This document shows positions 1-64,000 of a stretch of DNA of 64,000 nucleotides, in pieces (position 1 is the stretch's first letter; each line of letters begins with the position of its first letter). Source of the DNA: Nitratidesulfovibrio sp. SRB-5 (lineage in GTDB: Bacteria; Desulfobacterota; Desulfovibrionia; Desulfovibrionales; Desulfovibrionaceae). A program made the position numbers and the translations under genes. The notes beneath the pieces are model-generated. The model ran no database searches, was not told where the DNA came from, and saw only the letters and a program-made list of their open reading frames with translations. The stretch spans positions 1,646,650-1,710,649 of the forward strand of contig NZ_JAIOTY010000001.1 in the NCBI RefSeq assembly GCF_019931275.1, given 5' to 3'.

Positions 1-443
1 AGGGTTTCGCGGTGTCTGCGCATTGCGGGTGCCGCACCACGCGGGGCCATGGCGGGCGCACGGCTGTTGCGGGAACATGCCCGGCTTTGTTAAAGCACCG
101 GTTGAAACGGAGCGGTAACTGACAACGGCATTGCCACGGTGCGGCAGCGCACGCAGCGCCCCGCCCCTGTCTGGATACTGACTTGCCTGCTCTCGGTCCT
201 GCCTGGCCCGGGTTTGGCGTCGGTTCGTTCGCGACCGGTCTGATTGCGGCGTTTTTTGCTGCACGCTGGTCATGCGCCGTCCGCCCCTTGCGGGCGGCAT
301 CGCGCGGGGATAGGCTGTCGTCCGCCTTCGTTTCGTCCGCCTTCGTTTTGTCCACCGCGCGCGTTACCGCCGGGCTTCGGTCGGGGCGCACGCCATACGC
401 CATGAACTCCGGCCACCGCACGGGGCCGGAGAGGAATTCGGAT
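1..443. other. No recognisable gene (window start)
   Basis: I see no convincing coding signal here. Reading frames that cross it are long only because GC-rich DNA lacks stops, and the frame of the GAF gene continues upstream without a ribosome-binding site. A 15-bp tandem duplication (GTCCGCCTTCGTTTY) lies near 318-347. The stretch probably holds the promoter of the downstream GAF-mreB pair, but I cannot pick one out. Confidence 0.5.
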
Positions 444-1544
444 ATGAACAGCCAACGTTGCCACGAACGCATTCTTGCCATCATTTGCAGCGTGTTCGAC
501 GCGTATTCCGCCGTGCTCTTCCTGCCGGACGGGACAGCCATCGAAAGTACCGACCTTTCGGCCGGTGCCGCCACGGCGGCAGCCACCGCCGCGCTGGACC
601 GCGACAGCCAGTTGCATCGCCTTGCCGCCAGCTTCAGCCTGGGCGACATGGTGGACACCGGCACGGCCATCGCCCCGGGGCGCGGGCTGGTGGGCTGGAT
701 CATCCGCAACCGCGAGCCGCTGCTGGTCAACAACTTCGACCAGCGCCAGAGCCACCTTGGCTACTACCGCAGCAACGAGGAGGCCACCATCAAGGCCTTC
801 ATGGGCTGCCCCGTGCCCGGCGGCGGCGCGCTGTGCATCGACAGCAAGCGGCAGTATTCCTTTTCCGACAAGGACCAGAAGATCCTGCAACTGTTCGCGG
901 ACCTCATTTCCGGGGTCGAGGGCGTGGTCTGCCAGGGGGCCGGACAGGCCAGCCTGACCCGCTACTACGCGGCCTTGCAGGTGATCAGCGAACTGCGCGG
1001 GCGCATCAGCCGCTGGCCGCAATTCCTGGCCGAATTCCTGCGCCTGATGGCCGAGGCCACCGGCTTCGACCATGCGCTGTTCGCCGCCCGCGACGGCGAC
1101 GGGCAGAACTACATCCTGGAAGGCGAAAGCCACCAGCTGCTGCTGGGCAAGGGCGACGCGCCCATGTATCCCATCGGCAACGGCATCGTGGGCTGGGTGT
1201 TCCGCAACGATGCCCCGGTGTACACCGAAGGCACCGACGGCGCGCCCATGGCGCCGCTGTTCGGCAAGGGGGCGCACATGCCCGCCTTCCGCTCCGTCAT
1301 GTGCCTGCCGCTGATGATCAACAAGGTCACGCGCGGGGTGCTGTGCCTGGGGCACGGCGAGCCGCGCGTCATCCCCGACGATCTGCGCGCCTTCACCCGC
1401 ATGTCGGTGGACCATCTGGCGCTGTTTCTGGAGAACCTGTACCTGAAGAGCAGGCTGCGCGAACTGCTGCCCAAGGCCCGGCTGGAACGCCGCGTACCCG
1501 CGCCCGCCCCGCACGAACGATCCGACCGCGACACCGACGACTGA
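444..1544 (+). CDS. Two-GAF-domain protein
   Basis: Predicted 366-residue soluble protein made of two GAF-like sensory modules, at about residues 10-155 and 175-335. Each has the same internal signature, 'GRGLVGWIIRNREPLLV' in the first and 'GNGIVGWVFRNDAPVYT' in the second. There is no kinase, cyclase, HTH or membrane segment, so it is a stand-alone sensor or adaptor rather than an enzyme. The start at 444 is chosen because GAGGAA lies just upstream; the frame stays open further upstream without an SD. The C-terminal 30 residues are basic and Pro-rich. It ends 24 nt before mreB and is probably co-transcribed with it, so a link to cell-shape control is possible but is inference. The ligand is unknown. 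Confidence 0.85.
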   Translation: MNSQRCHERILAIICSVFDAYSAVLFLPDGTAIESTDLSAGAATAAATAALDRDSQLHRLAASFSLGDMVDTGTAIAPGRGLVGWIIRNREPLLVNNFDQRQSHLGYYRSNEEATIKAFMGCPVPGGGALCIDSKRQYSFSDKDQKILQLFADLISGVEGVVCQGAGQASLTRYYAALQVISELRGRISRWPQFLAEFLRLMAEATGFDHALFAARDGDGQNYILEGESHQLLLGKGDAPMYPIGNGIVGWVFRNDAPVYTEGTDGAPMAPLFGKGAHMPAFRSVMCLPLMINKVTRGVLCLGHGEPRVIPDDLRAFTRMSVDHLALFLENLYLKSRLRELLPKARLERRVPAPAPHERSDRDTDD

Positions 1545-1568
1545 CACCGCAACCGCGAGAGCCACTAG

Positions 1569-2591
1569 ATGCTGCGCAGACTGTTCGGCTTCCTGGGCAA
1601 GGACCTTGCCATGGATCTGGGTACGGCCAACACGCTGCTGTACACCCGTGCCGAGGGCATCGTGCTGAACGAGCCTTCGGTGGTCGCCCTGGAAACCGAC
1701 CGCAACACGGTGCTCGCGGTGGGGCGCGAGGCCAAGGAATTCCTTGGCCGCACCCCCAAGCGCATCCGGGCCATCCGCCCCATGAAGGACGGCGTCATCG
1801 CCGACTTCGAGGTGACGCGGCAGATGATCGCCTTCTTCATCCGCAAGGTCATCAGCGGTTTTTCGCTGGTCAAGCCGGGCATCGTCATCTGCGTGCCCAC
1901 GGGCATCACCCAGGTGGAAAAGCGCGCGGTCATCGAATCGGCCCACCAGGCCGGCGCGCGCGACGTGCGCCTGGTGGAGGAGCCCATGGCCGCGGCCATC
2001 GGGGCCAACCTGCCCATCCACGAGCCGCTGGGCAACATGGTGGTGGACATCGGCGGCGGCACCACCGAGGTGGCGGTGATAACCCTGTCCGCCATCGCCT
2101 ACGCCGAATCGGTGCGGGTGGCGGGCGATGCCATGAACCAGGCGGTGCAGCGCTACTTCAAGGAAGAATTCCAGCTGCTCATCGGCGAGAACACCGCCGA
2201 GCGCATCAAGATGGCCATCGGCTCGGCCTTTCCCCTGCCGGAACAGCTGATGGTCGAGGTGTCCGGCAAGGACATGGTGAGCGGCACCCCCAAGGTGGTG
2301 CGCGTTACCGACGGCCACGTGCGCGAGGCCCTGCAGGAGCCGGTGCGCATCATCGTCATGGCCATCCGCAAGGCGCTGGAAAAGACCCCGCCGGAACTGT
2401 CCGCCGACATCGCCAGCAACGGCGTGTTGCTGGCGGGCGGCGGCGCGCTGCTGAAGGGCCTGGGCGCGCTGGTCTCGCGCGAGACGCGCCTGAAGGTCAT
2501 CATCGACGACGACCCGCTGACCACCGTGGTGCGCGGCACGGGCCGCACCTTGGACGACGGCAAGTTCTACCGCCGCGTGTACATCAACTAG
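1569..2591 (+). CDS. mreB: Rod shape-determining protein MreB
   Basis: 340-residue bacterial actin homologue, the usual family length. The N-terminus (MLRRLFGFLGKDLAM) looks like the amphipathic membrane-binding helix, followed by the phosphate-1 loop 'DLGTANTL', the phosphate-2 loop 'VVDIGGGTTEVAVI' near residue 160 and the adenosine motif 'LLAGGGALLKGLG' near residue 288. MreB polymerises under the inner membrane and positions the peptidoglycan elongation machinery. mreC/mreD do not follow it; the next gene is an inositol monophosphatase-family gene. It sits directly behind a GAF protein. A second mreB-like gene elsewhere cannot be excluded. Confidence 0.96.
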   Translation: MLRRLFGFLGKDLAMDLGTANTLLYTRAEGIVLNEPSVVALETDRNTVLAVGREAKEFLGRTPKRIRAIRPMKDGVIADFEVTRQMIAFFIRKVISGFSLVKPGIVICVPTGITQVEKRAVIESAHQAGARDVRLVEEPMAAAIGANLPIHEPLGNMVVDIGGGTTEVAVITLSAIAYAESVRVAGDAMNQAVQRYFKEEFQLLIGENTAERIKMAIGSAFPLPEQLMVEVSGKDMVSGTPKVVRVTDGHVREALQEPVRIIVMAIRKALEKTPPELSADIASNGVLLAGGGALLKGLGALVSRETRLKVIIDDDPLTTVVRGTGRTLDDGKFYRRVYIN

Positions 2592-2715
2592 CGCCGCCCT
2601 GTGCGGGCCGCGGGCCGATTCACTTCCGGCAATACCGCGCGCCCGCAGACGCATCCGCAGATGCGCGGGCAGGCCGCAAGCACGGGCGCGGTCACGTCGC
2701 CCGCAACGAGCCATC

Positions 2716-3582
2716 ATGCCCGCAGAATCTTTGTCAGTTCCTTCCGTCGAATCTTCGCCAGTTCCTTCCGGCCAGTCTTCGTCAGATTCTTCCGGCCTTG
2801 CCGCTTCCCCTTTTGCCCCGCTGTTGCCCCGCATTCTGGAGATCATCCACGAAAGTGGCGCCCTGGTCATGGACCACTGGCGCAAGCCGCGCAACATCCG
2901 GCTCAAGGGGCGCATCGACCTGGTGACCGAAACCGACCTTGCGGTGGAGGCCTTTCTCAAGGACCGCTTGAAGGACGTGGTGCCGGGCGCCACCTTCATG
3001 GCCGAGGAAAGCGCCACATCGCGCACGCCGCAGGGCACCTGCTGGATCATCGACCCCATCGACGGCACCACCAACTTCGCGCATTCGCTGCCCTTTGTGG
3101 CCACCTCCGTGGGGTTGTGGCACGACGGGCAGGTAGTGCTGGGCATCGTCAATGCGCCCGTGCTGGGTGAGTGCTTCTGGGCGGTGCGGGGCGGCGGGGC
3201 TTTTCGCAACGGCGAAACGCTGCATGTCTCCGACCGCGAGCCGCTGGAGCAGGCAGTGGTGGCCACCGGCTTTCCCTACACCATCAGTGAGGACGTGGAC
3301 ACGGTGCTGGCGCGGCTGCGCAAGGCTCTGGTGACCACGCGCGGGGTGCGCCGCTGTGGTGCGGCTGCCATCGACCTGGCCTTCGTGGCCGCTGGTCGGT
3401 TCGACGCCTTCTACGAGGCGGACCTGAAGCCGTGGGACACAGCGGCGGGCTGGCTGCTGGTGGAAGAGGCGGGGGGGCGCGTGACCGGATTCGACGGCGC
3501 CCCGTACGATTTCACCAACGAGGGCATCCTGGCCAGCAATGGCCTGCTGCACGAGGCCATGCACGCCGTGCTGGCGCTGTAG
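2716..3582 (+). CDS. Inositol monophosphatase family protein
   Basis: 288-residue Mg2+-dependent phosphatase of the IMPase/SuhB/CysQ family. Visible motifs: metal-binding 'AEES' (E97, E98), 'DPIDGTTNF' (D113, D116) and the C-terminal 'WDTAAG' (D241). The core starts near residue 35; the first 33 residues are a Ser/Pro-rich leader encoded by imperfect 14-15-bp repeats. There is no clear SD before the ATG at 2716, so the true start could lie downstream. The substrate (inositol-1-phosphate, 3'-phosphoadenosine 5'-phosphate or another sugar phosphate) cannot be decided from sequence. Its 3' end faces the NUDIX gene across a short repeat tract. Confidence 0.88.
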   Translation: MPAESLSVPSVESSPVPSGQSSSDSSGLAASPFAPLLPRILEIIHESGALVMDHWRKPRNIRLKGRIDLVTETDLAVEAFLKDRLKDVVPGATFMAEESATSRTPQGTCWIIDPIDGTTNFAHSLPFVATSVGLWHDGQVVLGIVNAPVLGECFWAVRGGGAFRNGETLHVSDREPLEQAVVATGFPYTISEDVDTVLARLRKALVTTRGVRRCGAAAIDLAFVAAGRFDAFYEADLKPWDTAAGWLLVEEAGGRVTGFDGAPYDFTNEGILASNGLLHEAMHAVLAL

Positions 3583-3606
3583 GCCAATTCGGGCCAGCTC
3601 TGTCCT

Positions 3607-3666
3607 GTCAGGGCCGGTTCAGGCCTGTCAGGGCGGGTTCAGGCCCGGCAAGACCGGTTCAGGCCA
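3607..3666. repeat. Three 20-bp tandem repeats
   Basis: Three imperfect copies of a 20-bp unit (consensus GTCAGGGCCGGTTCAGGCCT) start at 3607, 3627 and 3647. They lie between the convergent IMPase and NUDIX genes, and the last copy runs into the NUDIX stop codon region. No terminator-like hairpin is evident. It is one of several minisatellite-like tracts in the window. Confidence 0.75.
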
Positions 3667-4381
3667 GTTCGGCCAGTTCGGGAAGCTCCGGCTCTTCGGC
3701 TGGGACGGGGCAGGGCATGTCGCGGAACACGTCGCCCCGTTCCGTGGCCCAGACCAGCGCGGGCGTCAGCATGTCCCGGAAGTGTTCAAGCAGCGCATCA
3801 AGTTCGTCGGCATCCACGAACATGCCGTCGGCCACTTCGTCCGGGTTGGGTTGCGGCGCTTCGCCCACGGGGCCGGCCGCAAACAGGGTGATGTGCGCGA
3901 ATTCCGTGGCCTCTGTGGCGGGAATTTCCGCCCGGCGTATCAGGCGCCCCGCGGCGATGCCCAGTTCCTCGCGCAGTTCGCGCAGGGCGGCGTCTTCTCG
4001 CGATTCTCCGGCCAGCACGTGACCGGTGGCCGAAAGATCCCAGCGGCCAGGGTACAGGTGCTTGGTCGCGGCACGCTTTTGCAGGTAGATGCGGCCCTCG
4101 GCGTCGTACAGCATGACCAGCACCACCCGGTGGCGCAACGGCTGGCGGCGGGCCTGGGCAATGGGCATGATCATCAGGGGCCTGTCGCGCTCGTCGGTGA
4201 TTTCCAGGTATTCCACGCCATCAACCGGGGCCGCGTCGTCCTGATGCCCCGGTCTGGGCCTGGCGTTTCGGCGCGGGGCCACCCGGCCACGCGATCTGGC
4301 GCGCCCGCCCTTGGCGGCGGGCAAGGGACGGCGGGTGTCGGTCGATTCGTCCGCAGCATGTGAAGGAGGGCGTTTGCCCAT
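3659..4381 (-). CDS. NUDIX hydrolase
   Basis: 240-residue protein with a complete NUDIX box (GX5EX7REUXEEXGU) seen as 'GHVLAGESREDAALRELREE' followed by LGI. The preceding 'YLQKRAATKHLYPGRWDLSA' resembles the isopentenyl-diphosphate isomerase-like and YfcD-like branch, so the substrate is a nucleoside or other pyrophosphate compound of unknown identity. The first 60 residues are basic and low-complexity. The start at 4381 is supported by AGGAG 7 nt upstream. Its ATG shares bases with the ATG of the divergent rimI gene, so each gene's SD lies inside the other's first codons. Confidence 0.9.
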   Translation of the reverse strand: MGKRPPSHAADESTDTRRPLPAAKGGRARSRGRVAPRRNARPRPGHQDDAAPVDGVEYLEITDERDRPLMIMPIAQARRQPLRHRVVLVMLYDAEGRIYLQKRAATKHLYPGRWDLSATGHVLAGESREDAALRELREELGIAAGRLIRRAEIPATEATEFAHITLFAAGPVGEAPQPNPDEVADGMFVDADELDALLEHFRDMLTPALVWATERGDVFRDMPCPVPAEEPELPELAELA

Positions 4382-4958
4382 GCAGTCTCCTGTCTGTTCC
4401 GGGTCCGGCGGGGGCCAGCGCGGCCCCCGGGCGGAATTCTTTCGCCTGGGCTCCGACGACATCGTTGAAGTGGCCGCCCTGGAACGCCAGTGCTTTTCCA
4501 CCCCGTGGAGCGAAGAACAGTTTCACCTGGCCTTCGAGCGCAAGGTCTTTTCGGTGTTCGGCCTGCGCGATGCGGGACAGCTGGTGGCGTACGTGGCCGT
4601 GTACCACCTGGCGGGTGAACTGGAAATACTCAACGTGGCCGTGCACCCCGACCAGCGACGACGGGGGCTGGGCCGCCGCCTGCTGGCCATCCTGTTGCAA
4701 GTGGGTGCCAAAATGGGCATACATAGGGCCGTGCTTGAGGTCCGCACCGGCAACGCCCCGGCCATCGGCCTGTACGAGGGGCTGGGGTTCACCCGCGCGG
4801 GCGTGCGACCGCACTACTACGGCGATACCGGCGAAGACGCCATCATCTACGAATGCGACCTTGCGGAGTGGGCCTGCCGCGAGCCGGATTGCGCCGCCCC
4901 GACAGGCGGGCTTGGCGCCGAGCCGGATGGGGCGGGCGCAGGTTCCGGCGAGGTCTGA
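4380..4958 (+). CDS. rimI: Ribosomal-protein-alanine acetyltransferase RimI (GNAT)
   Basis: 192-residue GNAT N-acetyltransferase. The acetyl-CoA binding segment 'VHPDQRRRGLGRRLL' and the following 'LEVRTGNAPAIGLYEGLGF' and 'AIIYECDL' are typical of RimI, which acetylates the N-terminal alanine of ribosomal protein S18. The start at 4380 is preceded by AAGGAGGG and overlaps the NUDIX start on the opposite strand. About 20 residues precede the usual RimI start ('FRLGSDDIVEVAALERQCF'), and a Gly/Ala-rich tail of about 30 residues follows. The specific acetylation target is inferred from family resemblance only. Confidence 0.88.
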   Translation: MQSPVCSGSGGGQRGPRAEFFRLGSDDIVEVAALERQCFSTPWSEEQFHLAFERKVFSVFGLRDAGQLVAYVAVYHLAGELEILNVAVHPDQRRRGLGRRLLAILLQVGAKMGIHRAVLEVRTGNAPAIGLYEGLGFTRAGVRPHYYGDTGEDAIIYECDLAEWACREPDCAAPTGGLGAEPDGAGAGSGEV

Positions 4959-5022
4959 GCCTGCGGGGGGCCTGCGTTCTGGGGCAGGCATCGGGCGCGA
5001 CACCTGCGCTGCGCCCGACAGG

Positions 5023-5151
5023 CATGATGTTTCGGACGGGTATCCCCATCCGGACATGACGTTTTGGACGGGTATCCCCGTCTGGACCATGACGTTTTGG
5101 ACGGGTATCCCCGTCCGGGCATGACATTTCGGACGTGTATATCCGTCCGGG
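5023..5151. repeat. Four 32-bp tandem repeats with internal dyads
   Basis: Four units with a 32-33-bp period start at 5023, 5055, 5088 and 5120, each beginning CATGAYRTTTYGGACG. Each contains an inverted repeat; in unit 3 it is GGACGGG-TATC-CCCGTCC (5099-5116), a 7-bp stem with a 4-nt loop. The second and third copies are nearly identical and the outer ones are diverged. The tract fills most of the 232-bp gap between rimI and tpiA, so a transcript crossing it would fold into a row of small hairpins. There are no unique spacers between copies, so it is not a CRISPR array. Confidence 0.85.
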
Positions 5152-5190
5152 CATCGCTCACCTTTCACGCAACACCGTCCGGAGACCCGC

Positions 5191-5946
5191 ATGAAGAAGC
5201 TCATGGCCGCCAACTGGAAGATGTACAAGACCGCCGGGGAAGCGCGGACCACCGCCGCCTCGCTGGCGGCGTTGACGGCGGACACGCTGCCGGACGACCG
5301 CGAGGTGGTGATCTTTCCGCAGTTCACCGCGCTGTCGCCCGTGGCCGACGCGCTGCGCCACGCCACCGGATATTCGGTCGGCGGGCAGGACGTGTACCCG
5401 GCGGCGGAAGGCGCCTACACCGGAGAAATTTCGCCGGGCATGCTCATGGACTGCGGGTGCGCCTGGGTGCTTACCGGCCATTCCGAGCGCCGCCACGTCA
5501 TCGGTGAAAGCGATGAGCTGGTGGGCGCCAAGACAGCGTTCAGCATCGATGCCGGCCTCAAGGTGGTGCTGTGCATCGGCGAGACCATCGAAGAGCGCGA
5601 GGCAGGCCGCCTGGGCGAAGTGCTTGAACGCCAGTTGGAGGCCGGTCTGGCCGGGGTGAAGGGAGATGCCGTGCCCGCCGCCATCGCCGTGGCCTACGAA
5701 CCGGTGTGGGCCATCGGTACCGGCAAGGTGGCCGGGCCGCCTGAAATCGTCGAGGCGCATGGCCTGGTGCGTCAACTGCTGGTGGCCCGCTTCGGCGAAG
5801 GGGGAGTGGCGGTGCGCATCCTGTATGGTGGCAGCGTCAAGCCCGAGAACGCCCGTGAAATCATTGCCCTTGACAATGTGGACGGTGTCTTGGTAGGAGG
5901 CGCTTCTTTGCAGGCTGACTCGTTCAGCCGCATCATTCTGGCGTAA
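5191..5946 (+). CDS. tpiA: Triosephosphate isomerase
   Basis: 251-residue TIM-barrel enzyme interconverting dihydroxyacetone phosphate and glyceraldehyde-3-phosphate in glycolysis and gluconeogenesis. Visible are the N-terminal 'AANWKMYK' with the catalytic Lys, 'TGHSERR' with the electrophilic His, 'AYEPVWAIGTGK' with the catalytic Glu and the flexible loop 6, and the phosphate-binding 'YGGSVKPEN'. The start is supported by GGAGACCCGC upstream. secG follows after 38 nt, the common tpiA-secG arrangement. Confidence 0.97.
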   Translation: MKKLMAANWKMYKTAGEARTTAASLAALTADTLPDDREVVIFPQFTALSPVADALRHATGYSVGGQDVYPAAEGAYTGEISPGMLMDCGCAWVLTGHSERRHVIGESDELVGAKTAFSIDAGLKVVLCIGETIEEREAGRLGEVLERQLEAGLAGVKGDAVPAAIAVAYEPVWAIGTGKVAGPPEIVEAHGLVRQLLVARFGEGGVAVRILYGGSVKPENAREIIALDNVDGVLVGGASLQADSFSRIILA

Positions 5947-5984
5947 GCCGTGCCCCGGCGCGGAGTTTTCACAAGGAGAGTACG

Positions 5985-6329
5985 GTGCAGACCCTGATCC
6001 TGACCCTGCATGTGGTCGCGTGTCTTGCCCTGATCGTGCTGGTGCTGCTGCAATCCGGCAAGGAAGGCATGGGCGTGATCTTCGGCGGTGGCAACACCTC
6101 GCTGTTCGGCAGCACTGGCGCCGGCGGCATGCTTGCCAAGCTGACCGCGTTTCTGGCGGTCCTGTTCATCATCACGTCGCTGTCGTACAACGTGCTCACC
6201 AGCAGCCGCAAGTCGGACGATTCGACCATCCTCGACGTGAAGCTGGAAGACGTGCAGCCCGCCCCCGGTGCGCCTGCCGCGCCTGCCGCGCCTGCTCCCG
6301 CCGCACCGGCCGAGCAGAAGTCCAACTAG
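5985..6329 (+). CDS. secG: Protein-export membrane protein SecG
   Basis: 114-residue SecG, the accessory subunit of the SecYEG translocon. It has two hydrophobic segments (about residues 3-22 and 50-70) joined by the conserved 'LLQSGKEGMGVIFGGGNTSLFGSTG' type loop, followed by a Pro/Ala-rich cytoplasmic tail. The GTG start at 5985 is supported by AAGGAG six nt upstream. It follows tpiA and precedes tRNA-Leu by 37 nt, so all three may share a transcript ending at the hairpin after the tRNA. Confidence 0.94.
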   Translation: MQTLILTLHVVACLALIVLVLLQSGKEGMGVIFGGGNTSLFGSTGAGGMLAKLTAFLAVLFIITSLSYNVLTSSRKSDDSTILDVKLEDVQPAPGAPAAPAAPAPAAPAEQKSN

Positions 6330-6366
6330 CATCGCAAGTTTCGGCGCGCCTGGCGCCAACCCCCGT

Positions 6367-6453
6367 GCCGAGGTGGTGGAATTGGTAGACACGCTATCTT
6401 GAGGGGGTAGTGGGAGAAATCCTGTAAGGGTTCGAGTCCCTTCCTCGGCACCA
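6367..6453 (+). tRNA. tRNA-Leu(GAG)
   Basis: 87-nt class II tRNA including an encoded CCA. The acceptor stem GCCGAGG pairs with CCTCGGC (6443-6449), followed by discriminator A and CCA. The anticodon stem CTATC/GGTAG encloses the loop TTGAGGG, giving anticodon GAG at 6401-6403. The T arm (GGGTTCGAGTCCC) and a long variable arm are present. It reads CUC/CUU leucine codons. Confidence 0.97.
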
Positions 6454-6477
6454 CGAAAGTATCGCGCAGGCGAGCGG

Positions 6478-6501
6478 AAAAGGCCCCTAACGGGGCCTTT
6501 T
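6478..6501 (+). terminator. Rho-independent terminator after tRNA-Leu
   Basis: Hairpin AAAAGGCCCC-TAAC-GGGGCCTTTT, a perfect 10-bp stem whose 3' arm ends in four T. It lies 24 nt downstream of tRNA-Leu and would end the tpiA-secG-tRNA transcript. Confidence 0.9.
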
Positions 6502-6655
6502 CGCGTTTCCGATGTTCGGCCAGGGGCTGTGTCGGATGCGGGAACGCGCAATGGCGCGCCGGTGCCAGGAGCGGAACCACCCGTGGCTGGAGATGGCGTG
6601 CGCGGGAGATGCAGCCGGAAGCGAGAGGGTACGGATTGGGGGGCTGACTGGAGAG

Positions 6656-7636
6656 TCAGCGAACATTCGTTCCGGTACGCGGGCAATTGCGCTCTTCCGG
6701 GATCGAATCGGGCGGGAAATACGGGGAATAGGGCTGCACCATGCGGACAAGATCACTGGTGCCCGGGGTGCCGCCATTGCAGCGCATGGCATCCAGGGTA
6801 GCTTGCAGGCGGTGCAGCAGGGTGTCGTCAACATCGGTGTTGAACGCCATGTACAGGTCCAGCTTCTGAAGCACCATGGACACGGCGTATTCCGCGCTGT
6901 CGATGTTGCCCTGTTCCATCGTGTACAGGGTGGAGTGGATGTTGAAGGCCAGCACGTCTATCCTCCCTGCGGCCAGCATGCGCACCGCGTCGCTCGGAGT
7001 GGTGGCCGAGTGCAACATGGCGGAGGGCACTCCCTGCTCGATCAGCAGTTGCTCGCCCACGGTATTGCGCACCGTGCCCACGCGTAGCCCTTGCAGGTCG
7101 CGCCATTGACGGGGGGCCAGGCGGCTGTTCTTGCGTACCACGGTACCTACGGTCACCCGCATGACCGGCCCCACCCATTTGAACAGCTTTTCGCGTTCCG
7201 GCGTGCGTGCGGTGCAGAACAGCAGGGCATCGGGGGTATTCAGGGCCAGATGGAAGGCCCTGGGCCAGGGCAGCACCCTGATTGCTTCTGAAGACGGGGC
7301 AAGTCCGTTGCGGCGCAGGACTTCAAGGACGATATCCATGCCAGGGCCGCGTGGTGCGTTGTCCTGAACGAAATTGAAGGGGGGAAGGTCTTCGGTGAGC
7401 AGCGTAAGGGCACTGGCGGGGCTCGTGCATGCAAGGCCGACGCTCAACACGGCGCAGATGCTCGACACGGCCAGACTGGCGCGCAGCACGCGGGCACGGG
7501 TGGCGGCAAGAAAGGCTGTCGATATGGCCTTGCGAGCCCGCGTGGCGCAGGGCCACGGTGCGGTGCATGCAGGCGGTGCGCCTGCCGTGCTGGATGCGAA
7601 GGAGAAGGTGTTGCAAGGCATACGACGAACGACCAT
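6656..7636 (-). CDS. Periplasmic solute-binding protein, family 3 type
   Basis: About 326 residues, related to extracellular solute-binding proteins of amino-acid ABC transporters. The mature part begins 'LTLLTEDLPPFNFVQDNAPRG' and shows the 'GMDIVLEVLRR', 'LQGLRVGTVRNTVGEQLL' and 'LAAGRIDVLAFN' blocks of the family. A hydrophobic stretch ending '...VGLACTSPASA' is the likely signal peptide, but about 60 residues of unexpected sequence precede it. No candidate start (GTG 7699, ATG 7636 or 7621) has a good SD, so the N-terminus is uncertain. There is no permease or ATPase gene nearby. It may be an orphan binding or sensory protein. Confidence 0.75.
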   Translation of the reverse strand: MVVRRMPCNTFSFASSTAGAPPACTAPWPCATRARKAISTAFLAATRARVLRASLAVSSICAVLSVGLACTSPASALTLLTEDLPPFNFVQDNAPRGPGMDIVLEVLRRNGLAPSSEAIRVLPWPRAFHLALNTPDALLFCTARTPEREKLFKWVGPVMRVTVGTVVRKNSRLAPRQWRDLQGLRVGTVRNTVGEQLLIEQGVPSAMLHSATTPSDAVRMLAAGRIDVLAFNIHSTLYTMEQGNIDSAEYAVSMVLQKLDLYMAFNTDVDDTLLHRLQATLDAMRCNGGTPGTSDLVRMVQPYSPYFPPDSIPEERNCPRTGTNVR

Positions 7637-7927
7637 GGGGGACGGATGCCCGTGAGGTTGGCCGCGTGGAGATCGCGTGCGATTGTGGGCGGCGTTCACG
7701 GCTTGTCCATAGTATCACCCCGGGCCGAGGCAGGGTCAATGCAGGCTGGCCCTGCACATGAACGGGGAAAAGGTGGGGATGGCTGGGGGAGGCTACGCAC
7801 AAGGGCAGGGTGCAGGTGTCCCGGCGGCCCGCCGCGTGGTGTGGCGACGGGCCGCGTCCGGTGGAGCCGGGATGTCGGGATGGACAGGTGGACGGCAGGG
7901 TTGCAGGAAGAGACGCAACGTCCCGTC

Positions 7928-8092
7928 CTAGTTCAGGCGGTTGATGTCGAGGGGGGCGCCGCAGCAGGGGCAGATGTCCACGCGCTTGCCGCTGAAGCAG
8001 GTACCGGCAAAGAACAAGGTGCGGAACTTGCGTTCGATGGAGCTGTACAGAACCCAGAGCTGATGGCCGCAGGTGCAGAAACGCTGTTGCAT
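7928..8092 (-). CDS. 54-residue cysteine-rich protein
   Basis: A 54-residue protein with cysteines in an N-terminal 'CTC', one central Cys (FAGTCFSG) and a C-terminal 'CPCCGAPLD', a layout that suggests a zinc-ribbon-like fold. It has no signal peptide or membrane segment. ATG 8092 is well supported by AAGGAG 6 nt upstream. A 20-bp site identical to the one in front of the neighbouring S24 repressor lies 44 bp upstream, overlapping a TATAAA hexamer, so the gene is probably repressed by that protein. Function unknown. Confidence 0.8.
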   Translation of the reverse strand: MQQRFCTCGHQLWVLYSSIERKFRTLFFAGTCFSGKRVDICPCCGAPLDINRLN

Positions 8093-8136
8093 GACGGTCT
8101 CCTTGTGAATGTGGCGGGGCATGTCGCCAACCACCA

Positions 8137-8156
8137 TGTTTATAAAAGTGAACACG
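8137..8156. promoter_or_regulatory. Putative S24-repressor operator, copy 1
   Basis: The 20-bp sequence at 8137-8156 is the exact reverse complement of 9075-9094. Its first 18 bp form an imperfect dyad, TGTTYA-N6-TRAACA. It sits 44 bp upstream of the 54-residue protein's start and contains a TATAAA hexamer readable toward that gene. Binding by the adjacent HTH/S24 protein is inferred from the identical site in front of the repressor itself. Confidence 0.75.
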
Positions 8157-8222
8157 CTGGGCAAAAAAATATACAGGGGGCGCCAGCGCGGGGTTTTGTC
8201 CGCGGGCAAGGTGGAGAGCCCC

Positions 8223-9008
8223 CTATCCGATTTCTCGGCACAGCCAGACCACCCGGCCAATGACGCGGAACTGTTCCAGTTCGTCGCCGCGCACGCGGAT
8301 GGGCGAATACGCGGGGTTGTCGCTGACAAGGGCCAGGCCGTCCGGGGTGCGCATGACGCGCTTGACCAGCACGGCATCTTCCAGTCCCACGGCATAGACC
8401 TGGCCGAAACGCAGGTCTTCGGTGGCGCGGTCCACCAGCACGGTGTCGCCGTCGCGGATTTCCGGTTCCATGCTGTCGCCCACCACGTCCATGAGCACCA
8501 TGGCCGAAGGGGTGCCCTTGCGGGCCAGCCAGGCATGCGCAAAGGGCTGGCCGCCCACGGGCATGGCCTGCACTTCGAACGAGCCGCCGCCAGCGCTCAG
8601 GCGGGCGCGGACCTTGGGCACCATGTGAACGGCGGGGGGCAAGGCTGCGTGGTGCGGGGCAGGCATGGACGGGCGCAGCGTTGCCGCACGTGCGGCAACG
8701 GAACCCGCGGGGTTGAAATGGCTGCTGGCCGACTGCGGGGGGATATTTCCTGCTCCGTGTACCGCTGCCGCCAAGGGCTGCGCCAACGGAGCGGGGCGGG
8801 GTGTGCCGCGACCGTATTCCAGCCAGTCGGGTGCCAGCCCGTATACCCGCGAGAGCCGCAGAATCCACTTTTGCGGGATGGCATCGCGGTTCTTGGCCTG
8901 GGTGATGGCGCTGCGGTTCACCCCCAGCACGCGGGCAAGGGCCTGCTGCGTGGTGATGTCCGTGCCCTGCATGACCCGGGCGAAGAAGGTGTCGAAGGCA
9001 TCCGGCAT
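8223..9008 (-). CDS. HTH / S24-type repressor (CI- or LexA-like)
   Basis: 261-residue regulator. Residues about 1-65 form a CI-type helix-turn-helix ('TTQQALARVLGVNRSAITQA'). Residues 66-130 are a Pro/Ala-rich linker. The C-terminal part is an S24 peptidase domain with the nucleophile in 'GDSMEPEI' and the general-base Lys in 'AVLVKRV'. Such proteins repress promoters and can be inactivated by RecA-stimulated self-cleavage. Phage-like in type, but no phage genes surround it. It is likely autoregulated: a 20-bp site identical to one upstream of the neighbouring small gene overlaps its own -10. Confidence 0.88.
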   Translation of the reverse strand: MPDAFDTFFARVMQGTDITTQQALARVLGVNRSAITQAKNRDAIPQKWILRLSRVYGLAPDWLEYGRGTPRPAPLAQPLAAAVHGAGNIPPQSASSHFNPAGSVAARAATLRPSMPAPHHAALPPAVHMVPKVRARLSAGGGSFEVQAMPVGGQPFAHAWLARKGTPSAMVLMDVVGDSMEPEIRDGDTVLVDRATEDLRFGQVYAVGLEDAVLVKRVMRTPDGLALVSDNPAYSPIRVRGDELEQFRVIGRVVWLCREIG

Positions 9009-9074
9009 GGTGGTGTCCTGTGCGGCGGTTTCTGCCGTCCGTGTGGAATGTCCGTGTCAGGCTGCTTCAGTCGT

Positions 9075-9114
9075 CGTGTTCACTTTTATAAACAAGATTC
9101 CGCGCCGGGTGCAA
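9075..9114 (-). promoter_or_regulatory. Repressor promoter with overlapping operator, copy 2
   Basis: Reading on the minus strand: -35 TTGCAC (9109-9114), an 18-bp spacer and -10 TATAAA (9085-9090). The 20-bp operator-like sequence (9075-9094) covers the -10, which suits autorepression. The repressor start codon lies about 67 bp downstream. Confidence 0.75.
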
Positions 9115-9211
9115 GCGAAAAATGGATGTGCGCCGACGTTTGTCGTTTGTTCTTTCTGATTGGCTGGATACCGGGAGCAGACGGGTGAATGCCATCCGCC
9201 TCGCTCACGCG

Positions 9212-9235
9212 AAAGGGGTCCCGAAGGACCCCCTT
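9212..9235 (-). terminator. Rho-independent terminator after lysA
   Basis: Hairpin AAAGGGGTCC-CGAA-GGACCCCCTTT on the plus strand, which reads AAAGGGGGTCC-TTCG-GGACCCCTTT on the minus strand, 57 bp beyond the lysA stop. It may act in both directions. Confidence 0.8.
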
Positions 9236-9291
9236 TGATGGCGTTTGCAGCCCGGTCGGGCGCACATGCGCAGGGCTGTTCGCCCTCCCGT

Positions 9292-10542
9292 TCAACCCTC
9301 TGCGTTCAGCTCTGGTGCCACCAGATCCGCCAGGGTTTCGCGCTTGCGGATGCACCGCGCCGTTGCGCCGTCCACCAGCACCTCTGCCGCGCGTGGGCGC
9401 GAGTTGTAGTTGGAGCTCATGGAGAAGCCGTACGCCCCGGCTGAGAAGACAGCCAGAAGTTCGCCCTGCCGCATGTCCGGCAGGATGCGGTCGCGCGCCA
9501 GAAAGTCGCCCGATTCGCAGATGGGGCCCACCACGTCGGCGGTTATCTCGTCGCGCCCGGCGGGCTGCACCTCCGCGATGCGGTGGTACGACTGGTACAG
9601 CGAAGGGCGGACAAGGTCGTTCATGGCCGCGTCCGCGATGATGAAGTTCTTGCTGGGCGTGGATTTGGTGTAGATAACCCGGCCAACCAGAATGCCCGCG
9701 TTGCCCGCGATGACCCGGCCCGGCTCCAGAATCAGCGACAGCCCGCGCCCGCGCAGCCGTTCGGACACGGCTTCGCCGAACTCCCTGGGGTGGGGCGGGG
9801 TTTCTTCACCGTAGGTGATGCCGAGCCCGCCGCCAAGGTCCAGATGGGTGATGGCAAGCCCGAGGTCGCGCAGCCGTTCGTGGAAGTCCAGCACCCGGTC
9901 CAGCGCCTCCAGGAACGGTGCCAGTGTGGTGAGCTGCGAACCGATGTGGCAGTCGATGCCCACGGGCTGGACGTTGGGCAGGTCGCGGGCCAGCAGGTAG
10001 GCCGCCTGGGCCTGTTCCATGTCCAGCCCGAACTTGTTGTTGCGCATGCCCGTGGAGATGTACGGGTGGGTCTTCGGGTCCACGTCGGGGTTGATGCGCA
10101 CGCCGATGCGCGCGGTGCGGCCCATCTGCCCGGCCACGGCGTTGATGCGCTCCAGTTCCTGCACCGATTCGACGTTGAACAGCAGGATGTCCGCCTCGAG
10201 GGCGGCGCGGATTTCGTCGTCCTGCTTGCCCACGCCGCTGTACACGATGCGTTGGCCGGGCACCCCGGCGGCAAGCGCGCGGTGCAGTTCGCCCCCGGAC
10301 ACGATGTCCATTCCCGCGCCCATATCCGCCAGCAGACGCAGCAGATGCACGTTGGAGTTCGCCTTGACCGAATAGCAGGTCAGGTGGCCGACCCCTGTGA
10401 ACGCGCTGTCGAAGGCCTGGAAATGGCGGCGCAGGGTGGCCGCCGAATAGACGTACAACGGCGTGCCGTAGCGGCTGGCCAGTTCGCGTACCGGCACGCC
10501 TTCGGCGTACAGTTGGCCTTCGCGGTACTGGAAGTGGTGCAT
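9292..10542 (-). CDS. lysA: Diaminopimelate decarboxylase
   Basis: 416-residue PLP enzyme converting meso-diaminopimelate to L-lysine and CO2, the last step of lysine synthesis. The PLP-binding Lys is in 'YSVKANSN'. Also visible are 'HIGSQ', the Gly-rich 'DLGGGLGI', 'EPGR' and the active-site 'CESGD'. The start ATG at 10542 is preceded by GGGAGG; an in-frame extension upstream has no SD. It works with dapL, also in this window, in the DAP aminotransferase pathway. It is the last gene of the minus-strand run mutS-lipoprotein-lysA. Confidence 0.97.
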   Translation of the reverse strand: MHHFQYREGQLYAEGVPVRELASRYGTPLYVYSAATLRRHFQAFDSAFTGVGHLTCYSVKANSNVHLLRLLADMGAGMDIVSGGELHRALAAGVPGQRIVYSGVGKQDDEIRAALEADILLFNVESVQELERINAVAGQMGRTARIGVRINPDVDPKTHPYISTGMRNNKFGLDMEQAQAAYLLARDLPNVQPVGIDCHIGSQLTTLAPFLEALDRVLDFHERLRDLGLAITHLDLGGGLGITYGEETPPHPREFGEAVSERLRGRGLSLILEPGRVIAGNAGILVGRVIYTKSTPSKNFIIADAAMNDLVRPSLYQSYHRIAEVQPAGRDEITADVVGPICESGDFLARDRILPDMRQGELLAVFSAGAYGFSMSSNYNSRPRAAEVLVDGATARCIRKRETLADLVAPELNAEG

Positions 10543-10681
10543 GCGTGTCCTCCCAGATGTGGGCTGTCGGGCAGGAGGGCCGGACAGTGCCAGGCCGTGC
10601 CAAGCGGGGCCGGGCATTGTCTGACAGTGCCGGACGGGCGCCGGATGGGGCCGGATGCCGCGCTGCCGGGCCCTGGCGGTG

Positions 10682-11269
10682 CTACGGAATCACTATTTCG
10701 GTCTGCTGCTGGGGCCGGGTGTCATCCACCGGCAGTTCGAAGCCGGGGGCGTTGGGATCCACCACCAGGGTCTGCACCTTGCCGAGGGCATGCGCGAAGC
10801 GGGTCAGCACGTTCAGGCCCACCAGGCGCCAGCGATAGGCAGGGGCCTTGCGGTCGGGGCACATGGTCACCTCCACGATGGCGGTGCCCTGCGGGGTGAT
10901 CTGCTTTTCTGGCCAGAATTCCTGGCGCGCCGTGGCCTGGAAGGGGCATCCGGCGCAACTGTCCGCGCTGCCGTCCCCCAAACCATCCGACGATACGCCG
11001 AGGGGCTGGATTTCCAGGATAACCGAGGCCATGTTGTCCACGTTGCCCTGCGCCTCGCCCCGTGCGGTGAGGCAGCCGTTGGCCGTGGCCGTGGCCGTGA
11101 CGCCGCGCCAGCTGAACAGTTCGCGGTTGTCCTGCGGCTGGGGCATGATCTTCTTGCCGCAGGCGGCGCCAAGGGCCAGCACCGCGCACAGGGTGACCAC
11201 GGCGGCCAGGCGGCGGCCACGGACCATGCGGGGGGCGGATGCGTCTGTCTGGACAGATGCGTCAGTCAC
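10682..11269 (-). CDS. Predicted lipoprotein, unknown function
   Basis: 195 residues. The GTG start at 11269 has GGGAG upstream and overlaps the mutS stop (GTGACTGA), so translation is probably coupled to mutS. After a short hydrophilic segment comes a hydrophobic stretch ending 'LALGAACGKK', a plausible lipobox that would make the Cys a lipidated N-terminus. The rest is a single domain with paired Cys ('DSCAGCPF') and an extended beta-rich appearance. I do not recognise the family; outer-membrane attachment is inference. Confidence 0.78.
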   Translation of the reverse strand: MTDASVQTDASAPRMVRGRRLAAVVTLCAVLALGAACGKKIMPQPQDNRELFSWRGVTATATANGCLTARGEAQGNVDNMASVILEIQPLGVSSDGLGDGSADSCAGCPFQATARQEFWPEKQITPQGTAIVEVTMCPDRKAPAYRWRLVGLNVLTRFAHALGKVQTLVVDPNAPGFELPVDDTRPQQQTEIVIP

Positions 11270-14200
11270 GGTCGTCTCCCGGCGCTGCCGGGGGCTGGTC
11301 GGGAACGGTATCTTCGGCATGGGCTGGGCCTCCCCAGAGCAGTTTCCATTCGTTGAGCAGTTGCAGCGCCCCCATGGGCGTCAGGTGGTCGGTATCCAGG
11401 TCGCGCAGGGTGGTCAGCAGCGGATGGGCCACCGGTTCCGCCCGCGCGGCAAGCAGGGCGCGCGGCTTGGCGGCCTGCTTCGGTTCGGGCATGTCCAGCC
11501 CCGGCAGCACGGCGCGCGCGGTGCGGGGGGCTTCACCCCTGCCGTCACGGGCTTTTTCCAGTTCGTGCAGCAGTTCCCGTGCGCGCTGTACCACCGGCTG
11601 CGGCACCCCGGCAAGCCGGGCCACCTCGATGCCGTAGCTGCGGTCGGACGGGCCGGGCACCAGGCGGCGCAGGAACACGATTTCGCCGCCCCATTCGCGG
11701 ATGGCGATATTCATGTTGTGCACGCCGGGAATGCGCCCTTCCAGCGCGGTCAGCTCGTGGTAGTGGGTGGCGAACAGGGTGCGGATGGTGCCGCCCGCGC
11801 GGCGGGCCAGCTCTTCCACCACGGCCCAGGCCAGGGCCAGGCCGTCGAAGGTGCTGGTGCCGCGCCCTATCTCGTCCAGGATGACCAGGCTGCGCTTGCC
11901 CGCCTGGCGCAGGATGCGCGCGGTTTCCATCATTTCCACCATGAAGGTGGACTGGCCCTGCGCCAGGTTGTCCGATGCTCCCACCCGCGAGAATACCCGG
12001 TCTGCGATGCCCAGGCGCGCCTCGCGCGCGGGCACGAACGAGCCCATCTGGGCCAGCAGGCAGATGATGGCCGTCTGGCGCAGCACGGTGGATTTGCCCG
12101 CCATGTTGGGGCCGGTAATCAGCAGCAGCCGCCGGGCCTCGTCCATGCGCAGGTCGTTGGGGATGAAGTTGGCGCTGCCCTGCATGGCCTCCACCACGGG
12201 GTGGCGGCCTTCGCGGATCAGGATGTCGGCATCCTGCGCCAGCACGGGGCGGGTCCAGTTCCAGCGGCGGGCCGTTTCCGCAAGGCTCTGCCAATAGTCG
12301 AACCCTGCCAACAGGTCGGCCATGAACAGCACGCGGGGGCGCGCCTCGGACACGGTTTCGCGCAGCTTCTGGAACAACTTGTATTCCAGAGATTTGCGGC
12401 GGTCGCTGGCCGAGACAAGTTTTTCTTCCAGTTCCTTCAGGCGCGGGGTGGTGAAGCGTTCCGCGTTGGCCAGGGTCTGGCGTCGCACGAAGTGCTCGGG
12501 CACGGCGTCGGACGCGGTGCGCGACAACTCGAAGTAGTAGCCGAACACCCGGTTGAAGCCCAGCTTGAGCCTGGGCAGCCCGCTGGCGGCCTGTTCCTCC
12601 GCCAGCAGTTGCTGCAACATGTTCTCGCCGTGTTCGGTCAGGTCGAGCAGTTCGTCCAGTTCGGCGTGGAAGCCGGGACGGAACAGCCCGCCTTCGGTGA
12701 CCAGGTGGGGCGGGCTGTCCACCAGCGCGCGTTCCAGCAGGTCGAAATAGTCGGACAGGTCGTCCCAGCCCTTCAGCGCCGCGCGCAGGAAGGGGGGGCG
12801 GCCATCGCCGCGCGCCTCGCCGTCGGTGGGGTAGCCGCCGTGGGGCGTTTCCGTCCGTTCCAGCACGCCGCGCACCTTGGGCAGGGCGGCCAGGCTCTGG
12901 CGCAGGGCCACATAGTCCTTGGGGGCCGCGCGGTTCAGGAAGATGCGCGTGGTCAGCCGTTCGAGGTCGTACACCTCGTCCAGCCCGGCCCGCAGGTCGC
13001 GGCGGGTGTCGTCGCGCTCGAACAGCCAGCTTACCGCCGCCTGGGTTTCCTCTATGGGGCCCATCTCGCGCCAGGGGTGGCGCAGGCGTTCTTCCAGCAG
13101 GCGGCCGCCCATGGGGGTCTGGGTGTGGTCCAGTACGTGCCACAGCGTGCCCGGCCCCTTGCGGCCATCCAGGCGGCGGAAGATTTCCAGATTGCGCTCC
13201 GTCACTTCATCGACGATGAGGTGGCGGCCCAGGTTCAGGGGGCGGAACGGCGCAAGGTGAATGATGTCCTGCTTCTGGGTTTGCACGACGTAGGCCAGCA
13301 GCGCCCCGCAGGAACGGACGAGTTCATCCTTTCCTTCAAGGCCCAGCGCGCCGGTGTCGCGCACGCCCTGGGCGTGCAGTAGCCGTTCGGTGGCGGCCTT
13401 GAGGTCGAAGGGCGCCCGTCCCGGCACCCGCACCACCTGTGTGGAGGTGAGCGACATGGATGAGGGCACCTGCGCGCTTTCGGTCACCAGCAGTTCGCGG
13501 GGCTGCATCTTGCGCACCCACTGCCACAGGTCGGCGGCCTTTTTCGCGTGCAGGCCCGACCATTCTCCGGTGGAAAAATCGAGCCAGGCAAAGCCGCCCG
13601 CCTCCTTTTCCTCGTCCCAGAACAGCGCGCCCAGATAATTGTGGCCCTTGGCGTCGAGGTTGGCGTCCTCCACCACCGTGCCGGGGGTCAGCACGCGGGT
13701 CACGGCGCGCTTGACCAGCCCCTTGGCCTCACGCGGGTCTTCTATCTGGTCGCACAGGGCCACCTTGAAGCCCTTTTCCAGCAGTTGGGTGATGTACCCT
13801 TCCACCGAATGGTGGGGCACGCCGCACATGGGCACGCGCAGGTCGGCGTTGGGGTTGCGGCAGGTGAGGGCGATTTGCAGTTCGCGCGCTGCCGTTTCCG
13901 CATCGTCGAAGAACATTTCGTAGAAGTCGCCCATGCGGTAGAGCAGCAGCGCATCCGGATAGTCGTCCTTGATGCGCAGGTACTGTTCGAACATGGGGGT
14001 GAGCCTGGACGGATTGGCACGGGCCGCCGCCGCCGTGGTGGCCCCGGCCAGGCGCGATGCGTTGCGCGCCAGGCTGGCAGTGCCGGAACTGTTTCCGGAA
14101 TTGGGGCCTGACGTGGCGGTCGTGCTGGCGGCAGTGCCTGGCATGTCGCAGTCGCAGACGCCGTCGGCGGCAGTCGGCGTGGCATCGGATACGTCAACGG

Positions 14201-14270
14201 CTGCGTCCGCTGATGCAGCGGCGGATGCGGCAAGGGGCTGGGCGTGCGGGAAGCGGGAGGTGTCTGTCAT
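11262..14270 (-). CDS. mutS: DNA mismatch repair protein MutS
   Basis: MutS ATPase that recognises mismatches. The canonical start region 'TPMFEQYLRIK' and the mismatch-contacting 'GDFYEMFFDDA' are clear, followed by the core/lever domains and the ATPase with Walker A 'GPNMAGKST' and 'ILDEIGRGTSTFDGLA'. At about 1002 residues it is longer than usual: a low-complexity Ala/Thr/Ser-rich extension of roughly 90 residues precedes the normal N-terminus. ATG 14270 has GAGG immediately upstream (poor spacing), so the start is uncertain. It overlaps the lipoprotein gene at its 3' end. Confidence 0.95.
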   Translation of the reverse strand: MTDTSRFPHAQPLAASAAASADAAVDVSDATPTAADGVCDCDMPGTAASTTATSGPNSGNSSGTASLARNASRLAGATTAAAARANPSRLTPMFEQYLRIKDDYPDALLLYRMGDFYEMFFDDAETAARELQIALTCRNPNADLRVPMCGVPHHSVEGYITQLLEKGFKVALCDQIEDPREAKGLVKRAVTRVLTPGTVVEDANLDAKGHNYLGALFWDEEKEAGGFAWLDFSTGEWSGLHAKKAADLWQWVRKMQPRELLVTESAQVPSSMSLTSTQVVRVPGRAPFDLKAATERLLHAQGVRDTGALGLEGKDELVRSCGALLAYVVQTQKQDIIHLAPFRPLNLGRHLIVDEVTERNLEIFRRLDGRKGPGTLWHVLDHTQTPMGGRLLEERLRHPWREMGPIEETQAAVSWLFERDDTRRDLRAGLDEVYDLERLTTRIFLNRAAPKDYVALRQSLAALPKVRGVLERTETPHGGYPTDGEARGDGRPPFLRAALKGWDDLSDYFDLLERALVDSPPHLVTEGGLFRPGFHAELDELLDLTEHGENMLQQLLAEEQAASGLPRLKLGFNRVFGYYFELSRTASDAVPEHFVRRQTLANAERFTTPRLKELEEKLVSASDRRKSLEYKLFQKLRETVSEARPRVLFMADLLAGFDYWQSLAETARRWNWTRPVLAQDADILIREGRHPVVEAMQGSANFIPNDLRMDEARRLLLITGPNMAGKSTVLRQTAIICLLAQMGSFVPAREARLGIADRVFSRVGASDNLAQGQSTFMVEMMETARILRQAGKRSLVILDEIGRGTSTFDGLALAWAVVEELARRAGGTIRTLFATHYHELTALEGRIPGVHNMNIAIREWGGEIVFLRRLVPGPSDRSYGIEVARLAGVPQPVVQRARELLHELEKARDGRGEAPRTARAVLPGLDMPEPKQAAKPRALLAARAEPVAHPLLTTLRDLDTDHLTPMGALQLLNEWKLLWGGPAHAEDTVPDQPPAAPGDDRD

Positions 14271-14444
14271 GCCTCGTGTGTACACCGCGAAGGGGTGGGG
14301 ATGGAAGTACCGGGCGCGGGGCCGGACGTGAATGCGGCGCTGGCCGCGACAACCGCTGGGTTGCGGTGCGCGGCCAGCGAACGGAAGGCCGATGTGGCGC
14401 CCCGGCGGGCGAAAAGAGGATTCGGGAACAGCCCCCAGTCCTGT

Positions 14445-15644
14445 CTAATCCTGCAAGGACATCCGGAACGTGGCCGAATGCCAGCTGCGGCAGCGCGGGC
14501 ACACGCTGAAGGTGTGTTCGCGGCGCAGGCCGCAGGATCCGCACACGAAGCGCTTCACCTTGCGGGCGTGTTCGATGAAGTATTCCAGCTGGCTGCGGAA
14601 CACCGGCGACAGGTGCTGCTGTTCCATGGACAGCGACAGCAGTTCCAGCCGGGCCGCCCAGAAGTCGGGGCGCAGCACCATGGCCTTGGCCAGCCAGTTG
14701 CCCGCCTCTTCGCGGTTGCCGCAGCGCAGCAGGAACAGCGCGCCGTAGTATTGCAGCAGCAGGTCCGGCTCCTGCGCCTCTATGGCGGCAAGCACGGTGG
14801 CGCAGCGCTTTTCCTCGAAGTCCGCGCTGCCCGCGCCGTTTATGCCGTGCGCCCCGTTCACCCCGTTCGCGCCGCTGCCGTCGGGCGTGGCGGCACCGTT
14901 GCCATGGCGCGGGGCGGGGGCTTCAAGTTCAAGCAGTCCTTCAAGCAGCAGGAAGCGGATGGAGGCGGGCACCCGTTCCAGTCCCTCGCGCAGCAGCTTG
15001 CCCGCACGGCGCCATTCGCCCGCGCGGGCCGCCATGACCAGTCGCGCCCGCCAGGCTTCCACCGCGCCGGGGTACACCTTGACGGCCCTGGCCAGCAGCG
15101 CCCTGGCCTCGTCGGGCCGACCGCAACGGTCCAGGTCCTCGGCATGGCGGACCATGTAGTGGGCCTGCGCCGGACGGAAACCCAGCCGCGCATACTGCGC
15201 CGCCGCTTCCTGAAAGGCGCCGCTGTCCGCATGCAGCAGGGCCAGTTCGAAGGTGATCTGTTCCGGGTCGGCCCCGAGCGCCCGCGCCTCGTCAAAGGCC
15301 GCGAGTGCCCGGTCCATGACCCCACCGCGCCGGTAGTCGCGGCCCAGTTCGAACAGGGAGCGCGCCTTGAACTGCGGGTCCAGCCCCGGGCGCACGATGA
15401 GGCTGCTGCGGATCTGCACGGCGCGTTCGATGTCGCCGCGCAGGCGGTACAGGTTGCCGAGGGCGAGGTATATCTCCACCGCGTCCGGGTCGTTGCGCAC
15501 CACCCGGCTCAGTTCCTGGATGGCCGACAGCGCATCGCGCGCGCCGGGAGATTCGGCATCCGGCCCCATGGGCGAAAGGATGTCGGCGCGCCGGTTGCCC
15601 AGCAGGCTACGCGCGCCCGCCTTCAGTCTGTCCAGCAGCGTCAC
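14445..15644 (-). CDS. lapB: LapB-like TPR protein with C-terminal zinc ribbon
   Basis: 399-residue protein of tetratricopeptide-type helical repeats ('EIYLALGNLYRLRGDIERAV', 'SLFELGRDYRRGGVMDRALA') ending in a rubredoxin-like 'CGSC...CPRC' zinc ribbon, the architecture of LapB/YciM. In E. coli LapB brings LpxC to FtsH for degradation and tunes LPS synthesis. A Gly/Asn-rich insertion near residue 255 separates the repeats. It lacks LapB's usual N-terminal membrane helix, which may be supplied by the adjacent LapA. GTG start 13 nt after lapA. The role is inferred from architecture and neighbour. Confidence 0.82.
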   Translation of the reverse strand: MTLLDRLKAGARSLLGNRRADILSPMGPDAESPGARDALSAIQELSRVVRNDPDAVEIYLALGNLYRLRGDIERAVQIRSSLIVRPGLDPQFKARSLFELGRDYRRGGVMDRALAAFDEARALGADPEQITFELALLHADSGAFQEAAAQYARLGFRPAQAHYMVRHAEDLDRCGRPDEARALLARAVKVYPGAVEAWRARLVMAARAGEWRRAGKLLREGLERVPASIRFLLLEGLLELEAPAPRHGNGAATPDGSGANGVNGAHGINGAGSADFEEKRCATVLAAIEAQEPDLLLQYYGALFLLRCGNREEAGNWLAKAMVLRPDFWAARLELLSLSMEQQHLSPVFRSQLEYFIEHARKVKRFVCGSCGLRREHTFSVCPRCRSWHSATFRMSLQD

Positions 15645-15656
15645 GGGGTATCCCGC

Positions 15657-16046
15657 CTAGCCGGCCTTGGCCGGGGTGGGGTCCGTGGCGGCAACGGGCG
15701 CGGGGGCGGCCACCGGTTCCGGGGCCTTGCGCGCGGTTTCCAGCGGCAGGTTGCGCAGCGAGTTCAGTTCCTTTTCCAGCACGCGGATGCGCTTGTTGGC
15801 GCGGCGCAGGGCGGCACCGGCGCGCATGCGGCTGACCATGAGCAGCAGCATGGTCAGCAGGGCGCCCATCAGGAAGGCACACAGCACCATGAAATAGAAC
15901 GGCAGGGCGATGGAGCTCCACGCGGTGTCGAAGAACAGGTCCAGCTTCAGGGTGACCGTCTGCGAGAGCACCGCGTTGTTCTGCACGAAGAACATCATGG
16001 AGATGAAGAACACCAGCACCAGAACGAGAACCTTGACGAAGCGCAT
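15657..16046 (-). CDS. lapA: LapA-domain inner membrane protein
   Basis: 129 residues with two transmembrane helices (about 3-22 and 45-72) and a basic coiled-coil stretch ('RRANKRIRVLEKELNSL') followed by a Pro/Ala-rich tail, as in LapA (DUF1049) proteins paired with LapB. TAAGGAGG, overlapping the stop of the upstream HIT gene, is its ribosome-binding site. It forms an operon HIT-lapA-lapB. Confidence 0.85.
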   Translation of the reverse strand: MRFVKVLVLVLVFFISMMFFVQNNAVLSQTVTLKLDLFFDTAWSSIALPFYFMVLCAFLMGALLTMLLLMVSRMRAGAALRRANKRIRVLEKELNSLRNLPLETARKAPEPVAAPAPVAATDPTPAKAG

Positions 16047-16056
16047 GTCGGCCTCC

Positions 16057-16554
16057 TTACCGTCCCGCGCGGGGCAGGCGGTCGAACAGGGGTTTCAGGG
16101 CATGATACGTGGAATGCAGATGCTCGGGAATGACCCGGGTTTCGCTCATCACCGCCATGAACGACGAATCGCCGTTCCAGCGCGGCACCAGATGGAAATG
16201 CAGGTGTTCACGGATGCCCGCCCCGGCGGCCTCGCCCAGGTTCAGCCCCACGTTGATGCCCTGCGGGTTGAAGCGCTGGCGCAGCATGGTGGTGCAGGTC
16301 TGGAGCAGGTCCATCATTTCGTGGGCTTCGTCCGGTTCCAGCGCGGCAAGGTCCATGACGTGCCGGAACGGCGTGACCATGAGGTGCCCGTTGTTGTAGG
16401 GGAACTTGTTCATGATGACGAAATTGTGCCGCCCCCGGTACAGGACCAGGCGCGCCTCGTCCTCTTCGGTGTGTTCGGGCAGGCAGAACACGCAGCTGTC
16501 GGGCTTGGGGCCCAGGATGTAGTCGAGGCGCCACGGCGCCCAGAGGGTTTCCAT
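16057..16554 (-). CDS. HIT-family hydrolase or AP4A phosphorylase-like protein
   Basis: 165 residues with the histidine triad as 'HLHFHLVPRW', preceded by 'NVGLNLGEAAGAGIREHLH' and 'MNKFPYNNGHLMVTP', typical of the bacterial HIT/AP4A phosphorylase-like branch. A CxxC ('CVFC') near residue 22 and a downstream His suggest a zinc site. It acts on nucleotide phosphoanhydrides or phosphoramidates; the exact substrate is unknown. ATG 16554 follows AGGAG at a rather long 13-nt distance. First gene of the HIT-lapA-lapB run. Confidence 0.9.
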   Translation of the reverse strand: METLWAPWRLDYILGPKPDSCVFCLPEHTEEDEARLVLYRGRHNFVIMNKFPYNNGHLMVTPFRHVMDLAALEPDEAHEMMDLLQTCTTMLRQRFNPQGINVGLNLGEAAGAGIREHLHFHLVPRWNGDSSFMAVMSETRVIPEHLHSTYHALKPLFDRLPRAGR

Positions 16555-16821
16555 GATCCGTTCCGTCTCCTGGGGGGCACGGTGCGCGCCACTGTTTGTG
16601 TGCATGCGCAACGTGCCGTATTTCCGATTGAAATTCAGCCGGTCAGATGTGCTTACACCCTCGGGCCTTGCGGGGCAAGGGGGGCGGGCCGCCGGGGCCG
16701 ATGTTTGTGGCGCTGGCGGACCCTGCAATGCCGTTCCGACTGCGGCAGTTTGCGATCTGCTTGCCCGGTTGCGGTCAGGCGTCACCTGTCCGGCATTGGC
16801 CAGGGACAGCCCCGGCGAGCG

Positions 16822-19800
16822 TCAGCTCCCCGACGTATCGGCGGTGCCGCCTGTATCGTTGCCGGTACCGGGCGCTTGCTGCCCATTGTCCGCTTTCTGC
16901 CAGTTCTGCCCGTCCGGTTCGCCCTGTCCGTCCGGTTCACCCTGTCCGTCGGGCCCGTTCTGTCCATTGGGAAGGCCGCGCCGACCGGGCTGCCTGTGGC
17001 GCCGGTTGCCGGTCGCCATGCCCTGTCCCTGGGCCACGCAGGCGGCCTCCGCGTCCTGTCCGTCATCAGCCATTGCGGCGCGGGCCAACGGGGTTGTCCC
17101 GTCGCCTTCTCCGGGGCCAGTGGCCGCGGCAAGGGCCTCGCGGGTCGTTTCCTCGCGCAGCAGTTCGTGGGCCAGGTCCAGTTGTGCCGCGCGGGTGCGG
17201 GCCAGGCCGTCCAGCTTGGCCGCCAGCACCCGGCGCAGCACGCGCCCGTAGGCAGGCCCCGCCGGAATGCCCATGGCCAGCAGATCGTTGCCGGTGATGT
17301 CGGGCGTTTCGCCGCGCAGGCGGGTGAGGTAGTACGAGATGTGCTTGCGCGCGTCTTCGGTCTTGGAGCGGGCCATCAGGTACAGGATGCCTTCCGGCGC
17401 GATGGGCGAAAGCAGGCTGTTCAGGCCGCTCATGGAACCGTCGCGCTGCATCCACAGGTTGAGCAGGTTGTGCACTTCGCGCACGTTCTCGCGCAGGGTC
17501 AAAAAATCCTGCCGGACCTTGCGCGAGAAGGCCAGCCGGTCGGTGACGGCGGCCACGTCCAGGTACTTGCCGTTGCCGCACAGCCCCAGCAGGTAGAGCA
17601 CCCACGGTTCCGGCGCGGGCGAAAGGTACAGCAGCCGGTACCAGTGCAGTACCCGTTCAAGCTCGGTCAGCACATCCATCTTGGTCGGGTTCAGCTTCAG
17701 CAGCGGGTGGATCAGGCGCAGGATGTCGTAGTCCTCCATGCGCCGGATGCACGGCAGGGGGGCCTTTTCGTCGAAGATCAGCTTCAGCTCGTGGAACAGC
17801 CGCGCTCCGGACAGGCGGTCCATCATGCCCAGTTGCAGGGCGTTCTTGATGAGCCGCTCGCACTGTGCGCCGATGCGGAAATCGTAGCGTTTCTCGAAGC
17901 GGATGGCGCGCAGGATGCGGGTGGGGTCTTCCACGAAGGACAGCGAGTGCAGCACGCGGATGACCTTGTCCTTCATGTCGCGCTGCGCGCCGAAGAAGTC
18001 CACCAGCCGCCCGAAGTGCGCGCCGTTCAGCTGCACGGCCTGGGCGTTGATGGTGAAGTCGCGTCGGTACAGGTCCATCTTGATGGACGACAGCTCGACG
18101 GTGGGAAGCGCCGCTGGATACTCGTAGTATTCCAGCCGGGCCGTGGCCACGTCGATGCGCTGTTCCGGTCGTGCCGCGGCGCGGTGGGCCGCTTCCGCCG
18201 TGGCCTCGTTGGAGGCGTCGCCCGCAACGGGAAGGGGGGGCGGGGTGGCCGTGGTGCCGGAAATGCCGATGCCGGGGAGGACGTTCAGGGTGACGTCCTG
18301 CATGGCATCGGGTGCGGCGTCTTGTGCCGCATCGGGCGCGACGTCGGGACGACCGTTGCCGCCGCGCGCCTTTTCCGATTCCCACGCGGGAAAGATGACC
18401 ACGGCGGTCTTGAACTTGTAGTGCGCGCGCATGCGCCCGCCCAGTTCATCGGCAAGGGCGCGGGCAAAGGCGATGCCGTCTCCTTCAACCACCACATCAA
18501 GGTCCAGGTTGGGCCGCCCCAGCAATATGTCGCGCACGAAGCCGCCCACGGCGTACACCGGCACGTCCAGACGGTCGCCCAGCCGCCCCGCGAGCTCCAG
18601 CAGGCGAAAGTGGGTGTCGGGCAGGCGTTCCTGCAGCAGGGAGCGGATGTTCTTTTCGCGCCGGGATTCGGGCAGCAGGGTTTCCGGAATGCGGGCGGGT
18701 TCCTCCACCAGGGTGTTGATGAGGTCGGTGCGGGTGATGACACCCACCACGTCTCCCGCCTCTTCGTCGCCGTCGGCCGGGGGCGGGGGCGTGCGGTCCA
18801 CGCCGTAGCTGCCCGCCAGATGCGGCGCGGGCACCCTGTCCACCACGGGCACCAGGCGCTGGCGCTGGCCCACGATGATTTCCATGACCTTGTACAGGTC
18901 TTCGTTGGGCGTCACGATCTGCACCCGGCGGTGCATGTATTCCGTCACGCCCATGTGCCCCAGCCCGTGCGCGATGGCCCGGGCGGCGGTCTGCTGCTCC
19001 AGGTAGCCCACGCACCGCCGGGTGCCCGAGGCGAACACGGGCACGGCCTTCAGGCCGTAACGGGTCATGGTTTCCTCGGCGTCGGCGATGGAGCGGTCGT
19101 CGTCCACGCCCACCACGGGCGAGGACATCAGGTCGCGCACCCGCATTTGCGGGTTGATGGCGGAAAAGAGCAGGGCGAACAGTTCGTCGCGCACCTGTTG
19201 CAGGGTCTTGTCCTTGACCGATGCCGATGCCGCGTACGGGTGCCCCCCACCCCCGAGCGAGGTGCACACCTGGGCCACGTCCACTTCGGCCAGGCGGCTG
19301 CGGGCCACCACCTGCACCCTGTCGCCCATGCGGCACAGGGCGAACAGCACCTTGATGTTCTCCATGTCCATCATCTTGTGCGCCAGCAGTGCGAAGTCGC
19401 CCATGTAGGTTTCCATGGACGCCTCGGCGATGGTCACCAGGGTGCCGTTGATGTCGTGGGTGGTGGCCGATTCCAGCAGGGCGTTGAGGATGCCCACCTG
19501 CTCGCTGGTCAGGTCGCGGGCGATGAGTTCGGCGATGGCGTTCAGGTCCATGCCTTGCGTCTTCAGCCAGCCCGCAGCGGAAAAGTCGTGTTCGGTGGTG
19601 GAGGCAAAGGTGAACGAGCCGGTATCCTCGAAGATGCCGAGGCCGAGCATGGTGGCCTCGTCGCCGGAAAGGGTCAGCCCCCGCTCGCGGATTTCGGCCA
19701 CGATGATGGCCGTGGTGGACCCCCATGGCAGCACGCGGCTGAACGCGGCGGGAAGGTCCTCGCCGGTATCCGGGTGGTGGTCCCAGAGGTGCACGGTGAC

Positions 19801-20097
19801 GCCGTCGCGGGCCAGCACGTTGTGCACGTGGGGCACCCGCGAGTGCTGGCGGGTATCCACGATGACCAGCGTTTCCACGCTTTCCGGATCAATGTCGCGC
19901 GCCTGCCGGAAGTTGAACATGTAGGTGGCGCTTTCGATGAAGAAATTGCGCAGGGTGCGCTCCTGGCTGCCGGGAAACACCAGCACGGCGCCGGGGTACA
20001 GCTTGCCCGCCGCAACCATGGCGGCCAGCGCGTCGAAGTCTGCATTGGCGTGGGCGGTGATCAGCACCGGCGCGGCTATCTTGGGGGACTGCTGCAT
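16822..20097 (-). CDS. tRNA nucleotidyltransferase with DHH and CBS domains
   Basis: 1091-residue multidomain protein. Order: DHH phosphoesterase ('ITAHANADFDA', 'WDHHPDTGE'), DHHA1 ('SLGGGGHPYAASASVKD'), two CBS modules (about 310-470), then a class II poly(A)-polymerase/CCA-enzyme head ('YAVGGFVRDILLG', catalytic 'DLDVVVEGDG') and RNA-binding neck ('VEDPTRILRAIRFEKRYDF'). This resembles the Aquifex enzyme that adds only the terminal A of tRNA CCA; A-adding specificity is inference. A low-complexity insertion interrupts the catalytic head, and an 18-bp repeat (16910-16963) encodes a Gly/Pro/Gln tail. Start at 20097 lacks a close SD. Confidence 0.88.
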   Translation of the reverse strand: MQQSPKIAAPVLITAHANADFDALAAMVAAGKLYPGAVLVFPGSQERTLRNFFIESATYMFNFRQARDIDPESVETLVIVDTRQHSRVPHVHNVLARDGVTVHLWDHHPDTGEDLPAAFSRVLPWGSTTAIIVAEIRERGLTLSGDEATMLGLGIFEDTGSFTFASTTEHDFSAAGWLKTQGMDLNAIAELIARDLTSEQVGILNALLESATTHDINGTLVTIAEASMETYMGDFALLAHKMMDMENIKVLFALCRMGDRVQVVARSRLAEVDVAQVCTSLGGGGHPYAASASVKDKTLQQVRDELFALLFSAINPQMRVRDLMSSPVVGVDDDRSIADAEETMTRYGLKAVPVFASGTRRCVGYLEQQTAARAIAHGLGHMGVTEYMHRRVQIVTPNEDLYKVMEIIVGQRQRLVPVVDRVPAPHLAGSYGVDRTPPPPADGDEEAGDVVGVITRTDLINTLVEEPARIPETLLPESRREKNIRSLLQERLPDTHFRLLELAGRLGDRLDVPVYAVGGFVRDILLGRPNLDLDVVVEGDGIAFARALADELGGRMRAHYKFKTAVVIFPAWESEKARGGNGRPDVAPDAAQDAAPDAMQDVTLNVLPGIGISGTTATPPPLPVAGDASNEATAEAAHRAAARPEQRIDVATARLEYYEYPAALPTVELSSIKMDLYRRDFTINAQAVQLNGAHFGRLVDFFGAQRDMKDKVIRVLHSLSFVEDPTRILRAIRFEKRYDFRIGAQCERLIKNALQLGMMDRLSGARLFHELKLIFDEKAPLPCIRRMEDYDILRLIHPLLKLNPTKMDVLTELERVLHWYRLLYLSPAPEPWVLYLLGLCGNGKYLDVAAVTDRLAFSRKVRQDFLTLRENVREVHNLLNLWMQRDGSMSGLNSLLSPIAPEGILYLMARSKTEDARKHISYYLTRLRGETPDITGNDLLAMGIPAGPAYGRVLRRVLAAKLDGLARTRAAQLDLAHELLREETTREALAAATGPGEGDGTTPLARAAMADDGQDAEAACVAQGQGMATGNRRHRQPGRRGLPNGQNGPDGQGEPDGQGEPDGQNWQKADNGQQAPGTGNDTGGTADTSGS

Positions 20098-20141
20098 GCG
20101 TGGGTGTCCGTGTGGTCCTCGGGATGGGGCGCGGCGCCGGG

Positions 20142-21236
20142 TCAGGAGCGCGAGCGGGGGTGATGGGCGCGATGCACCTGGCGCAGCCGGTCGGCCTGCA
20201 CGTGGGTGTAGATTTCCGTGGCGGCAATGTCGGCATGGCCCAGCAGCATCTGCACGGTGCGCAGATCGGCCCCGCCGTCCAGCAGGTGGGTGGCGAAGGA
20301 ATGGCGAAAGGTGTGCGGCGAGATGTCCTTGCGGATGCCCGCCTCGGCCACGTGGCGCTTGACCACCTTCCACACCGCCTGACGGGTCAGCCCCTTGCCG
20401 GACCGGTTCAGGAACAGGGCGTCCTCCACCGGGCGGAAGGCGGGCCGCCAGTCGCGGATGTAGGCCGACAGCAGTTTGGCCGCCGTGTCGTGCACCGGCA
20501 CGATGCGTTCCTTGGATCCCTTGCCGAATACCCGCACAAGGCCGGTCATGGGATCGAAATCCAGCGGGCGCAAGCCGCACAGTTCCGAGACGCGCAGGCC
20601 GGAAGCGTACAGCAGCTCCAGCATGGTGCGGTCGCGAAAGCCCAGCCGGTCGGACAGGTTGGGCCGGGCCAGCACGGCGGCCATTTCATCGCGGGTCAGC
20701 ACGTCGGGCAGGGTGCGCGGCAGCTTGGGGTTTTCCAGATAGCGCAGCGGGTCTGCCGCAAGCTGCCCCTGGGCCACGCCATGGGCGAACAGCCCGCGCA
20801 GGGCCGAAAGATGGCGGGACAGGGTGCGGCTGGTCAGGCCGCGCCGCCGCAGGTCCACGATGTACAGGAACAGGGTCTGTTCCGTGGCGGCTTCAAGGTC
20901 GATGCCGCCCTGCGCGAGAAAGCCCGCAAAGTCGGCCAGGTCCGCCGCGTAGGCGGCCAGGGTGTTTTCCGCAAGGCCGCGTTCGATGAGCAGGTATTCC
21001 AGATAGCCATCCACGAGCGGGTGCGATGCCTTGGGCGCGGCATCCTGCCCGGCGCGCGGGGCCGGAGTGCGCCTTGTCCGCGCGGCGGCCTTGGCGGACG
21101 TTACCGGTTTTGCCGGTTTGGTGCCGCGACGGGCGAGCGCTGCCCCGGCGGATTCTCCGGGGGCGGTGGCGGCTGGTGCGGCTGTTTCAGCTGGACCAAT
21201 TGGACCAGTTGGAACGGGCGGGCGGCGTGGGGGCAT
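20142..21236 (-). CDS. Tyrosine recombinase, XerC/XerD type
   Basis: Site-specific recombinase with the full catalytic set: Arg in 'ASGLRVSELCGL', Lys in 'GKGSKERIVPV', 'HTFRHSFATHLL', the second His in 'LLGHADIAATEIYTHV' and the nucleophile Tyr in the same block. The SAM-like core-binding domain starts at 'PLVDGYLEYLLIERGLAEN'. Core size and motifs match chromosomal XerC/D dimer-resolution recombinases. A basic Ala/Pro-rich extension of about 70 residues precedes the core; no start candidate (21353, 21320, 21236) has a good SD, so the N-terminus is uncertain. The downstream tRNA nucleotidyltransferase start is 45 nt away. Confidence 0.88.
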   Translation of the reverse strand: MPPRRPPVPTGPIGPAETAAPAATAPGESAGAALARRGTKPAKPVTSAKAAARTRRTPAPRAGQDAAPKASHPLVDGYLEYLLIERGLAENTLAAYAADLADFAGFLAQGGIDLEAATEQTLFLYIVDLRRRGLTSRTLSRHLSALRGLFAHGVAQGQLAADPLRYLENPKLPRTLPDVLTRDEMAAVLARPNLSDRLGFRDRTMLELLYASGLRVSELCGLRPLDFDPMTGLVRVFGKGSKERIVPVHDTAAKLLSAYIRDWRPAFRPVEDALFLNRSGKGLTRQAVWKVVKRHVAEAGIRKDISPHTFRHSFATHLLDGGADLRTVQMLLGHADIAATEIYTHVQADRLRQVHRAHHPRSRS

Positions 21237-21476
21237 GGAACTCGATGCGCGCGGCGCGGTCGTGCCCGGCCCCGGCAAGCCCGGAAGGGCGCGCGGGCAG
21301 GGCGGTATTCGAGTTGGCATGGTACACGGGCGTCCCGTATGCGGCAAGGGCATGCAGCAGGCGCGGGGAACGGCAGGGAGGCGGTGGGCGTAGGTGCGGC
21401 CCCCATGGTGCGCCGGAAGGTATTGTCTGCCATTGGCGGCGATGGGGCGGGCAGGACGGGAAGCGGAAAGGAAATC

Positions 21477-21500
21477 GGGGCGCGCCGTTTGGCACGCCCC
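21477..21500 (-). terminator. Terminator after chemoreceptor gene
   Basis: On the minus strand GGGGCGTGCC-AAAC-GGCGCGCCCC (one wobble pair) followed by GATTTCCTTTCC, about 105 bp beyond the chemoreceptor stop. GC-rich stem with a weak T-rich tail. Confidence 0.65.
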
Positions 21501-21604
21501 GACCGGGGTGCATCATCCATATATAGTGGTGACGGCACGGGCCGCGCCGTCACCCGACTGCGCCCGCAGGCGTCAGGCCCACATCACATCAGGCCGACAT
21601 CACA

Positions 21605-23344
21605 TCAGGCCAGCTTCACGTCAGCCGCCAGCAGCGCAACGGGGTTGCCCGCCGCGTCCTCCATGGGCAGGGACACGGTGATGCACGGCGCGCCCGAGGC
21701 CTGCGAGACGTAGCTTTCCGAGATGTACAGGTCGCCGATGGCCATGGCCCCGGTAAACCACGGGCGCGACGACCAGTCCTTGCCGCAGGCCTGCGCGTCC
21801 GCCGGGGCGGCCAGCGCCGCCGGGGCGATGTTGGCGATGATCTGCCGCCCCTTGCCGTCGGTCATGTACAGCAGTTCCAGGTGCGGCGCGGCGGCAATGA
21901 CCCGGCGCAGGTGCGCCTCGATGCGTTCCCGCTGCAGGGAACGGATGTCCGGCGCGTCGGCCAGCCCGCGCATGAGCGTTTGCACCGTACCCTGCCCGAT
22001 GACGTGGAACACCCGGTTCAGGGTAGCCAGCCGGGCCATCTGGGCGGAAAGGGCGGTGATGTCGTCGTTGGCGCGGTGCATGCCGTCGGCGGTCTGGCGC
22101 GAGATGGCGTCCACCTGGGCGGTGATGCGGTTGATTTCCTCGCAGGTGGCGGCCTGCTGTTCGGCGGCGGTTGCAATGGTGCGCACCCCGTCGGAGGTGC
22201 TTTCCACGATGTCCACGATTTCGGCCAGGGCCTCGCCGGAATCTTCTGCCAGACGGGTGGCCTGGTCCACCACGCGGGCGGCCTCGTCCATGTCGGACAG
22301 GGTCTTGCGGGTGCCGGTCTGGATGGCCACGATGACCTCGCCCACCTCGCGGGTGGCCTGCATGGTCTTTTCCGCCAGCTTGCGCACCTCGTCCGCCACC
22401 ACGGCGAATCCGCGCCCGGCATCGCCCGCGCGGGCGGCCTCGATGGCGGCGTTGAGCGCGAGCAGGTTGGTCTGGTCGGCGATGTCGGTGATGACGCCCA
22501 TGACCTGGCCGATGGATTCGGCGCGTGTGCCCAGGTCGCCCATGACTTCGCGCAGGCCGGTGGTGTGGCCATGCACGGCGGCGATGGAGGACACCGCCCG
22601 GTTCACCACGTCTCGCCCGGCCAGGGCCTTCTGGCGCGCGGTGTCGGCCTGGGCGGCGGCATCGCCCGCGTTGCGGGCCACGGCGTTGACCGTTGAGGTC
22701 ATCTGTTCCATGGCCACGGCGGTGTCGCCCGCCAGCCTGCGCTGGTTGTCGGCCCCGTTGGATGCGCGGCCCGCCTCGGCGGCCAGGCGTGTTGCCGCCT
22801 CCTGCAACGAGCCCACGGCACGGTCCAGGGTTTTTGCGGAATTGTGCATGGCCTGCCGGTTGGAGGCTTCCGCCCGCTCGCGCACAAGGCCCGCCCTGCG
22901 CCCGGCAGTTTCGGCGGCCTGGGTGCTGGCGTCGGCTCGCGCGGCTTCCGACGCCATGCGCTGGCGCGTTCCGTCCAGCAGGGCCACCACGCGCGGCACG
23001 TGCCGGACCAGCAAGGCCGCCGCGTCGCCGTCAAAATCGTTGGGCGTGACGGCTGACTGCCCGGTCTTGCGGGCGCCGAAAGACAAGCCGCCGTCCGCAT
23101 TCCGCGCCGCCGTGCCGGATGGAGCGACATCGTCGCCCACATCGGCGGCCAGCCGGGCGGCTGCTGCCAAAGCCCCATGCACGCGCCATGCGTCATACAG
23201 GCAGCCCAGCGCCGTCAGCAGGCCCATCAGCAGCAACCCGTTCACCATCCATGCCGCCGCACCCAGCGCGCCGACCATGGTCGTACCGGCGAAAAGCATC
23301 GCCAGCAGGCCCAAACCACCCAAAGCCCGTGTTGCCGATGTCAT
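21605..23344 (-). CDS. Methyl-accepting chemotaxis protein with C-terminal Cache-like domain
   Basis: 579 residues. Two closely spaced hydrophobic helices (about 8-30 and 34-50) at the N-terminus leave almost no periplasmic loop. A long coiled coil then leads to the MCP signalling hairpin ('[20 protein letters not shown]', '[15 protein letters not shown]'). The last 130 residues ('[20 protein letters not shown]', '[12 protein letters not shown]', '[12 protein letters not shown]', '[10 protein letters not shown]') resemble the membrane-distal half of a PDC/Cache sensor, here placed after the signalling domain and predicted cytoplasmic. Start ATG follows GGGGGGAC. It would signal to CheA/CheW; the ligand is unknown. 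Confidence 0.9.
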
Positions 23345-23853
23345 GCGTCCCCCCGCGTTGTCATGAACCAGAGTGTGTAATCCGTTGTGATGGGTCGCCG
23401 ATTTTGTCGTTTTCGTTATGCCAAGTGACATTTTTGACAACAAAAAGTCATGAAGCCGGGTGGGGTAGGACGCCCGACGCATCCGTACCTGGCCCGTGCA
23501 GCCGTCCCGTTTGGTGTGCCTGCATGGTGTGCCCGACCCCGCGCCGGAGCACGGTGGACGGGCATTTGTCCGTGCGGGGCGCGTGCCTGGTTTCCGCTGC
23601 GGGCGCGCGGCATCTGCCCGCAAGTGGGCAGAACGCGGGCAGAAAGCGGTCAGGGGGAGCAGGTGCGGCACGTTCGCTTGCAGGATGCATACCCTTGCAA
23701 ACGCACGGGCGAAGACGGTGGGCAGGGCAACGGACTGGCGGGTGGAGAGAGGCGGACGGTTCACGGGCGGCGGATGGTTGGGCGTTTGCCGCATGCGCCG
23801 GTGCCCGTCCTGCCGGCACGGGCGGCGTGCCGATTCGCGGGAGCCATTATCAT
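23345..23853. other. Intergenic, no recognisable gene
   Basis: Divergent gap between the chemoreceptor and dapL. It holds the putative chemoreceptor promoter, a near-palindrome (TGACATTTTT...AAAAAGTCA, 23426-23450) and otherwise GC-rich DNA with overlapping open frames that I regard as chance. Confidence 0.5.
23413..23440 (-). promoter_or_regulatory. Putative chemoreceptor promoter
   Basis: On the minus strand TTGTCA (23435-23440), a 16-bp spacer and TAACGA (23413-23418), about 70 bp before the start codon. The -10 is weak. The -35 lies within the near-palindrome at 23426-23450, a possible regulator site. Confidence 0.4.
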
Positions 23854-23883
23854 TTGACAGGCCGGGCAGGGGGCCTGTAGATT
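23854..23883 (+). promoter_or_regulatory. dapL: Putative dapL promoter
   Basis: TTGACA (23854-23859), an 18-bp spacer and TAGATT (23878-23883), a good sigma-70-like promoter. Transcription from about 23890 would give a leader of roughly 150 nt before the dapL ATG. Confidence 0.7.
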
Positions 23884-23938
23884 TCGCGCAACAGGACGAA
23901 ACCGGGTACGCGGTTACCCGCAAGGCATTGCAAGGAAC

Positions 23939-23965
23939 GGGCTTCTGGCAGAGCCCTCTTTTTTT
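23939..23965 (+). terminator. Terminator-like attenuator in dapL leader
   Basis: GGGCTTCT-GGC-AGAGCCC (7 bp with one bulged T) followed by TCTTTTTTT, located after the putative promoter and 77 nt before the dapL start. An upstream stem CGGGTA/TACCCG (23903-23920) could be part of a switching structure. A terminator here would stop the transcript early unless relieved. Confidence 0.65.
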
Positions 23966-24041
23966 ACCGGCGCACGGGCGTGCCCCGCCACAGGCGAAAG
24001 GGCGCGCCCTGGGATCGAAACCCGCAAGGAGAGGATTCGGA

Positions 24042-25211
24042 ATGGCTGATTTCAAACTCGCGGACCGGCTGGCGACCCTGCCCCCGTACCTGTTTGCAGG
24101 CATCGACAAGGTCAAGGCCGAAGTGGCCGCCCGGGGCGTGGACATCATCAGCCTCGGCATCGGCGATCCCGACATGCCGACGCCCGACTTCATCATCGAG
24201 GCCATGAAGAAGGCCGTGGAGCGCCCCGCCAACCACCAGTACCCCTCGTACGTGGGCATGCTGGAATTCCGGCAGGAAGTGGCCAACTGGTATGGCCGCC
24301 GCTTCGGCGTCAGCCTTGACCCCAAGACCGAGGTCATCGGCCTCATCGGGTCCAAGGAAGGCATCGCCCATTTCCCGCTGGCCTTCGTGAACCCCGGCGA
24401 CCTGGTGCTGGTGTGCACCCCCAACTACCCGGTGTATCACATCGCCACCGGTTTCGTGGGCGGCGAGGTGCAGTTCATTCCCCTGGTGGAGGAAAACGAC
24501 TACCTGCCCGACCTCGACGCCATTCCCGCCGCCACCTGGGACCGGGCGAAGATGATCTTCGTCAACTATCCCAACAACCCCACGGCGGCCACGGCCCCGC
24601 GCGCGTTCTACGAAAAGCTCATCGGCATCTGCCGGAAGCACAACGTGATCATCGCGCACGACACGGCCTACACCGAGGTCTACTACGACGAGAATGACAA
24701 GCCCATGAGCATTCTTGAAGTGGAAGGCGCGAAGGACGTGACCATCGAGTTCCACTCGCTGTCCAAGACCTACAACATGACCGGCTGGCGCGTGGGCATG
24801 GCCGTGGGCAACGCCTCTTTGGTGGCGGGCCTTGGCAAGGTGAAGGAAAACGTGGACTCCGGCATCTTCCAGGCCGTGCAGGAAGCGTCCATCGTGGCCC
24901 TGCGCGACGGCGACGACTTCTGCCGCGAACTGCGGGGCATCTACCGCAAGCGCCGTGACGTGGTGGTGGCTGCCCTGAACAAGGTGGGCATTGCCTGCCG
25001 CGTACCCACCGCCGCGTTCTACATCTGGGCCAAGGTGCCCGCCGGGTACGGCTCGTCCGCCGAATTCGTCACCGCCGTGCTGGAAAAGACCGGCGTGGTG
25101 CTGACCCCCGGCAACGGCTTCGGCACGCCGGGCGAAGGTTACTTCCGCATTTCGCTCACCGTGGATACCGATCGCCTCGAGGAGGCCGTGTCACGCATCG
25201 CGAACCTGTAA
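24042..25211 (+). CDS. dapL: LL-diaminopimelate aminotransferase
   Basis: 389-residue class I/II PLP aminotransferase. Its N-terminal half ('[20 protein letters not shown]', '[12 protein letters not shown]', '[15 protein letters not shown]') and the PLP-Lys motif '[14 protein letters not shown]' fit DapL, which converts tetrahydrodipicolinate directly to LL-DAP and bypasses the acylated DapD/DapC/DapE steps. Start ATG 24042 is preceded by AAGGAGAGGA. Its last codons contain the SD (AGGAGG, 25180-25185) used by folK. Together with lysA it gives a short lysine/peptidoglycan DAP pathway. Confidence 0.94.
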
Positions 25212-25798
25212 TCGCCTATGTATGTCTGGGGTCCAACCTGCCTCCAGCTAATGGACCGGGGGGCGACCCCGCCGACAATCTCGTCCGGGCCGTGGCGGCA
25301 CTTGCCGCCCTGCCCGGCGTTGTCGTTGGCGCGGTGTCGTCGGTGTACCGCACCGAGCCGCAAGGCTACCGCGACCAGCCGTGGTTCGCCAACCAGGTGG
25401 CCCGGCTGGAGTGCGACCCGGACATGACGCCCGAAGGGCTGCTGGACCACCTGCTGGGCGTGGAGCAGGAACTGGGCCGCAACCGGGGGTATGCCCCGGA
25501 AGGCGGACAGGGGGGCGATGGGCATGCGGTGGTGCGGGAAGGGGCCGACGGCGCCGCGCCGGACCTTGCCGCGCGCTTTGCCCCGCGCACCATCGACATC
25601 GACCTGCTGCTGTTCGGCAATGCCGTGCGCGACACCCCCCGCCTGACGCTGCCGCACCCGCGCATGCGCGAGCGGGCGTTCGTCCTGGTGCCGCTGCACG
25701 AAATCGCCACTGAACTCGCTTTCCCCGACGGGCAAAGTCTGATACACGCCCTGAAATCGCTGACGTTCACCCTGCACGACGGGCGCATCGCCCAGTGA
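25193..25798 (+). CDS. folK: HPPK (FolK) with apparent ACG start
   Basis: 6-hydroxymethyl-7,8-dihydropterin pyrophosphokinase of folate synthesis. The family N-terminus is present as '[16 protein letters not shown]', then 'VVGAVSSVYRTEPQGY', 'QELGRNRGY', 'FAPRTIDIDLLLFG' and 'LPHPRMRERAFVLVPL'. No ATG, GTG or TTG lies in frame before that N-terminus; the first GTG (25292) would delete it. An in-frame ACG at 25193 lies 7 nt after a perfect AGGAGG, giving 201 residues and a 19-nt overlap with dapL. An ATC at 25211 is a weaker alternative. About 20 residues are inserted near the middle. Identity is firm; the start is unusual. Confidence 0.88.
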   Translation, partial: THREPVIAYVCLGSNLPPANGPGGDPADNLVRAVAALAALPGVVVGAVSSVYRTEPQGYRDQPWFANQVARLECDPDMTPEGLLDHLLGVEQELGRNRGYAPEGGQGGDGHAVVREGADGAAPDLAARFAPRTIDIDLLLFGNAVRDTPRLTLPHPRMRERAFVLVPLHEIATELAFPDGQSLIHALKSLTFTLHDGRIAQ

Positions 25799-25867
25799 AC
25801 GGCCAAACGGAGCGCGCCCGCGCGCCCGGCCTTCATCAACGCCTCTAGGACCCAAAGGGAGTCTGGC

Positions 25868-26164
25868 ATGCTCAAGTGGCTCTTGCTGATCGCGGCAGGC
25901 TATTTCCTCTACCGCCTTGTGACCAACGAAGCGCGCAAGAAGAGCAAGGATGACAAGAAGCAGAAGGAAGAGATGGTGGCCACCGGCGAAATGGTGCGCG
26001 ACCCCATCTGCGGCGCTTACATCGACGCCAATGGCGGCGTTACCGTACGCGACGGCGACAAGACCTATCGCTTCTGCAGCTATGAATGCCGCGACACGTT
26101 CCTGAAGCAGTTGGAAAGCGGCGGCCGTGAAATCCCCGCACGCGAGGAAAAGGACGCCGAGTAG
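25868..26164 (+). CDS. Membrane-anchored YHS-domain protein
   Basis: 98 residues. One N-terminal transmembrane helix ('LKWLLLIAAGYFLYRLV') is followed by a highly charged Lys-rich linker and a YHS/TRASH-like metal-binding module, 'DPICGAYIDANGGVTVRDG' and 'YRFCSYECRDTFL', with three Cys. Such modules occur in metal-handling and metal-sensing proteins. SD AAGGGAG upstream of the ATG. The stop codon lies in a tandem repeat so that four in-frame UAG codons follow one another at 12-nt intervals. Confidence 0.85.
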   Translation: MLKWLLLIAAGYFLYRLVTNEARKKSKDDKKQKEEMVATGEMVRDPICGAYIDANGGVTVRDGDKTYRFCSYECRDTFLKQLESGGREIPAREEKDAE

Positions 26165-26203
26165 GCAGCCGAGTAGGCAGCCGAGTAGGTCGCCGAGTAG
26201 GTC
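26156..26203. repeat. 12-bp tandem repeat carrying in-frame stop codons
   Basis: Four copies of a 12-mer, GCCGAGTAGGCA twice then GCCGAGTAGGTC twice. The first copy contains the end of the YHS gene (GCC GAG TAG). As 12 is divisible by three, every copy puts GAG TAG in the same frame. Confidence 0.85.
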
Positions 26204-26381
26204 GCCGGTCCCCGCAGGTTCCGCCGGATGCACGGGGGCAGGCTTGTGCCGCCACCCGGCGTTGCCCGCCAGCAAGTGGCGCCGCAGTTACCGTAACAGC
26301 TCGTTCTTTCGTGATGCCGCAGCGCGCCGGAGGCATGTGCCCCGCAGGCGCAAGGCGGCCTGACGCAGGAGGCACCGGTTC

Positions 26382-27035
26382 ATGCAGTTCTTCCTGGATA
26401 CGGCGAACCTTGCCGAGATGCGCGCCGCCAAGGCCTGGGGCCTGCTGGACGGCGTGACCACCAATCCCACGCTGATGGCCCGCGAAGGCGGTGACTGGCG
26501 CATGGTGATGCAGGCCATCTGCCGCGAGGTGGAAGGCCCGGTGAGCCTGGAGGCCGTTGGCGACACCGCCGACGAGCTCATTGCCATGGGGCTGGACCTT
26601 GTGCGCAACGGTCCCAACGTGGTGGTCAAGATTCCCATGACCCCCGAAGGGCTGAAGGCCGTGCGCGTGCTGAAGACCAAGGGCGTGGACACCAACGTGA
26701 CCCTGGTCTTTTCGCCCATGCAGGCGCTGCTGGCCGCCAAGGCCGGGGCCTCGTTCATCTCGCCCTTCGTGGGGCGGCTGGACGGCCTGTCGCAGGACGG
26801 CATGCAGCTTGTGGCGGACATCATGACCATCCTGCGCAACTACTCCGGCATGGGGATGGACGCCCGGGTCATCGTGGCCAGCGTGCGCCATCCGCGACAC
26901 GTGGCCGAGGCGGCCCTGATGGGTGCCCACGTGGCCACCGTGCCGTTTGCCGTGCTGCGGCAGATGTTCGACCACCCGCTGACCACGTCCGGGCTCGAGA
27001 CGTTCAACAAGGACTGGGCGGCGCTGAACGGCTAG
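26382..27035 (+). CDS. Transaldolase-like fructose-6-phosphate aldolase family
   Basis: 217-residue class I aldolase of the short transaldolase subfamily (TalC/FSA). It shows 'FLDTANLAEMRAAKAWGLLD', 'GVTTNPTLMAREGG', the Schiff-base Lys in 'NVVVKIPMTPEGLKA', 'TLVFSPMQALLAAKAGASFI' and 'VASVRHPRHVAEAALMGA'. Either sedoheptulose/fructose transaldolase or fructose-6-phosphate aldolase activity is possible; sequence alone does not separate them with confidence. ATG 26382 follows AGGAGGCACCGGTTC. Confidence 0.92.
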   Translation: MQFFLDTANLAEMRAAKAWGLLDGVTTNPTLMAREGGDWRMVMQAICREVEGPVSLEAVGDTADELIAMGLDLVRNGPNVVVKIPMTPEGLKAVRVLKTKGVDTNVTLVFSPMQALLAAKAGASFISPFVGRLDGLSQDGMQLVADIMTILRNYSGMGMDARVIVASVRHPRHVAEAALMGAHVATVPFAVLRQMFDHPLTTSGLETFNKDWAALNG

Positions 27036-27098
27036 CGATTTTTTGCCGTCCGGCCTCCGGTGGCAGGCCTGTGTGACGGTTTTTGCGTGGATATCCCG

Positions 27099-27137
27099 AG
27101 AAACGGGCCCCATTCCCAACGGATGGTGCCCGTTTCT
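27099..27137 (+). terminator. Hairpin after transaldolase
   Basis: AGAAACGGGC (27099-27108) pairs with GCCCGTTTCT (27128-27137), with inner CCAT/ATGG pairing. It lies 64 bp after the transaldolase stop. The T-rich tail is short, so terminator function is likely but not certain. Confidence 0.55.
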
Positions 27138-28064
27138 GCGTTCAAAAAGGAAAAACGCGTGAAATGGCCGTTTGCGGCGAAAAGGCGTTCCGGATGGACC
27201 AGGGGCTGGATTTTGAAATTTAAGGCCTGAAATCCGGAAGGTGGAAGGGGGGAATTTTTGAAGATCGGCAGGCTATGCTGCTTGCCTATATAAGGATGTG
27301 TCGACAGCATCCAGCCGCGAAAGAGCGAAGGGGCACCGGCGTGGCGGGTGGCGATGCTGGTGAAGGTGGAATGGAATCCGCGCGGTATGTGTTTGCCACT
27401 CAGGGCACGAGGGGCGCGGTGCTTGTGACCATTTGGATGGATGCGCAAGCAATCGGATTAGGCGATTGAACGGCGGCGCGAGCTTTGGTCCACAGCCAAT
27501 GCGGTACACGACAGCGGGACAGGCGTGCTCCTGGCGGGCTGCCCAGTTCACGGATCGGGGCCGCAAGACCGTGCCGACCCGTGGTCGAAACGTGGGGGAC
27601 GCAGCCCTTCGCGTGCTTTCTTGCATGTCTCATAATGTAAATTATGTTAACTTTGGTGCGGCGGGAAGTCTTTCATTTCAATTTGATATGAATTTCCGAT
27701 TTTTCGTGAAACAACCGGTGGCTTTCCGATGCTGCCCCGCCGTGAACACCGATCTGACCGCACTTGATATGCGCCCCGATTCCCGTCCGGCATGACTGTT
27801 GACCCGGATGGTCGGTGTTTCGAGTCGCTCGTGCGGGATGTCGATGCATGCTTTTTTTGTGCGCCCATATCGTCACAAGCGATCATTCTGCGGTGTCAGC
27901 AGAATGTTCGACCGGTATCTGTTCACGATGCAACCTCGCCCCCTTTTGCGGGTGTCGTTGTGTGCGGCGCATGGAAGTAACTTCGGCTCTGTCCGCTCTG
28001 GGCGTCCTATCGGCGTGGGCGTTTTCAGATGACCGTCTTATCTGTTCTGGCGATGCATGGAGGG
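27138..28064. other. About 0.9 kb with no recognisable gene
   Basis: Short frames here carry no SD, no recognisable motif and atypical composition. Part of the stretch (about 27600-27760) is visibly AT-richer than the surroundings and includes a perfect dyad CATAAT-GTAA-ATTATG at 27631-27646. It could be a decayed gene, a non-coding RNA locus or regulatory DNA; I cannot assign it. Confidence 0.5.
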
Positions 28065-28105
28065 ACAAAAAAGACCGTCGGCAAACGCGTGCGCGCTGCC
28101 GACGG
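28065..28105 (-). terminator. Terminator of the msbA-DUF374-lpxL operon
   Basis: On the minus strand CCGTCGGCA and TGCCGACGG form a 9-bp stem (28075-28105) followed by TCTTTTTTG. It lies about 60 bp after the lpxL-like stop. Confidence 0.9.
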
Positions 28106-28166
28106 AAACGGATCAATCGATATGACTGATTGCTGAAGATGGGGGGACGAGAGGCCGCAGACGGAA

Positions 28167-29129
28167 TCAGTCGTCTTGCTTTGGACGGGTCTTCCAGCGC
28201 TTGTGCATCCAGAACCACTGTTCGGGATGGGCGCGCACTGCCCTTTCCACGGCCTCTGTATAATACCGGGCAACGGCTTCGATCTTGTCGTTCCTGTCTC
28301 CGTCCAGTGTGGCGGTGTCCAGCGGTTCGTCAATGTACAACCGGTAGCGGTTGCCCTCGCGGATTATGAAGGCGGGCCACACTTCCGCCTCGGCGCGGAC
28401 GGCCAGCAGGGCCGGCCCCATGTTCACGGCGGCTGTTTCACCAAGGAACGGCAGGAAGATGGCCTCGTTTCGCCGGCAGTTGTGGTCCACAAGAAATCCG
28501 ACGCACCCCTTGCGCTTCAGTCCCTTGAGCACGGTGAACACGGCGTTGCGGTGGTCCACCACCTGCAACCCGCGCGCGCCGCGCATGGCGAAGATGAAGT
28601 CGTTGAGGGTGCGGTTGCTGTTGCGGCGCACCACCACCATGCGCGGGCGGTCCGGCTGCCAGCGGCCGAGCAGCGACCCCATGAATTCCCACGCCCCCAG
28701 ATGGCCCGTGGCCGCCACCAGCGGGCGCATGCTTGCGGTGATCCTGCGCAGACGGTCGGGATTGTCGATGATGAGGCGATCGCCCATCAGTTCGAAACCG
28801 AACTGCCCCACCAGCACCAGTTCCAGGAACGAGCGGGCATTGTGGGAAAAGCTTTCCCGCGCGATGCGTCTGGCCTCTTGCTGCGAGACGCCAAGGTGAT
28901 CGGCGATGGCGCGGACAGCCAGACGCCGCCTGCCGGGCAGGCAGTGCCACAGCAATGCGCCCAGTGCGTTGCCGTAGCGGGCTATGCCGTCAAACCCCTG
29001 CCTGGCCAGGGCGCGGGCCAGCATGTGCAGCAGACGCGACATCCGGCCTTTGGGGGGCGTGGTTGAGCCTGGGCCGGTATCCGTGCCGGTGTCGTCGGGG
29101 GTAATGTCGCGGCGGGTGGGGGGCGTCAT
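28167..29129 (-). CDS. Lipid A late acyltransferase (LpxL/HtrB family)
   Basis: 320-residue acyltransferase of the LpxL/LpxM family that adds secondary acyl chains to lipid A precursors at the inner membrane. The catalytic HX4E is seen as 'HLGAWE', with family blocks 'VVVRRNSNRTLNDFI', 'GFLVDHNCRRNEAIFLPFLG' and C-terminal 'HPEQWFWMHKRWKTRP'. The first 30 residues are hydrophilic. Its ATG overlaps the upstream stop (ATGA), so it is translationally coupled as the third gene of an msbA-DUF374-lpxL operon. Whether it is LpxL- or LpxM-like is not decidable here. Confidence 0.92.
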   Translation of the reverse strand: MTPPTRRDITPDDTGTDTGPGSTTPPKGRMSRLLHMLARALARQGFDGIARYGNALGALLWHCLPGRRRLAVRAIADHLGVSQQEARRIARESFSHNARSFLELVLVGQFGFELMGDRLIIDNPDRLRRITASMRPLVAATGHLGAWEFMGSLLGRWQPDRPRMVVVRRNSNRTLNDFIFAMRGARGLQVVDHRNAVFTVLKGLKRKGCVGFLVDHNCRRNEAIFLPFLGETAAVNMGPALLAVRAEAEVWPAFIIREGNRYRLYIDEPLDTATLDGDRNDKIEAVARYYTEAVERAVRAHPEQWFWMHKRWKTRPKQDD

Positions 29130-29791
29130 CGCAATCCTTCAAGCCGGGCTTCAAGTTCAGCGCAGGCGGCGGTCAGCATTGCATCGTCCCCCTGCCCGTT
29201 CTCGCGCCCCTTTTGTTGGTCTGATGCATCGTGTGCATCCGGCAGCCGATATGGCGCACCAAACACCACGCGCACGTGGGAAAACGGCAGAGGCAGCTGA
29301 AAACGGTCCCAGGCGCGTTCGAACACCTTGGCGCTCTCCATGAAAATGCGCACGGGCACGATGGGGGCCTTGGCCCGCTGCGCCAGAAAGATTGCCCCCG
29401 GCTTGACCTTGTGGCGCGGGCCACGCGGGCCGTCCACAGTCACGCAGCCGCACAATCCTTCCTTGCGCATCTGGCGTGCCGCGCCGATCAGCGCCTTGAC
29501 TCCGCCGCGCGAACTGGAACCCCGCGCCGTGCGCAGGCCCAGCCGTTGCAGCACCTGGGCCAGGTATTCGCCGTCCCGGCTCTGGCTGACCACGGTGACG
29601 ATCTCCAGGTCGCCGCGCACGTGCATGAGCGGAAAGAGTTCGTCGTGCCACAGCGCAAAGACCATGGGGGTGTGGGCATGCCACAGGTCGTCCACGGCCT
29701 GGCGCCCGGCAATGTCATAGCGCAGGGTGGCGCACCAGGCCTTGTACAGTCCGTACAGCGGGGGCGCGATGAGGGCCGGGGGCAACTTCAC
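29126..29791 (-). CDS. DUF374 lysophospholipid-acyltransferase-like protein
   Basis: 221 residues of the DUF374 family, distantly related to PlsC acyltransferases. 'ALWHDELFPLMHVRG' carries the HX4-type catalytic His motif region, 'SQSRDGEYLAQVLQRLGL' and 'TVDGPRGPRHKVKPGAIFLA' are hallmark blocks. Located between msbA and the lpxL homologue and overlapping both (GTGA and ATGA), which ties it to lipid A or outer-membrane lipid assembly. The acyl donor and acceptor are unknown. Confidence 0.88.
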   Translation of the reverse strand: MKLPPALIAPPLYGLYKAWCATLRYDIAGRQAVDDLWHAHTPMVFALWHDELFPLMHVRGDLEIVTVVSQSRDGEYLAQVLQRLGLRTARGSSSRGGVKALIGAARQMRKEGLCGCVTVDGPRGPRHKVKPGAIFLAQRAKAPIVPVRIFMESAKVFERAWDRFQLPLPFSHVRVVFGAPYRLPDAHDASDQQKGRENGQGDDAMLTAACAELEARLEGLR

Positions 29792-31644
29792 GCGGTGGCT
29801 CCGGTGGCGGGCACGGCAGCGCCCTGCTCCGTGTCTACAGGATCGCCCACGTTGGCCGGGGCGGCACTGGCTGTGTCGGTTGCGAACTGCATGGCGTACA
29901 GCCGGGCGTACATGGGGCAGCGAGCCAGCAGTTCCTCGTGCCGTCCGGCGTCCACGATGCGCCCCTGCTCCATGACCAGAATGCGGTCGGCGGAAAGGAT
30001 GGTGGACAGCCGGTGGGCAATGACGATGCTGGTGCGGTTTTCCATCAGGTTGTCCAGGGCCTTCTGCACGATGCGCTCGGCCTCGGAATCCAGCGCGCTG
30101 GTGGCCTCGTCCAGGATGAGCAGCGGCGCATCCTTCATGATGGCCCGGGCAATGGTCAGGCGCTGCTTCTGCCCGCCGGACAGCTTCACCCCGCGCTCGC
30201 CCAGCAGGGTGTCGTACCCTTCCGGCAGTTCGCGGATGAATTCATCGGCATAGGCGGACATGGCGGCGGCGCGCACGGTGTCTTCGTCAATGGCCCCGGA
30301 AAGACCGTAGGTGATGTTGTCGCGCACCGGAAGGTTGAACAGGAAGGTGTCCTGCGACACCATGGACACGTTGCGGCGCAAGGTTTCCAGGGTGTAGTCC
30401 GCCACCGGGCGGCCATTGAGGATGATGGCCCCCTGCTGCGGTTCGTAGAACCGGGGAATCAGGTTGACGAAGGTGCTCTTGCCCGCGCCGCTGGGCCCCA
30501 CGATGGCCACGCGTTCACCCGCGCGTACGGTAAGGCTGACGTTGTCCAGCGCGGGCGCGGTCTTGCTGCCGTAGGTGAAGGTCACGCCCTCGAAGCGCAG
30601 TTCGCGGAAGGGTTCGTCGAAGGGGGTGTCGCCCCCCTGCTCCACCGTCAGTTCGGGCGCGTCGAGTATCTCGAACACCCGCTCGGCACCGGCCAGGGCG
30701 CGCTGCACTTCCATGTTGTAGGAATTCAGCGACTTGACCGGGTCGTACATCATGGCCAGCGCGGCCACGAACGAGAAAAAGGTGCCCGCCGTGGTTTCAC
30801 CGGCGATGACCTCGTGCCCGCCGAACCAGATAACAAGGCCGATGCCCACGGCCCCGATCAGTTCCATGATCGGCGAGGAAAGCTCGGACACGCTGGCCTG
30901 CTTCAGGTACAGCCGGGCCAGGCGTTCGTTTTCGTCGTCGAAGCGGCGCGCCTCGTGCCGTTCGGTGGCAAAGGCCTTGACCACCCGGATGCCGCTGAAC
31001 ACTTCCTGCAACACCACGGAAATGTCCGCCAGTTTCGACTGGTTGCGGCGGCCATACTTGCGCAGCTTGCGACCGAACCATACCAGCGGATACAGCGCCG
31101 CGGGCAGCACCAGCACCGCCCACACCGCCAGGCGCGGGTTCTGGTAGAACACCACGCCCACCAGGCCCAGCATGGTCAGCAGTTGCCGCACCATCATCAC
31201 GATGGACGGCAGACTGTTGCGGATCATGGTCACGTCGTTGATGATGCGCGACATGAGCATGCCCACCTGCGATTCCTCGTAGAATTGCAGCGGCAGGTAT
31301 ATGATCTTGTCGTACAGTTCCGAGCGCAGCTTTTCCAGCACGCGCAGGCCGCTGTACTGCATGAAGTAGTTCTGCACGTAACGCCCGGCGCCCTTCACCA
31401 GCGTAAGCACGAAGAACAGCAGCGGCACGTACAGCAGCGCCTGCTCGTCCTTGTTGATGAAGATTTCGTCCAGGGCGGGCTTGACCAGCCAGGCGGACCC
31501 GGCGGTGCTCAGCGACACCACGCCCATGGCCAGCATGGAAAGGAATATCTGCCCCTTGTAGGGGCGGAAATACTTCAAGCAACGCTTGATCAGGTGAATG
31601 CTCTGGCCCTGGGTGGGCTGGTCGGTCTTGGTGGCGTTGGCCAT
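29788..31644 (-). CDS. msbA: Lipid A export ABC transporter MsbA
   Basis: 618-residue half-transporter with six transmembrane helices in the N-terminal half and an ABC ATPase in the C-terminal half: Walker A 'GPSGAGKST', signature 'LSGGQKQRLTIARAI', Walker B 'LLILDEATSALD' and the switch His in 'IVIAHRLSTI'. MsbA homodimers flip the lipid A core across the inner membrane. First gene of the operon with DUF374 and lpxL-like acyltransferases; the context strongly supports lipid A as substrate. The SD is weak (GAAGACC). Confidence 0.94.
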   Translation of the reverse strand: MANATKTDQPTQGQSIHLIKRCLKYFRPYKGQIFLSMLAMGVVSLSTAGSAWLVKPALDEIFINKDEQALLYVPLLFFVLTLVKGAGRYVQNYFMQYSGLRVLEKLRSELYDKIIYLPLQFYEESQVGMLMSRIINDVTMIRNSLPSIVMMVRQLLTMLGLVGVVFYQNPRLAVWAVLVLPAALYPLVWFGRKLRKYGRRNQSKLADISVVLQEVFSGIRVVKAFATERHEARRFDDENERLARLYLKQASVSELSSPIMELIGAVGIGLVIWFGGHEVIAGETTAGTFFSFVAALAMMYDPVKSLNSYNMEVQRALAGAERVFEILDAPELTVEQGGDTPFDEPFRELRFEGVTFTYGSKTAPALDNVSLTVRAGERVAIVGPSGAGKSTFVNLIPRFYEPQQGAIILNGRPVADYTLETLRRNVSMVSQDTFLFNLPVRDNITYGLSGAIDEDTVRAAAMSAYADEFIRELPEGYDTLLGERGVKLSGGQKQRLTIARAIMKDAPLLILDEATSALDSEAERIVQKALDNLMENRTSIVIAHRLSTILSADRILVMEQGRIVDAGRHEELLARCPMYARLYAMQFATDTASAAPANVGDPVDTEQGAAVPATGATA

Positions 31645-31756
31645 GTGCTGCGTGGTCTTCTATTTGTTTGGTGAATGTGTTGCTGGAAAATGCGCGGCTG
31701 TTTTCGATTTGACCAGGCCGCTCCGTGTGGTGTTCCTTCAGAAAAGGAGGCTCACC

Positions 31757-32401
31757 ATGCCAGAAATCGAACTGAACTGCCAGAATCTTCCCTGCCCCCA
31801 GCCCGTGCTGCGCTGCAAGCGCTGCCTTGACGAGCAATCGCCCGCATCGCTGGTGGTGGTTGTCGATAATCAGGCCGCGCGGGAAAACGTGACGCGCTTT
31901 CTGTCCACGCAAGGATATGCCGTGCAGGTCGAAGCCGTATCACCGGACGCGGGCGACGGCCTGTGGCGACTGCGCGGGGTGAAGGGCGATGCGCCCGCCA
32001 CCAACCCCGCCGACGATTGCGAGGTCTGCGAAGTGATGACCGAGGAACAGCTGCGCCGCATGGGCGAGAAGGTCGTGGTCTTCCTGACGTCCGACGTCAT
32101 CGGCTCGGGCGACGACGCGCTGGGTGCCAAACTGATGCAGAACTTTCTGGCCACCCTGCCGGAGCTGGGCGCCGAACTGTGGCGCGTGGTCATGCTGAAC
32201 GGCGCGGTGCGCCTGTCCGCTGCGGACAGCCCCGCCCTGCCCCATCTGAAGCGGCTGGAGGCCGCCGGGGCCACCGTGCTGGTCTGCGGCACCTGCCTTG
32301 ACCATTTTGGGCTTCTGGAGCAAAAGGCCGTGGGCCAGACCACCAACATGCTCGACGTGGTCACCAGCCTGCAACTCGCCACCAAGATCATCCGGCCGTA
32401 A
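31757..32401 (+). CDS. yedF: YedF sulfurtransferase-like protein
   Basis: 214 residues with a TusA/SirA-like domain first ('CQNLPCPQPVLRCKR', with Cys-Pro as in sulfur carriers) and a DsrE-like domain after ('VVFLTSDVIGSGDDALGAKL', 'VCGTCLDHFG', 'TNMLDVV'). This two-domain form is the YedF family, associated with selenium metabolism in many bacteria. SD AAAGGAGG upstream of ATG 31757. Divergent from msbA. Its biochemical role (selenium or sulfur trafficking) is inferred from the family. Confidence 0.9.
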   Translation: MPEIELNCQNLPCPQPVLRCKRCLDEQSPASLVVVVDNQAARENVTRFLSTQGYAVQVEAVSPDAGDGLWRLRGVKGDAPATNPADDCEVCEVMTEEQLRRMGEKVVVFLTSDVIGSGDDALGAKLMQNFLATLPELGAELWRVVMLNGAVRLSAADSPALPHLKRLEAAGATVLVCGTCLDHFGLLEQKAVGQTTNMLDVVTSLQLATKIIRP

Positions 32402-32615
32402 CCGGTCGGGGGGCGCGCCCGGCCTGGACCACGAATGTGTCCTGCCGTCGGCTGCGCCGCCATGCAACGTGTCCGGGATGCCGTCCGGCGCACCGCCGAA
32501 AGGTTGCGCCGGGCGGTTTTCTTTGCCGGGCGACCGGGATAGACTGCACCTGTTCGTCTGCGTACGGTTGCCGGGCATACCGCCCGAAAGGTCGTCGACG
32601 TCTCCGTCCGGAACC

Positions 32616-32750
32616 GTGCCGGACGCTTCGTCCGAAAATGTGCCGGGCGCTTCGTCCAAGATTATGCCAGACGCTTCGTCCGAAAATGTGCTAGACGCTT
32701 CGTCTGAAACTGTGCCAGACGCTTCGTCTGAAACTGTGCCAGACGCCCCA
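32616..32750. repeat. 24-bp tandem repeat, about 5.5 copies
   Basis: Units begin at 32616, 32640, 32664, 32688 and 32712 with a partial copy at 32736; consensus GTGCCAGACGCTTCGTCYGAAA plus two bases. Each unit has a small dyad, GACG-CTT-CGTC. A more diverged copy may precede 32616. The tract lies between yedF and the pseudouridine synthase. The unit length is a multiple of three and both strands stay open, but nothing suggests it is translated. Confidence 0.88.
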
Positions 32751-32824
32751 TGCCGCACATGGCCAGGCCCGGGCCTGCCGCCACCAAACTTCAGCCCGCC
32801 GGACCCTGTCCGGCCCGGAACCCC

Positions 32825-33988
32825 ATGACCCAGCGCCGTCCGTCGTCTCCGTCCCGCCCCGCCAAGTCTTCGACTGGCCGTCCCAAGCGCCCCGCCATCG
32901 ACGCCGCCGACTCAGCGCGCTCCGATGCGCCCAAAGGCACCCGTTCCGATCGCCGGAGCGATGGTCCCGGGCGTCCCGGCCAGCCGTCGCCGCGTGGCAA
33001 GGCTGGCGAGGCGCCCCGCAAGAGCGGGAACGCTGGCAGAGATGACCGACAGGAACGGCGTCCCGGGGCAGGCCTTGTGCCCGGTCGCGGACCCGGCAGG
33101 AATCGTCGCGAGGGGGAACCGGCGGCGCGTCAGCTCGAAGTCGCGGCGGTGGACGCCCAGCCCGCGCAGTCAGCCCAGCCCGCGCAGCCAGGGCAATCCG
33201 GCGAACCGCACTTCCAGCCCGGCGAATCGGCCATGCAACCCGGCGAAGTGCGCCTGAACAAGGCCATTGCCGGGGCGGGGGTGTGTTCGCGGCGTCAGGC
33301 GGACGACCTCATACAGCAGGGGGTGGTGCGGGTCAACGGCGAGGTGGTGGACACCCCCGGGGCGCGCGTGGTGCCGGGGCGCGACCGCATCGAGGTGCGC
33401 GGCCAACTGCTGGAACTGGATGCCGCGCCCGCCGCGTTCACCTACGTGATGCTGCACAAGCCGGTGCAGGTTGTCTCCACCGTGCGCGACCCGCAGGGGC
33501 GGCCCACGGTGCTGGGCATCCTGCCGCCCGACCTGCGCGGCGGACGGCTGTATCCCGTGGGCAGGCTGGACTATTTTTCCGAAGGGCTGCTGATCCTCAC
33601 CGATGACGGCGACCTGACCAACCGGCTCACCCACCCCCGCTACCACCTGCCCAAGGTCTACATGGTCAAGGTGCGCGGCCACGTGACCGAATCCACCCTG
33701 GCCCCCATGCGCCAGGGCATGACCCTGGCCGAGGGCGAAAAGCTTGCGCCCGTGGAAGTGCGCCTGTTGCAGTCGGACCGCCAGGCCAGCCTTTTCGAGA
33801 TGACCCTGCACCAGGGCGTGAACCGGCAGATTCGCCGGATGTGCCGCGACCTGGGGCTGACGGTGCTGCTGCTGCGGCGTGTACGGCAGGGGCCGCTGGA
33901 ACTGGGCGAATTGCCCAAGGGCGCGGCCCGCCGCCTGACCCCGCACGAGGTGGCAGCCCTGCGCCGCGCCGCCGGTCTGGAAGGCTGA
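32825..33988 (+). CDS. RsuA/RluB-family pseudouridine synthase
   Basis: 387 residues. A long basic, Pro/Arg-rich low-complexity N-terminus (about 1-140) precedes an S4 RNA-binding domain ('VRLNKAIAGAGVCSRRQADD') and a pseudouridine synthase domain with the catalytic Asp in 'GRLDYFSEGLLILTDDGDL' and C-terminal 'NRQIRRMCRDLGL'. It converts a uridine of 16S or 23S rRNA to pseudouridine; RluB, RluE, RluF or RsuA specificity cannot be set from sequence. ATG 32825 has only a weak SD (CGGAA). Confidence 0.9.
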   Translation: MTQRRPSSPSRPAKSSTGRPKRPAIDAADSARSDAPKGTRSDRRSDGPGRPGQPSPRGKAGEAPRKSGNAGRDDRQERRPGAGLVPGRGPGRNRREGEPAARQLEVAAVDAQPAQSAQPAQPGQSGEPHFQPGESAMQPGEVRLNKAIAGAGVCSRRQADDLIQQGVVRVNGEVVDTPGARVVPGRDRIEVRGQLLELDAAPAAFTYVMLHKPVQVVSTVRDPQGRPTVLGILPPDLRGGRLYPVGRLDYFSEGLLILTDDGDLTNRLTHPRYHLPKVYMVKVRGHVTESTLAPMRQGMTLAEGEKLAPVEVRLLQSDRQASLFEMTLHQGVNRQIRRMCRDLGLTVLLLRRVRQGPLELGELPKGAARRLTPHEVAALRRAAGLEG

Positions 33989-34146
33989 CGTACACCGCGC
34001 GGGCACTACCCGCGTCAAAAGCCGCCTTGCTTCAGGTCAGGGGCCGAAGGGTATACCCCCTTTGGCAATGAGGGCTTTTTCCCTGCTCTTGCCGTACACG
34101 GCATACGTCAGGACCGGGTGTGTCCGCCCTATCGGCTACATGCAAA

Positions 34147-34188
34147 CAACGCCTCTCGCACAGCCGCGAGAGGCGTTGTTGTTTTCTT
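34147..34188 (+). terminator. Rho-independent terminator after pseudouridine synthase
   Basis: CAACGCCTCTCG (34147-34158) and CGAGAGGCGTTG (34167-34178) form a perfect 12-bp stem followed by TTGTTTTCTT. Confidence 0.92.
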
Positions 34189-34191
34189 GCA

Positions 34192-34212
34192 ACTTCAAGT
34201 TGAACTTGAAGT
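34192..34212. repeat. Perfect 9-bp inverted repeat
   Basis: ACTTCAAGT-TGA-ACTTGAAGT, directly after the terminator above and about 80 bp beyond the lolA stop on the other strand. It lacks a T-run in either direction and may be a second hairpin at a convergent gene junction or a protein-binding dyad. Confidence 0.6.
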
Positions 34213-34290
34213 GAAGTGATTGGCATGCCCTTCAGGGCGCGAGAGCTTGTGGCAGTTGCCATGTCTGACGCTGCCCGCAGCCAGCCCCCC

Positions 34291-34992
34291 CTAGTTGAAC
34301 AGCTGCTTCTCGGGCGAGCCCTGTCTGGTGCGGTCTTCCACGTCCACGCCCTTTGGCGGGGCGAAACGGAAGGCGCTGTCCTGAACCCCGGCGTCGGTGG
34401 CCAGGCTGTTCAGGGTGATGTCGTTCTCGTTGCCGTAGAAGTCGATGATCTTGGCCCGGCGGATCAGGTTGGTGTTCGGGTCCACCCACAGGAAGGCCTC
34501 GGTCAGCTGCGGCGTCGGCTCCTTGGGATACATGTGCAGGCGGGCCATGCCGTTGTCGTCGGCCTCCTCGGCCACGTCGAAATCCTGCTCCAGCTTGGCC
34601 TGGCCGGTGATCACCTTGATGATGGACCGCGAGTCCTGCACCAGTTCCACCGGGTACTTGTAGGCCACCTCTTCGTCCGGCAGGTAGTTCCAGATTTCGT
34701 TGGCGGTCACCACCAGCAGCTCGGCGTGGGGAGCCTTGGTCTCCCAGCGCACCAGCAACGGCTTGCGGAATTGCAGGGTGCCCTGCCGGGTTTCCTTGGC
34801 ACCGCTTTCGCGGTGCAGCAGCACCTGGGTGAAGTCCGCCTTGAGGGTGGTTGTGGCGTCGTAGCGCTGTTGCAGGCGGTTGGTCAGTTCACCGGCGGCA
34901 CGGGCCGGGGCGGCGGACAGGGCCATGGCAGCGCACAGGGCGGCAAGGCCAAGCAGGCGGGAAAAGGCACGAAGGGAAAGGGGACGAATCAC
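34291..34992 (-). CDS. lolA: Outer-membrane lipoprotein carrier LolA
   Basis: 233 residues with a signal peptide ('LLGLAALCAAMALSAAPARA') and a LolA-type body: 'LQQRYDATTTLKADFTQ', 'GTLQFRKPLLVRWE', 'IWNYLPDEEVAYKY', 'DITLNSLATD', 'FRFAPPKGVDV'. LolA carries lipoproteins across the periplasm from LolCDE to the outer membrane. The GTG start at 34992 follows AGGAG with good spacing; a longer in-frame reading upstream lacks an SD. ftsK lies upstream on the same strand about 320 bp away. Confidence 0.92.
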   Translation of the reverse strand: MIRPLSLRAFSRLLGLAALCAAMALSAAPARAAGELTNRLQQRYDATTTLKADFTQVLLHRESGAKETRQGTLQFRKPLLVRWETKAPHAELLVVTANEIWNYLPDEEVAYKYPVELVQDSRSIIKVITGQAKLEQDFDVAEEADDNGMARLHMYPKEPTPQLTEAFLWVDPNTNLIRRAKIIDFYGNENDITLNSLATDAGVQDSAFRFAPPKGVDVEDRTRQGSPEKQLFN

Positions 34993-35312
34993 GGAATGCT
35001 CCTGTGGAGATTGCTGGCGGGATGGGCACGGGCCTGCCGTGCGGAGTGACAGGGGGGGACGACAGGGGCGGGCATTGGCCGAAGGCACATGATATGTCTC
35101 AACGGTGCCCCATTCCGCCTGATTTTGCCCGTCCGGTCCTCTCTGGTCGGGCTTGGCCGGATTTGGCCGGATTTGGACGGCCATGCTCGAACTCGGTCGG
35201 ACCCGGGCCGTGCTGGGGCTGCGCTAGCAGGACTGGGCCAGCGCGTCAACTCGTGCGGCGGGTGCGGGGCGGCGGCGAAACACCACCCCACCCCGCGCCC
35301 TGCCCGCAATTG
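34993..35312. other. Intergenic between ftsK and lolA
   Basis: No gene seen. It contains a short direct repeat of GGCCGGATTT (around 35150-35170) and an unassigned GC-rich stretch. The lolA promoter presumably lies here, but I cannot place it. Confidence 0.4.
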
Positions 35313-37961
35313 CTATCTGATGACCATGCGCGGCTTGCTGCCGTCGGATGGGCCGATGATGCCGTCGTGTTCCATTTGCTCCACGTAGCGCGCCGCCCGG
35401 TTGAACCCGATGCGGAAGCGCCGCTGGATCTGCGAGATGGAGGCCTTGCCCTGTCCGATGACGAATTCCACGGCCTCGGCGTACATGGGGTCGTCGGAAA
35501 GGTCGCCCCCGCCGTTGCCGTTGGCGCCGTCACCCGTGCCGTCGTTACCCCAGTCGGCAAAGTCCACCGTGTAGTTGGGGGCCTGCTGGCGCTTCCAGAA
35601 CTCCACCACGGAGGCCACGTCGTCGTCGCCCACGAAGGCGCCGTGCAGCCGCTGCAACTTGCCGCCGCTGGGCTTGAAGAGCATGTCCCCCTTGCCCAGC
35701 AGGTGTTCGGCGCCCACGGTGTCGAGAATGGTGCGCGAATCGTGCTTGGAGGTGACCTGGAACGAGATGCGGCACGGGAAGTTGGCCTTGATGAGGCCGG
35801 TGACCACGTCCACGCTGGGGCGCTGGGTGGCCAGGATCATGTGGATGCCCGCCGCGCGCGCCAGTTGGGCCAGGCGCACGATGCTGGTTTCCACTTCCTT
35901 GGCGGCGGTCAGCATGAGGTCGGCCAGTTCGTCGATGACGATGACCAGGTACGGCATGCGTTCCAGATCCGCCAGTTCCGCCGGCAGGTTCGCGCCAAGG
36001 TCGGCCAGCTTCTGGTTGTACCCGGCGATGTTGCGCACGGCCAGGCGCGCCATGGCCTGATAGCGGCGGTCCATCTCCTGCACGGCCCAGTCCAGGGCGT
36101 TCTTGGCCAGGGCCATTTCCGTTACCACGGGGTGCACCAGATGCGGCAGGTCGGCGTACACGGCAAGCTCGATGCGCTTGGGGTCCACCAGCAGCATCTG
36201 CACGTCTTCCGGGCGTGCCTTGTACAGGAAGCTGAGCAGGATGGAGTTCAGGCACACGCTCTTGCCCGCGCCGGTGGCGCCCGCCACCAGCAGGTGGGGC
36301 ATGCGGGCCAGGTCCGCCACGGTGGCGTTGCCCGCGATGTCCTTGCCGATGGCCATGGTGAGCATGGACGGGGCGGAACGGAAGGTCTCCGAGCCCAGCA
36401 GTTCCTTGAAGCACACGTTTTCGCGCGCCTCGTTGGGAATCTCGATGCCCACGGTGTCCGTGCCGGGGATGGGGGCCTGGATGCGCACGGCAATGGCCTT
36501 CAGCGCCAGCGCCAGGTCGTCGCTGAGGTTGGCGATGCGGCTCACCTTCACACCGGGGGCCGGGCGCACCTCGAACATGGTGACCACCGGGCCGGGGGTG
36601 ATGCGGGTCAGTTCGCCCTGCACGCCGAAGTCGGCCAGGCAGGTGATGACGCTCTGCCCCTTGGCCTCCAGTATCTGGCGGGCGGGCTTGGTGTCGCCGC
36701 CCGCCACGGAGTGCAGCAGGTCCAGGCCGGGCAGCTTGCTGCGCGCCTTGCGGGGGCGCGCGGGTTTGGCGGGCGCGGTCCCCTGCCCTTCACGGGCCGG
36801 GTCGTCGCCGAAGGCGCCTTCCAGCCAGGTGGGGCCAGCCTCGCCCGCCGCGTAGTCCACGAGGTCGTCGGCAAGGCCGTCGGGCAGCCCGTGGGGGGCA
36901 TCGCCCGCAAGGTCGTCCTCCAGCCCCATGGCTCCGGGGCCGAATTCGTTCCCGGCAAAGGGGTCGCCGACGCTGGCGGCTGCGTTGCCGCCGTCACGTC
37001 CGGTACGCACCGTGGCGCGACCGTTCGCACGGCCATTCGTCTGGGCGGCATCGTGCACGGCGTGGGCATAGGCGTCGTCGTCCTCCGGGTCCTGGGGCAC
37101 GTAAGGCGCGGGCACGGGCGTGGGCCCGTCGTCGCCGGGGCGGTACGGACGGGGTGTGCCCTGCACGCCGCGCCCGGCGGGCAGCGGCGCGGGGGTGACG
37201 TCCACCACCTGGCCCTGTTTGGGCCCGCGCTTGCGGTTCCACAGGAACTGGAACACGCCCAGGCCCGGCAGCTTCAGCCAGCGCGAAGCGCGCGCGGTGC
37301 TGGCTGCGGGGTCTGCGGGATTGGGCAGGCGCTCGTCGCCCCCCACGATCACCGGGCGGGCCGCGGCGGATTCCACCGCGTTGCGCGGCGCGGAAATTTC
37401 CAGCTTCGGGGCGGGCTTTGCCCTGGGCGTCAACCCTTCACGCAATCCTTCAAGGATGCGGCGGCCCATGGCCGACCAGGACAGCGCCAGCACCAGCTGG
37501 GCCGAGATCAGGAACAGGAACAGCCACACCAGCGCCGAGCCGCGCGGGCTGAAATAGCGTGCCGCGAAGTTGTGCAGGATGACGCCAAAGAAGCCGCCTC
37601 CGCCCACGTCGCCGATGGACAGGTTCCATCCCGCGCCCATGGTGGCCACGCAGGCGCCCAGCAGGATCAGCCCCAGCCAGCGCCACCACGGCACGTCGAA
37701 GGGAATGACCACGTAGCGCGCGCCGATGCCCATGAACCCGAAAGGCCACAGGAAGGCGGAAAAACCGAAGAGATCCACCAGGATGCCGCCGATGTACGAG
37801 CCGAACAGCCCCGCGCTGTTGCGCACCTGCGTGGCATTGCTGACCACGTGGTTCAGGCTGGGGTCGCGGGCGTCGAAGGTGGCAAGGCTGAGCAGCAGCA
37901 GCAGCCCCCAGAAGATGAGGAAGAGCCCGAAAAGTTCGCGGGCCAGTTTGTTGCCGTCCGT
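35313..37961 (-). CDS. ftsK: DNA translocase FtsK with apparent ACG start
   Basis: 882 residues from the proposed start. Four N-terminal membrane helices, a long Pro/Ala/Asp-rich linker (about 180-390), the alpha/beta RecA-like motor (Walker A 'VAGATGAGKS', Walker B 'LVIVIDELADLM', 'ILATQRPSVDVVTG') and a C-terminal gamma winged helix ('ISQIQRRFRIGFNRAARYVE'). FtsK pumps chromosome ends through the septum and activates XerCD. The first in-frame GTG (37847) would remove helix 1 and has no SD. An ACG at 37961 stands 8 nt after a perfect AGGAGG and yields 'TDGNKLARELFGLFLIFWG'. Confidence 0.93.
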   Translation of the reverse strand, partial: TDGNKLARELFGLFLIFWGLLLLLSLATFDARDPSLNHVVSNATQVRNSAGLFGSYIGGILVDLFGFSAFLWPFGFMGIGARYVVIPFDVPWWRWLGLILLGACVATMGAGWNLSIGDVGGGGFFGVILHNFAARYFSPRGSALVWLFLFLISAQLVLALSWSAMGRRILEGLREGLTPRAKPAPKLEISAPRNAVESAAARPVIVGGDERLPNPADPAASTARASRWLKLPGLGVFQFLWNRKRGPKQGQVVDVTPAPLPAGRGVQGTPRPYRPGDDGPTPVPAPYVPQDPEDDDAYAHAVHDAAQTNGRANGRATVRTGRDGGNAAASVGDPFAGNEFGPGAMGLEDDLAGDAPHGLPDGLADDLVDYAAGEAGPTWLEGAFGDDPAREGQGTAPAKPARPRKARSKLPGLDLLHSVAGGDTKPARQILEAKGQSVITCLADFGVQGELTRITPGPVVTMFEVRPAPGVKVSRIANLSDDLALALKAIAVRIQAPIPGTDTVGIEIPNEARENVCFKELLGSETFRSAPSMLTMAIGKDIAGNATVADLARMPHLLVAGATGAGKSVCLNSILLSFLYKARPEDVQMLLVDPKRIELAVYADLPHLVHPVVTEMALAKNALDWAVQEMDRRYQAMARLAVRNIAGYNQKLADLGANLPAELADLERMPYLVIVIDELADLMLTAAKEVETSIVRLAQLARAAGIHMILATQRPSVDVVTGLIKANFPCRISFQVTSKHDSRTILDTVGAEHLLGKGDMLFKPSGGKLQRLHGAFVGDDDVASVVEFWKRQQAPNYTVDFADWGNDGTGDGANGNGGGDLSDDPMYAEAVEFVIGQGKASISQIQRRFRIGFNRAARYVEQMEHDGIIGPSDGSKPRMVIR

Positions 37962-38031
37962 GGCGGCACCCTCCTGATGTCGCGGCCTGATTGTCGCGGA
38001 ATGCGTATTGGCGCGGGGCGGCCCGCAAGAA

Positions 38032-38062
38032 AAGGGATATGACCGTATCGGCCATATCCCTT
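38032..38062 (-). terminator. Terminator after efp
   Basis: AAGGGATATG (38032-38041) and CATATCCCTT (38053-38062) form a perfect 10-bp stem followed on the minus strand by TTCTTG. It lies 100 bp past the efp stop and just upstream of ftsK. Confidence 0.8.
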
Positions 38063-38161
38063 ACCGTACTCGTGGGTTTCCGTCCACACGGCCCCGCCGC
38101 ACCGGACTGGCGACCATGGCCGCCACCCGCCTCGGGCTGGGGGGCCGTGCGCGAAATCGGG

Positions 38162-38719
38162 CTATTCGCGGCCCAGGTAGTCGCGGGTGCGGGTATCGAC
38201 CTTCACGCGGTCGCCGATGTTCACGAAGATGGGCACGCCGATGACGATGCCGGTTTCCAGCGTGGCGGGCTTGGTCACGTTGCTCACGGTGTCGCCCTTG
38301 GCGCCGGGCTCGGTGTCGGTCACTTCCAGCACCAGGGACACGGGCAGGTCGATGTCCAGCGGCTTGCCGTTGTACAGCAGCACGCGCACCTGCTGGGCCT
38401 CCTTGAGGAAGCCGGCCTTGCCGTCGGTGGTATCTTCCGCGATGTGCAGCTGTTCGTAGGTGGTAAGGTCCATGAACACGAGGTCATCGCCTTCACGGTA
38501 CAGGTACTGCATTTCGCGGGTTTCCATGTCGGGTCGGCCCACCTTTTCGCCGGAGCGGAAGGTGTTGTCCATCATGCGGTCGTTCAGCAGGTTGCGCAGC
38601 TTGGTGCGCACCATGGCACCGCCCTTGCCGGGCTTGAAATGCTGGAACTCGACGATTTCGAAGGGCGTGCCGTCGATTTCGATCTTGAGACCCTTCCTGA
38701 AATCGGTGGTTGAATACAT
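38162..38719 (-). CDS. efp: Translation elongation factor P
   Basis: 185-residue three-domain EF-P that relieves ribosome stalling at polyproline. The tip of domain I is 'FKPGKGGAM', where the central Lys (about residue 33) is the position modified in EF-P. '[20 protein letters not shown]' and the C-terminal '[20 protein letters not shown]' are characteristic. ATG 38719 follows GGAGGCTTC. Directly downstream of aroQ (37-nt gap), likely one operon. Modification genes are not in the window. Confidence 0.97.
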
Positions 38720-38756
38720 GAAGCCTCCGGAGTGATGTTCGTGGGGATATGCGGAA

Positions 38757-39236
38757 CTACACCGTTGTGACGGCGGGCTGCCGGGCATCCAGATGCAGCA
38801 CCAGCGCCTGCACGGCGAGCGCGTAGCTGGTAATGCCGAAGCCCGCCACCACGCCGATGACGTGGCGGCCGATGTAGCTCTTCTGGCGCAGCGGTTCGGA
38901 CCGCGCCAGCACGTTGCTGAGGTGCACCTCGACGCAGGGCAGCCCGATCCAGGCCAGGCAGTCGGCCAGGGCAAGGCTGGTGTGGGTGTAGGCGCCCGCG
39001 TTCAGCACCACGCCGTCCACGCCGTCGCGCCGGGCCTGTTCCAGCCGGTCGATGAGCGCGCCTTCGCCGTTGGACTGGAAAAACTCCAGTTCCACACCGC
39101 TGGCGCCAGCGCCCAGGACCTGACCGACCAGGCCGGGCACGGCATCCATGCCCACGCTGCCGTAAATGTCGGGCTGGCGCACGCCCAGAGCGCCCAGATT
39201 GGGGCCGTTCAGCACCAGTATGCGGTAGCGGGCCAT
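38757..39236 (-). CDS. aroQ: Type II 3-dehydroquinate dehydratase
   Basis: 159 residues, a type II dehydroquinase of the shikimate pathway. Visible: '[21 protein letters not shown]' including the catalytic Tyr loop, '[17 protein letters not shown]', '[19 protein letters not shown]' and '[21 protein letters not shown]'. ATG 39236 with AAAGGA upstream. First gene of aroQ-efp. Confidence 0.95.
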
Positions 39237-39504
39237 GCGGCGTCCTTTGTGCGGTTGGCGGCGCGGGGCCGGTTGTTGGGAGCGTGGCCGGTTGCGGCGG
39301 AACGGGGATGGGCCGGACTGGACACCATGCGCCCGCATCGGGTAACAGGATATTTTTTCCCAACGGCGTCCTGTTGTCAACAATGAAGCCGCGCCGGACT
39401 TCATGCCCGGCGGCCGTTTTCGTTCCGCCCAACAGGCAGCCCGTCATGCCGCCCCATCGGGCCTACCCCCAGCCATACGGCGCTCTGCGCCACCGGATAC
39501 GATC

Positions 39505-40269
39505 ATGCAACCAGTGCTTGAACTTGAAGCCACCGTCTACACCCTGGAACAGATGCGCGCCTTCGACGCGCCGCAGATAGCCCTTGCCGGGCGCTCCAAC
39601 GTGGGCAAATCCTCGCTCGTCAACGCCCTGGCCCGCCGCAAGGCGCTGGCCAAGATCAGCGCCACCCCCGGCAAGACGCGTTCCATCAACTATTACCGCG
39701 TGAAGCCCGACGGCTTCTACGTGGTGGACCTGCCCGGCTACGGCTACGCCAAGTGCAGCAAGGAAGAACGCCAGAAGTGGGCGGAACTCATCGAGCGCTA
39801 CCTGAGCACCTGCCCTACCCTGAAGGCCCTGACCGTGCTGCTGGACAGCCGTCTGGACCCGCAGCAGCTGGACCTGGACCTGACCTCGTTCGCCCGCAAG
39901 AGCGGCATCACCCTGCTGCCTGTGCTGACCAAGGCCGACAAATGCTCCCAGCGCGAGCGCGCCGAGCGCCAGCGCCAGTGGCGCGACATCCTGGGGGGCA
40001 TTGCCCCGCTGGTGGTGTCCGCCAAGACGGGCATGGGCGTTGACAACCTGTGGGCATCGCTGCGCAAGGTGGTCACCGTGGGTGAGGTGCGGGGTTCCGC
40101 CCTGCTGGATCCCTTTGGCAGTGCCAAGCGCGACGTGCCGCTGGCGGACGCCGTGCCCCGGGATGGCTCGAAGGGTGGCCCCAAGGCTGATTCCCGGGGT
40201 ACCCCTGACGCAACTTCGGAAGGTCCGGCCCCGAGCCCTGATTCCGAACCCGGCGCAAACGGAGCATAA
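39505..40269 (+). CDS. engB: Ribosome biogenesis GTPase EngB (YsxC/YihA)
   Basis: 254-residue TRAFAC GTPase required for 50S assembly. G1 'GRSNVGKSS', G2 '[11 protein letters not shown]', G3 'DLPGYGYAK', G4 'TKADKC' and '[10 protein letters not shown]' as G5. A C-terminal extension of about 45 low-complexity residues ('[20 protein letters not shown]') exceeds the usual length near 200. The SD is weak (GGATA); an in-frame extension of 34 residues upstream has no better site. Divergent from aroQ. Confidence 0.93.
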
Positions 40270-40404
40270 GCCGCCGATCGGCGCTGGCTGCCCTGCCGTG
40301 CCGCACCCGCTCTGCACCCGGTCCGCACCCGGTCTGCACCCGATACGGGCCTGTTCCGGGCCTGTTCCGTTCAGGCCTGACCGTCCGCATCCCTCTTTGA
40401 AAGA

Positions 40405-40443
40405 AACGTCGCCCCGGCATGCCATGCATGCCGGGGCGACGTT
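40405..40443. terminator. Bidirectional terminator between engB and lptG
   Basis: A 17-bp near-perfect stem, AACGTCGCCCCGGCATG with its reverse complement, 39 bp in all, with T-rich flanks on both sides (TTTGAAAG / TTCGTTG). It lies between convergent engB and lptG. Confidence 0.8.
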
Positions 40444-40468
40444 CGTTGATGCGTTTTTCCGAACCGGA

Positions 40469-41554
40469 TCAATCTGCCTTGAAGCGCGGCTTCAGCACCC
40501 ATGCCAGCCGGAGCAGGGCCACGGCCAGAATCAGCGCGTTGGAGCCCCACGCGGCCAGCGGGGGCGAGACAATGCCCTTCTGGCCCAGCGTGCCGCCCAC
40601 GGTGAACATGGTGTAGAACAGAAAGGTGATGATCAGCGACAGGCCGATGCCCAGGTAGATGTTGTCGCGCCAGGTCACGATGGCGGCGGCCACGGTCGCC
40701 ATGACCACCAGCGAGGCGGCGTAGGCCAGCTTCATGTGCCAGGCGGTGCGCACGCCTTCGACGTTGGAGCCGGAAGCCGACAGCCGGTCGATGGCGTCGC
40801 CCAGCTGCCACAGGGGCAGGCGCGAGGGGTCGGCATTGCGCGCGGTGATCAGGAAGGCCTGCACGTCCTGCCGCAGCGGCAGGGTCAGGCTGTCGTGGCG
40901 GGTGCTGAGGTACCCGGATGGATCGAATTCGGTCACGCCGCGCAGTTCCCACTGCCGCTGCCCCGCCGTGAACGTTGCGGCGCGCACCACGCGCAGGATG
41001 GACAGCCCGTCGTCGGAAAGTTCGTAGGCGGCAAGGCCGCGCCCCGTGCCCTGTGCGGGCACCACCTCGGCCAGGCTGACCACGTAGGCCCCGTCGGTGA
41101 ACCACACGTTGCGCAGCGTGGCCGTGGCCTCGGTCTTGCCGCGCACGTCCTCGTTCCAGATGCGCGCGGCCTCCACCTCGCCGGAAACGCCCAGCACCTG
41201 AGAAAAACCCAGTTGCAGCCCGCCCCACACCAGGCCGCACAGCACCAGGACACGGGCAATCCGCCCCATGGAGATGCCCCCGGCCTGCAGGGCGATGAGT
41301 TCGCGCCCGCGCGACATCAGGCAGAGCTGGGACAAGGTGGCCAGCAGGAACACGGCGGGCAGGATCTGCGAGATGATCAGCGGCGTCTTGGCCACGAAGT
41401 ACCAGGCCGCCACTTTGAAGCTTACCCCGGCTTCAAGAAAGTCGTCCAGCCGGTCGAACAGGTCGGACAGGATGTACAGGCCGGTGCCGATGGCCAGGGT
41501 GGGCAGGATCAGCATCAGATTGTTGCGGAACAGGTAGCGGGCCAGCAGGCTCAT
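40469..41554 (-). CDS. lptG: LPS export permease LptG
   Basis: 361 residues of the LptF/LptG permease family with three membrane helices at each end and a periplasmic beta-jellyroll between. N-terminal 'LLARYLFRNNLMLILPTLAI', coupling-helix region 'LSQLCLMSRGRELIALQAGG' and C-terminal 'YLGIGLSLIITFLFYTMF'. With LptF and LptB it extracts LPS from the inner membrane. ATG 41554 overlaps the lptF stop (ATGA) and has AAGGAGG upstream. No lptB here; those ATPase genes are often separate. Confidence 0.92.
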   Translation of the reverse strand: MSLLARYLFRNNLMLILPTLAIGTGLYILSDLFDRLDDFLEAGVSFKVAAWYFVAKTPLIISQILPAVFLLATLSQLCLMSRGRELIALQAGGISMGRIARVLVLCGLVWGGLQLGFSQVLGVSGEVEAARIWNEDVRGKTEATATLRNVWFTDGAYVVSLAEVVPAQGTGRGLAAYELSDDGLSILRVVRAATFTAGQRQWELRGVTEFDPSGYLSTRHDSLTLPLRQDVQAFLITARNADPSRLPLWQLGDAIDRLSASGSNVEGVRTAWHMKLAYAASLVVMATVAAAIVTWRDNIYLGIGLSLIITFLFYTMFTVGGTLGQKGIVSPPLAAWGSNALILAVALLRLAWVLKPRFKAD

Positions 41555-42738
41555 GCTGCCTCCTTGCGGCGCAGCCGGGCCAGGCGACTGTGCGAGAACA
41601 GCCCGGACAGGGACGGGGCGCGCTCGCGCGCGGCCAGCCGCAACCCCCACAGCCCAGCGCCCAGAAAGAGCACGTTGGGCGTCCACAGGCCCACTTCCGG
41701 CGCAATGGTGCCCGCTTCGCCGGTGGTCAGCCCGAACGAGAGCAGGCTGTAGTAGACCAGGAACATCAGCAGGGCCAGCACCACGCCGAACTGGCGGTGC
41801 AGCCCCTCGAAGGCGCAGGCCAGCGGCATGGCGAACAGCCCCAGCACCAGGCAGGCCGCGGGAAACACCCAGCGCTTGTGCACTTCAACGGCCACCTTGC
41901 GCAGCAGCTTGTCGTCCACGTTGCCCTTGCCGTCGTCCAGCGGCAGCGCGCGCAGCTGTTCCCAGGAAAGCTCCTTGGGCTTGACCCTGCCGAGGTCCAG
42001 CCCCTTGAACATCAACCCCAGGTCGATGCGCACCACGTACTCCCCAAAGCCCAGCACGGAAACCTGCTGCCCTTCGGTCTTGTACAGGCGGCCATTTTGC
42101 AGGCGGAACAGCAGTTCGCCGCGCGCCTCGTCCGTGGCGATGGCCCCGGTGGGGGCCAGGATGGTCAGGGTGGAGTCCTCGCGCGAGCGGTCTTCGACGA
42201 TGACCTGCGACAGCCTGTTGTCCGCGGGGTCCACCTGTCGGGCGAACAGGGTCAGCCCCGGAATGTCCTTGTTGAACACCCCGGGCTGCACCACCACGCG
42301 GGCGCGGCTGTTGGCGATGTCCATGACCGTGGCGCGAAAGTTGGCCATGCCCCAGGCCAGCCCCTGCAACGAAATGCCCAGGGTCAGCAGGGTGCACAGC
42401 ACGCAGAACAGCAACGGCGCGGCCAGCATCTGGTACAGGCTGACGCCGCCCGCCTTGAGGGCGACGAGTTCGCGGTCGGTGCTCATGCGCAGAAAGGTCA
42501 GGAACACGCTGAGCATGCACGCCACCGGCACCACCAGCAGCATGAAGAACGGGGTCAGGTAGACGAACAGCAGCACCGCGTCGGCAAGGCCGAGGTCCAG
42601 CCCCAGAAAGAGTTCGCGCAGTTGCAGGCCCCGGCCTATGAGAACCAGGGTGAGCAGCGAGCCCAGGCAGAGCAGGAACAGGTGCAGCAGTTCGCCGAAC
42701 AGCTGGCGCTGCAGCAGGGTATTGAGACGGAGGGGCAG
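41551..42738 (-). CDS. lptF: LPS export permease LptF with apparent CTG start
   Basis: 395 residues from the proposed start. The first membrane helix lies in 'LNTLLQRQLFGELLHLFLLC' and beyond, then 'LTPFFMLLVVPVACMLSVFL', the coupling 'RMSTDRELVALKAGGVSL' and a jellyroll. In frame there is no ATG, GTG or TTG before helix 1; the first is GTG 42576, which would remove that helix. A CTG at 42738 stands 8 nt after AGGA and 4 nt after the stop of the upstream small gene. Partner of LptG, which it overlaps. Confidence 0.9.
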   Translation of the reverse strand: MPLRLNTLLQRQLFGELLHLFLLCLGSLLTLVLIGRGLQLRELFLGLDLGLADAVLLFVYLTPFFMLLVVPVACMLSVFLTFLRMSTDRELVALKAGGVSLYQMLAAPLLFCVLCTLLTLGISLQGLAWGMANFRATVMDIANSRARVVVQPGVFNKDIPGLTLFARQVDPADNRLSQVIVEDRSREDSTLTILAPTGAIATDEARGELLFRLQNGRLYKTEGQQVSVLGFGEYVVRIDLGLMFKGLDLGRVKPKELSWEQLRALPLDDGKGNVDDKLLRKVAVEVHKRWVFPAACLVLGLFAMPLACAFEGLHRQFGVVLALLMFLVYYSLLSFGLTTGEAGTIAPEVGLWTPNVLFLGAGLWGLRLAARERAPSLSGLFSHSRLARLRRKEAA

Positions 42739-42742
42739 AGGG

Positions 42743-42940
42743 CTATTCCTGTGGTTGGTCGGTGTGGCAGCCGCGGAACAGGTCGAGCAGCATTTCGGTT
42801 TCCATGGGGCCGAGGTTGAACCGGGCGCCCGCCTCGTCCATGAGATCGGCCAGGGGGCGGGACGGTTGCTCGGCCCGGTGTTCCGCCACCCAGGCGGCGG
42901 CGCGCTTCACCAGTTCGCTATGCGGAATGACGGTGGTCAT
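42743..42940 (-). CDS. 65-residue conserved-looking protein upstream of lptF
   Basis: A 65-residue soluble, probably helical protein ('IPHSELVKRAAAWVAEHRAE', 'LADLMDEAGARFNLGPMETE', 'MLLDLFRGC'). ATG 42940 follows GGGGGGAGC. Its stop is 4 nt from the lptF start, so the three genes form one operon and the protein may aid LPS export or its regulation. I do not recognise a family. Confidence 0.75.
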   Translation of the reverse strand: MTTVIPHSELVKRAAAWVAEHRAEQPSRPLADLMDEAGARFNLGPMETEMLLDLFRGCHTDQPQE

Positions 42941-43216
42941 GCTCCCCCCCATTGCGGGCTTGCGGAACGACGTGGTTGCGATGGCGGCCATGGCCGCTGC
43001 CCGAAGGCTTGCGGCCATTCGCGCGGCGTGGAATCTACATCAACCACGACGGGGTTGCAACTCGGGGCCCCATGCGGTATCCCCGCGCAATCCGGCGTAT
43101 GGGCCTTGCGCGATCCTGCGTGACCACACTGGTCACGTCCTGCCGTTCCCCGGCCCACGCGCGGCCGCCTTCTCCCTCCACCCCAGCCGCACGGCCGCCA
43201 AGGCCGAATACCATCC

Positions 43217-44014
43217 ATGCACGACATCTTCTCCGCCGTCCTGCTCGGCATCGTCGAAGGGTTGACAGAATTCCTGCCCGTGTCTTCAACCGGGCACCTG
43301 ATCATCACGGGCGACCTGCTGGGCTTTACCGGACCCAAGGCGGCCACCTTCGAGGTGGTCATCCAGCTCGGGGCCATACTGGCCGTGGTGGTGCTGTACT
43401 GGGACCGCTTCTGGGGCCTGCTGCGGCCAAAGCCGCACGTGCGCTTTGCCGGGATGCGCGGCATCGTGATGCTGGGCATCACCTCGCTGCCCGCCAGCCT
43501 GCTGGGTCTGGCGACGCATCATTACATCAAGGAAAACCTGTTCAGCCCGGCCACGGTGGCCCTGGCACTGGGCGTGGGCGCCGTGGCCATGCTGCTGGTG
43601 GAACGGCGCACGCATCGCCCCGTGTACATGGGCCTGGACGACATGACCCCCACGCTGGCGCTGGGCATCGGGCTGTTCCAGTGCCTGGCCCTGTGGCCTG
43701 GCTTTTCGCGCTCTGCCGCCACCATCATGGGCGGCATGCTGCTGGGCGCGCGGCGCGGCCTGGCCGCCGAATATTCGTTCATCGCGGCGGTGCCCATCAT
43801 GTTCGCGGCAACGGGCTATGATCTGCTGAAGAGCCATGCCCTGTTCACCATGGCCGACCTGCCCTTCTTCGCCACCGGTTTCGTTGTGTCGTTCCTGTCC
43901 GCGTGGGTTGCCGTGAAGGTGTTCATCGGCCTCATGGGCCGGGTGACCCTGGTGCCCTTTGCCTGGTACCGGCTGGCCGTGGCCCCGCTGGTGTTCTGGT
44001 TCATGGTCAACTGA
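43217..44014 (+). CDS. uppP: Undecaprenyl-diphosphatase (BacA/UppP)
   Basis: 265-residue polytopic membrane enzyme that dephosphorylates undecaprenyl pyrophosphate to recycle the peptidoglycan/LPS lipid carrier; overproduction gives bacitracin resistance. Conserved 'GIVEGLTEFLPVSSTGHLII' (catalytic Glu) and 'PGFSRSAATIMGGMLLGARR' (catalytic Arg/Ser). Divergent from the lptFG operon. SD is poor. Confidence 0.95.
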   Translation: MHDIFSAVLLGIVEGLTEFLPVSSTGHLIITGDLLGFTGPKAATFEVVIQLGAILAVVVLYWDRFWGLLRPKPHVRFAGMRGIVMLGITSLPASLLGLATHHYIKENLFSPATVALALGVGAVAMLLVERRTHRPVYMGLDDMTPTLALGIGLFQCLALWPGFSRSAATIMGGMLLGARRGLAAEYSFIAAVPIMFAATGYDLLKSHALFTMADLPFFATGFVVSFLSAWVAVKVFIGLMGRVTLVPFAWYRLAVAPLVFWFMVN

Positions 44015-44089
44015 CGCCGCGTGATGCGGACGCGACGCCGTGCCGGGCGTGGGTTGCGCGGACTTTTTCAAAAAGCCGCCAAAAAACGC

Positions 44090-44118
44090 TTGCCAAGGCA
44101 CCCCGTGTCCGGTAGAGA
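44090..44118 (+). promoter_or_regulatory. Putative tRNA-Met promoter
   Basis: TTGCCA (44090-44095), a 17-bp spacer and TAGAGA (44113-44118), about 46 bp before the tRNA. Confidence 0.6.
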
Positions 44119-44163
44119 AACCATCCGTCGCAACGGGAACGAGCCCCGAGCGGCATTGGACTT

Positions 44164-44240
44164 GGCAAGGTAGCTCAGTTGGTTAGAGCATGCGGTTCAT
44201 ACCCGCAGTGTCGGGGGTTCAAATCCCTCCCTTGCTACCA
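44164..44240 (+). tRNA. tRNA-Met(CAT)
   Basis: 77-nt tRNA with encoded CCA. Acceptor GGCAAGG pairs with CCTTGCT (G1-U72 wobble). Anticodon stem TGCGG/CCGCA encloses TTCATAC, anticodon CAT. A paired first position, rather than the C1-A72 mismatch of initiators, points to the elongator. tRNA-Ile(k2C) with the same CAT is less likely but not excluded by eye. Confidence 0.93.
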
Positions 44241-44248
44241 AGAACACG

Positions 44249-44276
44249 AAAGGCCCTGTGAGAGCAGGGCCTTTTT
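44249..44276 (+). terminator. Terminator after tRNA-Met
   Basis: AAAGGCCCTG-TGAGAG-CAGGGCCTTTTT, a 10-bp stem whose 3' arm continues into a T-run. Confidence 0.92.
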
Positions 44277-44508
44277 CGTTGTTTCCGCCACCCTCCTGTC
44301 TCGCCCTTTCCAGCCCAGTCTCCTTAGGTCCCGTTCGGTCTCGCCCTGCCCTGTTCCTGTCCCGTTCGGTCTCGTCTGGCCCCGGCTCCGCCTCGGCGTT
44401 GCTGCTGGCCTGTCCGGCGCATGCATGGAGTGTCCTGATGACGCACCATGCGCGCCGTGCTAGTCTGTTCCGCATCGGCAGCCACCTTCCCCCATGCCAG
44501 AAGGCACC

Positions 44509-45834
44509 ATGCAGACCTCACCTCCTTCCCGCAACGACGCACCCGGCGGACACTCCATGGGACGCCTGACGGCCCGCCTGAAGGACATCCTGTCCACCTC
44601 GGAGTGCCGCTCGTGCGCGTCCGCCCGCGAATTCCTGCGTTACGTGGGGCCGGGGCTGCTGGTCACCGTGGGGTTCATCGACCCCGGCAACTGGGCCTCC
44701 AACGTCAGCGCCGGGGCGCAGTTCGGCTATTCGCTGCTGTGGATGGTCACGCTGTCCACGGTCATGCTCATCCTGCTCCAGCACAACGCCGCGCACCTGG
44801 GGATAGCCACCGGGTTGTGCCTGTCCGAGGCGGCAACCATCCATCTGCCGCGCTCCGTTTCCGTCTTCGTTCTGGGGTCTGCCGTGGCGGCATCCGTGGC
44901 CACGGCCCTGGCGGAACTGCTGGGGGCGGCCATCGCCCTGCGCATGCTGTTCGGCCTGCCCCTGGGGGTGGGCACGCTGCTGACCATGGCCGTGGTCTGC
45001 GTGCTGCTGCTGACCAACTCCTATACCCGCATCGAACGCTGGATCGTGGGGTTCGTGTCGCTCATCGGCATCTCGTTCCTGTACGAGCTGACCTTGGTGC
45101 CGGTGGACTGGCGCGCCGCCGCGCACGGCTGGGTGACGCCGGGCATTCCCCCCGGCGCCCTGGTGGTGGTCATGAGCGTGCTGGGCGCCGTGGTCATGCC
45201 GCACAACCTGTTCCTGCATTCAGAGGTCATCCAGAGCCGCCAGTGGAACCTCGAGGACGCCGTGGTCATCAAGCGCCAGCTGCGCTACGAGTACCTGGAT
45301 ACGCTGTTCTCCATGCTGGTGGGCTTTGCCATCAACAGCGGCATGATCCTGCTGGCGGCGGCCGCATTCTACAGCCGCGGCCTGCAGGTGGACGAACTGG
45401 AACAGGCCTGCGCCCTGCTCTCGCCGCTGCTGGGCGGGGCGGCGTCCACGGTGTTCGCGCTGGCGCTGCTGTTCGCCGGGCTTTCGTCCAGCGTCACGGC
45501 GGGCATGGCCGGGGGCAGCATCTATGCCGGCATGTTCGGCGAACCCTACGCCATCAAGGACAAGCACACCCGGTGGGGTGTTGGCATCACCCTGGGAGCG
45601 GCGGCCCTGATAATCACCGCCATAGAAGACCCCCTGAAGGGACTGGTGTACTCGCAGGTGGCCCTTTCCATGCAGCTTCCGTTCACGGTGCTGCTGCAAC
45701 TGTATCTTACGTCCAGCCGCCGGGTGATGGGCCAGTACGCAAACCCGCCGTCCACGAGGGCCATGCTGTGCGGCATTGCGTTCATTGTAATGGCGCTCAA
45801 CGCCCTCTTGCTGCGGGAACTGTTTTTCGGTTAG
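44509..45834 (+). CDS. Nramp-family divalent metal transporter (MntH-like)
   Basis: 441-residue polytopic Nramp transporter. The metal-site motifs are present: 'FIDPGNWASN' in helix 1 and 'VVMPHNLFLHSEVIQSR' in helix 6 with the metal-coordinating Met; 'AGLSSSVTAGMAGG' is typical. It imports Mn2+ or Fe2+ with protons. The N-terminal 40 residues are hydrophilic and Cys-containing ('SECRSCASA'). ATG 44509 is preferred over 44494 because AAGG precedes it. No metal-responsive operator was identified. Confidence 0.92.
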   Translation: MQTSPPSRNDAPGGHSMGRLTARLKDILSTSECRSCASAREFLRYVGPGLLVTVGFIDPGNWASNVSAGAQFGYSLLWMVTLSTVMLILLQHNAAHLGIATGLCLSEAATIHLPRSVSVFVLGSAVAASVATALAELLGAAIALRMLFGLPLGVGTLLTMAVVCVLLLTNSYTRIERWIVGFVSLIGISFLYELTLVPVDWRAAAHGWVTPGIPPGALVVVMSVLGAVVMPHNLFLHSEVIQSRQWNLEDAVVIKRQLRYEYLDTLFSMLVGFAINSGMILLAAAAFYSRGLQVDELEQACALLSPLLGGAASTVFALALLFAGLSSSVTAGMAGGSIYAGMFGEPYAIKDKHTRWGVGITLGAAALIITAIEDPLKGLVYSQVALSMQLPFTVLLQLYLTSSRRVMGQYANPPSTRAMLCGIAFIVMALNALLLRELFFG

Positions 45835-45880
45835 AGCTACGCGTTGCCGATGGCATGGTTGCCAGCGGTTCCGATTGCCC

Positions 45881-45920
45881 CGGTTCATGCCGGTACACGC
45901 CGGTTCATGCCGGTCCCTCC
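45881..45920. repeat. Four 10-bp tandem repeats
   Basis: CGGTTCATGC, CGGTACACGC, CGGTTCATGC, CGGTCCCTCC in succession, trailing into further CGGTT elements, in the gap after the Nramp gene. Confidence 0.7.
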
Positions 45921-46047
45921 GGTTCTCCTCGGTTCACCCTTGTCCAGCGAAGGCCAGACCTTGTCCCACGAAACTTCTCGCACGGGCCGCATGCCCGGCG
46001 GTCCCGCAGGCTCCGCCACTCCCGAAGACCAGCTTCCCGGACACCCC

Positions 46048-46563
46048 ATGCACAAGTGGATACGTCTTGCCTTCGAACTGCTGCCGTTGCAGGTTTTTGC
46101 CATCACCTCGCGGCTGGCGGGCGACGATCCCGAGCAGGCATTGCTGCCTTACGGCCTTGGGGCGCTGTGCGCCGCGCTGTGCATGGCCGTGCTGATGTGG
46201 CGGCGCATCCTGCTCGACCGGCTGCTGCTGGGGGTGAACGTTTCCATCATGCTCGGCGGGCTTGGCCTGTACACCCGCACGCCGGGGCTTGCGCACATGC
46301 TGGCCGACCTGCGCGCGGCGGGCGTGTTCGTGATCATCCTGCTCACGGCGGGGGTTACCTACCTGGCTCGCCCCAGCGCCCTGCTGGACATGCCGCGCGG
46401 CAACGTGGAGCCGTGGGACCGCTACATGCTGTACGCCACCTTTGCCGCCTTTGTGCTGGCCTTCATCACCCGCTCGCAGCCGCTGATTTCCGGCATGCTG
46501 CTGGCGGCGCTGTTCATCGTGCGCGGCAGCCTGCAACAGGCTGCCCACAACGCGCGCCAGTAA
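46048..46563 (+). CDS. Polytopic membrane protein, unknown function
   Basis: 171 residues with about five hydrophobic helices ('GLGALCAALCMAVLMWRRIL', 'LLGVNVSIMLGGLGLYT', 'AAGVFVIILLTAGVTYLA', 'YMLYATFAAFVLAFITRSQP', 'LISGMLLAALFIVRGSL'). No catalytic motif is recognisable. Start ATG 46048 marks the beginning of the amphipathic/hydrophobic part; the SD is weak. Ends just before a terminator-like hairpin. Confidence 0.7.
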   Translation: MHKWIRLAFELLPLQVFAITSRLAGDDPEQALLPYGLGALCAALCMAVLMWRRILLDRLLLGVNVSIMLGGLGLYTRTPGLAHMLADLRAAGVFVIILLTAGVTYLARPSALLDMPRGNVEPWDRYMLYATFAAFVLAFITRSQPLISGMLLAALFIVRGSLQQAAHNARQ

Positions 46564-46602
46564 GCCCCGCCTCCGCGCCCGCAAGCTTCCCGAGCCCCAA
46601 TC

Positions 46603-46631
46603 CGGCCGTCTCTCATGGAGGCGGCCGTTTT
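46603..46631 (+). terminator. Terminator after membrane protein
   Basis: CGGCCGTCTC-TCAT-GGAGGCGGCCG (one mismatch) followed by TTTTC. Confidence 0.75.
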
Positions 46632-46983
46632 CATGTGTGCCCCGCGCCGGTGCTTCATCTTCCCTTTCCGTGCGGCGTCCACGGCTCACGCTGGCGGGGC
46701 GCACCTGCCCGACCACGGGCTGAAGCGGCTGCGAGATGCGGCATGCAGTCCGGATGGGCGTCGGGCATCTTGTTCCGCCCCGCCCCATTCAGCCCCATTC
46801 TGTCCCGTTGGGCCCGGTAGAACCCCGTTGAACCGTGATCCGTCGGCCCTGTTCCCTTCGACCGTTGGCCGTTTTTCGTTCCCTCAGCCTTCCCTGTGGT
46901 CCGCCAGATTCCATGGCGTGATACCGCCTGTGCGCGGCACGGGGACGATGTTCCATTCATCCCCCATCGGCCCGGCAACGGAA

Positions 46984-47013
46984 AAGGGGGAGCGCCCGAA
47001 GACGCTCCCCCTT
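46984..47013 (-). terminator. Terminator after lactate permease
   Basis: AAGGGGGAGCG and CGCTCCCCCTT form an 11-bp stem; on the minus strand it continues into TTCC. It lies 29 bp after the permease stop. The 350 bp on its other side hold no gene. Confidence 0.88.
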
Positions 47014-47041
47014 GCAAGGCGGGGCTGATTGCGTGCCGTTT

Positions 47042-48562
47042 TTACAGCAGGTGCAGGTACGGAATGGCCACGTAGACTAGGGTGCCCAGCACCAGCACGT
47101 AGCCCACGCACACGGCCAGGGTGCGGTTCATGATGCGCCCCTCGTAGCCGGTAAGGCCGGTGGCGGCAGTGGCCACGGCGATGGACTGGGGCGAGATCAT
47201 CTTGCCCGCGGTGGCCCCGGCGGCAGAGGCGGAAACGATCCACGTGCTGTCGATGCTGATGCGGTTGGCCACTTCCATCTGCAACTGCCCGAAGAGCACG
47301 TTGGACGATGTATCGCTGCCGGTGACGAAGGTGCCCAGCGCGCCCAGCAGCGGCGAGATGAACGGGAAGTAGCTGCTGGTGGAATCGGCCACGGCGATGG
47401 CGATGGTGTTGATCATGCCGCTGGTGGACATGACCTTGGCCAGCGCCACGATGGAGACCACGGTGACGCCCGAGTACACCAGCTTCTTGGCGGTGCTGCC
47501 GAGCACGCCGGTGATTTCGCGCACCTTCACGCCCTGGATCATGCCGCCGATGTAGGTGGCGATGATGATCAGCGCGCCGGGGGTGGCGATCCACTTGAAG
47601 GTGAAGGGATTGTCGCCGTAGATGCGCACGGTGGTCTTCACCGAGCCCAGGGCGTCACGGATGGCCGGGAACAGGTTGCTGCACAGGATGATGAAAGCGA
47701 AAACCAGTATGTACGGCAGCCAGGCCTTCACCTTTTCCGCGGCGGGAATGGGATCGACCTGCGCGGCGGTGTCGCGGTGGAACAGGCGCGCCCAGACGAT
47801 GGTGGCGATCATGCTGCACACGCTGCCGATAAGGCACGGCAGTTCGGCGCCCATGTACTTTGCGGTGTACAGTTGCGGAAACGCGAAGGCCAGGCCGGAA
47901 ATCAGGGTGGCCCAGAACACGCCCTTGATCCCCTTGAACCCGGCGGTAAGGATGACCAGCAGGTAGGTTATCAGGATGATGAACACGAACAGTTGCAAGG
48001 CGGTGTAGTAGCTGATGGTTTCCACCGGCAGGCCGGTGACGCCCGCCATGGTCACGATGGGAATGCCGATGGCCCCGAAGGCCGTGGGCACGGTGTTGGC
48101 CACTAGGCAGATCACCGCGGCGAACATGGGCTGAAAGCCCATGGCGGCAAGGATGCTGGCGGGAATGGCCACGGCGGTGCCGTATCCGGCCACGCCTTCG
48201 AGAAAGCCGCCGAAGCCCCAGGCCACGATGAGCACCAGCAGACGCTTGTCGGTGGTGATGGACGAGAGCATGCGGGTGATCACGTCCATGCTGCCGGTGT
48301 GGCGGGCAAGGTTGTAGGTGAACACGGCGGCGATGATCACGATCATGATGGGCCACAGGGCCATGGCCGCCCCTTCGAGCGCGGCGGAAAGGGCCATGAA
48401 GGCGGGCATCTTCCACCAGCCGAACACGGCAAGGGCCAGCGTGCAGACCAGCGTGAGCGCACAGGTGCGATAGGCAGGCAGCTTGAGCACGACAAGCGAG
48501 AAGATCAGCCAGACGATGGGGGCGAGCGCTGCCGCCAGTTGCAGATAATCCATGGACGCCAT
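47042..48562 (-). CDS. lldP: L-lactate permease (LctP family)
   Basis: 506-residue lactate permease with about 12-14 membrane helices. Typical blocks: 'GFGGFLEGVAGYGTAVAIPA', 'FGAIGIPIVTMAGVTGLP', 'GSDTSSNVLFGQLQ', 'ASAAGATAGKMISPQSIAVA'. It imports lactate, a principal carbon and electron source for sulfate reducers. ATG 48562 is chosen; a GTG at 48574 overlaps the SD GGAGG. A 10-bp inverted repeat upstream is a candidate operator. No lactate dehydrogenase genes are adjacent. Confidence 0.93.
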   Translation of the reverse strand: MASMDYLQLAAALAPIVWLIFSLVVLKLPAYRTCALTLVCTLALAVFGWWKMPAFMALSAALEGAAMALWPIMIVIIAAVFTYNLARHTGSMDVITRMLSSITTDKRLLVLIVAWGFGGFLEGVAGYGTAVAIPASILAAMGFQPMFAAVICLVANTVPTAFGAIGIPIVTMAGVTGLPVETISYYTALQLFVFIILITYLLVILTAGFKGIKGVFWATLISGLAFAFPQLYTAKYMGAELPCLIGSVCSMIATIVWARLFHRDTAAQVDPIPAAEKVKAWLPYILVFAFIILCSNLFPAIRDALGSVKTTVRIYGDNPFTFKWIATPGALIIIATYIGGMIQGVKVREITGVLGSTAKKLVYSGVTVVSIVALAKVMSTSGMINTIAIAVADSTSSYFPFISPLLGALGTFVTGSDTSSNVLFGQLQMEVANRISIDSTWIVSASAAGATAGKMISPQSIAVATAATGLTGYEGRIMNRTLAVCVGYVLVLGTLVYVAIPYLHLL

Positions 48563-48595
48563 TGTGGGATGCACCTCCGAAGTGAGCGTTCACAT

Positions 48596-48626
48596 CATTC
48601 GGCATATCCTCACGCCATGCCGAATG
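48596..48626. promoter_or_regulatory. 10-bp inverted repeat upstream of lldP
   Basis: CATTCGGCAT (48596-48605) and ATGCCGAATG (48617-48626) are perfect reverse complements separated by 11 bp, 33 bp upstream of the lldP ATG. Position and symmetry suit a regulator-binding site or a 5' leader hairpin. Confidence 0.6.
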
Positions 48627-48844
48627 TATTGGTTGGTCAAGCAATGAGCGGGGAGGTAGCATTTCGACCTGACAGCGTCAAGATTCGGGGCAGGTATTTT
48701 CCATGAAGCTGCGGCGCGTTCACGGGGTATGGTGGCACGCCTGTGATGTCATGTGCTTACGATACAAATGGTGGCTCACGCATTTCATGCAACATGCAGT
48801 CAGTCATGATGGTCATGTGCGTTGCGTTGCGGAGGCGACAGGGT

Positions 48845-48887
48845 GAAAAAAGAGCGGCTTCGGGATATGTGCATCCGAAGCCGCTCT
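48845..48887 (-). terminator. Terminator after phoU-like gene
   Basis: AGAGCGGCTTCGG (48851-48863) pairs with CCGAAGCCGCTCT (48875-48887), followed by TTTTTT on the minus strand. Confidence 0.93.
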
Positions 48888-48954
48888 GTATTGACTGTTG
48901 CGCGATGTTTTTTTGATGCAGATTGCGCGTTTTGCGCAATGCATCACGAGTGCA

Positions 48955-49638
48955 CTATGCCTGATCTTCGTCCTCGAAATGGCTGTGCTTGGCGTTGACG
49001 CCGCGTACGGCGAAAAACACGCTCTCCCCGATGTTGGTGGACAGGTCGCCAATGCGTTCCAGCCTGCGACAGATGATCAGGAACGACAACGCCGCCTCGA
49101 TCCTGTCGGGGTTGGACTTCATGTACTGCACTACCTTGAGGGTAATCTGGCGCAAGCCGCAGTCCACGCCTTCGTCCAGTTCCGCCAGCCTGCGGCCCCG
49201 GTCGGCATCCATGTCCACCACGCACTGCACCGCCTGGTGGACCATGTTGCGCACCAGCGGCACGAAAGCCTTGAAGTCCTCGTCGAAGGGCAACGGAGGC
49301 AGGGCCACCAGGGGCATGGTGCGTTCTGCGATGTTGGCGGCTTCGTCGGCCATGCGCTCGATGTCGTTGGCGATGCGCATGGTGGCCAGCACCGTGCGCA
49401 GATCCTGTGCCAGCGGCCCTTCGCGGGCCAGAAGGCGCATGCCCATCTCGTCGATGCAGGTTTCCATCTCGTTGATGGCGTGGTCGTGCGAGGCGACGGT
49501 CCAGGCCTTGGCTTCGTCGCGCTGGCAGTAGGCTTCGATGCAACTGTCGATGGCCTGCTCCACCGTGGCGAGCATGGCCAGCAGCTTGTGGCGCAGGGCG
49601 TCTAGTCGGTCGGTGGTCAGGTTGCGGGCGGGGGCCAT
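48955..49638 (-). CDS. phoU: PhoU-like phosphate signalling protein
   Basis: 227-residue helical protein built of two PhoU repeats ('NEMETCIDEMGMRLLAREGP', 'LRTVLATMRIANDIERMADE', 'LEEG'-type segments, 'FLIICRRLERIGDLSTNIGE'). PhoU links the Pst transporter to the PhoR kinase and controls phosphate uptake. ATG 49638 follows AAGGAGTGCGCC. It stands alone without pst or pho genes in the window. Confidence 0.9.
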   Translation of the reverse strand: MAPARNLTTDRLDALRHKLLAMLATVEQAIDSCIEAYCQRDEAKAWTVASHDHAINEMETCIDEMGMRLLAREGPLAQDLRTVLATMRIANDIERMADEAANIAERTMPLVALPPLPFDEDFKAFVPLVRNMVHQAVQCVVDMDADRGRRLAELDEGVDCGLRQITLKVVQYMKSNPDRIEAALSFLIICRRLERIGDLSTNIGESVFFAVRGVNAKHSHFEDEDQA

Positions 49639-49857
49639 GGCGCACTCCTTCCGTTGGGGGGCCGCATGCCGGACGCGGCCCCGCATGTGCTTTCTTTCAC
49701 GTGGATCATGCCATCTTTCACGCCGGTGCGAAACCCCCTGCGCGTGGCCTTTTGCAGGCAACGCTGATGCGTGCGGCCCGCATGGGGCTGGTCCGCACCG
49801 CTACGGGAACAGCTACGAGCGCCGCAACAGGCCCCGGCCAGCACCGCCCCAACGAAA

Positions 49858-49883
49858 GCGCCCCGGCGGGTGGGCCGGGGCGC
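49858..49883 (-). terminator. Terminator after greA
   Basis: GCGCCCCGGC (49858-49867) pairs with GCCGGGGCGC (49874-49883), followed on the minus strand by TTTCGTT. Confidence 0.8.
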
Positions 49884-49909
49884 GGGAATGGCGTATGGCG
49901 GGCTCGGCG

Positions 49910-50392
49910 CTAGCGACGCGCGCCCTCGAAGGCGATGGAGATGATCTCGTAGCTGATGCGGCCGCGCGGGGCATCCACAACGATCTCGTCGCCCTCCTCC
50001 TTGCCCAGCAGCGCGCGCGCCACCGGCGAAAGGACGGAAATGGAGCCCTGGGCGTAATCGGCCTCGTCCGGACCGAGCAGCGTGTAGCGCTTGGCTTCGC
50101 CGCTGTCGAGATCCTCGATTTCCACGGTGGCGCCGAACATCACCTTGTCGCCGGACAGGCTGTCCAGATTGATGACGTTGAACTGGGCCATGCGCGATTC
50201 GATGTACGAAATACGGGCTTCGAGCATGCCCTGCCGTTCGCGCGCGGCGTCGTACCCGGCGTTTTCTTTCAGATCGCCTTCTTCGCGGGCTTCCTTGATG
50301 GCCTGGATGATCGCCGGGCGTTCCGACTTCAGGCGTTCCAGTTCCTTCATCAGTCGATCGTAGCCTTCGGTGGAGATGGGGATGCTGCTCAT
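49910..50392 (-). CDS. greA: Transcription elongation factor GreA
   Basis: 160 residues with the GreA coiled coil ('ELERLKSERPAIIQAIKEAR', 'EEGDLKENAGYDAARERQG' with the acidic tip) and C-terminal FKBP-like globule ('LGPDEADYAQGSISVLSPVA', 'LLGKEEGDEIVVDAPRG'). It stimulates transcript cleavage by backtracked RNA polymerase. ATG 50392 follows AAGGAACGAGC; the upstream in-frame extension is not supported. Confidence 0.95.
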   Translation of the reverse strand: MSSIPISTEGYDRLMKELERLKSERPAIIQAIKEAREEGDLKENAGYDAARERQGMLEARISYIESRMAQFNVINLDSLSGDKVMFGATVEIEDLDSGEAKRYTLLGPDEADYAQGSISVLSPVARALLGKEEGDEIVVDAPRGRISYEIISIAFEGARR

Positions 50393-50814
50393 GCTCGTTC
50401 CTTGAGATATCTGGGCATGGTCTGTTGCCGGGCAAAAAGAAAGTGTCCCGCCGACGGGGCAAACCCCGCGCAGCGGCACAGTTCGGCACCGTCATCCGAC
50501 GGCACGGTGGGCAATATAGGGCAGCCGGGCGCGCCGGTCAAGGTGCCAAGAGGCGGCAACCGGTTCGGTGACAGGCGGCGACAGGCGGCGACAGGTCACA
50601 GGAGCCGCGGGTGACCATGGAGGGCGGATGGGGCCGGGTAACGCGGGATTGTTCGGGGGCACACTGCGCCGCGCAGGCACGCCACCGGCGGCGGAGGCGA
50701 TAGGGAGGCCCGGGTTGACCGTGCGCGAAACCTGCGGCATCGTCAGAATGGACATCACCCCCAACGCGCACGGCGCGCGCCGCCCACTGGCCGCGCCGCA
50801 CCCCGGAGGCCTCC

Positions 50815-51009
50815 ATGCCCGAATACACCGCCACCCTGATAATTCGCGGCGAAGGTTGCGACTACGATCCCGAGGAACACGTGGCCCGCATCCCCTGCGA
50901 GAACTGCGGGCACATCAACGAAGTGGAAGTCTGGACGGACGATGCCGGGGCGGCGGACTTTTCCGGCTTTGCCTGCGAGAATTGCGGGCATTGGAATGGC
51001 CCCGGCTAG
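50815..51009 (+). CDS. 64-residue double CxxC protein
   Basis: 64 residues with two similar zinc-knuckle-like blocks, 'IPCENCGHINEVEVW' and 'FACENCGHWNGPG', likely one zinc ribbon. SD GGAGG 6 nt upstream of the ATG. Soluble, acidic, function unknown. Confidence 0.8.
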   Translation: MPEYTATLIIRGEGCDYDPEEHVARIPCENCGHINEVEVWTDDAGAADFSGFACENCGHWNGPG

Positions 51010-51130
51010 GGGACTGGTCCGCGGGCAGATGGTGCCGGTGGCAGGCGGGCCATGCTATGGCCCCGCCCTGCCCCGCGCTCCACGGTTGTTCGGGGCGCTT
51101 CCCGTCCTTTCTTCCCGTTCGCCACTGCCG

Positions 51131-51616
51131 TCAGGGCATGGTCACCTCGCGGTTGTACTCGCGCACGGCCTTGTCGATCTTGCCCTGAATGTGCTCGATG
51201 TCCGCGCGGGCGCGGCGCACGTAGGCATCCACGCAGGCCCGGTAGGCGCCCATCTTCTGGCGGTACATGTCCCATTCCCAGGCCTTGTCCCCGGCAAAGG
51301 GGCGCATGGGCGAGGTGCATTGCGCGTCGGGGTATTCGCCCCCCGGCAACTGCGTGGTTTCTGCCCGTGCGGATGCGGGCTGCGCGACTGAAAGTGCGGC
51401 GCACAGGGCCAGGCACGTCAGGACCAGACATATTGGGGCGAGATACCTTCGGGCCAGGCACATTGGGGCGAGACGCACCGGGGCCGCCGCAAACCGGCGG
51501 TGTGCAATGTGTTGATCGCCGGGGGCGGTGGTGGTGCGAACGGCGTCTGCAACGCCGCAAGACAACCCGGCCCGACCGTCCGTCATGTCGTTCGTCGTCA
51601 ACTCATTGTGCAGCAT
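51131..51616 (-). CDS. Small secreted protein, unknown function
   Basis: 161 residues if started at ATG 51616, which has GGAGG 6 nt upstream. A hydrophobic segment 'YLAPICLVLTCLALCAALSV' followed by 'AQPASARAE' looks like a signal peptide, but it begins about 60 residues into the protein; an internal ATG at 51463 would give a normal signal peptide but has no SD. The mature part has two Cys and a helical charged C-terminus ('VRRARADIEHIQGKIDKAVR'). A 30-bp duplication (around 51420-51480) encodes the repeated 'LAPMCLARRYLAPICL' area. Confidence 0.65.
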   Translation of the reverse strand: MLHNELTTNDMTDGRAGLSCGVADAVRTTTAPGDQHIAHRRFAAAPVRLAPMCLARRYLAPICLVLTCLALCAALSVAQPASARAETTQLPGGEYPDAQCTSPMRPFAGDKAWEWDMYRQKMGAYRACVDAYVRRARADIEHIQGKIDKAVREYNREVTMP

Positions 51617-51859
51617 GGCGCCCTCCTGCCGTACCTCGTATGCCATGAGGCCGGACTTTCCCGTAGATTCCGGCAAAAGGCCCGCCCCTGTCAACGCGTC
51701 AGGGTGCCTGACTCTGGCCCAGCGGCGGTCTGATACCCTCAGCGCCCTGCCCTGTCCGGCCCCCTGACGCCACCCCCGCTGCCTCTTTCCGCTGGCACCG
51801 ATCTTGCTCATTCCTGTCCCAGGCACGGGAAGGGAAATTTCTGCACGACGGAGGCGGGC

Positions 51860-52483
51860 GTGGCCATAGACGGCATTTTCAACAATCTCGGCAGCATGAT
51901 GGTCGTCCACCGTTCCACGGGGCAGGACGCCGATGCAGGACGCTCCGCGTCCGGGTCCGAGCAGGCGCAGACGGCAGACGGCAACCTTGCCCGCCTGACC
52001 GACAGCGCCAGCCTTTCCGCGTTGAATCCCAAACTGCGCTCCACGCTGGAAGATATTTCCGAGCGCGGCGGCAACGTGCTGGAAACGCTGGAACAGAACG
52101 TGGCGAACCTGCAAGAGGGATTTCTGGATACCCTTTCTGACCGGTTGGACGCCGCCGGGGTGTCGCTGGACGAAAAACTGACCCTGACCCAGGATGACGA
52201 GGGGGCGCTTTCCGTGCTGGGCGACCATCCGGACAAGGCGCGCATAGAACAGACCCTGTCCGATGCGCCGGAGCTTTCCTCCGCCTTTGGCGAGCTGGCC
52301 TCGCAGTCGGAACTGATCCGCGATATCCGCAGTCTGCGCCGGGTGGTCACCACGCGCGTTGGCGCGGCCGCCTACGACGCCGTGGCCGCGGCGACGACCG
52401 ATACCGCCGAGACGGCATCTTCCGCCTACCGGGTCAGCCTGAAGGGGGCCATGTCGCACTTCTACTTCGGCAGAAATACCTAG
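51860..52483 (+). CDS. Unknown 207-residue protein
   Basis: Soluble, mostly helical, acidic protein; GTG start with SD GGAGGCGGGC. Features: N-terminal 'AIDGIFNNLGSMMVV', central 'LRSTLEDISERGGNVLETLE' and 'GVSLDEKLTLTQDDEGALSV', C-terminal Ala/Thr-rich stretch ending 'MSHFYFGRNT'. No catalytic motif, signal peptide or membrane helix. I do not recognise a family. Confidence 0.72.
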   Translation: MAIDGIFNNLGSMMVVHRSTGQDADAGRSASGSEQAQTADGNLARLTDSASLSALNPKLRSTLEDISERGGNVLETLEQNVANLQEGFLDTLSDRLDAAGVSLDEKLTLTQDDEGALSVLGDHPDKARIEQTLSDAPELSSAFGELASQSELIRDIRSLRRVVTTRVGAAAYDAVAAATTDTAETASSAYRVSLKGAMSHFYFGRNT

Positions 52484-52813
52484 CGCCCTGCCCTGCGGGC
52501 TGCCCGGCTGCGAGCCTGCAAGAGTAGCCAGGCTGTCCCGTGCCGCCTGCCACCGCGCCCCGGTCGTAAGGGTGGCACAAGCACGCCGCCCTGCCCGCGT
52601 ACATTGGAGCAAGGGAACTTCATTTCCTTCCCACCTTCGCCCGCATCATCTGGAAAACATGTCCGCCCGGCCCCGGCACCATGCCCGGATCGGGCGTTGT
52701 GCGTTGTGGCCCGCGCGGCGCGCATCCCTTGCCACCGGGGGCAAAAACCCGTATAGGCCCTGTTCCGGTCGGGCCGGAGGGCGCGCAACCGCCACAAGCG
52801 CTTGCCCGCCACC
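52484..52813. other. Intergenic upstream of ssrA
   Basis: No gene or RNA motif recognised; ordinary GC-rich sequence. Confidence 0.4.
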
Positions 52814-52841
52814 TTGCCTTTGCCGGAGACGGCATTATAGT
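52814..52841 (+). promoter_or_regulatory. Putative ssrA promoter
   Basis: TTGCCT (52814-52819), a 16-bp spacer and TATAGT (52836-52841), about 70 bp before the mature tmRNA 5' end. Confidence 0.65.
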
Positions 52842-52913
52842 ATGTGAAGCGGGATGGTGGCCCGCATTGCATCGCGGCAGCGCAAGCCGTTCGCCGGACA
52901 CCGCCGTACATAC

Positions 52914-53266
52914 GGGGGCGCCCTGGTTTCGACGGGGATGTGGAAGCCGGAATTGCAGGCCGAGGCGCCGCTGGCCTCGTAAAAAGCGGCACCAAAAGTA
53001 ATTGCCAACAATTACGAATACGCACTGGCTGCCTAATTAGTGGCCACGCCAAACCGATCGACGCCTGATACGTCGGCGAGGTGTAACTTCATCAGGCTGG
53101 CATCCAAGGGCGCTCGCCGCTGCGGGTGTAAGAACTACAGGTGAGCTGGTCTAGGGCCGCCCGGTCGGGGGCCAAGCCCGTGACGACAATTGTTCCCGAC
53201 ATAAGCCTGTAGACGTTTCGCGTGGAATGTTCTCGGACGCGGGTTCGATTCCCGCCGCCTCCACCA
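52914..53266 (+). ncRNA. ssrA: tmRNA
   Basis: 353-nt transfer-messenger RNA. The 5' end GGGGGCG pairs with the 3' CGCCTCC before A-CCA (53263-53266), and the T arm GGGTTCGATTCCC is present. The tag frame starts at GCC 53004 and reads ANNYEYALAA, ending at TAA 53034-53036. It rescues stalled ribosomes with SmpB and tags the product for proteolysis. An AT-rich gene lies immediately downstream. Confidence 0.97.
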
Positions 53267-53272
53267 ATTTCT

Positions 53273-53312
53273 GGGCCGACCTGCCGCAAGGCGGGTCGGC
53301 CCGATCTTTTTT
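53273..53312 (+). terminator. Terminator after ssrA
   Basis: GGGCCGACC and GGTCGGCCC (with inner GC pairing) followed by GATCTTTTTTG. Confidence 0.93.
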
Positions 53313-53468
53313 GGGTAATGCGGGGGGCAAGGTTGCTGGCCCTCTATCCGGCCTTGATGGCGCATGCCGCGCGGCATGGCGAAACTGGCTTCGCGGGGCG
53401 CGCTGGGGGCATGCCGCGCGGTCGCGGATTCTTCCCGAATGTGATCCGGCGTCCTGCCATGCAGGGAA

Positions 53469-54248
53469 TCATGGCAGGCCATACATGCTGTAGATCTTTT
53501 GGAAAGTTCCATCTTCCTTCATGGTGCGCAGGACGGATTCCAATCGCGAGATAAATTCGCGATTCTTGGCATATCGACCGGCTCGCGACAGGACCAGATG
53601 CAATCCCCTCGGTTCGATGACAGGAATTTCCAACGGAATGATTTTGTTCGAAAGTCCTGCGTTTTTGAGTTGAATGAGTGTCGCATCGCGATTGCTGACC
53701 ATGCAGTCCAGGCGACCGGTCACCATCTTCTGGATATTCAGTGAGGCATTATCGACTTCTTCAATGTTGATCTTTCCACTTGTGACAGCTTCCAAAAACT
53801 CCTTGTTCAGCCTGTATCCTCGCGTTACGCCGACCCTTTTTCCGTAAAGGCTTGCAGGGGACGAATATTCGAATTCCTCACCGCTGCGAACAAACACCAC
53901 ATAGGTGCTATGGTGTAGTGGAGGGCTTATGTATACGACAAACGATTCACGCTCTTTTATGTGAAAAAACGCAGAACCTCCATCGCATGCTCCACTTTCG
54001 AGTGATTTGTACATGCGAAGCCACGGGACAAAATCTATCTTGACATCAATGCCCATTCTCCTGGCAGCTTCGGTTATGATGTCATAGTCAATTCCCTTTT
54101 TTTCTCCGTTCTCGATGAAACCGTAAGGAGGAGCATTTTGTTCAGACATCACATAAAATTCTTCGCTGCATAATGCCGCTTCGCTCATGAATAATATCAA
54201 AATCAATGGCAAAAATATTTTCATACGCAACAAGACGATGCAACGCAT
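53469..54248 (-). CDS. AT-rich orphan solute-binding protein, family 3
   Basis: 259 residues. A signal peptide ('MKIFLPLILILFMSEAALCS') precedes an SBP_bac_3-like body: 'FYVMSEQNAPPYGFIENGEK', 'GIDYDIITEAARRMGID', 'YGKRVGVTRGYRLNKEFLEA', 'MVTGRLDCMVSNRDATLIQL', 'LRTMKEDGTFQKIYSMYG'. Start 54248 has AGGAG at 12-nt spacing; ATG 54224 would start right at the signal peptide. Base composition and codon use (frequent A/T third positions) are clearly unlike the neighbours, suggesting recent acquisition. No transporter partners nearby. Confidence 0.88.
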   Translation of the reverse strand: MRCIVLLRMKIFLPLILILFMSEAALCSEEFYVMSEQNAPPYGFIENGEKKGIDYDIITEAARRMGIDVKIDFVPWLRMYKSLESGACDGGSAFFHIKERESFVVYISPPLHHSTYVVFVRSGEEFEYSSPASLYGKRVGVTRGYRLNKEFLEAVTSGKINIEEVDNASLNIQKMVTGRLDCMVSNRDATLIQLKNAGLSNKIIPLEIPVIEPRGLHLVLSRAGRYAKNREFISRLESVLRTMKEDGTFQKIYSMYGLP

Positions 54249-54307
54249 GGAGGTATGTTCTCCTTGTTGGCTATTCAACTGAAGCAATATTTATACGCAC
54301 TGATCAA

Positions 54308-54337
54308 AATATATCTATTATAAGAAAAAACGTGCAA
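54308..54337 (-). promoter_or_regulatory. Putative promoter of the AT-rich solute-binding gene
   Basis: On the minus strand TTGCAC (54332-54337), an 18-bp spacer and TATATT (54308-54313) in an AT-rich block, about 60 bp before the start codon. Confidence 0.55.
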
Positions 54338-54537
54338 CGCCACGGGCCTGTTTGCGCCATGTCCAGTCTGGACCTGGCTGCTCCCTTTATCTTTGCCGGT
54401 TTTTTCCTTTGAAGGCCAAACCAGGTACTCGAACAGATACGTGGCGTGGATGCGTGGCACGGTTGCAACATATCCGGCATTTTCTTGGCATTCAGGATAT
54501 TGCGGGAGAGCAACCGGTACACGGGCTTTCGCAACTT

Positions 54538-54548
54538 CCACCAATTTG
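54538..54548. repeat. 11-bp copy of the ssrA 3' junction
   Basis: TCCACCAATTT here matches 53260-53270, the last bases of ssrA plus four downstream. The two copies bracket the AT-rich solute-binding gene. The match is short, so an attachment-site origin is only suggestive. Confidence 0.4.
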
Positions 54549-54677
54549 CGGGAAAATCTGTCGAAAAGACATATCTCCCCGATTTTTTTGGGTGATAACG
54601 CAGTAGGTTGCGTGTGCCTGTCGGTCAAAGTCTTTCCGCCCTCGCGCGAAAGTGCACGCCCTCTCCCCTCTGGCCTG

Positions 54678-54705
54678 TTGACGAAAATTCAGGATAGAAT
54701 AGACA
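54678..54705 (+). promoter_or_regulatory. Putative promoter of the second solute-binding gene
   Basis: TTGACG (54678-54683), a 16-bp spacer and TAGACA (54700-54705), about 220 bp before the gene. Confidence 0.45.
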
Positions 54706-54923
54706 CTCGACGAAACGACTTCGGAATCATACGCCCACAGTGGGACAAGCCCCCGTGCGGCTACGGGTATGGGCAGTGGGCGGCGCAAAGCCGTGCCGCG
54801 TTCCGCCATGCCCCGTCATGTTTAGTCATGTTCCGGAAGTCATACGCCCGACTGCACAAGCCACGGCTCCATGAGCGCGCGCTGACGATCAGGTCGAGGA
54901 TTCATGGTTCACAGAGGCGCCGG

Positions 54924-55748
54924 ATGGCTTTTGCACCGATGAAGAGACTGCGGGCAATATTGCGCGGCGTGGCACGGGAAATGTCGCGGGTGATGCCGTG
55001 CGCGCTTCTGGTGTGCGTTGCCGCATCCGGGGCCAGTGCCGGTCAGGCTGCCCCAGCTGTTTCCGCTCCGGCCAGTTCCGCGCAGTCCGCCTCTGCCCCG
55101 TCCGCCCTCACCCTGGCCACCACCATATCTCCGCCGCTCAGCGAGCCCGGTCAAAACGGCATGCTGGACCAGATCATCAAGGCGGCCTTCGCGCGCATCG
55201 GAGCGGACGTAGCCTTGCAGCAACTGCCCAGCGAACGCGGGCTGGTCATGGCCGACAACGGGCAGGTGGACGGCGACGGCAACCGCATCAGCGGATTGCA
55301 GGCCAGCTACCCCAACCTGCTCCAGGTGCCCGAAAGCAACATGACCTACGAGTTCACGGCCTTCGCCCTGCGGCCGGACGTGAACGTGCGCGACTGGGAC
55401 GACCTGCGCCACTACACCGTCGGGTACATCATCGGCTGGAAGATTTACGACGAGAACGTGCGCGCCAGCAGCACGGTAAAGGTCGCCACGCCGGAAAACC
55501 TGTTTGCGCTGCTGCGGGCCGGGCGCGTGGACGTGGTGCTCTACTATCGCCTGGGCGGCATGTACTACGCCCGCAAGCTGGGCCTGACCAACCTGCGCGT
55601 GCTGGAGCCGCCCCTGGCCAAGCGCGAAATGTACATGTACCTCAACATCCGCCATGCCGATCTGGTTCCCCGACTGACAGAGGCGTTGCGCGGCATGAAG
55701 AAGGACGGCAGCTACGAGCGCATCGTGGCCCCGTTCCTGAATCGTTGA
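54924..55748 (+). CDS. GC-rich orphan solute-binding protein, family 3
   Basis: 274 residues. A signal peptide ('VMPCALLVCVAASGASA') and Ala/Ser/Pro-rich linker precede an SBP-like domain: 'LATTISPPLSEPGQNGMLDQ', 'FARIGADVALQQLPSERGLV', 'DWDDLRHYTVGYIIGWKIYD', 'LLRAGRVDVVLYYRLGG', 'LRGMKKDGSYERIVAPFLN'. Start 54924 follows GAGG at 7 nt. It shares the general fold and C-terminal 'MK.DG' pattern with the divergent AT-rich gene but has native GC-rich codon use. No transporter partners nearby. Confidence 0.85.
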   Translation: MAFAPMKRLRAILRGVAREMSRVMPCALLVCVAASGASAGQAAPAVSAPASSAQSASAPSALTLATTISPPLSEPGQNGMLDQIIKAAFARIGADVALQQLPSERGLVMADNGQVDGDGNRISGLQASYPNLLQVPESNMTYEFTAFALRPDVNVRDWDDLRHYTVGYIIGWKIYDENVRASSTVKVATPENLFALLRAGRVDVVLYYRLGGMYYARKLGLTNLRVLEPPLAKREMYMYLNIRHADLVPRLTEALRGMKKDGSYERIVAPFLNR

Positions 55749-55982
55749 CGCGCGGCACGCAGGCACGGCTTGCCGTTGCGGCGCTTGCCTCCTGTCCCCT
55801 TCTGCTTCACTCTGTCCCTGTCTCCTTCCCCTGCCCTGTTGCCGACGGGCCGGCGTGCTCCTTGGCCGTGCATCCCATTGAAACAGTGGCGCATCCGGCG
55901 TAACGCAGGGCTGAACAAAAGGTCGCCGCCGTCGGAATCGTTCCGCTGCCGCACCTTTCCATGATGATGCCAAAGGTGACGC

Positions 55983-56828
55983 ATGCGGATGCAACGTGTT
56001 TCTCCCCTGACGGTACTTGCCCTGCTGCTTGCCCTGTGCACGGCCCTGCCCGCTCCTGCCCGCGCCGCCACCAGCTTTCTTGCGCGCGAGGGCGACGAGG
56101 TGCTGGCCGCAGAGGGCGACCTGTCCACCCGCCGCTCGCCCTGCTCCACCTTCAAGATCGCCATCAGCCTCATGGGCTACGACGCGGGCATCCTGGTCGA
56201 CGCAACGCACCCGGTGCGCCCCTACGACGAAAGCCTGAACGTGGCCTACGACATGTGGAAGCAGCCGCACGACCCCGCCATGTGGATGCGCAACAGCTGC
56301 GTGTGGTATTCGCAGGCCACCACGCGCGAACTGGGCATGGAGCGCTTCAGGGCCTACGTGGACCGCTTCGGCTACGGCAACCGCGATATCTCGGGGCGGC
56401 GCGGCCCGCTGGATGCCATCGCCCCGGACGACGGCCTGACCCGCTCGTGGCTGTCCGGCAGCCTGTCCATCTCGCCCGAGGAAGAGGTGGACTTCATCGG
56501 CAGGCTGGTGCGTTCCGAACTGCCGGTGTCGGCGCATGCGCAGGAAATGACCCGGCGCATCCTGTTCGTGCAGGACATGCAGGGCGGCTGGAAGCTGTAC
56601 GGCAAGACCGGCAGCGGGGTACGCCAGCTGCCCGACGGCACGCGCGTCGAAGACCGGCAGATCGGCTGGTTCGTGGGCTGGGCGCAGCATGGGGATGGCC
56701 GTATCGTGCTGTTCGCCCACCTGTTGGAGGACGAGGACGACAACCCGGCCCCGGCTGGGCGCAGATCGCGCGATGCGGCCATCGTCAAGGTGCAGCGGTT
56801 GCTGGGCGTTGCCCCCGGCGAGTGGTAA
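55983..56828 (+). CDS. Class D beta-lactamase (OXA-like)
   Basis: 281 residues with signal peptide ('LTVLALLLALCTALPAPARA'). All class D landmarks are visible: 'STFKIA' (nucleophile Ser and carbamylated Lys), 'SCVW' (S-x-V), 'YGNRDISG' (Y-G-N), the conserved Trp in 'SWLSGSLSISPEEEV' and 'YGKTGSG' (K-T-G). Periplasmic serine hydrolase that opens beta-lactams; the spectrum cannot be predicted. GC-rich codon use matches the chromosome, and no integron, insertion sequence or transposon surrounds it, so it looks intrinsic. Confidence 0.92.
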   Translation: MRMQRVSPLTVLALLLALCTALPAPARAATSFLAREGDEVLAAEGDLSTRRSPCSTFKIAISLMGYDAGILVDATHPVRPYDESLNVAYDMWKQPHDPAMWMRNSCVWYSQATTRELGMERFRAYVDRFGYGNRDISGRRGPLDAIAPDDGLTRSWLSGSLSISPEEEVDFIGRLVRSELPVSAHAQEMTRRILFVQDMQGGWKLYGKTGSGVRQLPDGTRVEDRQIGWFVGWAQHGDGRIVLFAHLLEDEDDNPAPAGRRSRDAAIVKVQRLLGVAPGEW

Positions 56829-56977
56829 CGGCTGGCGCCTTTGCGTGGAGGCCGGACCGCCGAACCCGGTTTGCCGCCCCGGATCAGTCCCCCAGGATTT
56901 GCCGAGTCTGGCCTGCTGTTCCCGCCCTGGCCGTCGCGGTCCGGTAGCCGGGCGGAAACAGGCCCGCTGGAATCAAG

Positions 56978-57012
56978 AAGCCGGGTGGCGTTGTGTAACG
57001 CCACCCGGCTTT
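56978..57012 (+). terminator. Terminator after beta-lactamase
   Basis: AAGCCGGGTGGCGTT-GTGT-AACGCCACCCGGCTT, a perfect 15-bp stem, followed by TCGG. Stable although the T-run is minimal; may act in both directions toward the convergent membrane-protein gene. Confidence 0.85.
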
Positions 57013-57093
57013 CGGTTGCTTGGCAAGGACGGGAACGGGAAGCGCTGGATGGCTCCCCATGCAGTACGCGTGTCGTCGCCCTGCCCCGTTCCG

Positions 57094-58518
57094 TTATTCT
57101 GCGGGCTTCTTGCGCACGCGGGGCTTTTTGGGCGACGCGGCAGGCGGGGGATTCAGCAGGTCAAGTGAAGCCGGGTGGGAAGCAGGCTGGGACACCGGCT
57201 GGCCGGAAGGTTCGTGCAGGCCCGGTTCGCCGGGCTCTTCATCGAAGATGGCATTGGGCATGGTGTCGGGCGCGCTGCCGGGCGTATGGACGGACAGGCT
57301 GGAGGTCTCTTCGGCGGATACGTCGGAGGCTTCATGAAGGACCGCGCTGGCGGGGGCGTCGTGCACGTCCACCACGTCCACCACGTAGGCCACCCGCACG
57401 TCAGCGGCTGCGGTGACGCCTGCCGCAGAATCCGCTGGCGGCACAACCTCGGCATCGTGCGTCACGGCTGTGGCCTGCCCGGCTGATGCGCCCGGACCTT
57501 CAGGACCGCCCGCATCGCCCGTATTGTTCGGATCGTTCGGATAGCTCGTATCGCTCGGCCCGTCCGGCGCGGGCGGCAGCACCCTGGTGGCCTGCACCCC
57601 GCCGGAAGGCGATACGTCGATGGTGCCCGGCAGGGCGCGGGGCATCATGCCGTCACCCTGCGCCGGGAGTTGGGCCAGCGTGCTCCGCTGGTCCACGATG
57701 ATCATGCCGGTGCGTTCCAGCACCTCGCGCCGGTAGGCGTATTCTTCCTGCATGCGGCGCACCTTGTAGGCAAACAGCATCCGCCCCAGGTAGCCCACGC
57801 ACCACGCGGCCAGCACGCCGCCGCCCACCCACAGCACCAGATGTTCGGTGGATTCGCCGAGCCGGATGACGAAGCCCAGCACCTTGTCGAAATAGTAGAT
57901 GACCGTGGCCAGCAGGGTTACGCCCAGCAACAGCAGGAAGGTGGGCACGCCGTTCACGGCGGCCAGCATCTTTTGCAGCCACGGCGGCAACTGGCGCAAC
58001 TGCGCTTCGGTCAGCACCGGGTCGCCCTTGATCAGGCGGGTGTAACCCAGCGCGATGACCTGCAACACCAGCAGCACCACCACCGGCGCGGCGGCCACCG
58101 AAACCAGGTAGCCGCCCCACGGAAAGCGGAAGCGCACCGTGCCGTCGGGCATGCTCTGCACGTTGGCCACACCCTGCCAGATGGCCACGATGGCCACCAG
58201 AAACTCCACCAGCACGATGCCGATGACGATGTAGGCCAGGACGTACTTGCGCTCCTGGTCGCCCAGCAGGTCGCCCAGGCCGCCGAAACGGCCCCGGTCG
58301 TGGACGGACTGGTCTGCTGCCTGGCTGGATGCCTGTTCCGCGGACTGGCCGGAACCGGCATCGGAACCGGCATCGGAACCGGGGCCGGATGCAGCGCCGC
58401 CCGATGTGCCGGTCGCGTCGGCAGATGCATCGCCCGGCGTACCACCAGACGCGCGGGCCGTCTGTTGGGCGTCATCCGGTTCGCTTTTGGCACCGGAGAA
58501 GAATTTGGAGAAGAACAT
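57094..58518 (-). CDS. Membrane protein with long disordered termini, unknown function
   Basis: 474 residues. Residues 1-85 are low-complexity (Gly/Ser/Ala/Asp; a 12-bp repeat encodes 'GSDAGSDAGSG'). About 90-265 hold four helices ('YVLAYIVIGIVLVEFLVAIV', 'YLVSVAAAPVVVLLVLQVIA', 'FLLLLGVTLLATVIYYFDKV', 'HLVLWVGGGVLAAWCVGYLG'). A basic helix ('YKVRRMQEEYAYRREVLER') and a 180-residue acidic Pro-rich tail ending in 'KKPRVRKKPAE' follow. No enzymatic motif found. Gene and start are plausible; function unknown. Confidence 0.75.
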   Translation of the reverse strand: MFFSKFFSGAKSEPDDAQQTARASGGTPGDASADATGTSGGAASGPGSDAGSDAGSGQSAEQASSQAADQSVHDRGRFGGLGDLLGDQERKYVLAYIVIGIVLVEFLVAIVAIWQGVANVQSMPDGTVRFRFPWGGYLVSVAAAPVVVLLVLQVIALGYTRLIKGDPVLTEAQLRQLPPWLQKMLAAVNGVPTFLLLLGVTLLATVIYYFDKVLGFVIRLGESTEHLVLWVGGGVLAAWCVGYLGRMLFAYKVRRMQEEYAYRREVLERTGMIIVDQRSTLAQLPAQGDGMMPRALPGTIDVSPSGGVQATRVLPPAPDGPSDTSYPNDPNNTGDAGGPEGPGASAGQATAVTHDAEVVPPADSAAGVTAAADVRVAYVVDVVDVHDAPASAVLHEASDVSAEETSSLSVHTPGSAPDTMPNAIFDEEPGEPGLHEPSGQPVSQPASHPASLDLLNPPPAASPKKPRVRKKPAE

Positions 58519-58579
58519 GCAGGATATCCGTGCGACGGCAGTGCCGTGTTGTCATCGTGCCTGGGTGCCCGGAGACGGG

Positions 58580-58620
58580 AAAAAACGCCCCCGGCGTGCG
58601 CATGGCGCGTGCTGGGGGCG
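58580..58620 (-). terminator. Terminator after carbonic anhydrase
   Basis: On the minus strand CGCCCCC...GGGGGCG (58586-58620) with additional inner pairing, followed by TTTTTT. Confidence 0.88.
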
Positions 58621-58829
58621 CCTTCCGCCGGTCGCGCCGCCGTCTGGCGGGCGCGGGGCGTCAGGAGCGCCTTTGCTCCGTCTGCCACCATACGATGCTC
58701 GGCGGCTTTTCTCAAGATGTTCGAAGGAGGGAATACGCCGTGTGGCACACGGCGAGCTGACCGTGCATGGCAGCGGATGCTTGCCGCACGGAGGGCAGCA
58801 CCAGGCGGATTGCTACGCGGCCCGTGCCG

Positions 58830-59486
58830 TCAGATGCATTCGCGCACCATGGGTTGGAAGGTCTTCGTGGCTGCGTCCCAGCCCAGCAGTTCCCCTTTTT
58901 CCAGGTCGAAGAACCAGCCGTGCAGTGAAAGTTCGCCCCGCTCCACCCGTTCGCGCAGCCAGGGGAAGGTCATCAGGTTTTCCAGCGAAACCAGAATGGA
59001 TTCCTGTTCGCAGGCGCGGTGCAGCTCCTGCTCCGAGCAATGCGGGCAGCATTGCTGCACCCGTTCCTGCGCGGGCGCGGCAATGCTGACCCAGCGCGAC
59101 AGGAATTCCGTATCGTCCCGGTCCCCCGCCGCGCCGGAAAGCAGCGCCTTGATGCCGCCGCACCGGGCATGGCCCAGGATGATGATGTCTTCCACCTTCA
59201 GGCTGCGCACGGCAAACTCCAGCGCGGCGCTGACCCCGTGCTGGGTGGTGGTGCGGGCCTCGTACGGGGGCACCAGGTTGGCCACGTTGCGCACCACGAA
59301 CAGGTCGCCAGGGTTGCAGTCCAGCAGCAGGGCCGGGTCCACGCGCGAATCGCTGCACGCGATGACCAGCGCCTTGGGAGACTGCTCTTCCACCAGGTTT
59401 TCGAACAGGTTGTGGTCGCGGCAGAACCAGCTTTTCTGAAAACGCCGGAAACCAGCGATGAAGCGGCCAAGATCGGGTGCGGGCAT
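58830..59486 (-). CDS. Beta-carbonic anhydrase
   Basis: 218-residue beta-class carbonic anhydrase interconverting CO2 and bicarbonate. Zinc ligands and dyad are seen in 'ACSDSRVDP' (Cys, Asp/Arg pair) and 'ILGHARCGGIKAL' (His, Cys). 'VVRNVANLVPPYE' and the C-terminal 'VERGELSLHGWFFDLEKGEL' are typical. ATG 59486 follows CGGAG at 7 nt. An insertion around residue 150 contains 'CCPHC', an unusual extra Cys cluster. Confidence 0.95.
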   Translation of the reverse strand: MPAPDLGRFIAGFRRFQKSWFCRDHNLFENLVEEQSPKALVIACSDSRVDPALLLDCNPGDLFVVRNVANLVPPYEARTTTQHGVSAALEFAVRSLKVEDIIILGHARCGGIKALLSGAAGDRDDTEFLSRWVSIAAPAQERVQQCCPHCSEQELHRACEQESILVSLENLMTFPWLRERVERGELSLHGWFFDLEKGELLGWDAATKTFQPMVRECI

Positions 59487-59708
59487 GAAAGGCTCCGGAA
59501 CTGCCGTGCGGGACGGGATGCGGTATAGGGGAATACGGATGCGGACCGCGCAAACGTACGGACCCCGGCGCAGGCGAAGGCCGCAGTTGCCGGGTAACCG
59601 GGGATTGTACGTTTTTTTGCCCGCCGCGCAACCCGGATGCGAGTAACCGCTCGCGTTTTCATGCGCCACGCTGTCCTTTCCGGACATGGTACGTGCGGGC
59701 GGTGTGAG

Positions 59709-61997
59709 TCAGGCCAGCTTGCGCGGCTCCACGGCACCGGCGATGGCGGCGGCGAGTTCGGCGGACATGACCGGCTTCGACACGTATCCGTCCATGCCTT
59801 GGGCCAGAAACTTTTCCCTGTCGCCCGCCATGGCATAGGCGGTCATGGCGATGACCGGAATCCGCGCATTCAGCACCCCGGAAGCGCCGTCGCGTATCCG
59901 CCGCGTGGCTTCCACGCCGTCCATCACGTCCATCTGCACGTCCATGAGCACGCAGTCGAAGCGCTTGGCGCGCAGGGCATCCAGCGCCTGGGCGCCGTTG
60001 GCCGTGGTTGTCACCTCATGCCCCATCTGTTCCAGCAGCCGCCGGGCGCACAGGCGGCTCACCTCGTCGTCCTCGGCCAGCAGGATGCGCAGTCCTCCGT
60101 GGACCGTACCGACGGGGGTATCCTGCTGCGGCGCGATGTGCGTCGTCTGATCGGTCAGTCTGAAGGGCATGGTCATGCAAACGGTGGTTCCCTCTCCCAC
60201 CAGGCTGTCGAATTGCAGGGTGCCACCCATGGCGAGCACAAGATTGCGCACGATGGCCAGGCCAAGGCCCGCCCCCTGATGGGACCGGGTGTAACTTTCC
60301 TCCACCTGCGCAAAGGGCCGGACGATGTGGTCCAGCTTGTCGTCCGGAATGCCGATGCCGGTATCGGTGACGATGAACAGCAGCCGTACTTCGCCGCTGG
60401 GCATGGGGGGCAACGGAAAGACCTCAAGGCGGACCTCGCCCTTTTCGGTGAACTTCATGGCGTTGCCCACGAGATTGAACAGTATTTGCCGCAAATGAAC
60501 CTCGTCCCCCACGAGTACCGGCGGAATTTCCGGCGCGCATGCGAGAATGAGGGGAACCCGCTTGCTCTGGTGCATGGGGGAAAACGTTTCCGCCAGGGCC
60601 GCGAAGGTACTGGTCAGGGTGAAGGGCCTGCTTTGGATGCGCATGCCCCCAGCCTCTATGCGCGACAGATCCAGCAGATCGCCCAGCAGGTCCGTCAGGC
60701 GACGCCCGGAACGCTGGGCAAGATCCAGGTATGCATCCCTTTCGTTGGCATCCTCGTTACCCTTGATGAGTTGCAACATGCCCAGCAGGCCATTGAGAGG
60801 GGTGCGCAGTTCATGGCTCATGTTCGCCAGAAACAGGCTTTTGGCATGGTTCGCGATTTCCGATTGGCTTCTGGCCTCGCGCAGTTCGGCCTCGGTGCGG
60901 ACGCGCTCCACCCTGTCCCGTTCCAGCGCCTGGGCCATTTCATTGAACGAGCGAGCCAGGATGTCGATTTCGGTAACCCCTCGCTCCGGCTCGACGCGCG
61001 TGTCCAGATCACCAGCGCCTATGCGCGTCGCCGCGGCGGCAAGCTCTTCCAGCCTGCGGCCCACGTTGCGTCCGCCGAGAAACCAGCCGCTGCCCAGCGT
61101 AAGCACCACCATCAGCAGCAGGATGCCCAGGTCGCGCCACAGTATTTCCAGTGCCCGGGCGTGGATTGTTGCCTTGGGAGTCCCCGCGAACATGTACATG
61201 TAGGGCGGGGCATCCGGAGCGGTGCGGATTTTCCGAAAGGCCACCATGCGCAGCACCCCGTCCGATCCCATGTCTTCCACAAGGCCTTCCTCGCCGTCGG
61301 CCCGTGCGGCGGTGAACACGGAGCCGTGTATGGGGCGGCCGATGGGCAGTTCGCCGGTTTCGGGAAAGCGGAACAGGCGCACCCCTTGATGGTCGCTGAC
61401 GCCGAAGAAGGAATCCTGCGGAAAGCGCATTTCGGCGAACTGGTCGCCATAGCTGCTCAGAAGGACGCTGGCCAGCAATACCGCGCTGATTTTGCCGTCC
61501 GGCCCGATCACCGGGCAACCGAAGGGAAGGACGGGAACGCCCAGGCTGACCCCGAGCTGATACTCGCCCACGACGAAGCCCCTTGTCTTCAGCGCATCCC
61601 GGAAATGCTTCACGTTGGCAAAGTTGAGCCCGCTCGATGTCCCGCCGGTGGCCATGATGTTGCCATCAAGATCAACAAGGTGCAGGGCGGAATAGCGCTG
61701 CTGATTGATCCTGAGCACATTCACGAAGATGCGCGTGCAGGTCGCTATGTCGGCGCGCTGTACATCGGGCACGCGGGACAGGTTTTCCATGAGCAGGCGG
61801 GTGGCCGTGGTGGCCCGCGCCTGGGTTTCGGCGGCGGAGCGGACAAAGCCTTGCAATCCTTGTGTGGCATCTTCGATGGCCGTGTTTCTGGCCTGCAACC
61901 CGAGAGCCACGATAAGGACCAGTGTGGGCAGCGCGGACATGAGGATCAACAGCGCAAGTTTCTTGCGAATGGACCCTTTCAGCGGATGAAACGGCAT
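59709..61997 (-). CDS. Hybrid sensor histidine kinase (Cache-HAMP-HisKA-HATPase-REC)
   Basis: 762 residues. TM helix 1 near 15-35, a periplasmic dCache-like sensor ('RYSALHLVDLDGNIMATGGT', 'FGVSDHQGVRLFRFPETGEL'), TM2 near 280-300, HAMP ('AAATRIGAGDLDTRVEPERG'), HisKA with phospho-His in 'NMSHELRTPLNGLLG', HATPase ('NLVGNAMKFTEKGEV', 'DTGIGIPDD', 'GAGLGLAIVRNLV') and a C-terminal receiver ('LLAEDDEVSRL', Asp in 'CVLMDVQMDVMDG', Lys in 'YVSKP'). ATG 61997 follows GAGGCGCAC. No response regulator is adjacent, so output probably goes through a phosphorelay elsewhere. Confidence 0.95.
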   Translation of the reverse strand: MPFHPLKGSIRKKLALLILMSALPTLVLIVALGLQARNTAIEDATQGLQGFVRSAAETQARATTATRLLMENLSRVPDVQRADIATCTRIFVNVLRINQQRYSALHLVDLDGNIMATGGTSSGLNFANVKHFRDALKTRGFVVGEYQLGVSLGVPVLPFGCPVIGPDGKISAVLLASVLLSSYGDQFAEMRFPQDSFFGVSDHQGVRLFRFPETGELPIGRPIHGSVFTAARADGEEGLVEDMGSDGVLRMVAFRKIRTAPDAPPYMYMFAGTPKATIHARALEILWRDLGILLLMVVLTLGSGWFLGGRNVGRRLEELAAAATRIGAGDLDTRVEPERGVTEIDILARSFNEMAQALERDRVERVRTEAELREARSQSEIANHAKSLFLANMSHELRTPLNGLLGMLQLIKGNEDANERDAYLDLAQRSGRRLTDLLGDLLDLSRIEAGGMRIQSRPFTLTSTFAALAETFSPMHQSKRVPLILACAPEIPPVLVGDEVHLRQILFNLVGNAMKFTEKGEVRLEVFPLPPMPSGEVRLLFIVTDTGIGIPDDKLDHIVRPFAQVEESYTRSHQGAGLGLAIVRNLVLAMGGTLQFDSLVGEGTTVCMTMPFRLTDQTTHIAPQQDTPVGTVHGGLRILLAEDDEVSRLCARRLLEQMGHEVTTTANGAQALDALRAKRFDCVLMDVQMDVMDGVEATRRIRDGASGVLNARIPVIAMTAYAMAGDREKFLAQGMDGYVSKPVMSAELAAAIAGAVEPRKLA

Positions 61998-62072
61998 GTG
62001 CGCCTCGTGGGGGACTGTCCCGCGTGGGGACAGGAATACCGCGAAGCTACTGTGGCCTGAAGACTTGATGAA

Positions 62073-62103
62073 GTATAACTTGGGGTTTCTCCGTTTGGAG
62101 AAG
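62073..62103 (-). promoter_or_regulatory. Putative histidine-kinase promoter with dyad
   Basis: On the minus strand a -10 TATACT (62073-62078) with no good -35; instead a perfect dyad TTCTCC-GTTT-GGAGAA (62088-62103) lies where the -35 would be. That pattern suits an activator-dependent or repressed promoter. Leader about 70 nt. Confidence 0.45.
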
Positions 62104-62156
62104 GGGACGGGACACGGACGCATGACGTCAGGAAGGATGCCAACCACAACCGCATG

Positions 62157-62203
62157 CCCGCCCCCGGAGATGCGCAGCAATGCGCGTGCGCCGGGGGCGG
62201 GCG
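62157..62203. terminator. Strong GC hairpin downstream of CDF gene
   Basis: GCCCGCCCCCGG (62157-62168) pairs perfectly with CCGGGGGCGGGC (62192-62203), with further pairing inside. No T-run follows on the minus strand, so termination is plausible but not assured. Confidence 0.5.
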
Positions 62204-62355
62204 ACGGTTTGGCCAGTCATGAAAGGCATGGAGGTCATGAACGGGTAGGCCGGAACGACACCGGTGGATTCACCGTGTGCCCGGACAGGCGCGGGCTCGG
62301 GGGAGGCAGGCAACGGTGCCGTCGGAAAAATGGGCCGCCCTGCGCTGCCGTGTCC

Positions 62356-63807
62356 CTATTCCCCCACCGGCTCCATGTGCACCACCACCCGGTGCAGTTC
62401 GGGCAGGCTGGCGCGCAGACGCGCCTCCAGGGCGGCGGACACCCGGTGCGCCTCGGTGACCGGGGTTTCTGGGGCCATCCGGCAGTGAAAGCTGAGGGAG
62501 ATGTCCTCGCCCTGTCTGCGGACGTGCATGTGGTGGCAGTCGCACACGCCGGGCTCCATGTCGGCGGCGGCCTGCACGGCAGCCTGGATGCGCGGCGATT
62601 CCATCAGGCGTGACGGCGCGGTTGGAGAGGCGCCCAGCGTGTCCTGTGCGGGTTCGATGTGCGTGGCCACGTGCAGCGGCCCCAGTTCGGCACGCAGCGA
62701 TTCTTCAAAGGCGGTGACGCGAGCATGCGCGTCGGCTAGTGGCATGCGCCCTTCAAGTTCCACATGAAGTTCCACCATCAGGTCGTGCGGGGCGTCGACT
62801 TCTGCTTGCGTTTCAATGACTTCCACTGCGTGTACCGGTAGTGCATGGGCGGCGGCCACGCAACGGATGCGATCCAGCACGCCCCGCTCCCCGGCCTGTT
62901 GCGGCTCGAAATGGATGGTCACGTCCGCGCCGGGGGCCACCTCGTGCACGGCTGCCTCCGCCTGCCGGGTGATCTCGTGGGCCGCGTCCAGTGACAACCC
63001 TGCCGCCACGATGATGGTCATGTCCACGAAGGCGTGCGGCCCGCTTTCGCGCAGGCGGATGCGTTCCACCCGCACCACGCCGGGCTGGGCGTTCACTGTG
63101 GCCTCTATGCGCCCGGCAAGGCCCGCGTCGCCGCCGTCCAGCAGGGCATCCACGGCGCGGCGGCCAAGCCCCAGACTGACGTGCACCACGATGACGCACA
63201 CCGCAAGGGCTGCCACGGCGTCGGCGCGTTCCAGCACGGGGCGCAGGGCCGAGCCTTCCGGCAACAGATCCGCCCCCAGCAGGGCCAGCAGGCCCACGAT
63301 GACCACGGCGGATGACCAGATGTCGGTGGAGAAGTGCAGCGCGTCGGCCTCCAGGGCCTGGCTGTTGTATTTCTTGGCCACGCGGCGCAGCATGCGCGAG
63401 CGGGAGATGTCCACCACGATGGACACGCCCATTACCCCAAGGCCCCATACCGACGGCACCACGATTTCCGGCTCCACGAACAGCCGGTGCATGGCCTCCC
63501 ACACGATCCATCCGCAAGTGACCAGCAACAGCAGCGTTTCCACCAGGGCGGAAAGGTTTTCGACCTTGCCGTGCCCATAGGGATGGCGCGCGTCGGGCGG
63601 GCGGGAGGAGATGCGCACCGCGAACCACGTGACGGCGGCGGCCACCAGGTCCAGGCCGCTGTGGGCCGCTTCCGACAGGATGCCCAGGCTGTTGGTGGAC
63701 AGGCCCACCACCAGCTTGAGCGCGGTCAGCAGCACGGCGGCCAGCACCGAGGACAACGCGGCGGCATTCTTTTCGCGCAGGGCGGTTTCGTAATCGTGGG
63801 GTTGCAT
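62356..63807 (-). CDS. CDF-family metal cation exporter with three C-terminal domains
   Basis: 483 residues; a typical CDF exporter has about 300. Six helices with the metal site 'HSGLDLVA' (helix 2) and 'HFSTDIWSS' (helix 5) and the cytoplasmic 'HPYGHGKVENLSA'. Then three successive ZT-dimer-like domains of 75-90 residues, ending in 'TIHFEP', 'ATHIEP' and 'VVHMEP'. The third adds 'CDCHHMHV', extra potential metal ligands. Exports Zn2+, Fe2+, Co2+ or Cd2+ against protons; the metal is not decidable. ATG 63807 follows GGAGGCGTC. Confidence 0.93.
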   Translation of the reverse strand: MQPHDYETALREKNAAALSSVLAAVLLTALKLVVGLSTNSLGILSEAAHSGLDLVAAAVTWFAVRISSRPPDARHPYGHGKVENLSALVETLLLLVTCGWIVWEAMHRLFVEPEIVVPSVWGLGVMGVSIVVDISRSRMLRRVAKKYNSQALEADALHFSTDIWSSAVVIVGLLALLGADLLPEGSALRPVLERADAVAALAVCVIVVHVSLGLGRRAVDALLDGGDAGLAGRIEATVNAQPGVVRVERIRLRESGPHAFVDMTIIVAAGLSLDAAHEITRQAEAAVHEVAPGADVTIHFEPQQAGERGVLDRIRCVAAAHALPVHAVEVIETQAEVDAPHDLMVELHVELEGRMPLADAHARVTAFEESLRAELGPLHVATHIEPAQDTLGASPTAPSRLMESPRIQAAVQAAADMEPGVCDCHHMHVRRQGEDISLSFHCRMAPETPVTEAHRVSAALEARLRASLPELHRVVVHMEPVGE

Positions 63808-64000
63808 GACGCCTCCGGGCTGTCCTGTCCTGAATATCCTGTGAGTTCCTGCAAGATTCCGCGGGGTGCGGAGCGGATGCGCACCGCCGGGGCAGGCAAA
63901 AGGTGCACGTGCCGCTTCACCCGCCGGGGCCGCTACGGCTCGCGGGCCGCCAGGGCACGGGCCGGAGAACTGGCGCTCGGCATGTTAGCACGGGCAGTTC
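63808..64000. other. Intergenic window end
   Basis: No gene recognised in the last 190 bp; it includes the upstream region of the CDF gene. Confidence 0.4.

Follow-up and report, generated by a model that had tools for sequence, protein, structure and literature searches.

The stretch of Nitratidesulfovibrio sp. SRB-5 analysed here (the window, 64,000 nucleotides) contains a small module that probably acts as a LexA-independent DNA-damage switch, made up of an S24 repressor, two operators and a gene for a 54-residue protein of zinc-ribbon type. The module looks like a stripped-down substitute for the classic SOS switch. This reading is drawn from sequence, namely from the parts and their conservation, the pairing of operator and recognition helix, the genome-wide count of operators, the absence of LexA and the linkage to umuDC.

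Organization and distribution of the module

The gene order on the minus strand is lysA, the repressor gene and the 54-aa gene (Table 1). The nearest recognised neighbours are the gene of an SBP_bac_3 protein, lysA, mutS, secG and tpiA, and no phage structural or replication genes were found beside the module. The module stands between lysA/mutS and secG in both Nitratidesulfovibrio and Halodesulfovibrio and, since this setting is common to the two genera, it can be regarded as old chromosomal DNA. Between secG and the SBP_bac_3 gene (6656-7699), at a distance of 1.5 kb from the small gene, lies a tRNA-Leu (gag) gene (window 6367-6453). Upstream of tpiA (window 4843-5160) overlapping open reading frames contain the repeated units GIPVR/GDTRPKRH, which point to tandem short repeats.

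Homologues of the small protein are present in 131 of the 297 genomes of the order (Desulfovibrionales), spread over 31 of its 55 genera. At 64 of 66 loci the gene immediately preceding the small gene on the same strand encodes an S24 repressor, and such a repressor gene is likewise upstream at 27 of 29 named loci from a second collection that overlaps partly with the first. These named loci include Halodesulfovibrio, Solidesulfovibrio and several Desulfobacterales MAGs. When the module repressors were placed in one tree with 20 further S24 proteins, 17 of the latter formed a clade apart, and the repressor of genome G048, which is not adjacent to the small gene, grouped among the module repressors.

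Table 1. Features of the module (window positions) and of related loci
Feature	Position	Strand	Remarks
54-aa zinc-ribbon protein (MQQRFCTCG...CPCCGAPLDINRLN)	7928..8092	-	C6, C8, C41, C44 conserved (CxCG...CPxC)
Small-gene ribosome-binding site AAGGAG	8099..8104	-	AAGGAG in 7/8 genomes, AGGGAG in 1/8
Small-gene operator (predicted)	8137..8156, dyad 8137-8154	.	TGTTTA-N6-TGAACA; overlaps TATAAA; at -62 across the genus
Putative -10 of small-gene promoter, TATAAA, within operator	8139..8144	-	TATAAA in 7/8 genomes, TATGAA in 1/8
CI-type XRE/S24 repressor, 261 aa	8223..9008	-	Phage_CI_repr HTH (10-70) and Peptidase_S24 (135-254); A139-G140, S179, K216
Repressor-gene operator (predicted)	9075..9094, dyad 9077-9094	.	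Overlaps putative -10; invariant in 6 aligned genomes
Putative -10 of repressor promoter, TATAAA, within operator	9085..9090	-	Invariant in 6 genomes; 18 bp from -35
Putative -35 of repressor promoter, TTGCAC	9109..9114	-	TTGC invariant in 6 genomes; promoter predicted from sequence
TIGR03916 radical-SAM genes under operator	L220 978-2228; L226 990-2264		Two genera

The repressor

The repressor matches Pfam families PF00717 (2.9e-23) and PF07022 (1.4e-8) and its identity is 85-90% in the five other genomes of the genus with a complete gene. Against the canonical LexA model TIGR00498 it scores 37.3 bits, the cut-off being 110.95, and it aligns from position 112 only, that is with its C-terminal part. 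No LexA-type winged HTH was found at the N-terminus, which matches Phage_CI_repr (PF07022).

Residues A139, G140, S179 and K216 are invariant in the 64 orthologues compared (64/64). A139-G140 is probably the scissile bond and S179/K216 the catalytic dyad. The equivalent residues of LexA, HdiR and UmuDAb perform self-cleavage stimulated by RecA (PMC8565304) and, by analogy, the Nitratidesulfovibrio repressor would cleave itself too. The initial annotation had called the repressor self-cleavable, in agreement with the conservation of every residue required for S24 self-cleavage.

Operators and promoters

The 20-mer at 8137-8156 (TGTTTATAAAAGTGAACACG) is, over all 20 bp, the exact reverse complement of the one at 9075-9094, and their 18-bp dyads are the only perfect matches to TGTTYA-N6-TRAACA in the window. 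One of them overlaps the -10 box of a putative repressor promoter (TTGCAC, 18 bp, TATAAA on the minus strand), whose TTGC and TATAAA are invariant in six genomes. The other is found 45-62 bp upstream of the 54-aa open reading frame, with TATAAA placed as in the repressor operator. All of this bears out the initial annotation, which had described two identical sites, one over the -10 of the repressor's own promoter and one upstream of a 54-residue Cys-rich protein, as a two-site mini-regulon.

The mini-regulon is also upheld genome-wide. The loose pattern TGTTYA-N6-TRAACA has one extra exact match in the whole genome (C2:874023), with a GC-richer core, and with one mismatch it is found at 30 places, mostly with GC-richer cores. 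The operator with its AT-rich core is not widespread and occurs, at 0-1 mismatch, only at these two sites in 4.12 Mb, the reversed pattern used as control giving 0 matches in the same 4.12 Mb. A search with the cross-genus consensus, allowing up to three mismatches, added two unrelated matches in the whole genome, which is not above the control.

The two inverted 20-mers are not a repeat artefact. The operator dyad is present at both places in 8/8 Nitratidesulfovibrio genomes, wherever the contig covers them, and the only base change in the genus affects one site in one genome. Both operators are thus near-invariant islands, the intergenic DNA surrounding them having diverged. Judging from the overlap with the -10 boxes, a repressor dimer bound there would keep RNA polymerase from both promoters. 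The small gene has a short inverted repeat, GGCGAC-ATGC-CCCGCC, in its 5' leader (window 8113-8128), which may fold into an mRNA hairpin; most Nitratidesulfovibrio genomes keep it roughly, as GGCGG...CCGCC.

Pairing of operator and recognition helix

A set of 80 distinct repressors, falling into three recognition-helix classes, was examined with an unbiased dyad search that covered all 6-mer half-sites and spacings; shuffled sequence gives 0-1. The counts are not independent events, because the loci are related: in the [NH]RSA class the dyad ranked first upstream of the small gene is TGTTTA-N6-TAAACA (37/45, or 38/45 in the shifted register GTTTAT-N4), which also stands upstream of the repressor itself (33/45), the GRAA class has TGTCAA-N7-TTGACA upstream of the small gene (19/24), and the third class has ATTTAC-N4-GTAAAT upstream of the small gene (7/11) and of the repressor (7/11). 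As the operator changes together with the recognition helix, there is strong indirect evidence that the repressor reads the promoter of the small gene.

When the two promoters of each locus were compared over 18 bp, significance was reached in part of the genomes only, since one copy is often half-degenerate (for example TGTTTATAWAACGCAACA). At loci L106, L108, L124, L131 and L139 it is often the repressor-side operator that is one-sided and the small-gene copy that is more symmetric, which could result in different repression strengths.

The small zinc-ribbon protein

Across 8/8 Nitratidesulfovibrio genomes the small protein keeps 96-100% identity. The pooled pN/pS of its gene within the genus is 0.08, so that the 54-aa open reading frame can be taken as a real gene under purifying selection. 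An AlphaFold2 model of the protein is three-stranded and confident, with a pLDDT of 87. No Pfam, NCBIfam or PHROGs family was found above cut-off, Pfam giving scattered zinc-ribbon models of which none is reliable. A Foldseek search with the model returned nothing with E below 1, and VIA-align gave Z values of at most 2.3 (RapA, CarD), too weak for use. A new zinc-ribbon family is the best description of the protein, which probably binds zinc. Judging from the genes that accompany its own, it may take part in translesion synthesis or help to tune the damage response. Most likely it would assist or tune the use of a translesion polymerase or the transcription of damage genes, in a DdrR-like or a polymerase-accessory role.

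Tiny zinc ribbons (YCxCGxEIWIEY...CPxCGRxLxEDDL) were also found in other orders of the phylum (loci L189-L196), several of them between cobO-like and msrA-like genes, as named from reading the sequence. No S24 repressor is present near these relatives, and they were not accepted as members of the family, being probably a sister family.

LexA and the links with DNA damage

No LexA was found in this genome, where the best match to the LexA model is a UmuD-like protein and concerns the peptidase part only. In the order as a whole only 11 of 297 genomes have a LexA above cut-off. Since both the module and an above-cut-off LexA are missing from many genomes of the order, the switch can be dispensed with.

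This genome has a separate gene for UmuD. At its umuDC genes (C2:652710) there is no operator, even with the cross-genus consensus at up to three mismatches, and the DNA-damage link is therefore borrowed from relatives. In other families of the order umuD and/or umuC follow the small gene closely in six distinct loci; UmuD was confirmed in these by NCBIfam, and the polymerase has UmuC as its best match. The operator precedes a small gene-umuD-umuC operon in genomes G066 and G045, and in G039 a lone operator is placed just before umuD, 0.8 Mb from the module. Among the 17 separate umuD loci of relatives, the one in G039 alone carries the operator, and one locus of G142 has a match with three mismatches. 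In Desulfonatronovibrio (L141/L173) the small gene is paired with umuC and has no adjacent repressor, and the class-matched operator is retained; at L141 the operator is present and a repressor is absent within 3 kb. No recognisable operator was found at the small gene-umuD pair of G048 (L132). The orthologous repressor of that genome lies about 110 kb away and has its own operator-like sequence, TTTACTTTGGTAAA (L248).

In two genera (genomes G015 and G026) the operator is located 17-21 bp upstream of a gene of family TIGR03916, "DNA modification/repair radical SAM". No such operator precedes the TIGR03916 genes of five further genomes, and the idea that this family is generally under the operator was rejected, G015 and G026 being the only cases. 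No operator was found at recA in the 30 loci sampled. The initial annotation had suggested a stress-induced switch. The stress can be narrowed to DNA damage because LexA is absent here and because umuDC and a DNA-repair gene of relatives stand under the same operator.

Proposed mechanism and alternative explanations

In the mechanism proposed here, a repressor dimer on the two identical operators would mask the -10 box of the repressor promoter and that of the zinc-ribbon promoter and keep both promoters off. DNA damage would give rise to RecA filaments, upon which the repressor would cut itself at A139-G140 with S179/K216. Both promoters would then open, a burst of the small protein would follow, and fresh repressor would reset the circuit. 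The evidence argues strongly for repression by this repressor, and it points to binding at the predicted operators and to induction by DNA damage through RecA-triggered cleavage. In other Desulfovibrionales the repressor would also hold umuDC, in an operon or in trans, or the DNA-repair radical-SAM gene, and in Nitratidesulfovibrio the regulon would have shrunk to the repressor itself and the zinc ribbon. A wider reading, which we put forward tentatively and at somewhat less than even confidence, is that the Desulfovibrionales independently swapped LexA for a CI-type S24 repressor whose core target is an undescribed zinc ribbon working with DNA polymerase V, as its partner or as a damage-specific regulator, and kept even where umuDC has been released.

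It is quite possible, if on balance doubtful, that within the same switch the zinc ribbon serves mainly as a DdrR-like co-regulator, either co-repressor or antirepressor. The module would then be a self-contained feedback loop and not a producer of a repair factor. The adjacency of repressor and small gene in 91 of 95 loci (partly overlapping sets) is in favour of such a role, as is the example of Acinetobacter DdrR, a small protein co-controlled with the S24 repressor UmuDAb and assisting it (PMC7273328, PMC11332147). However, at L132 and L141/L173 the small gene accompanies umuD or umuC with no adjacent repressor, which fits a polymerase partner equally well or better.

A signal other than DNA damage, such as oxygen, heat or metal/zinc status, with the zinc ribbon as sensor or effector and a trigger different from self-cleavage, appears improbable. 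The hosts are anaerobes, a four-cysteine zinc-type ribbon could plausibly belong to a response to redox or metal state, and HdiR of L. lactis is reported to be heat-responsive as well (PMC8565304). Against this, the A-G/S/K cleavage machinery is invariant in 64/64 orthologues, and the links with umuDC and with TIGR03916 repair genes speak for damage.

Transfer RNA genes are common integration sites. That the module is the immunity remnant of a prophage, with an ancient CI gene, its operators and a single early gene left behind and doing nothing for the cell, is nevertheless very improbable and was rejected: the repressor is CI-like (PHROG 4, 5e-45) and the tRNA-Leu gene is near, but the lysA/mutS/secG order is kept in Nitratidesulfovibrio, Halodesulfovibrio and others, the module is conserved order-wide, purifying selection on the small protein is strong, the other S24 proteins of the tree stand mostly apart, and 50,697 phage records hold 0 relatives of the small protein. 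The same neighbours and phage-record search agree with the initial annotation, which had placed the module outside any phage.

Significance

A damage response without LexA is known in few groups, the Streptococcaceae, Moraxellaceae and Bacteroidetes (PMC8565304). In the literature searched there was no such description for the sulfate reducers of this order, although an earlier Desulfovibrio regulon prediction is possible. The LexA-independent damage switch proposed here would provide an order-wide candidate with mapped predicted operators, of which the two promoters of Nitratidesulfovibrio are a natural minimal case. It also brings in a new tiny protein family, whose role is made directly testable by the umuDC linkage. 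Should the wider, tentative reading hold, with the zinc ribbon working alongside DNA polymerase V, the SOS response would gain a new protein component.

Comparison with known systems

HdiR of Lactococcus and Streptococcus is a CI-like S24 repressor of a LexA-less host whose targets, beyond its own gene, are very few and include an error-prone polymerase (PMC8565304). The Nitratidesulfovibrio repressor is likewise a fusion of a CI-type HTH with an S24 self-cleaving domain, carries the Ala-Gly and Ser-Lys residues, belongs to a LexA-less organism and has a predicted operator in its own promoter, with a tiny regulon besides. It differs in phylum and operator, and whereas HdiR reportedly controls umuC directly, the retained target in Nitratidesulfovibrio is the zinc ribbon, and it is only in other families that umuDC comes under the operator; an operator-controlled polymerase gene was not found in this genome. 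To our knowledge no zinc ribbon is associated with HdiR.

In Acinetobacter the operator of the S24 repressor UmuDAb overlaps promoter elements of its own gene and of a tiny protein gene, ddrR (PMC7273328, PMC11332147), and DdrR is described as unique to that genus. Both bacteria lack LexA and have the repressor operator at the repressor and tiny-protein promoters. The difference is that UmuDAb is a relative of UmuD, with divergent genes, whereas the Nitratidesulfovibrio repressor is of CI type and co-oriented with the small gene. DdrR is not known to us as a zinc ribbon. Descent of the repressor from UmuD failed the test, its N-terminus being of CI type and UmuD being encoded separately in the genome. 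As far as tested, the module belongs by descent to neither HdiR nor UmuDAb-DdrR, as it is not of UmuD type and holds no polymerase gene in this genome.

The non-canonical LexA of Bacteroidetes similarly has a CI-related HTH and an S24 domain in place of LexA (PMC8565304). It governs a full SOS regulon through GGA-N5-TCC or CTAA-type operators, in contrast to the two sites of Nitratidesulfovibrio. AlpR of Pseudomonas aeruginosa is an S24-type repressor that holds AlpA, and by analogy the module can be likened to this damage-activated pathway with a central small regulator under such a repressor. AlpA, however, is an antiterminator active in the damage response (PMC7969949). The pathway it serves is one of cell death, and P. 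aeruginosa has LexA.
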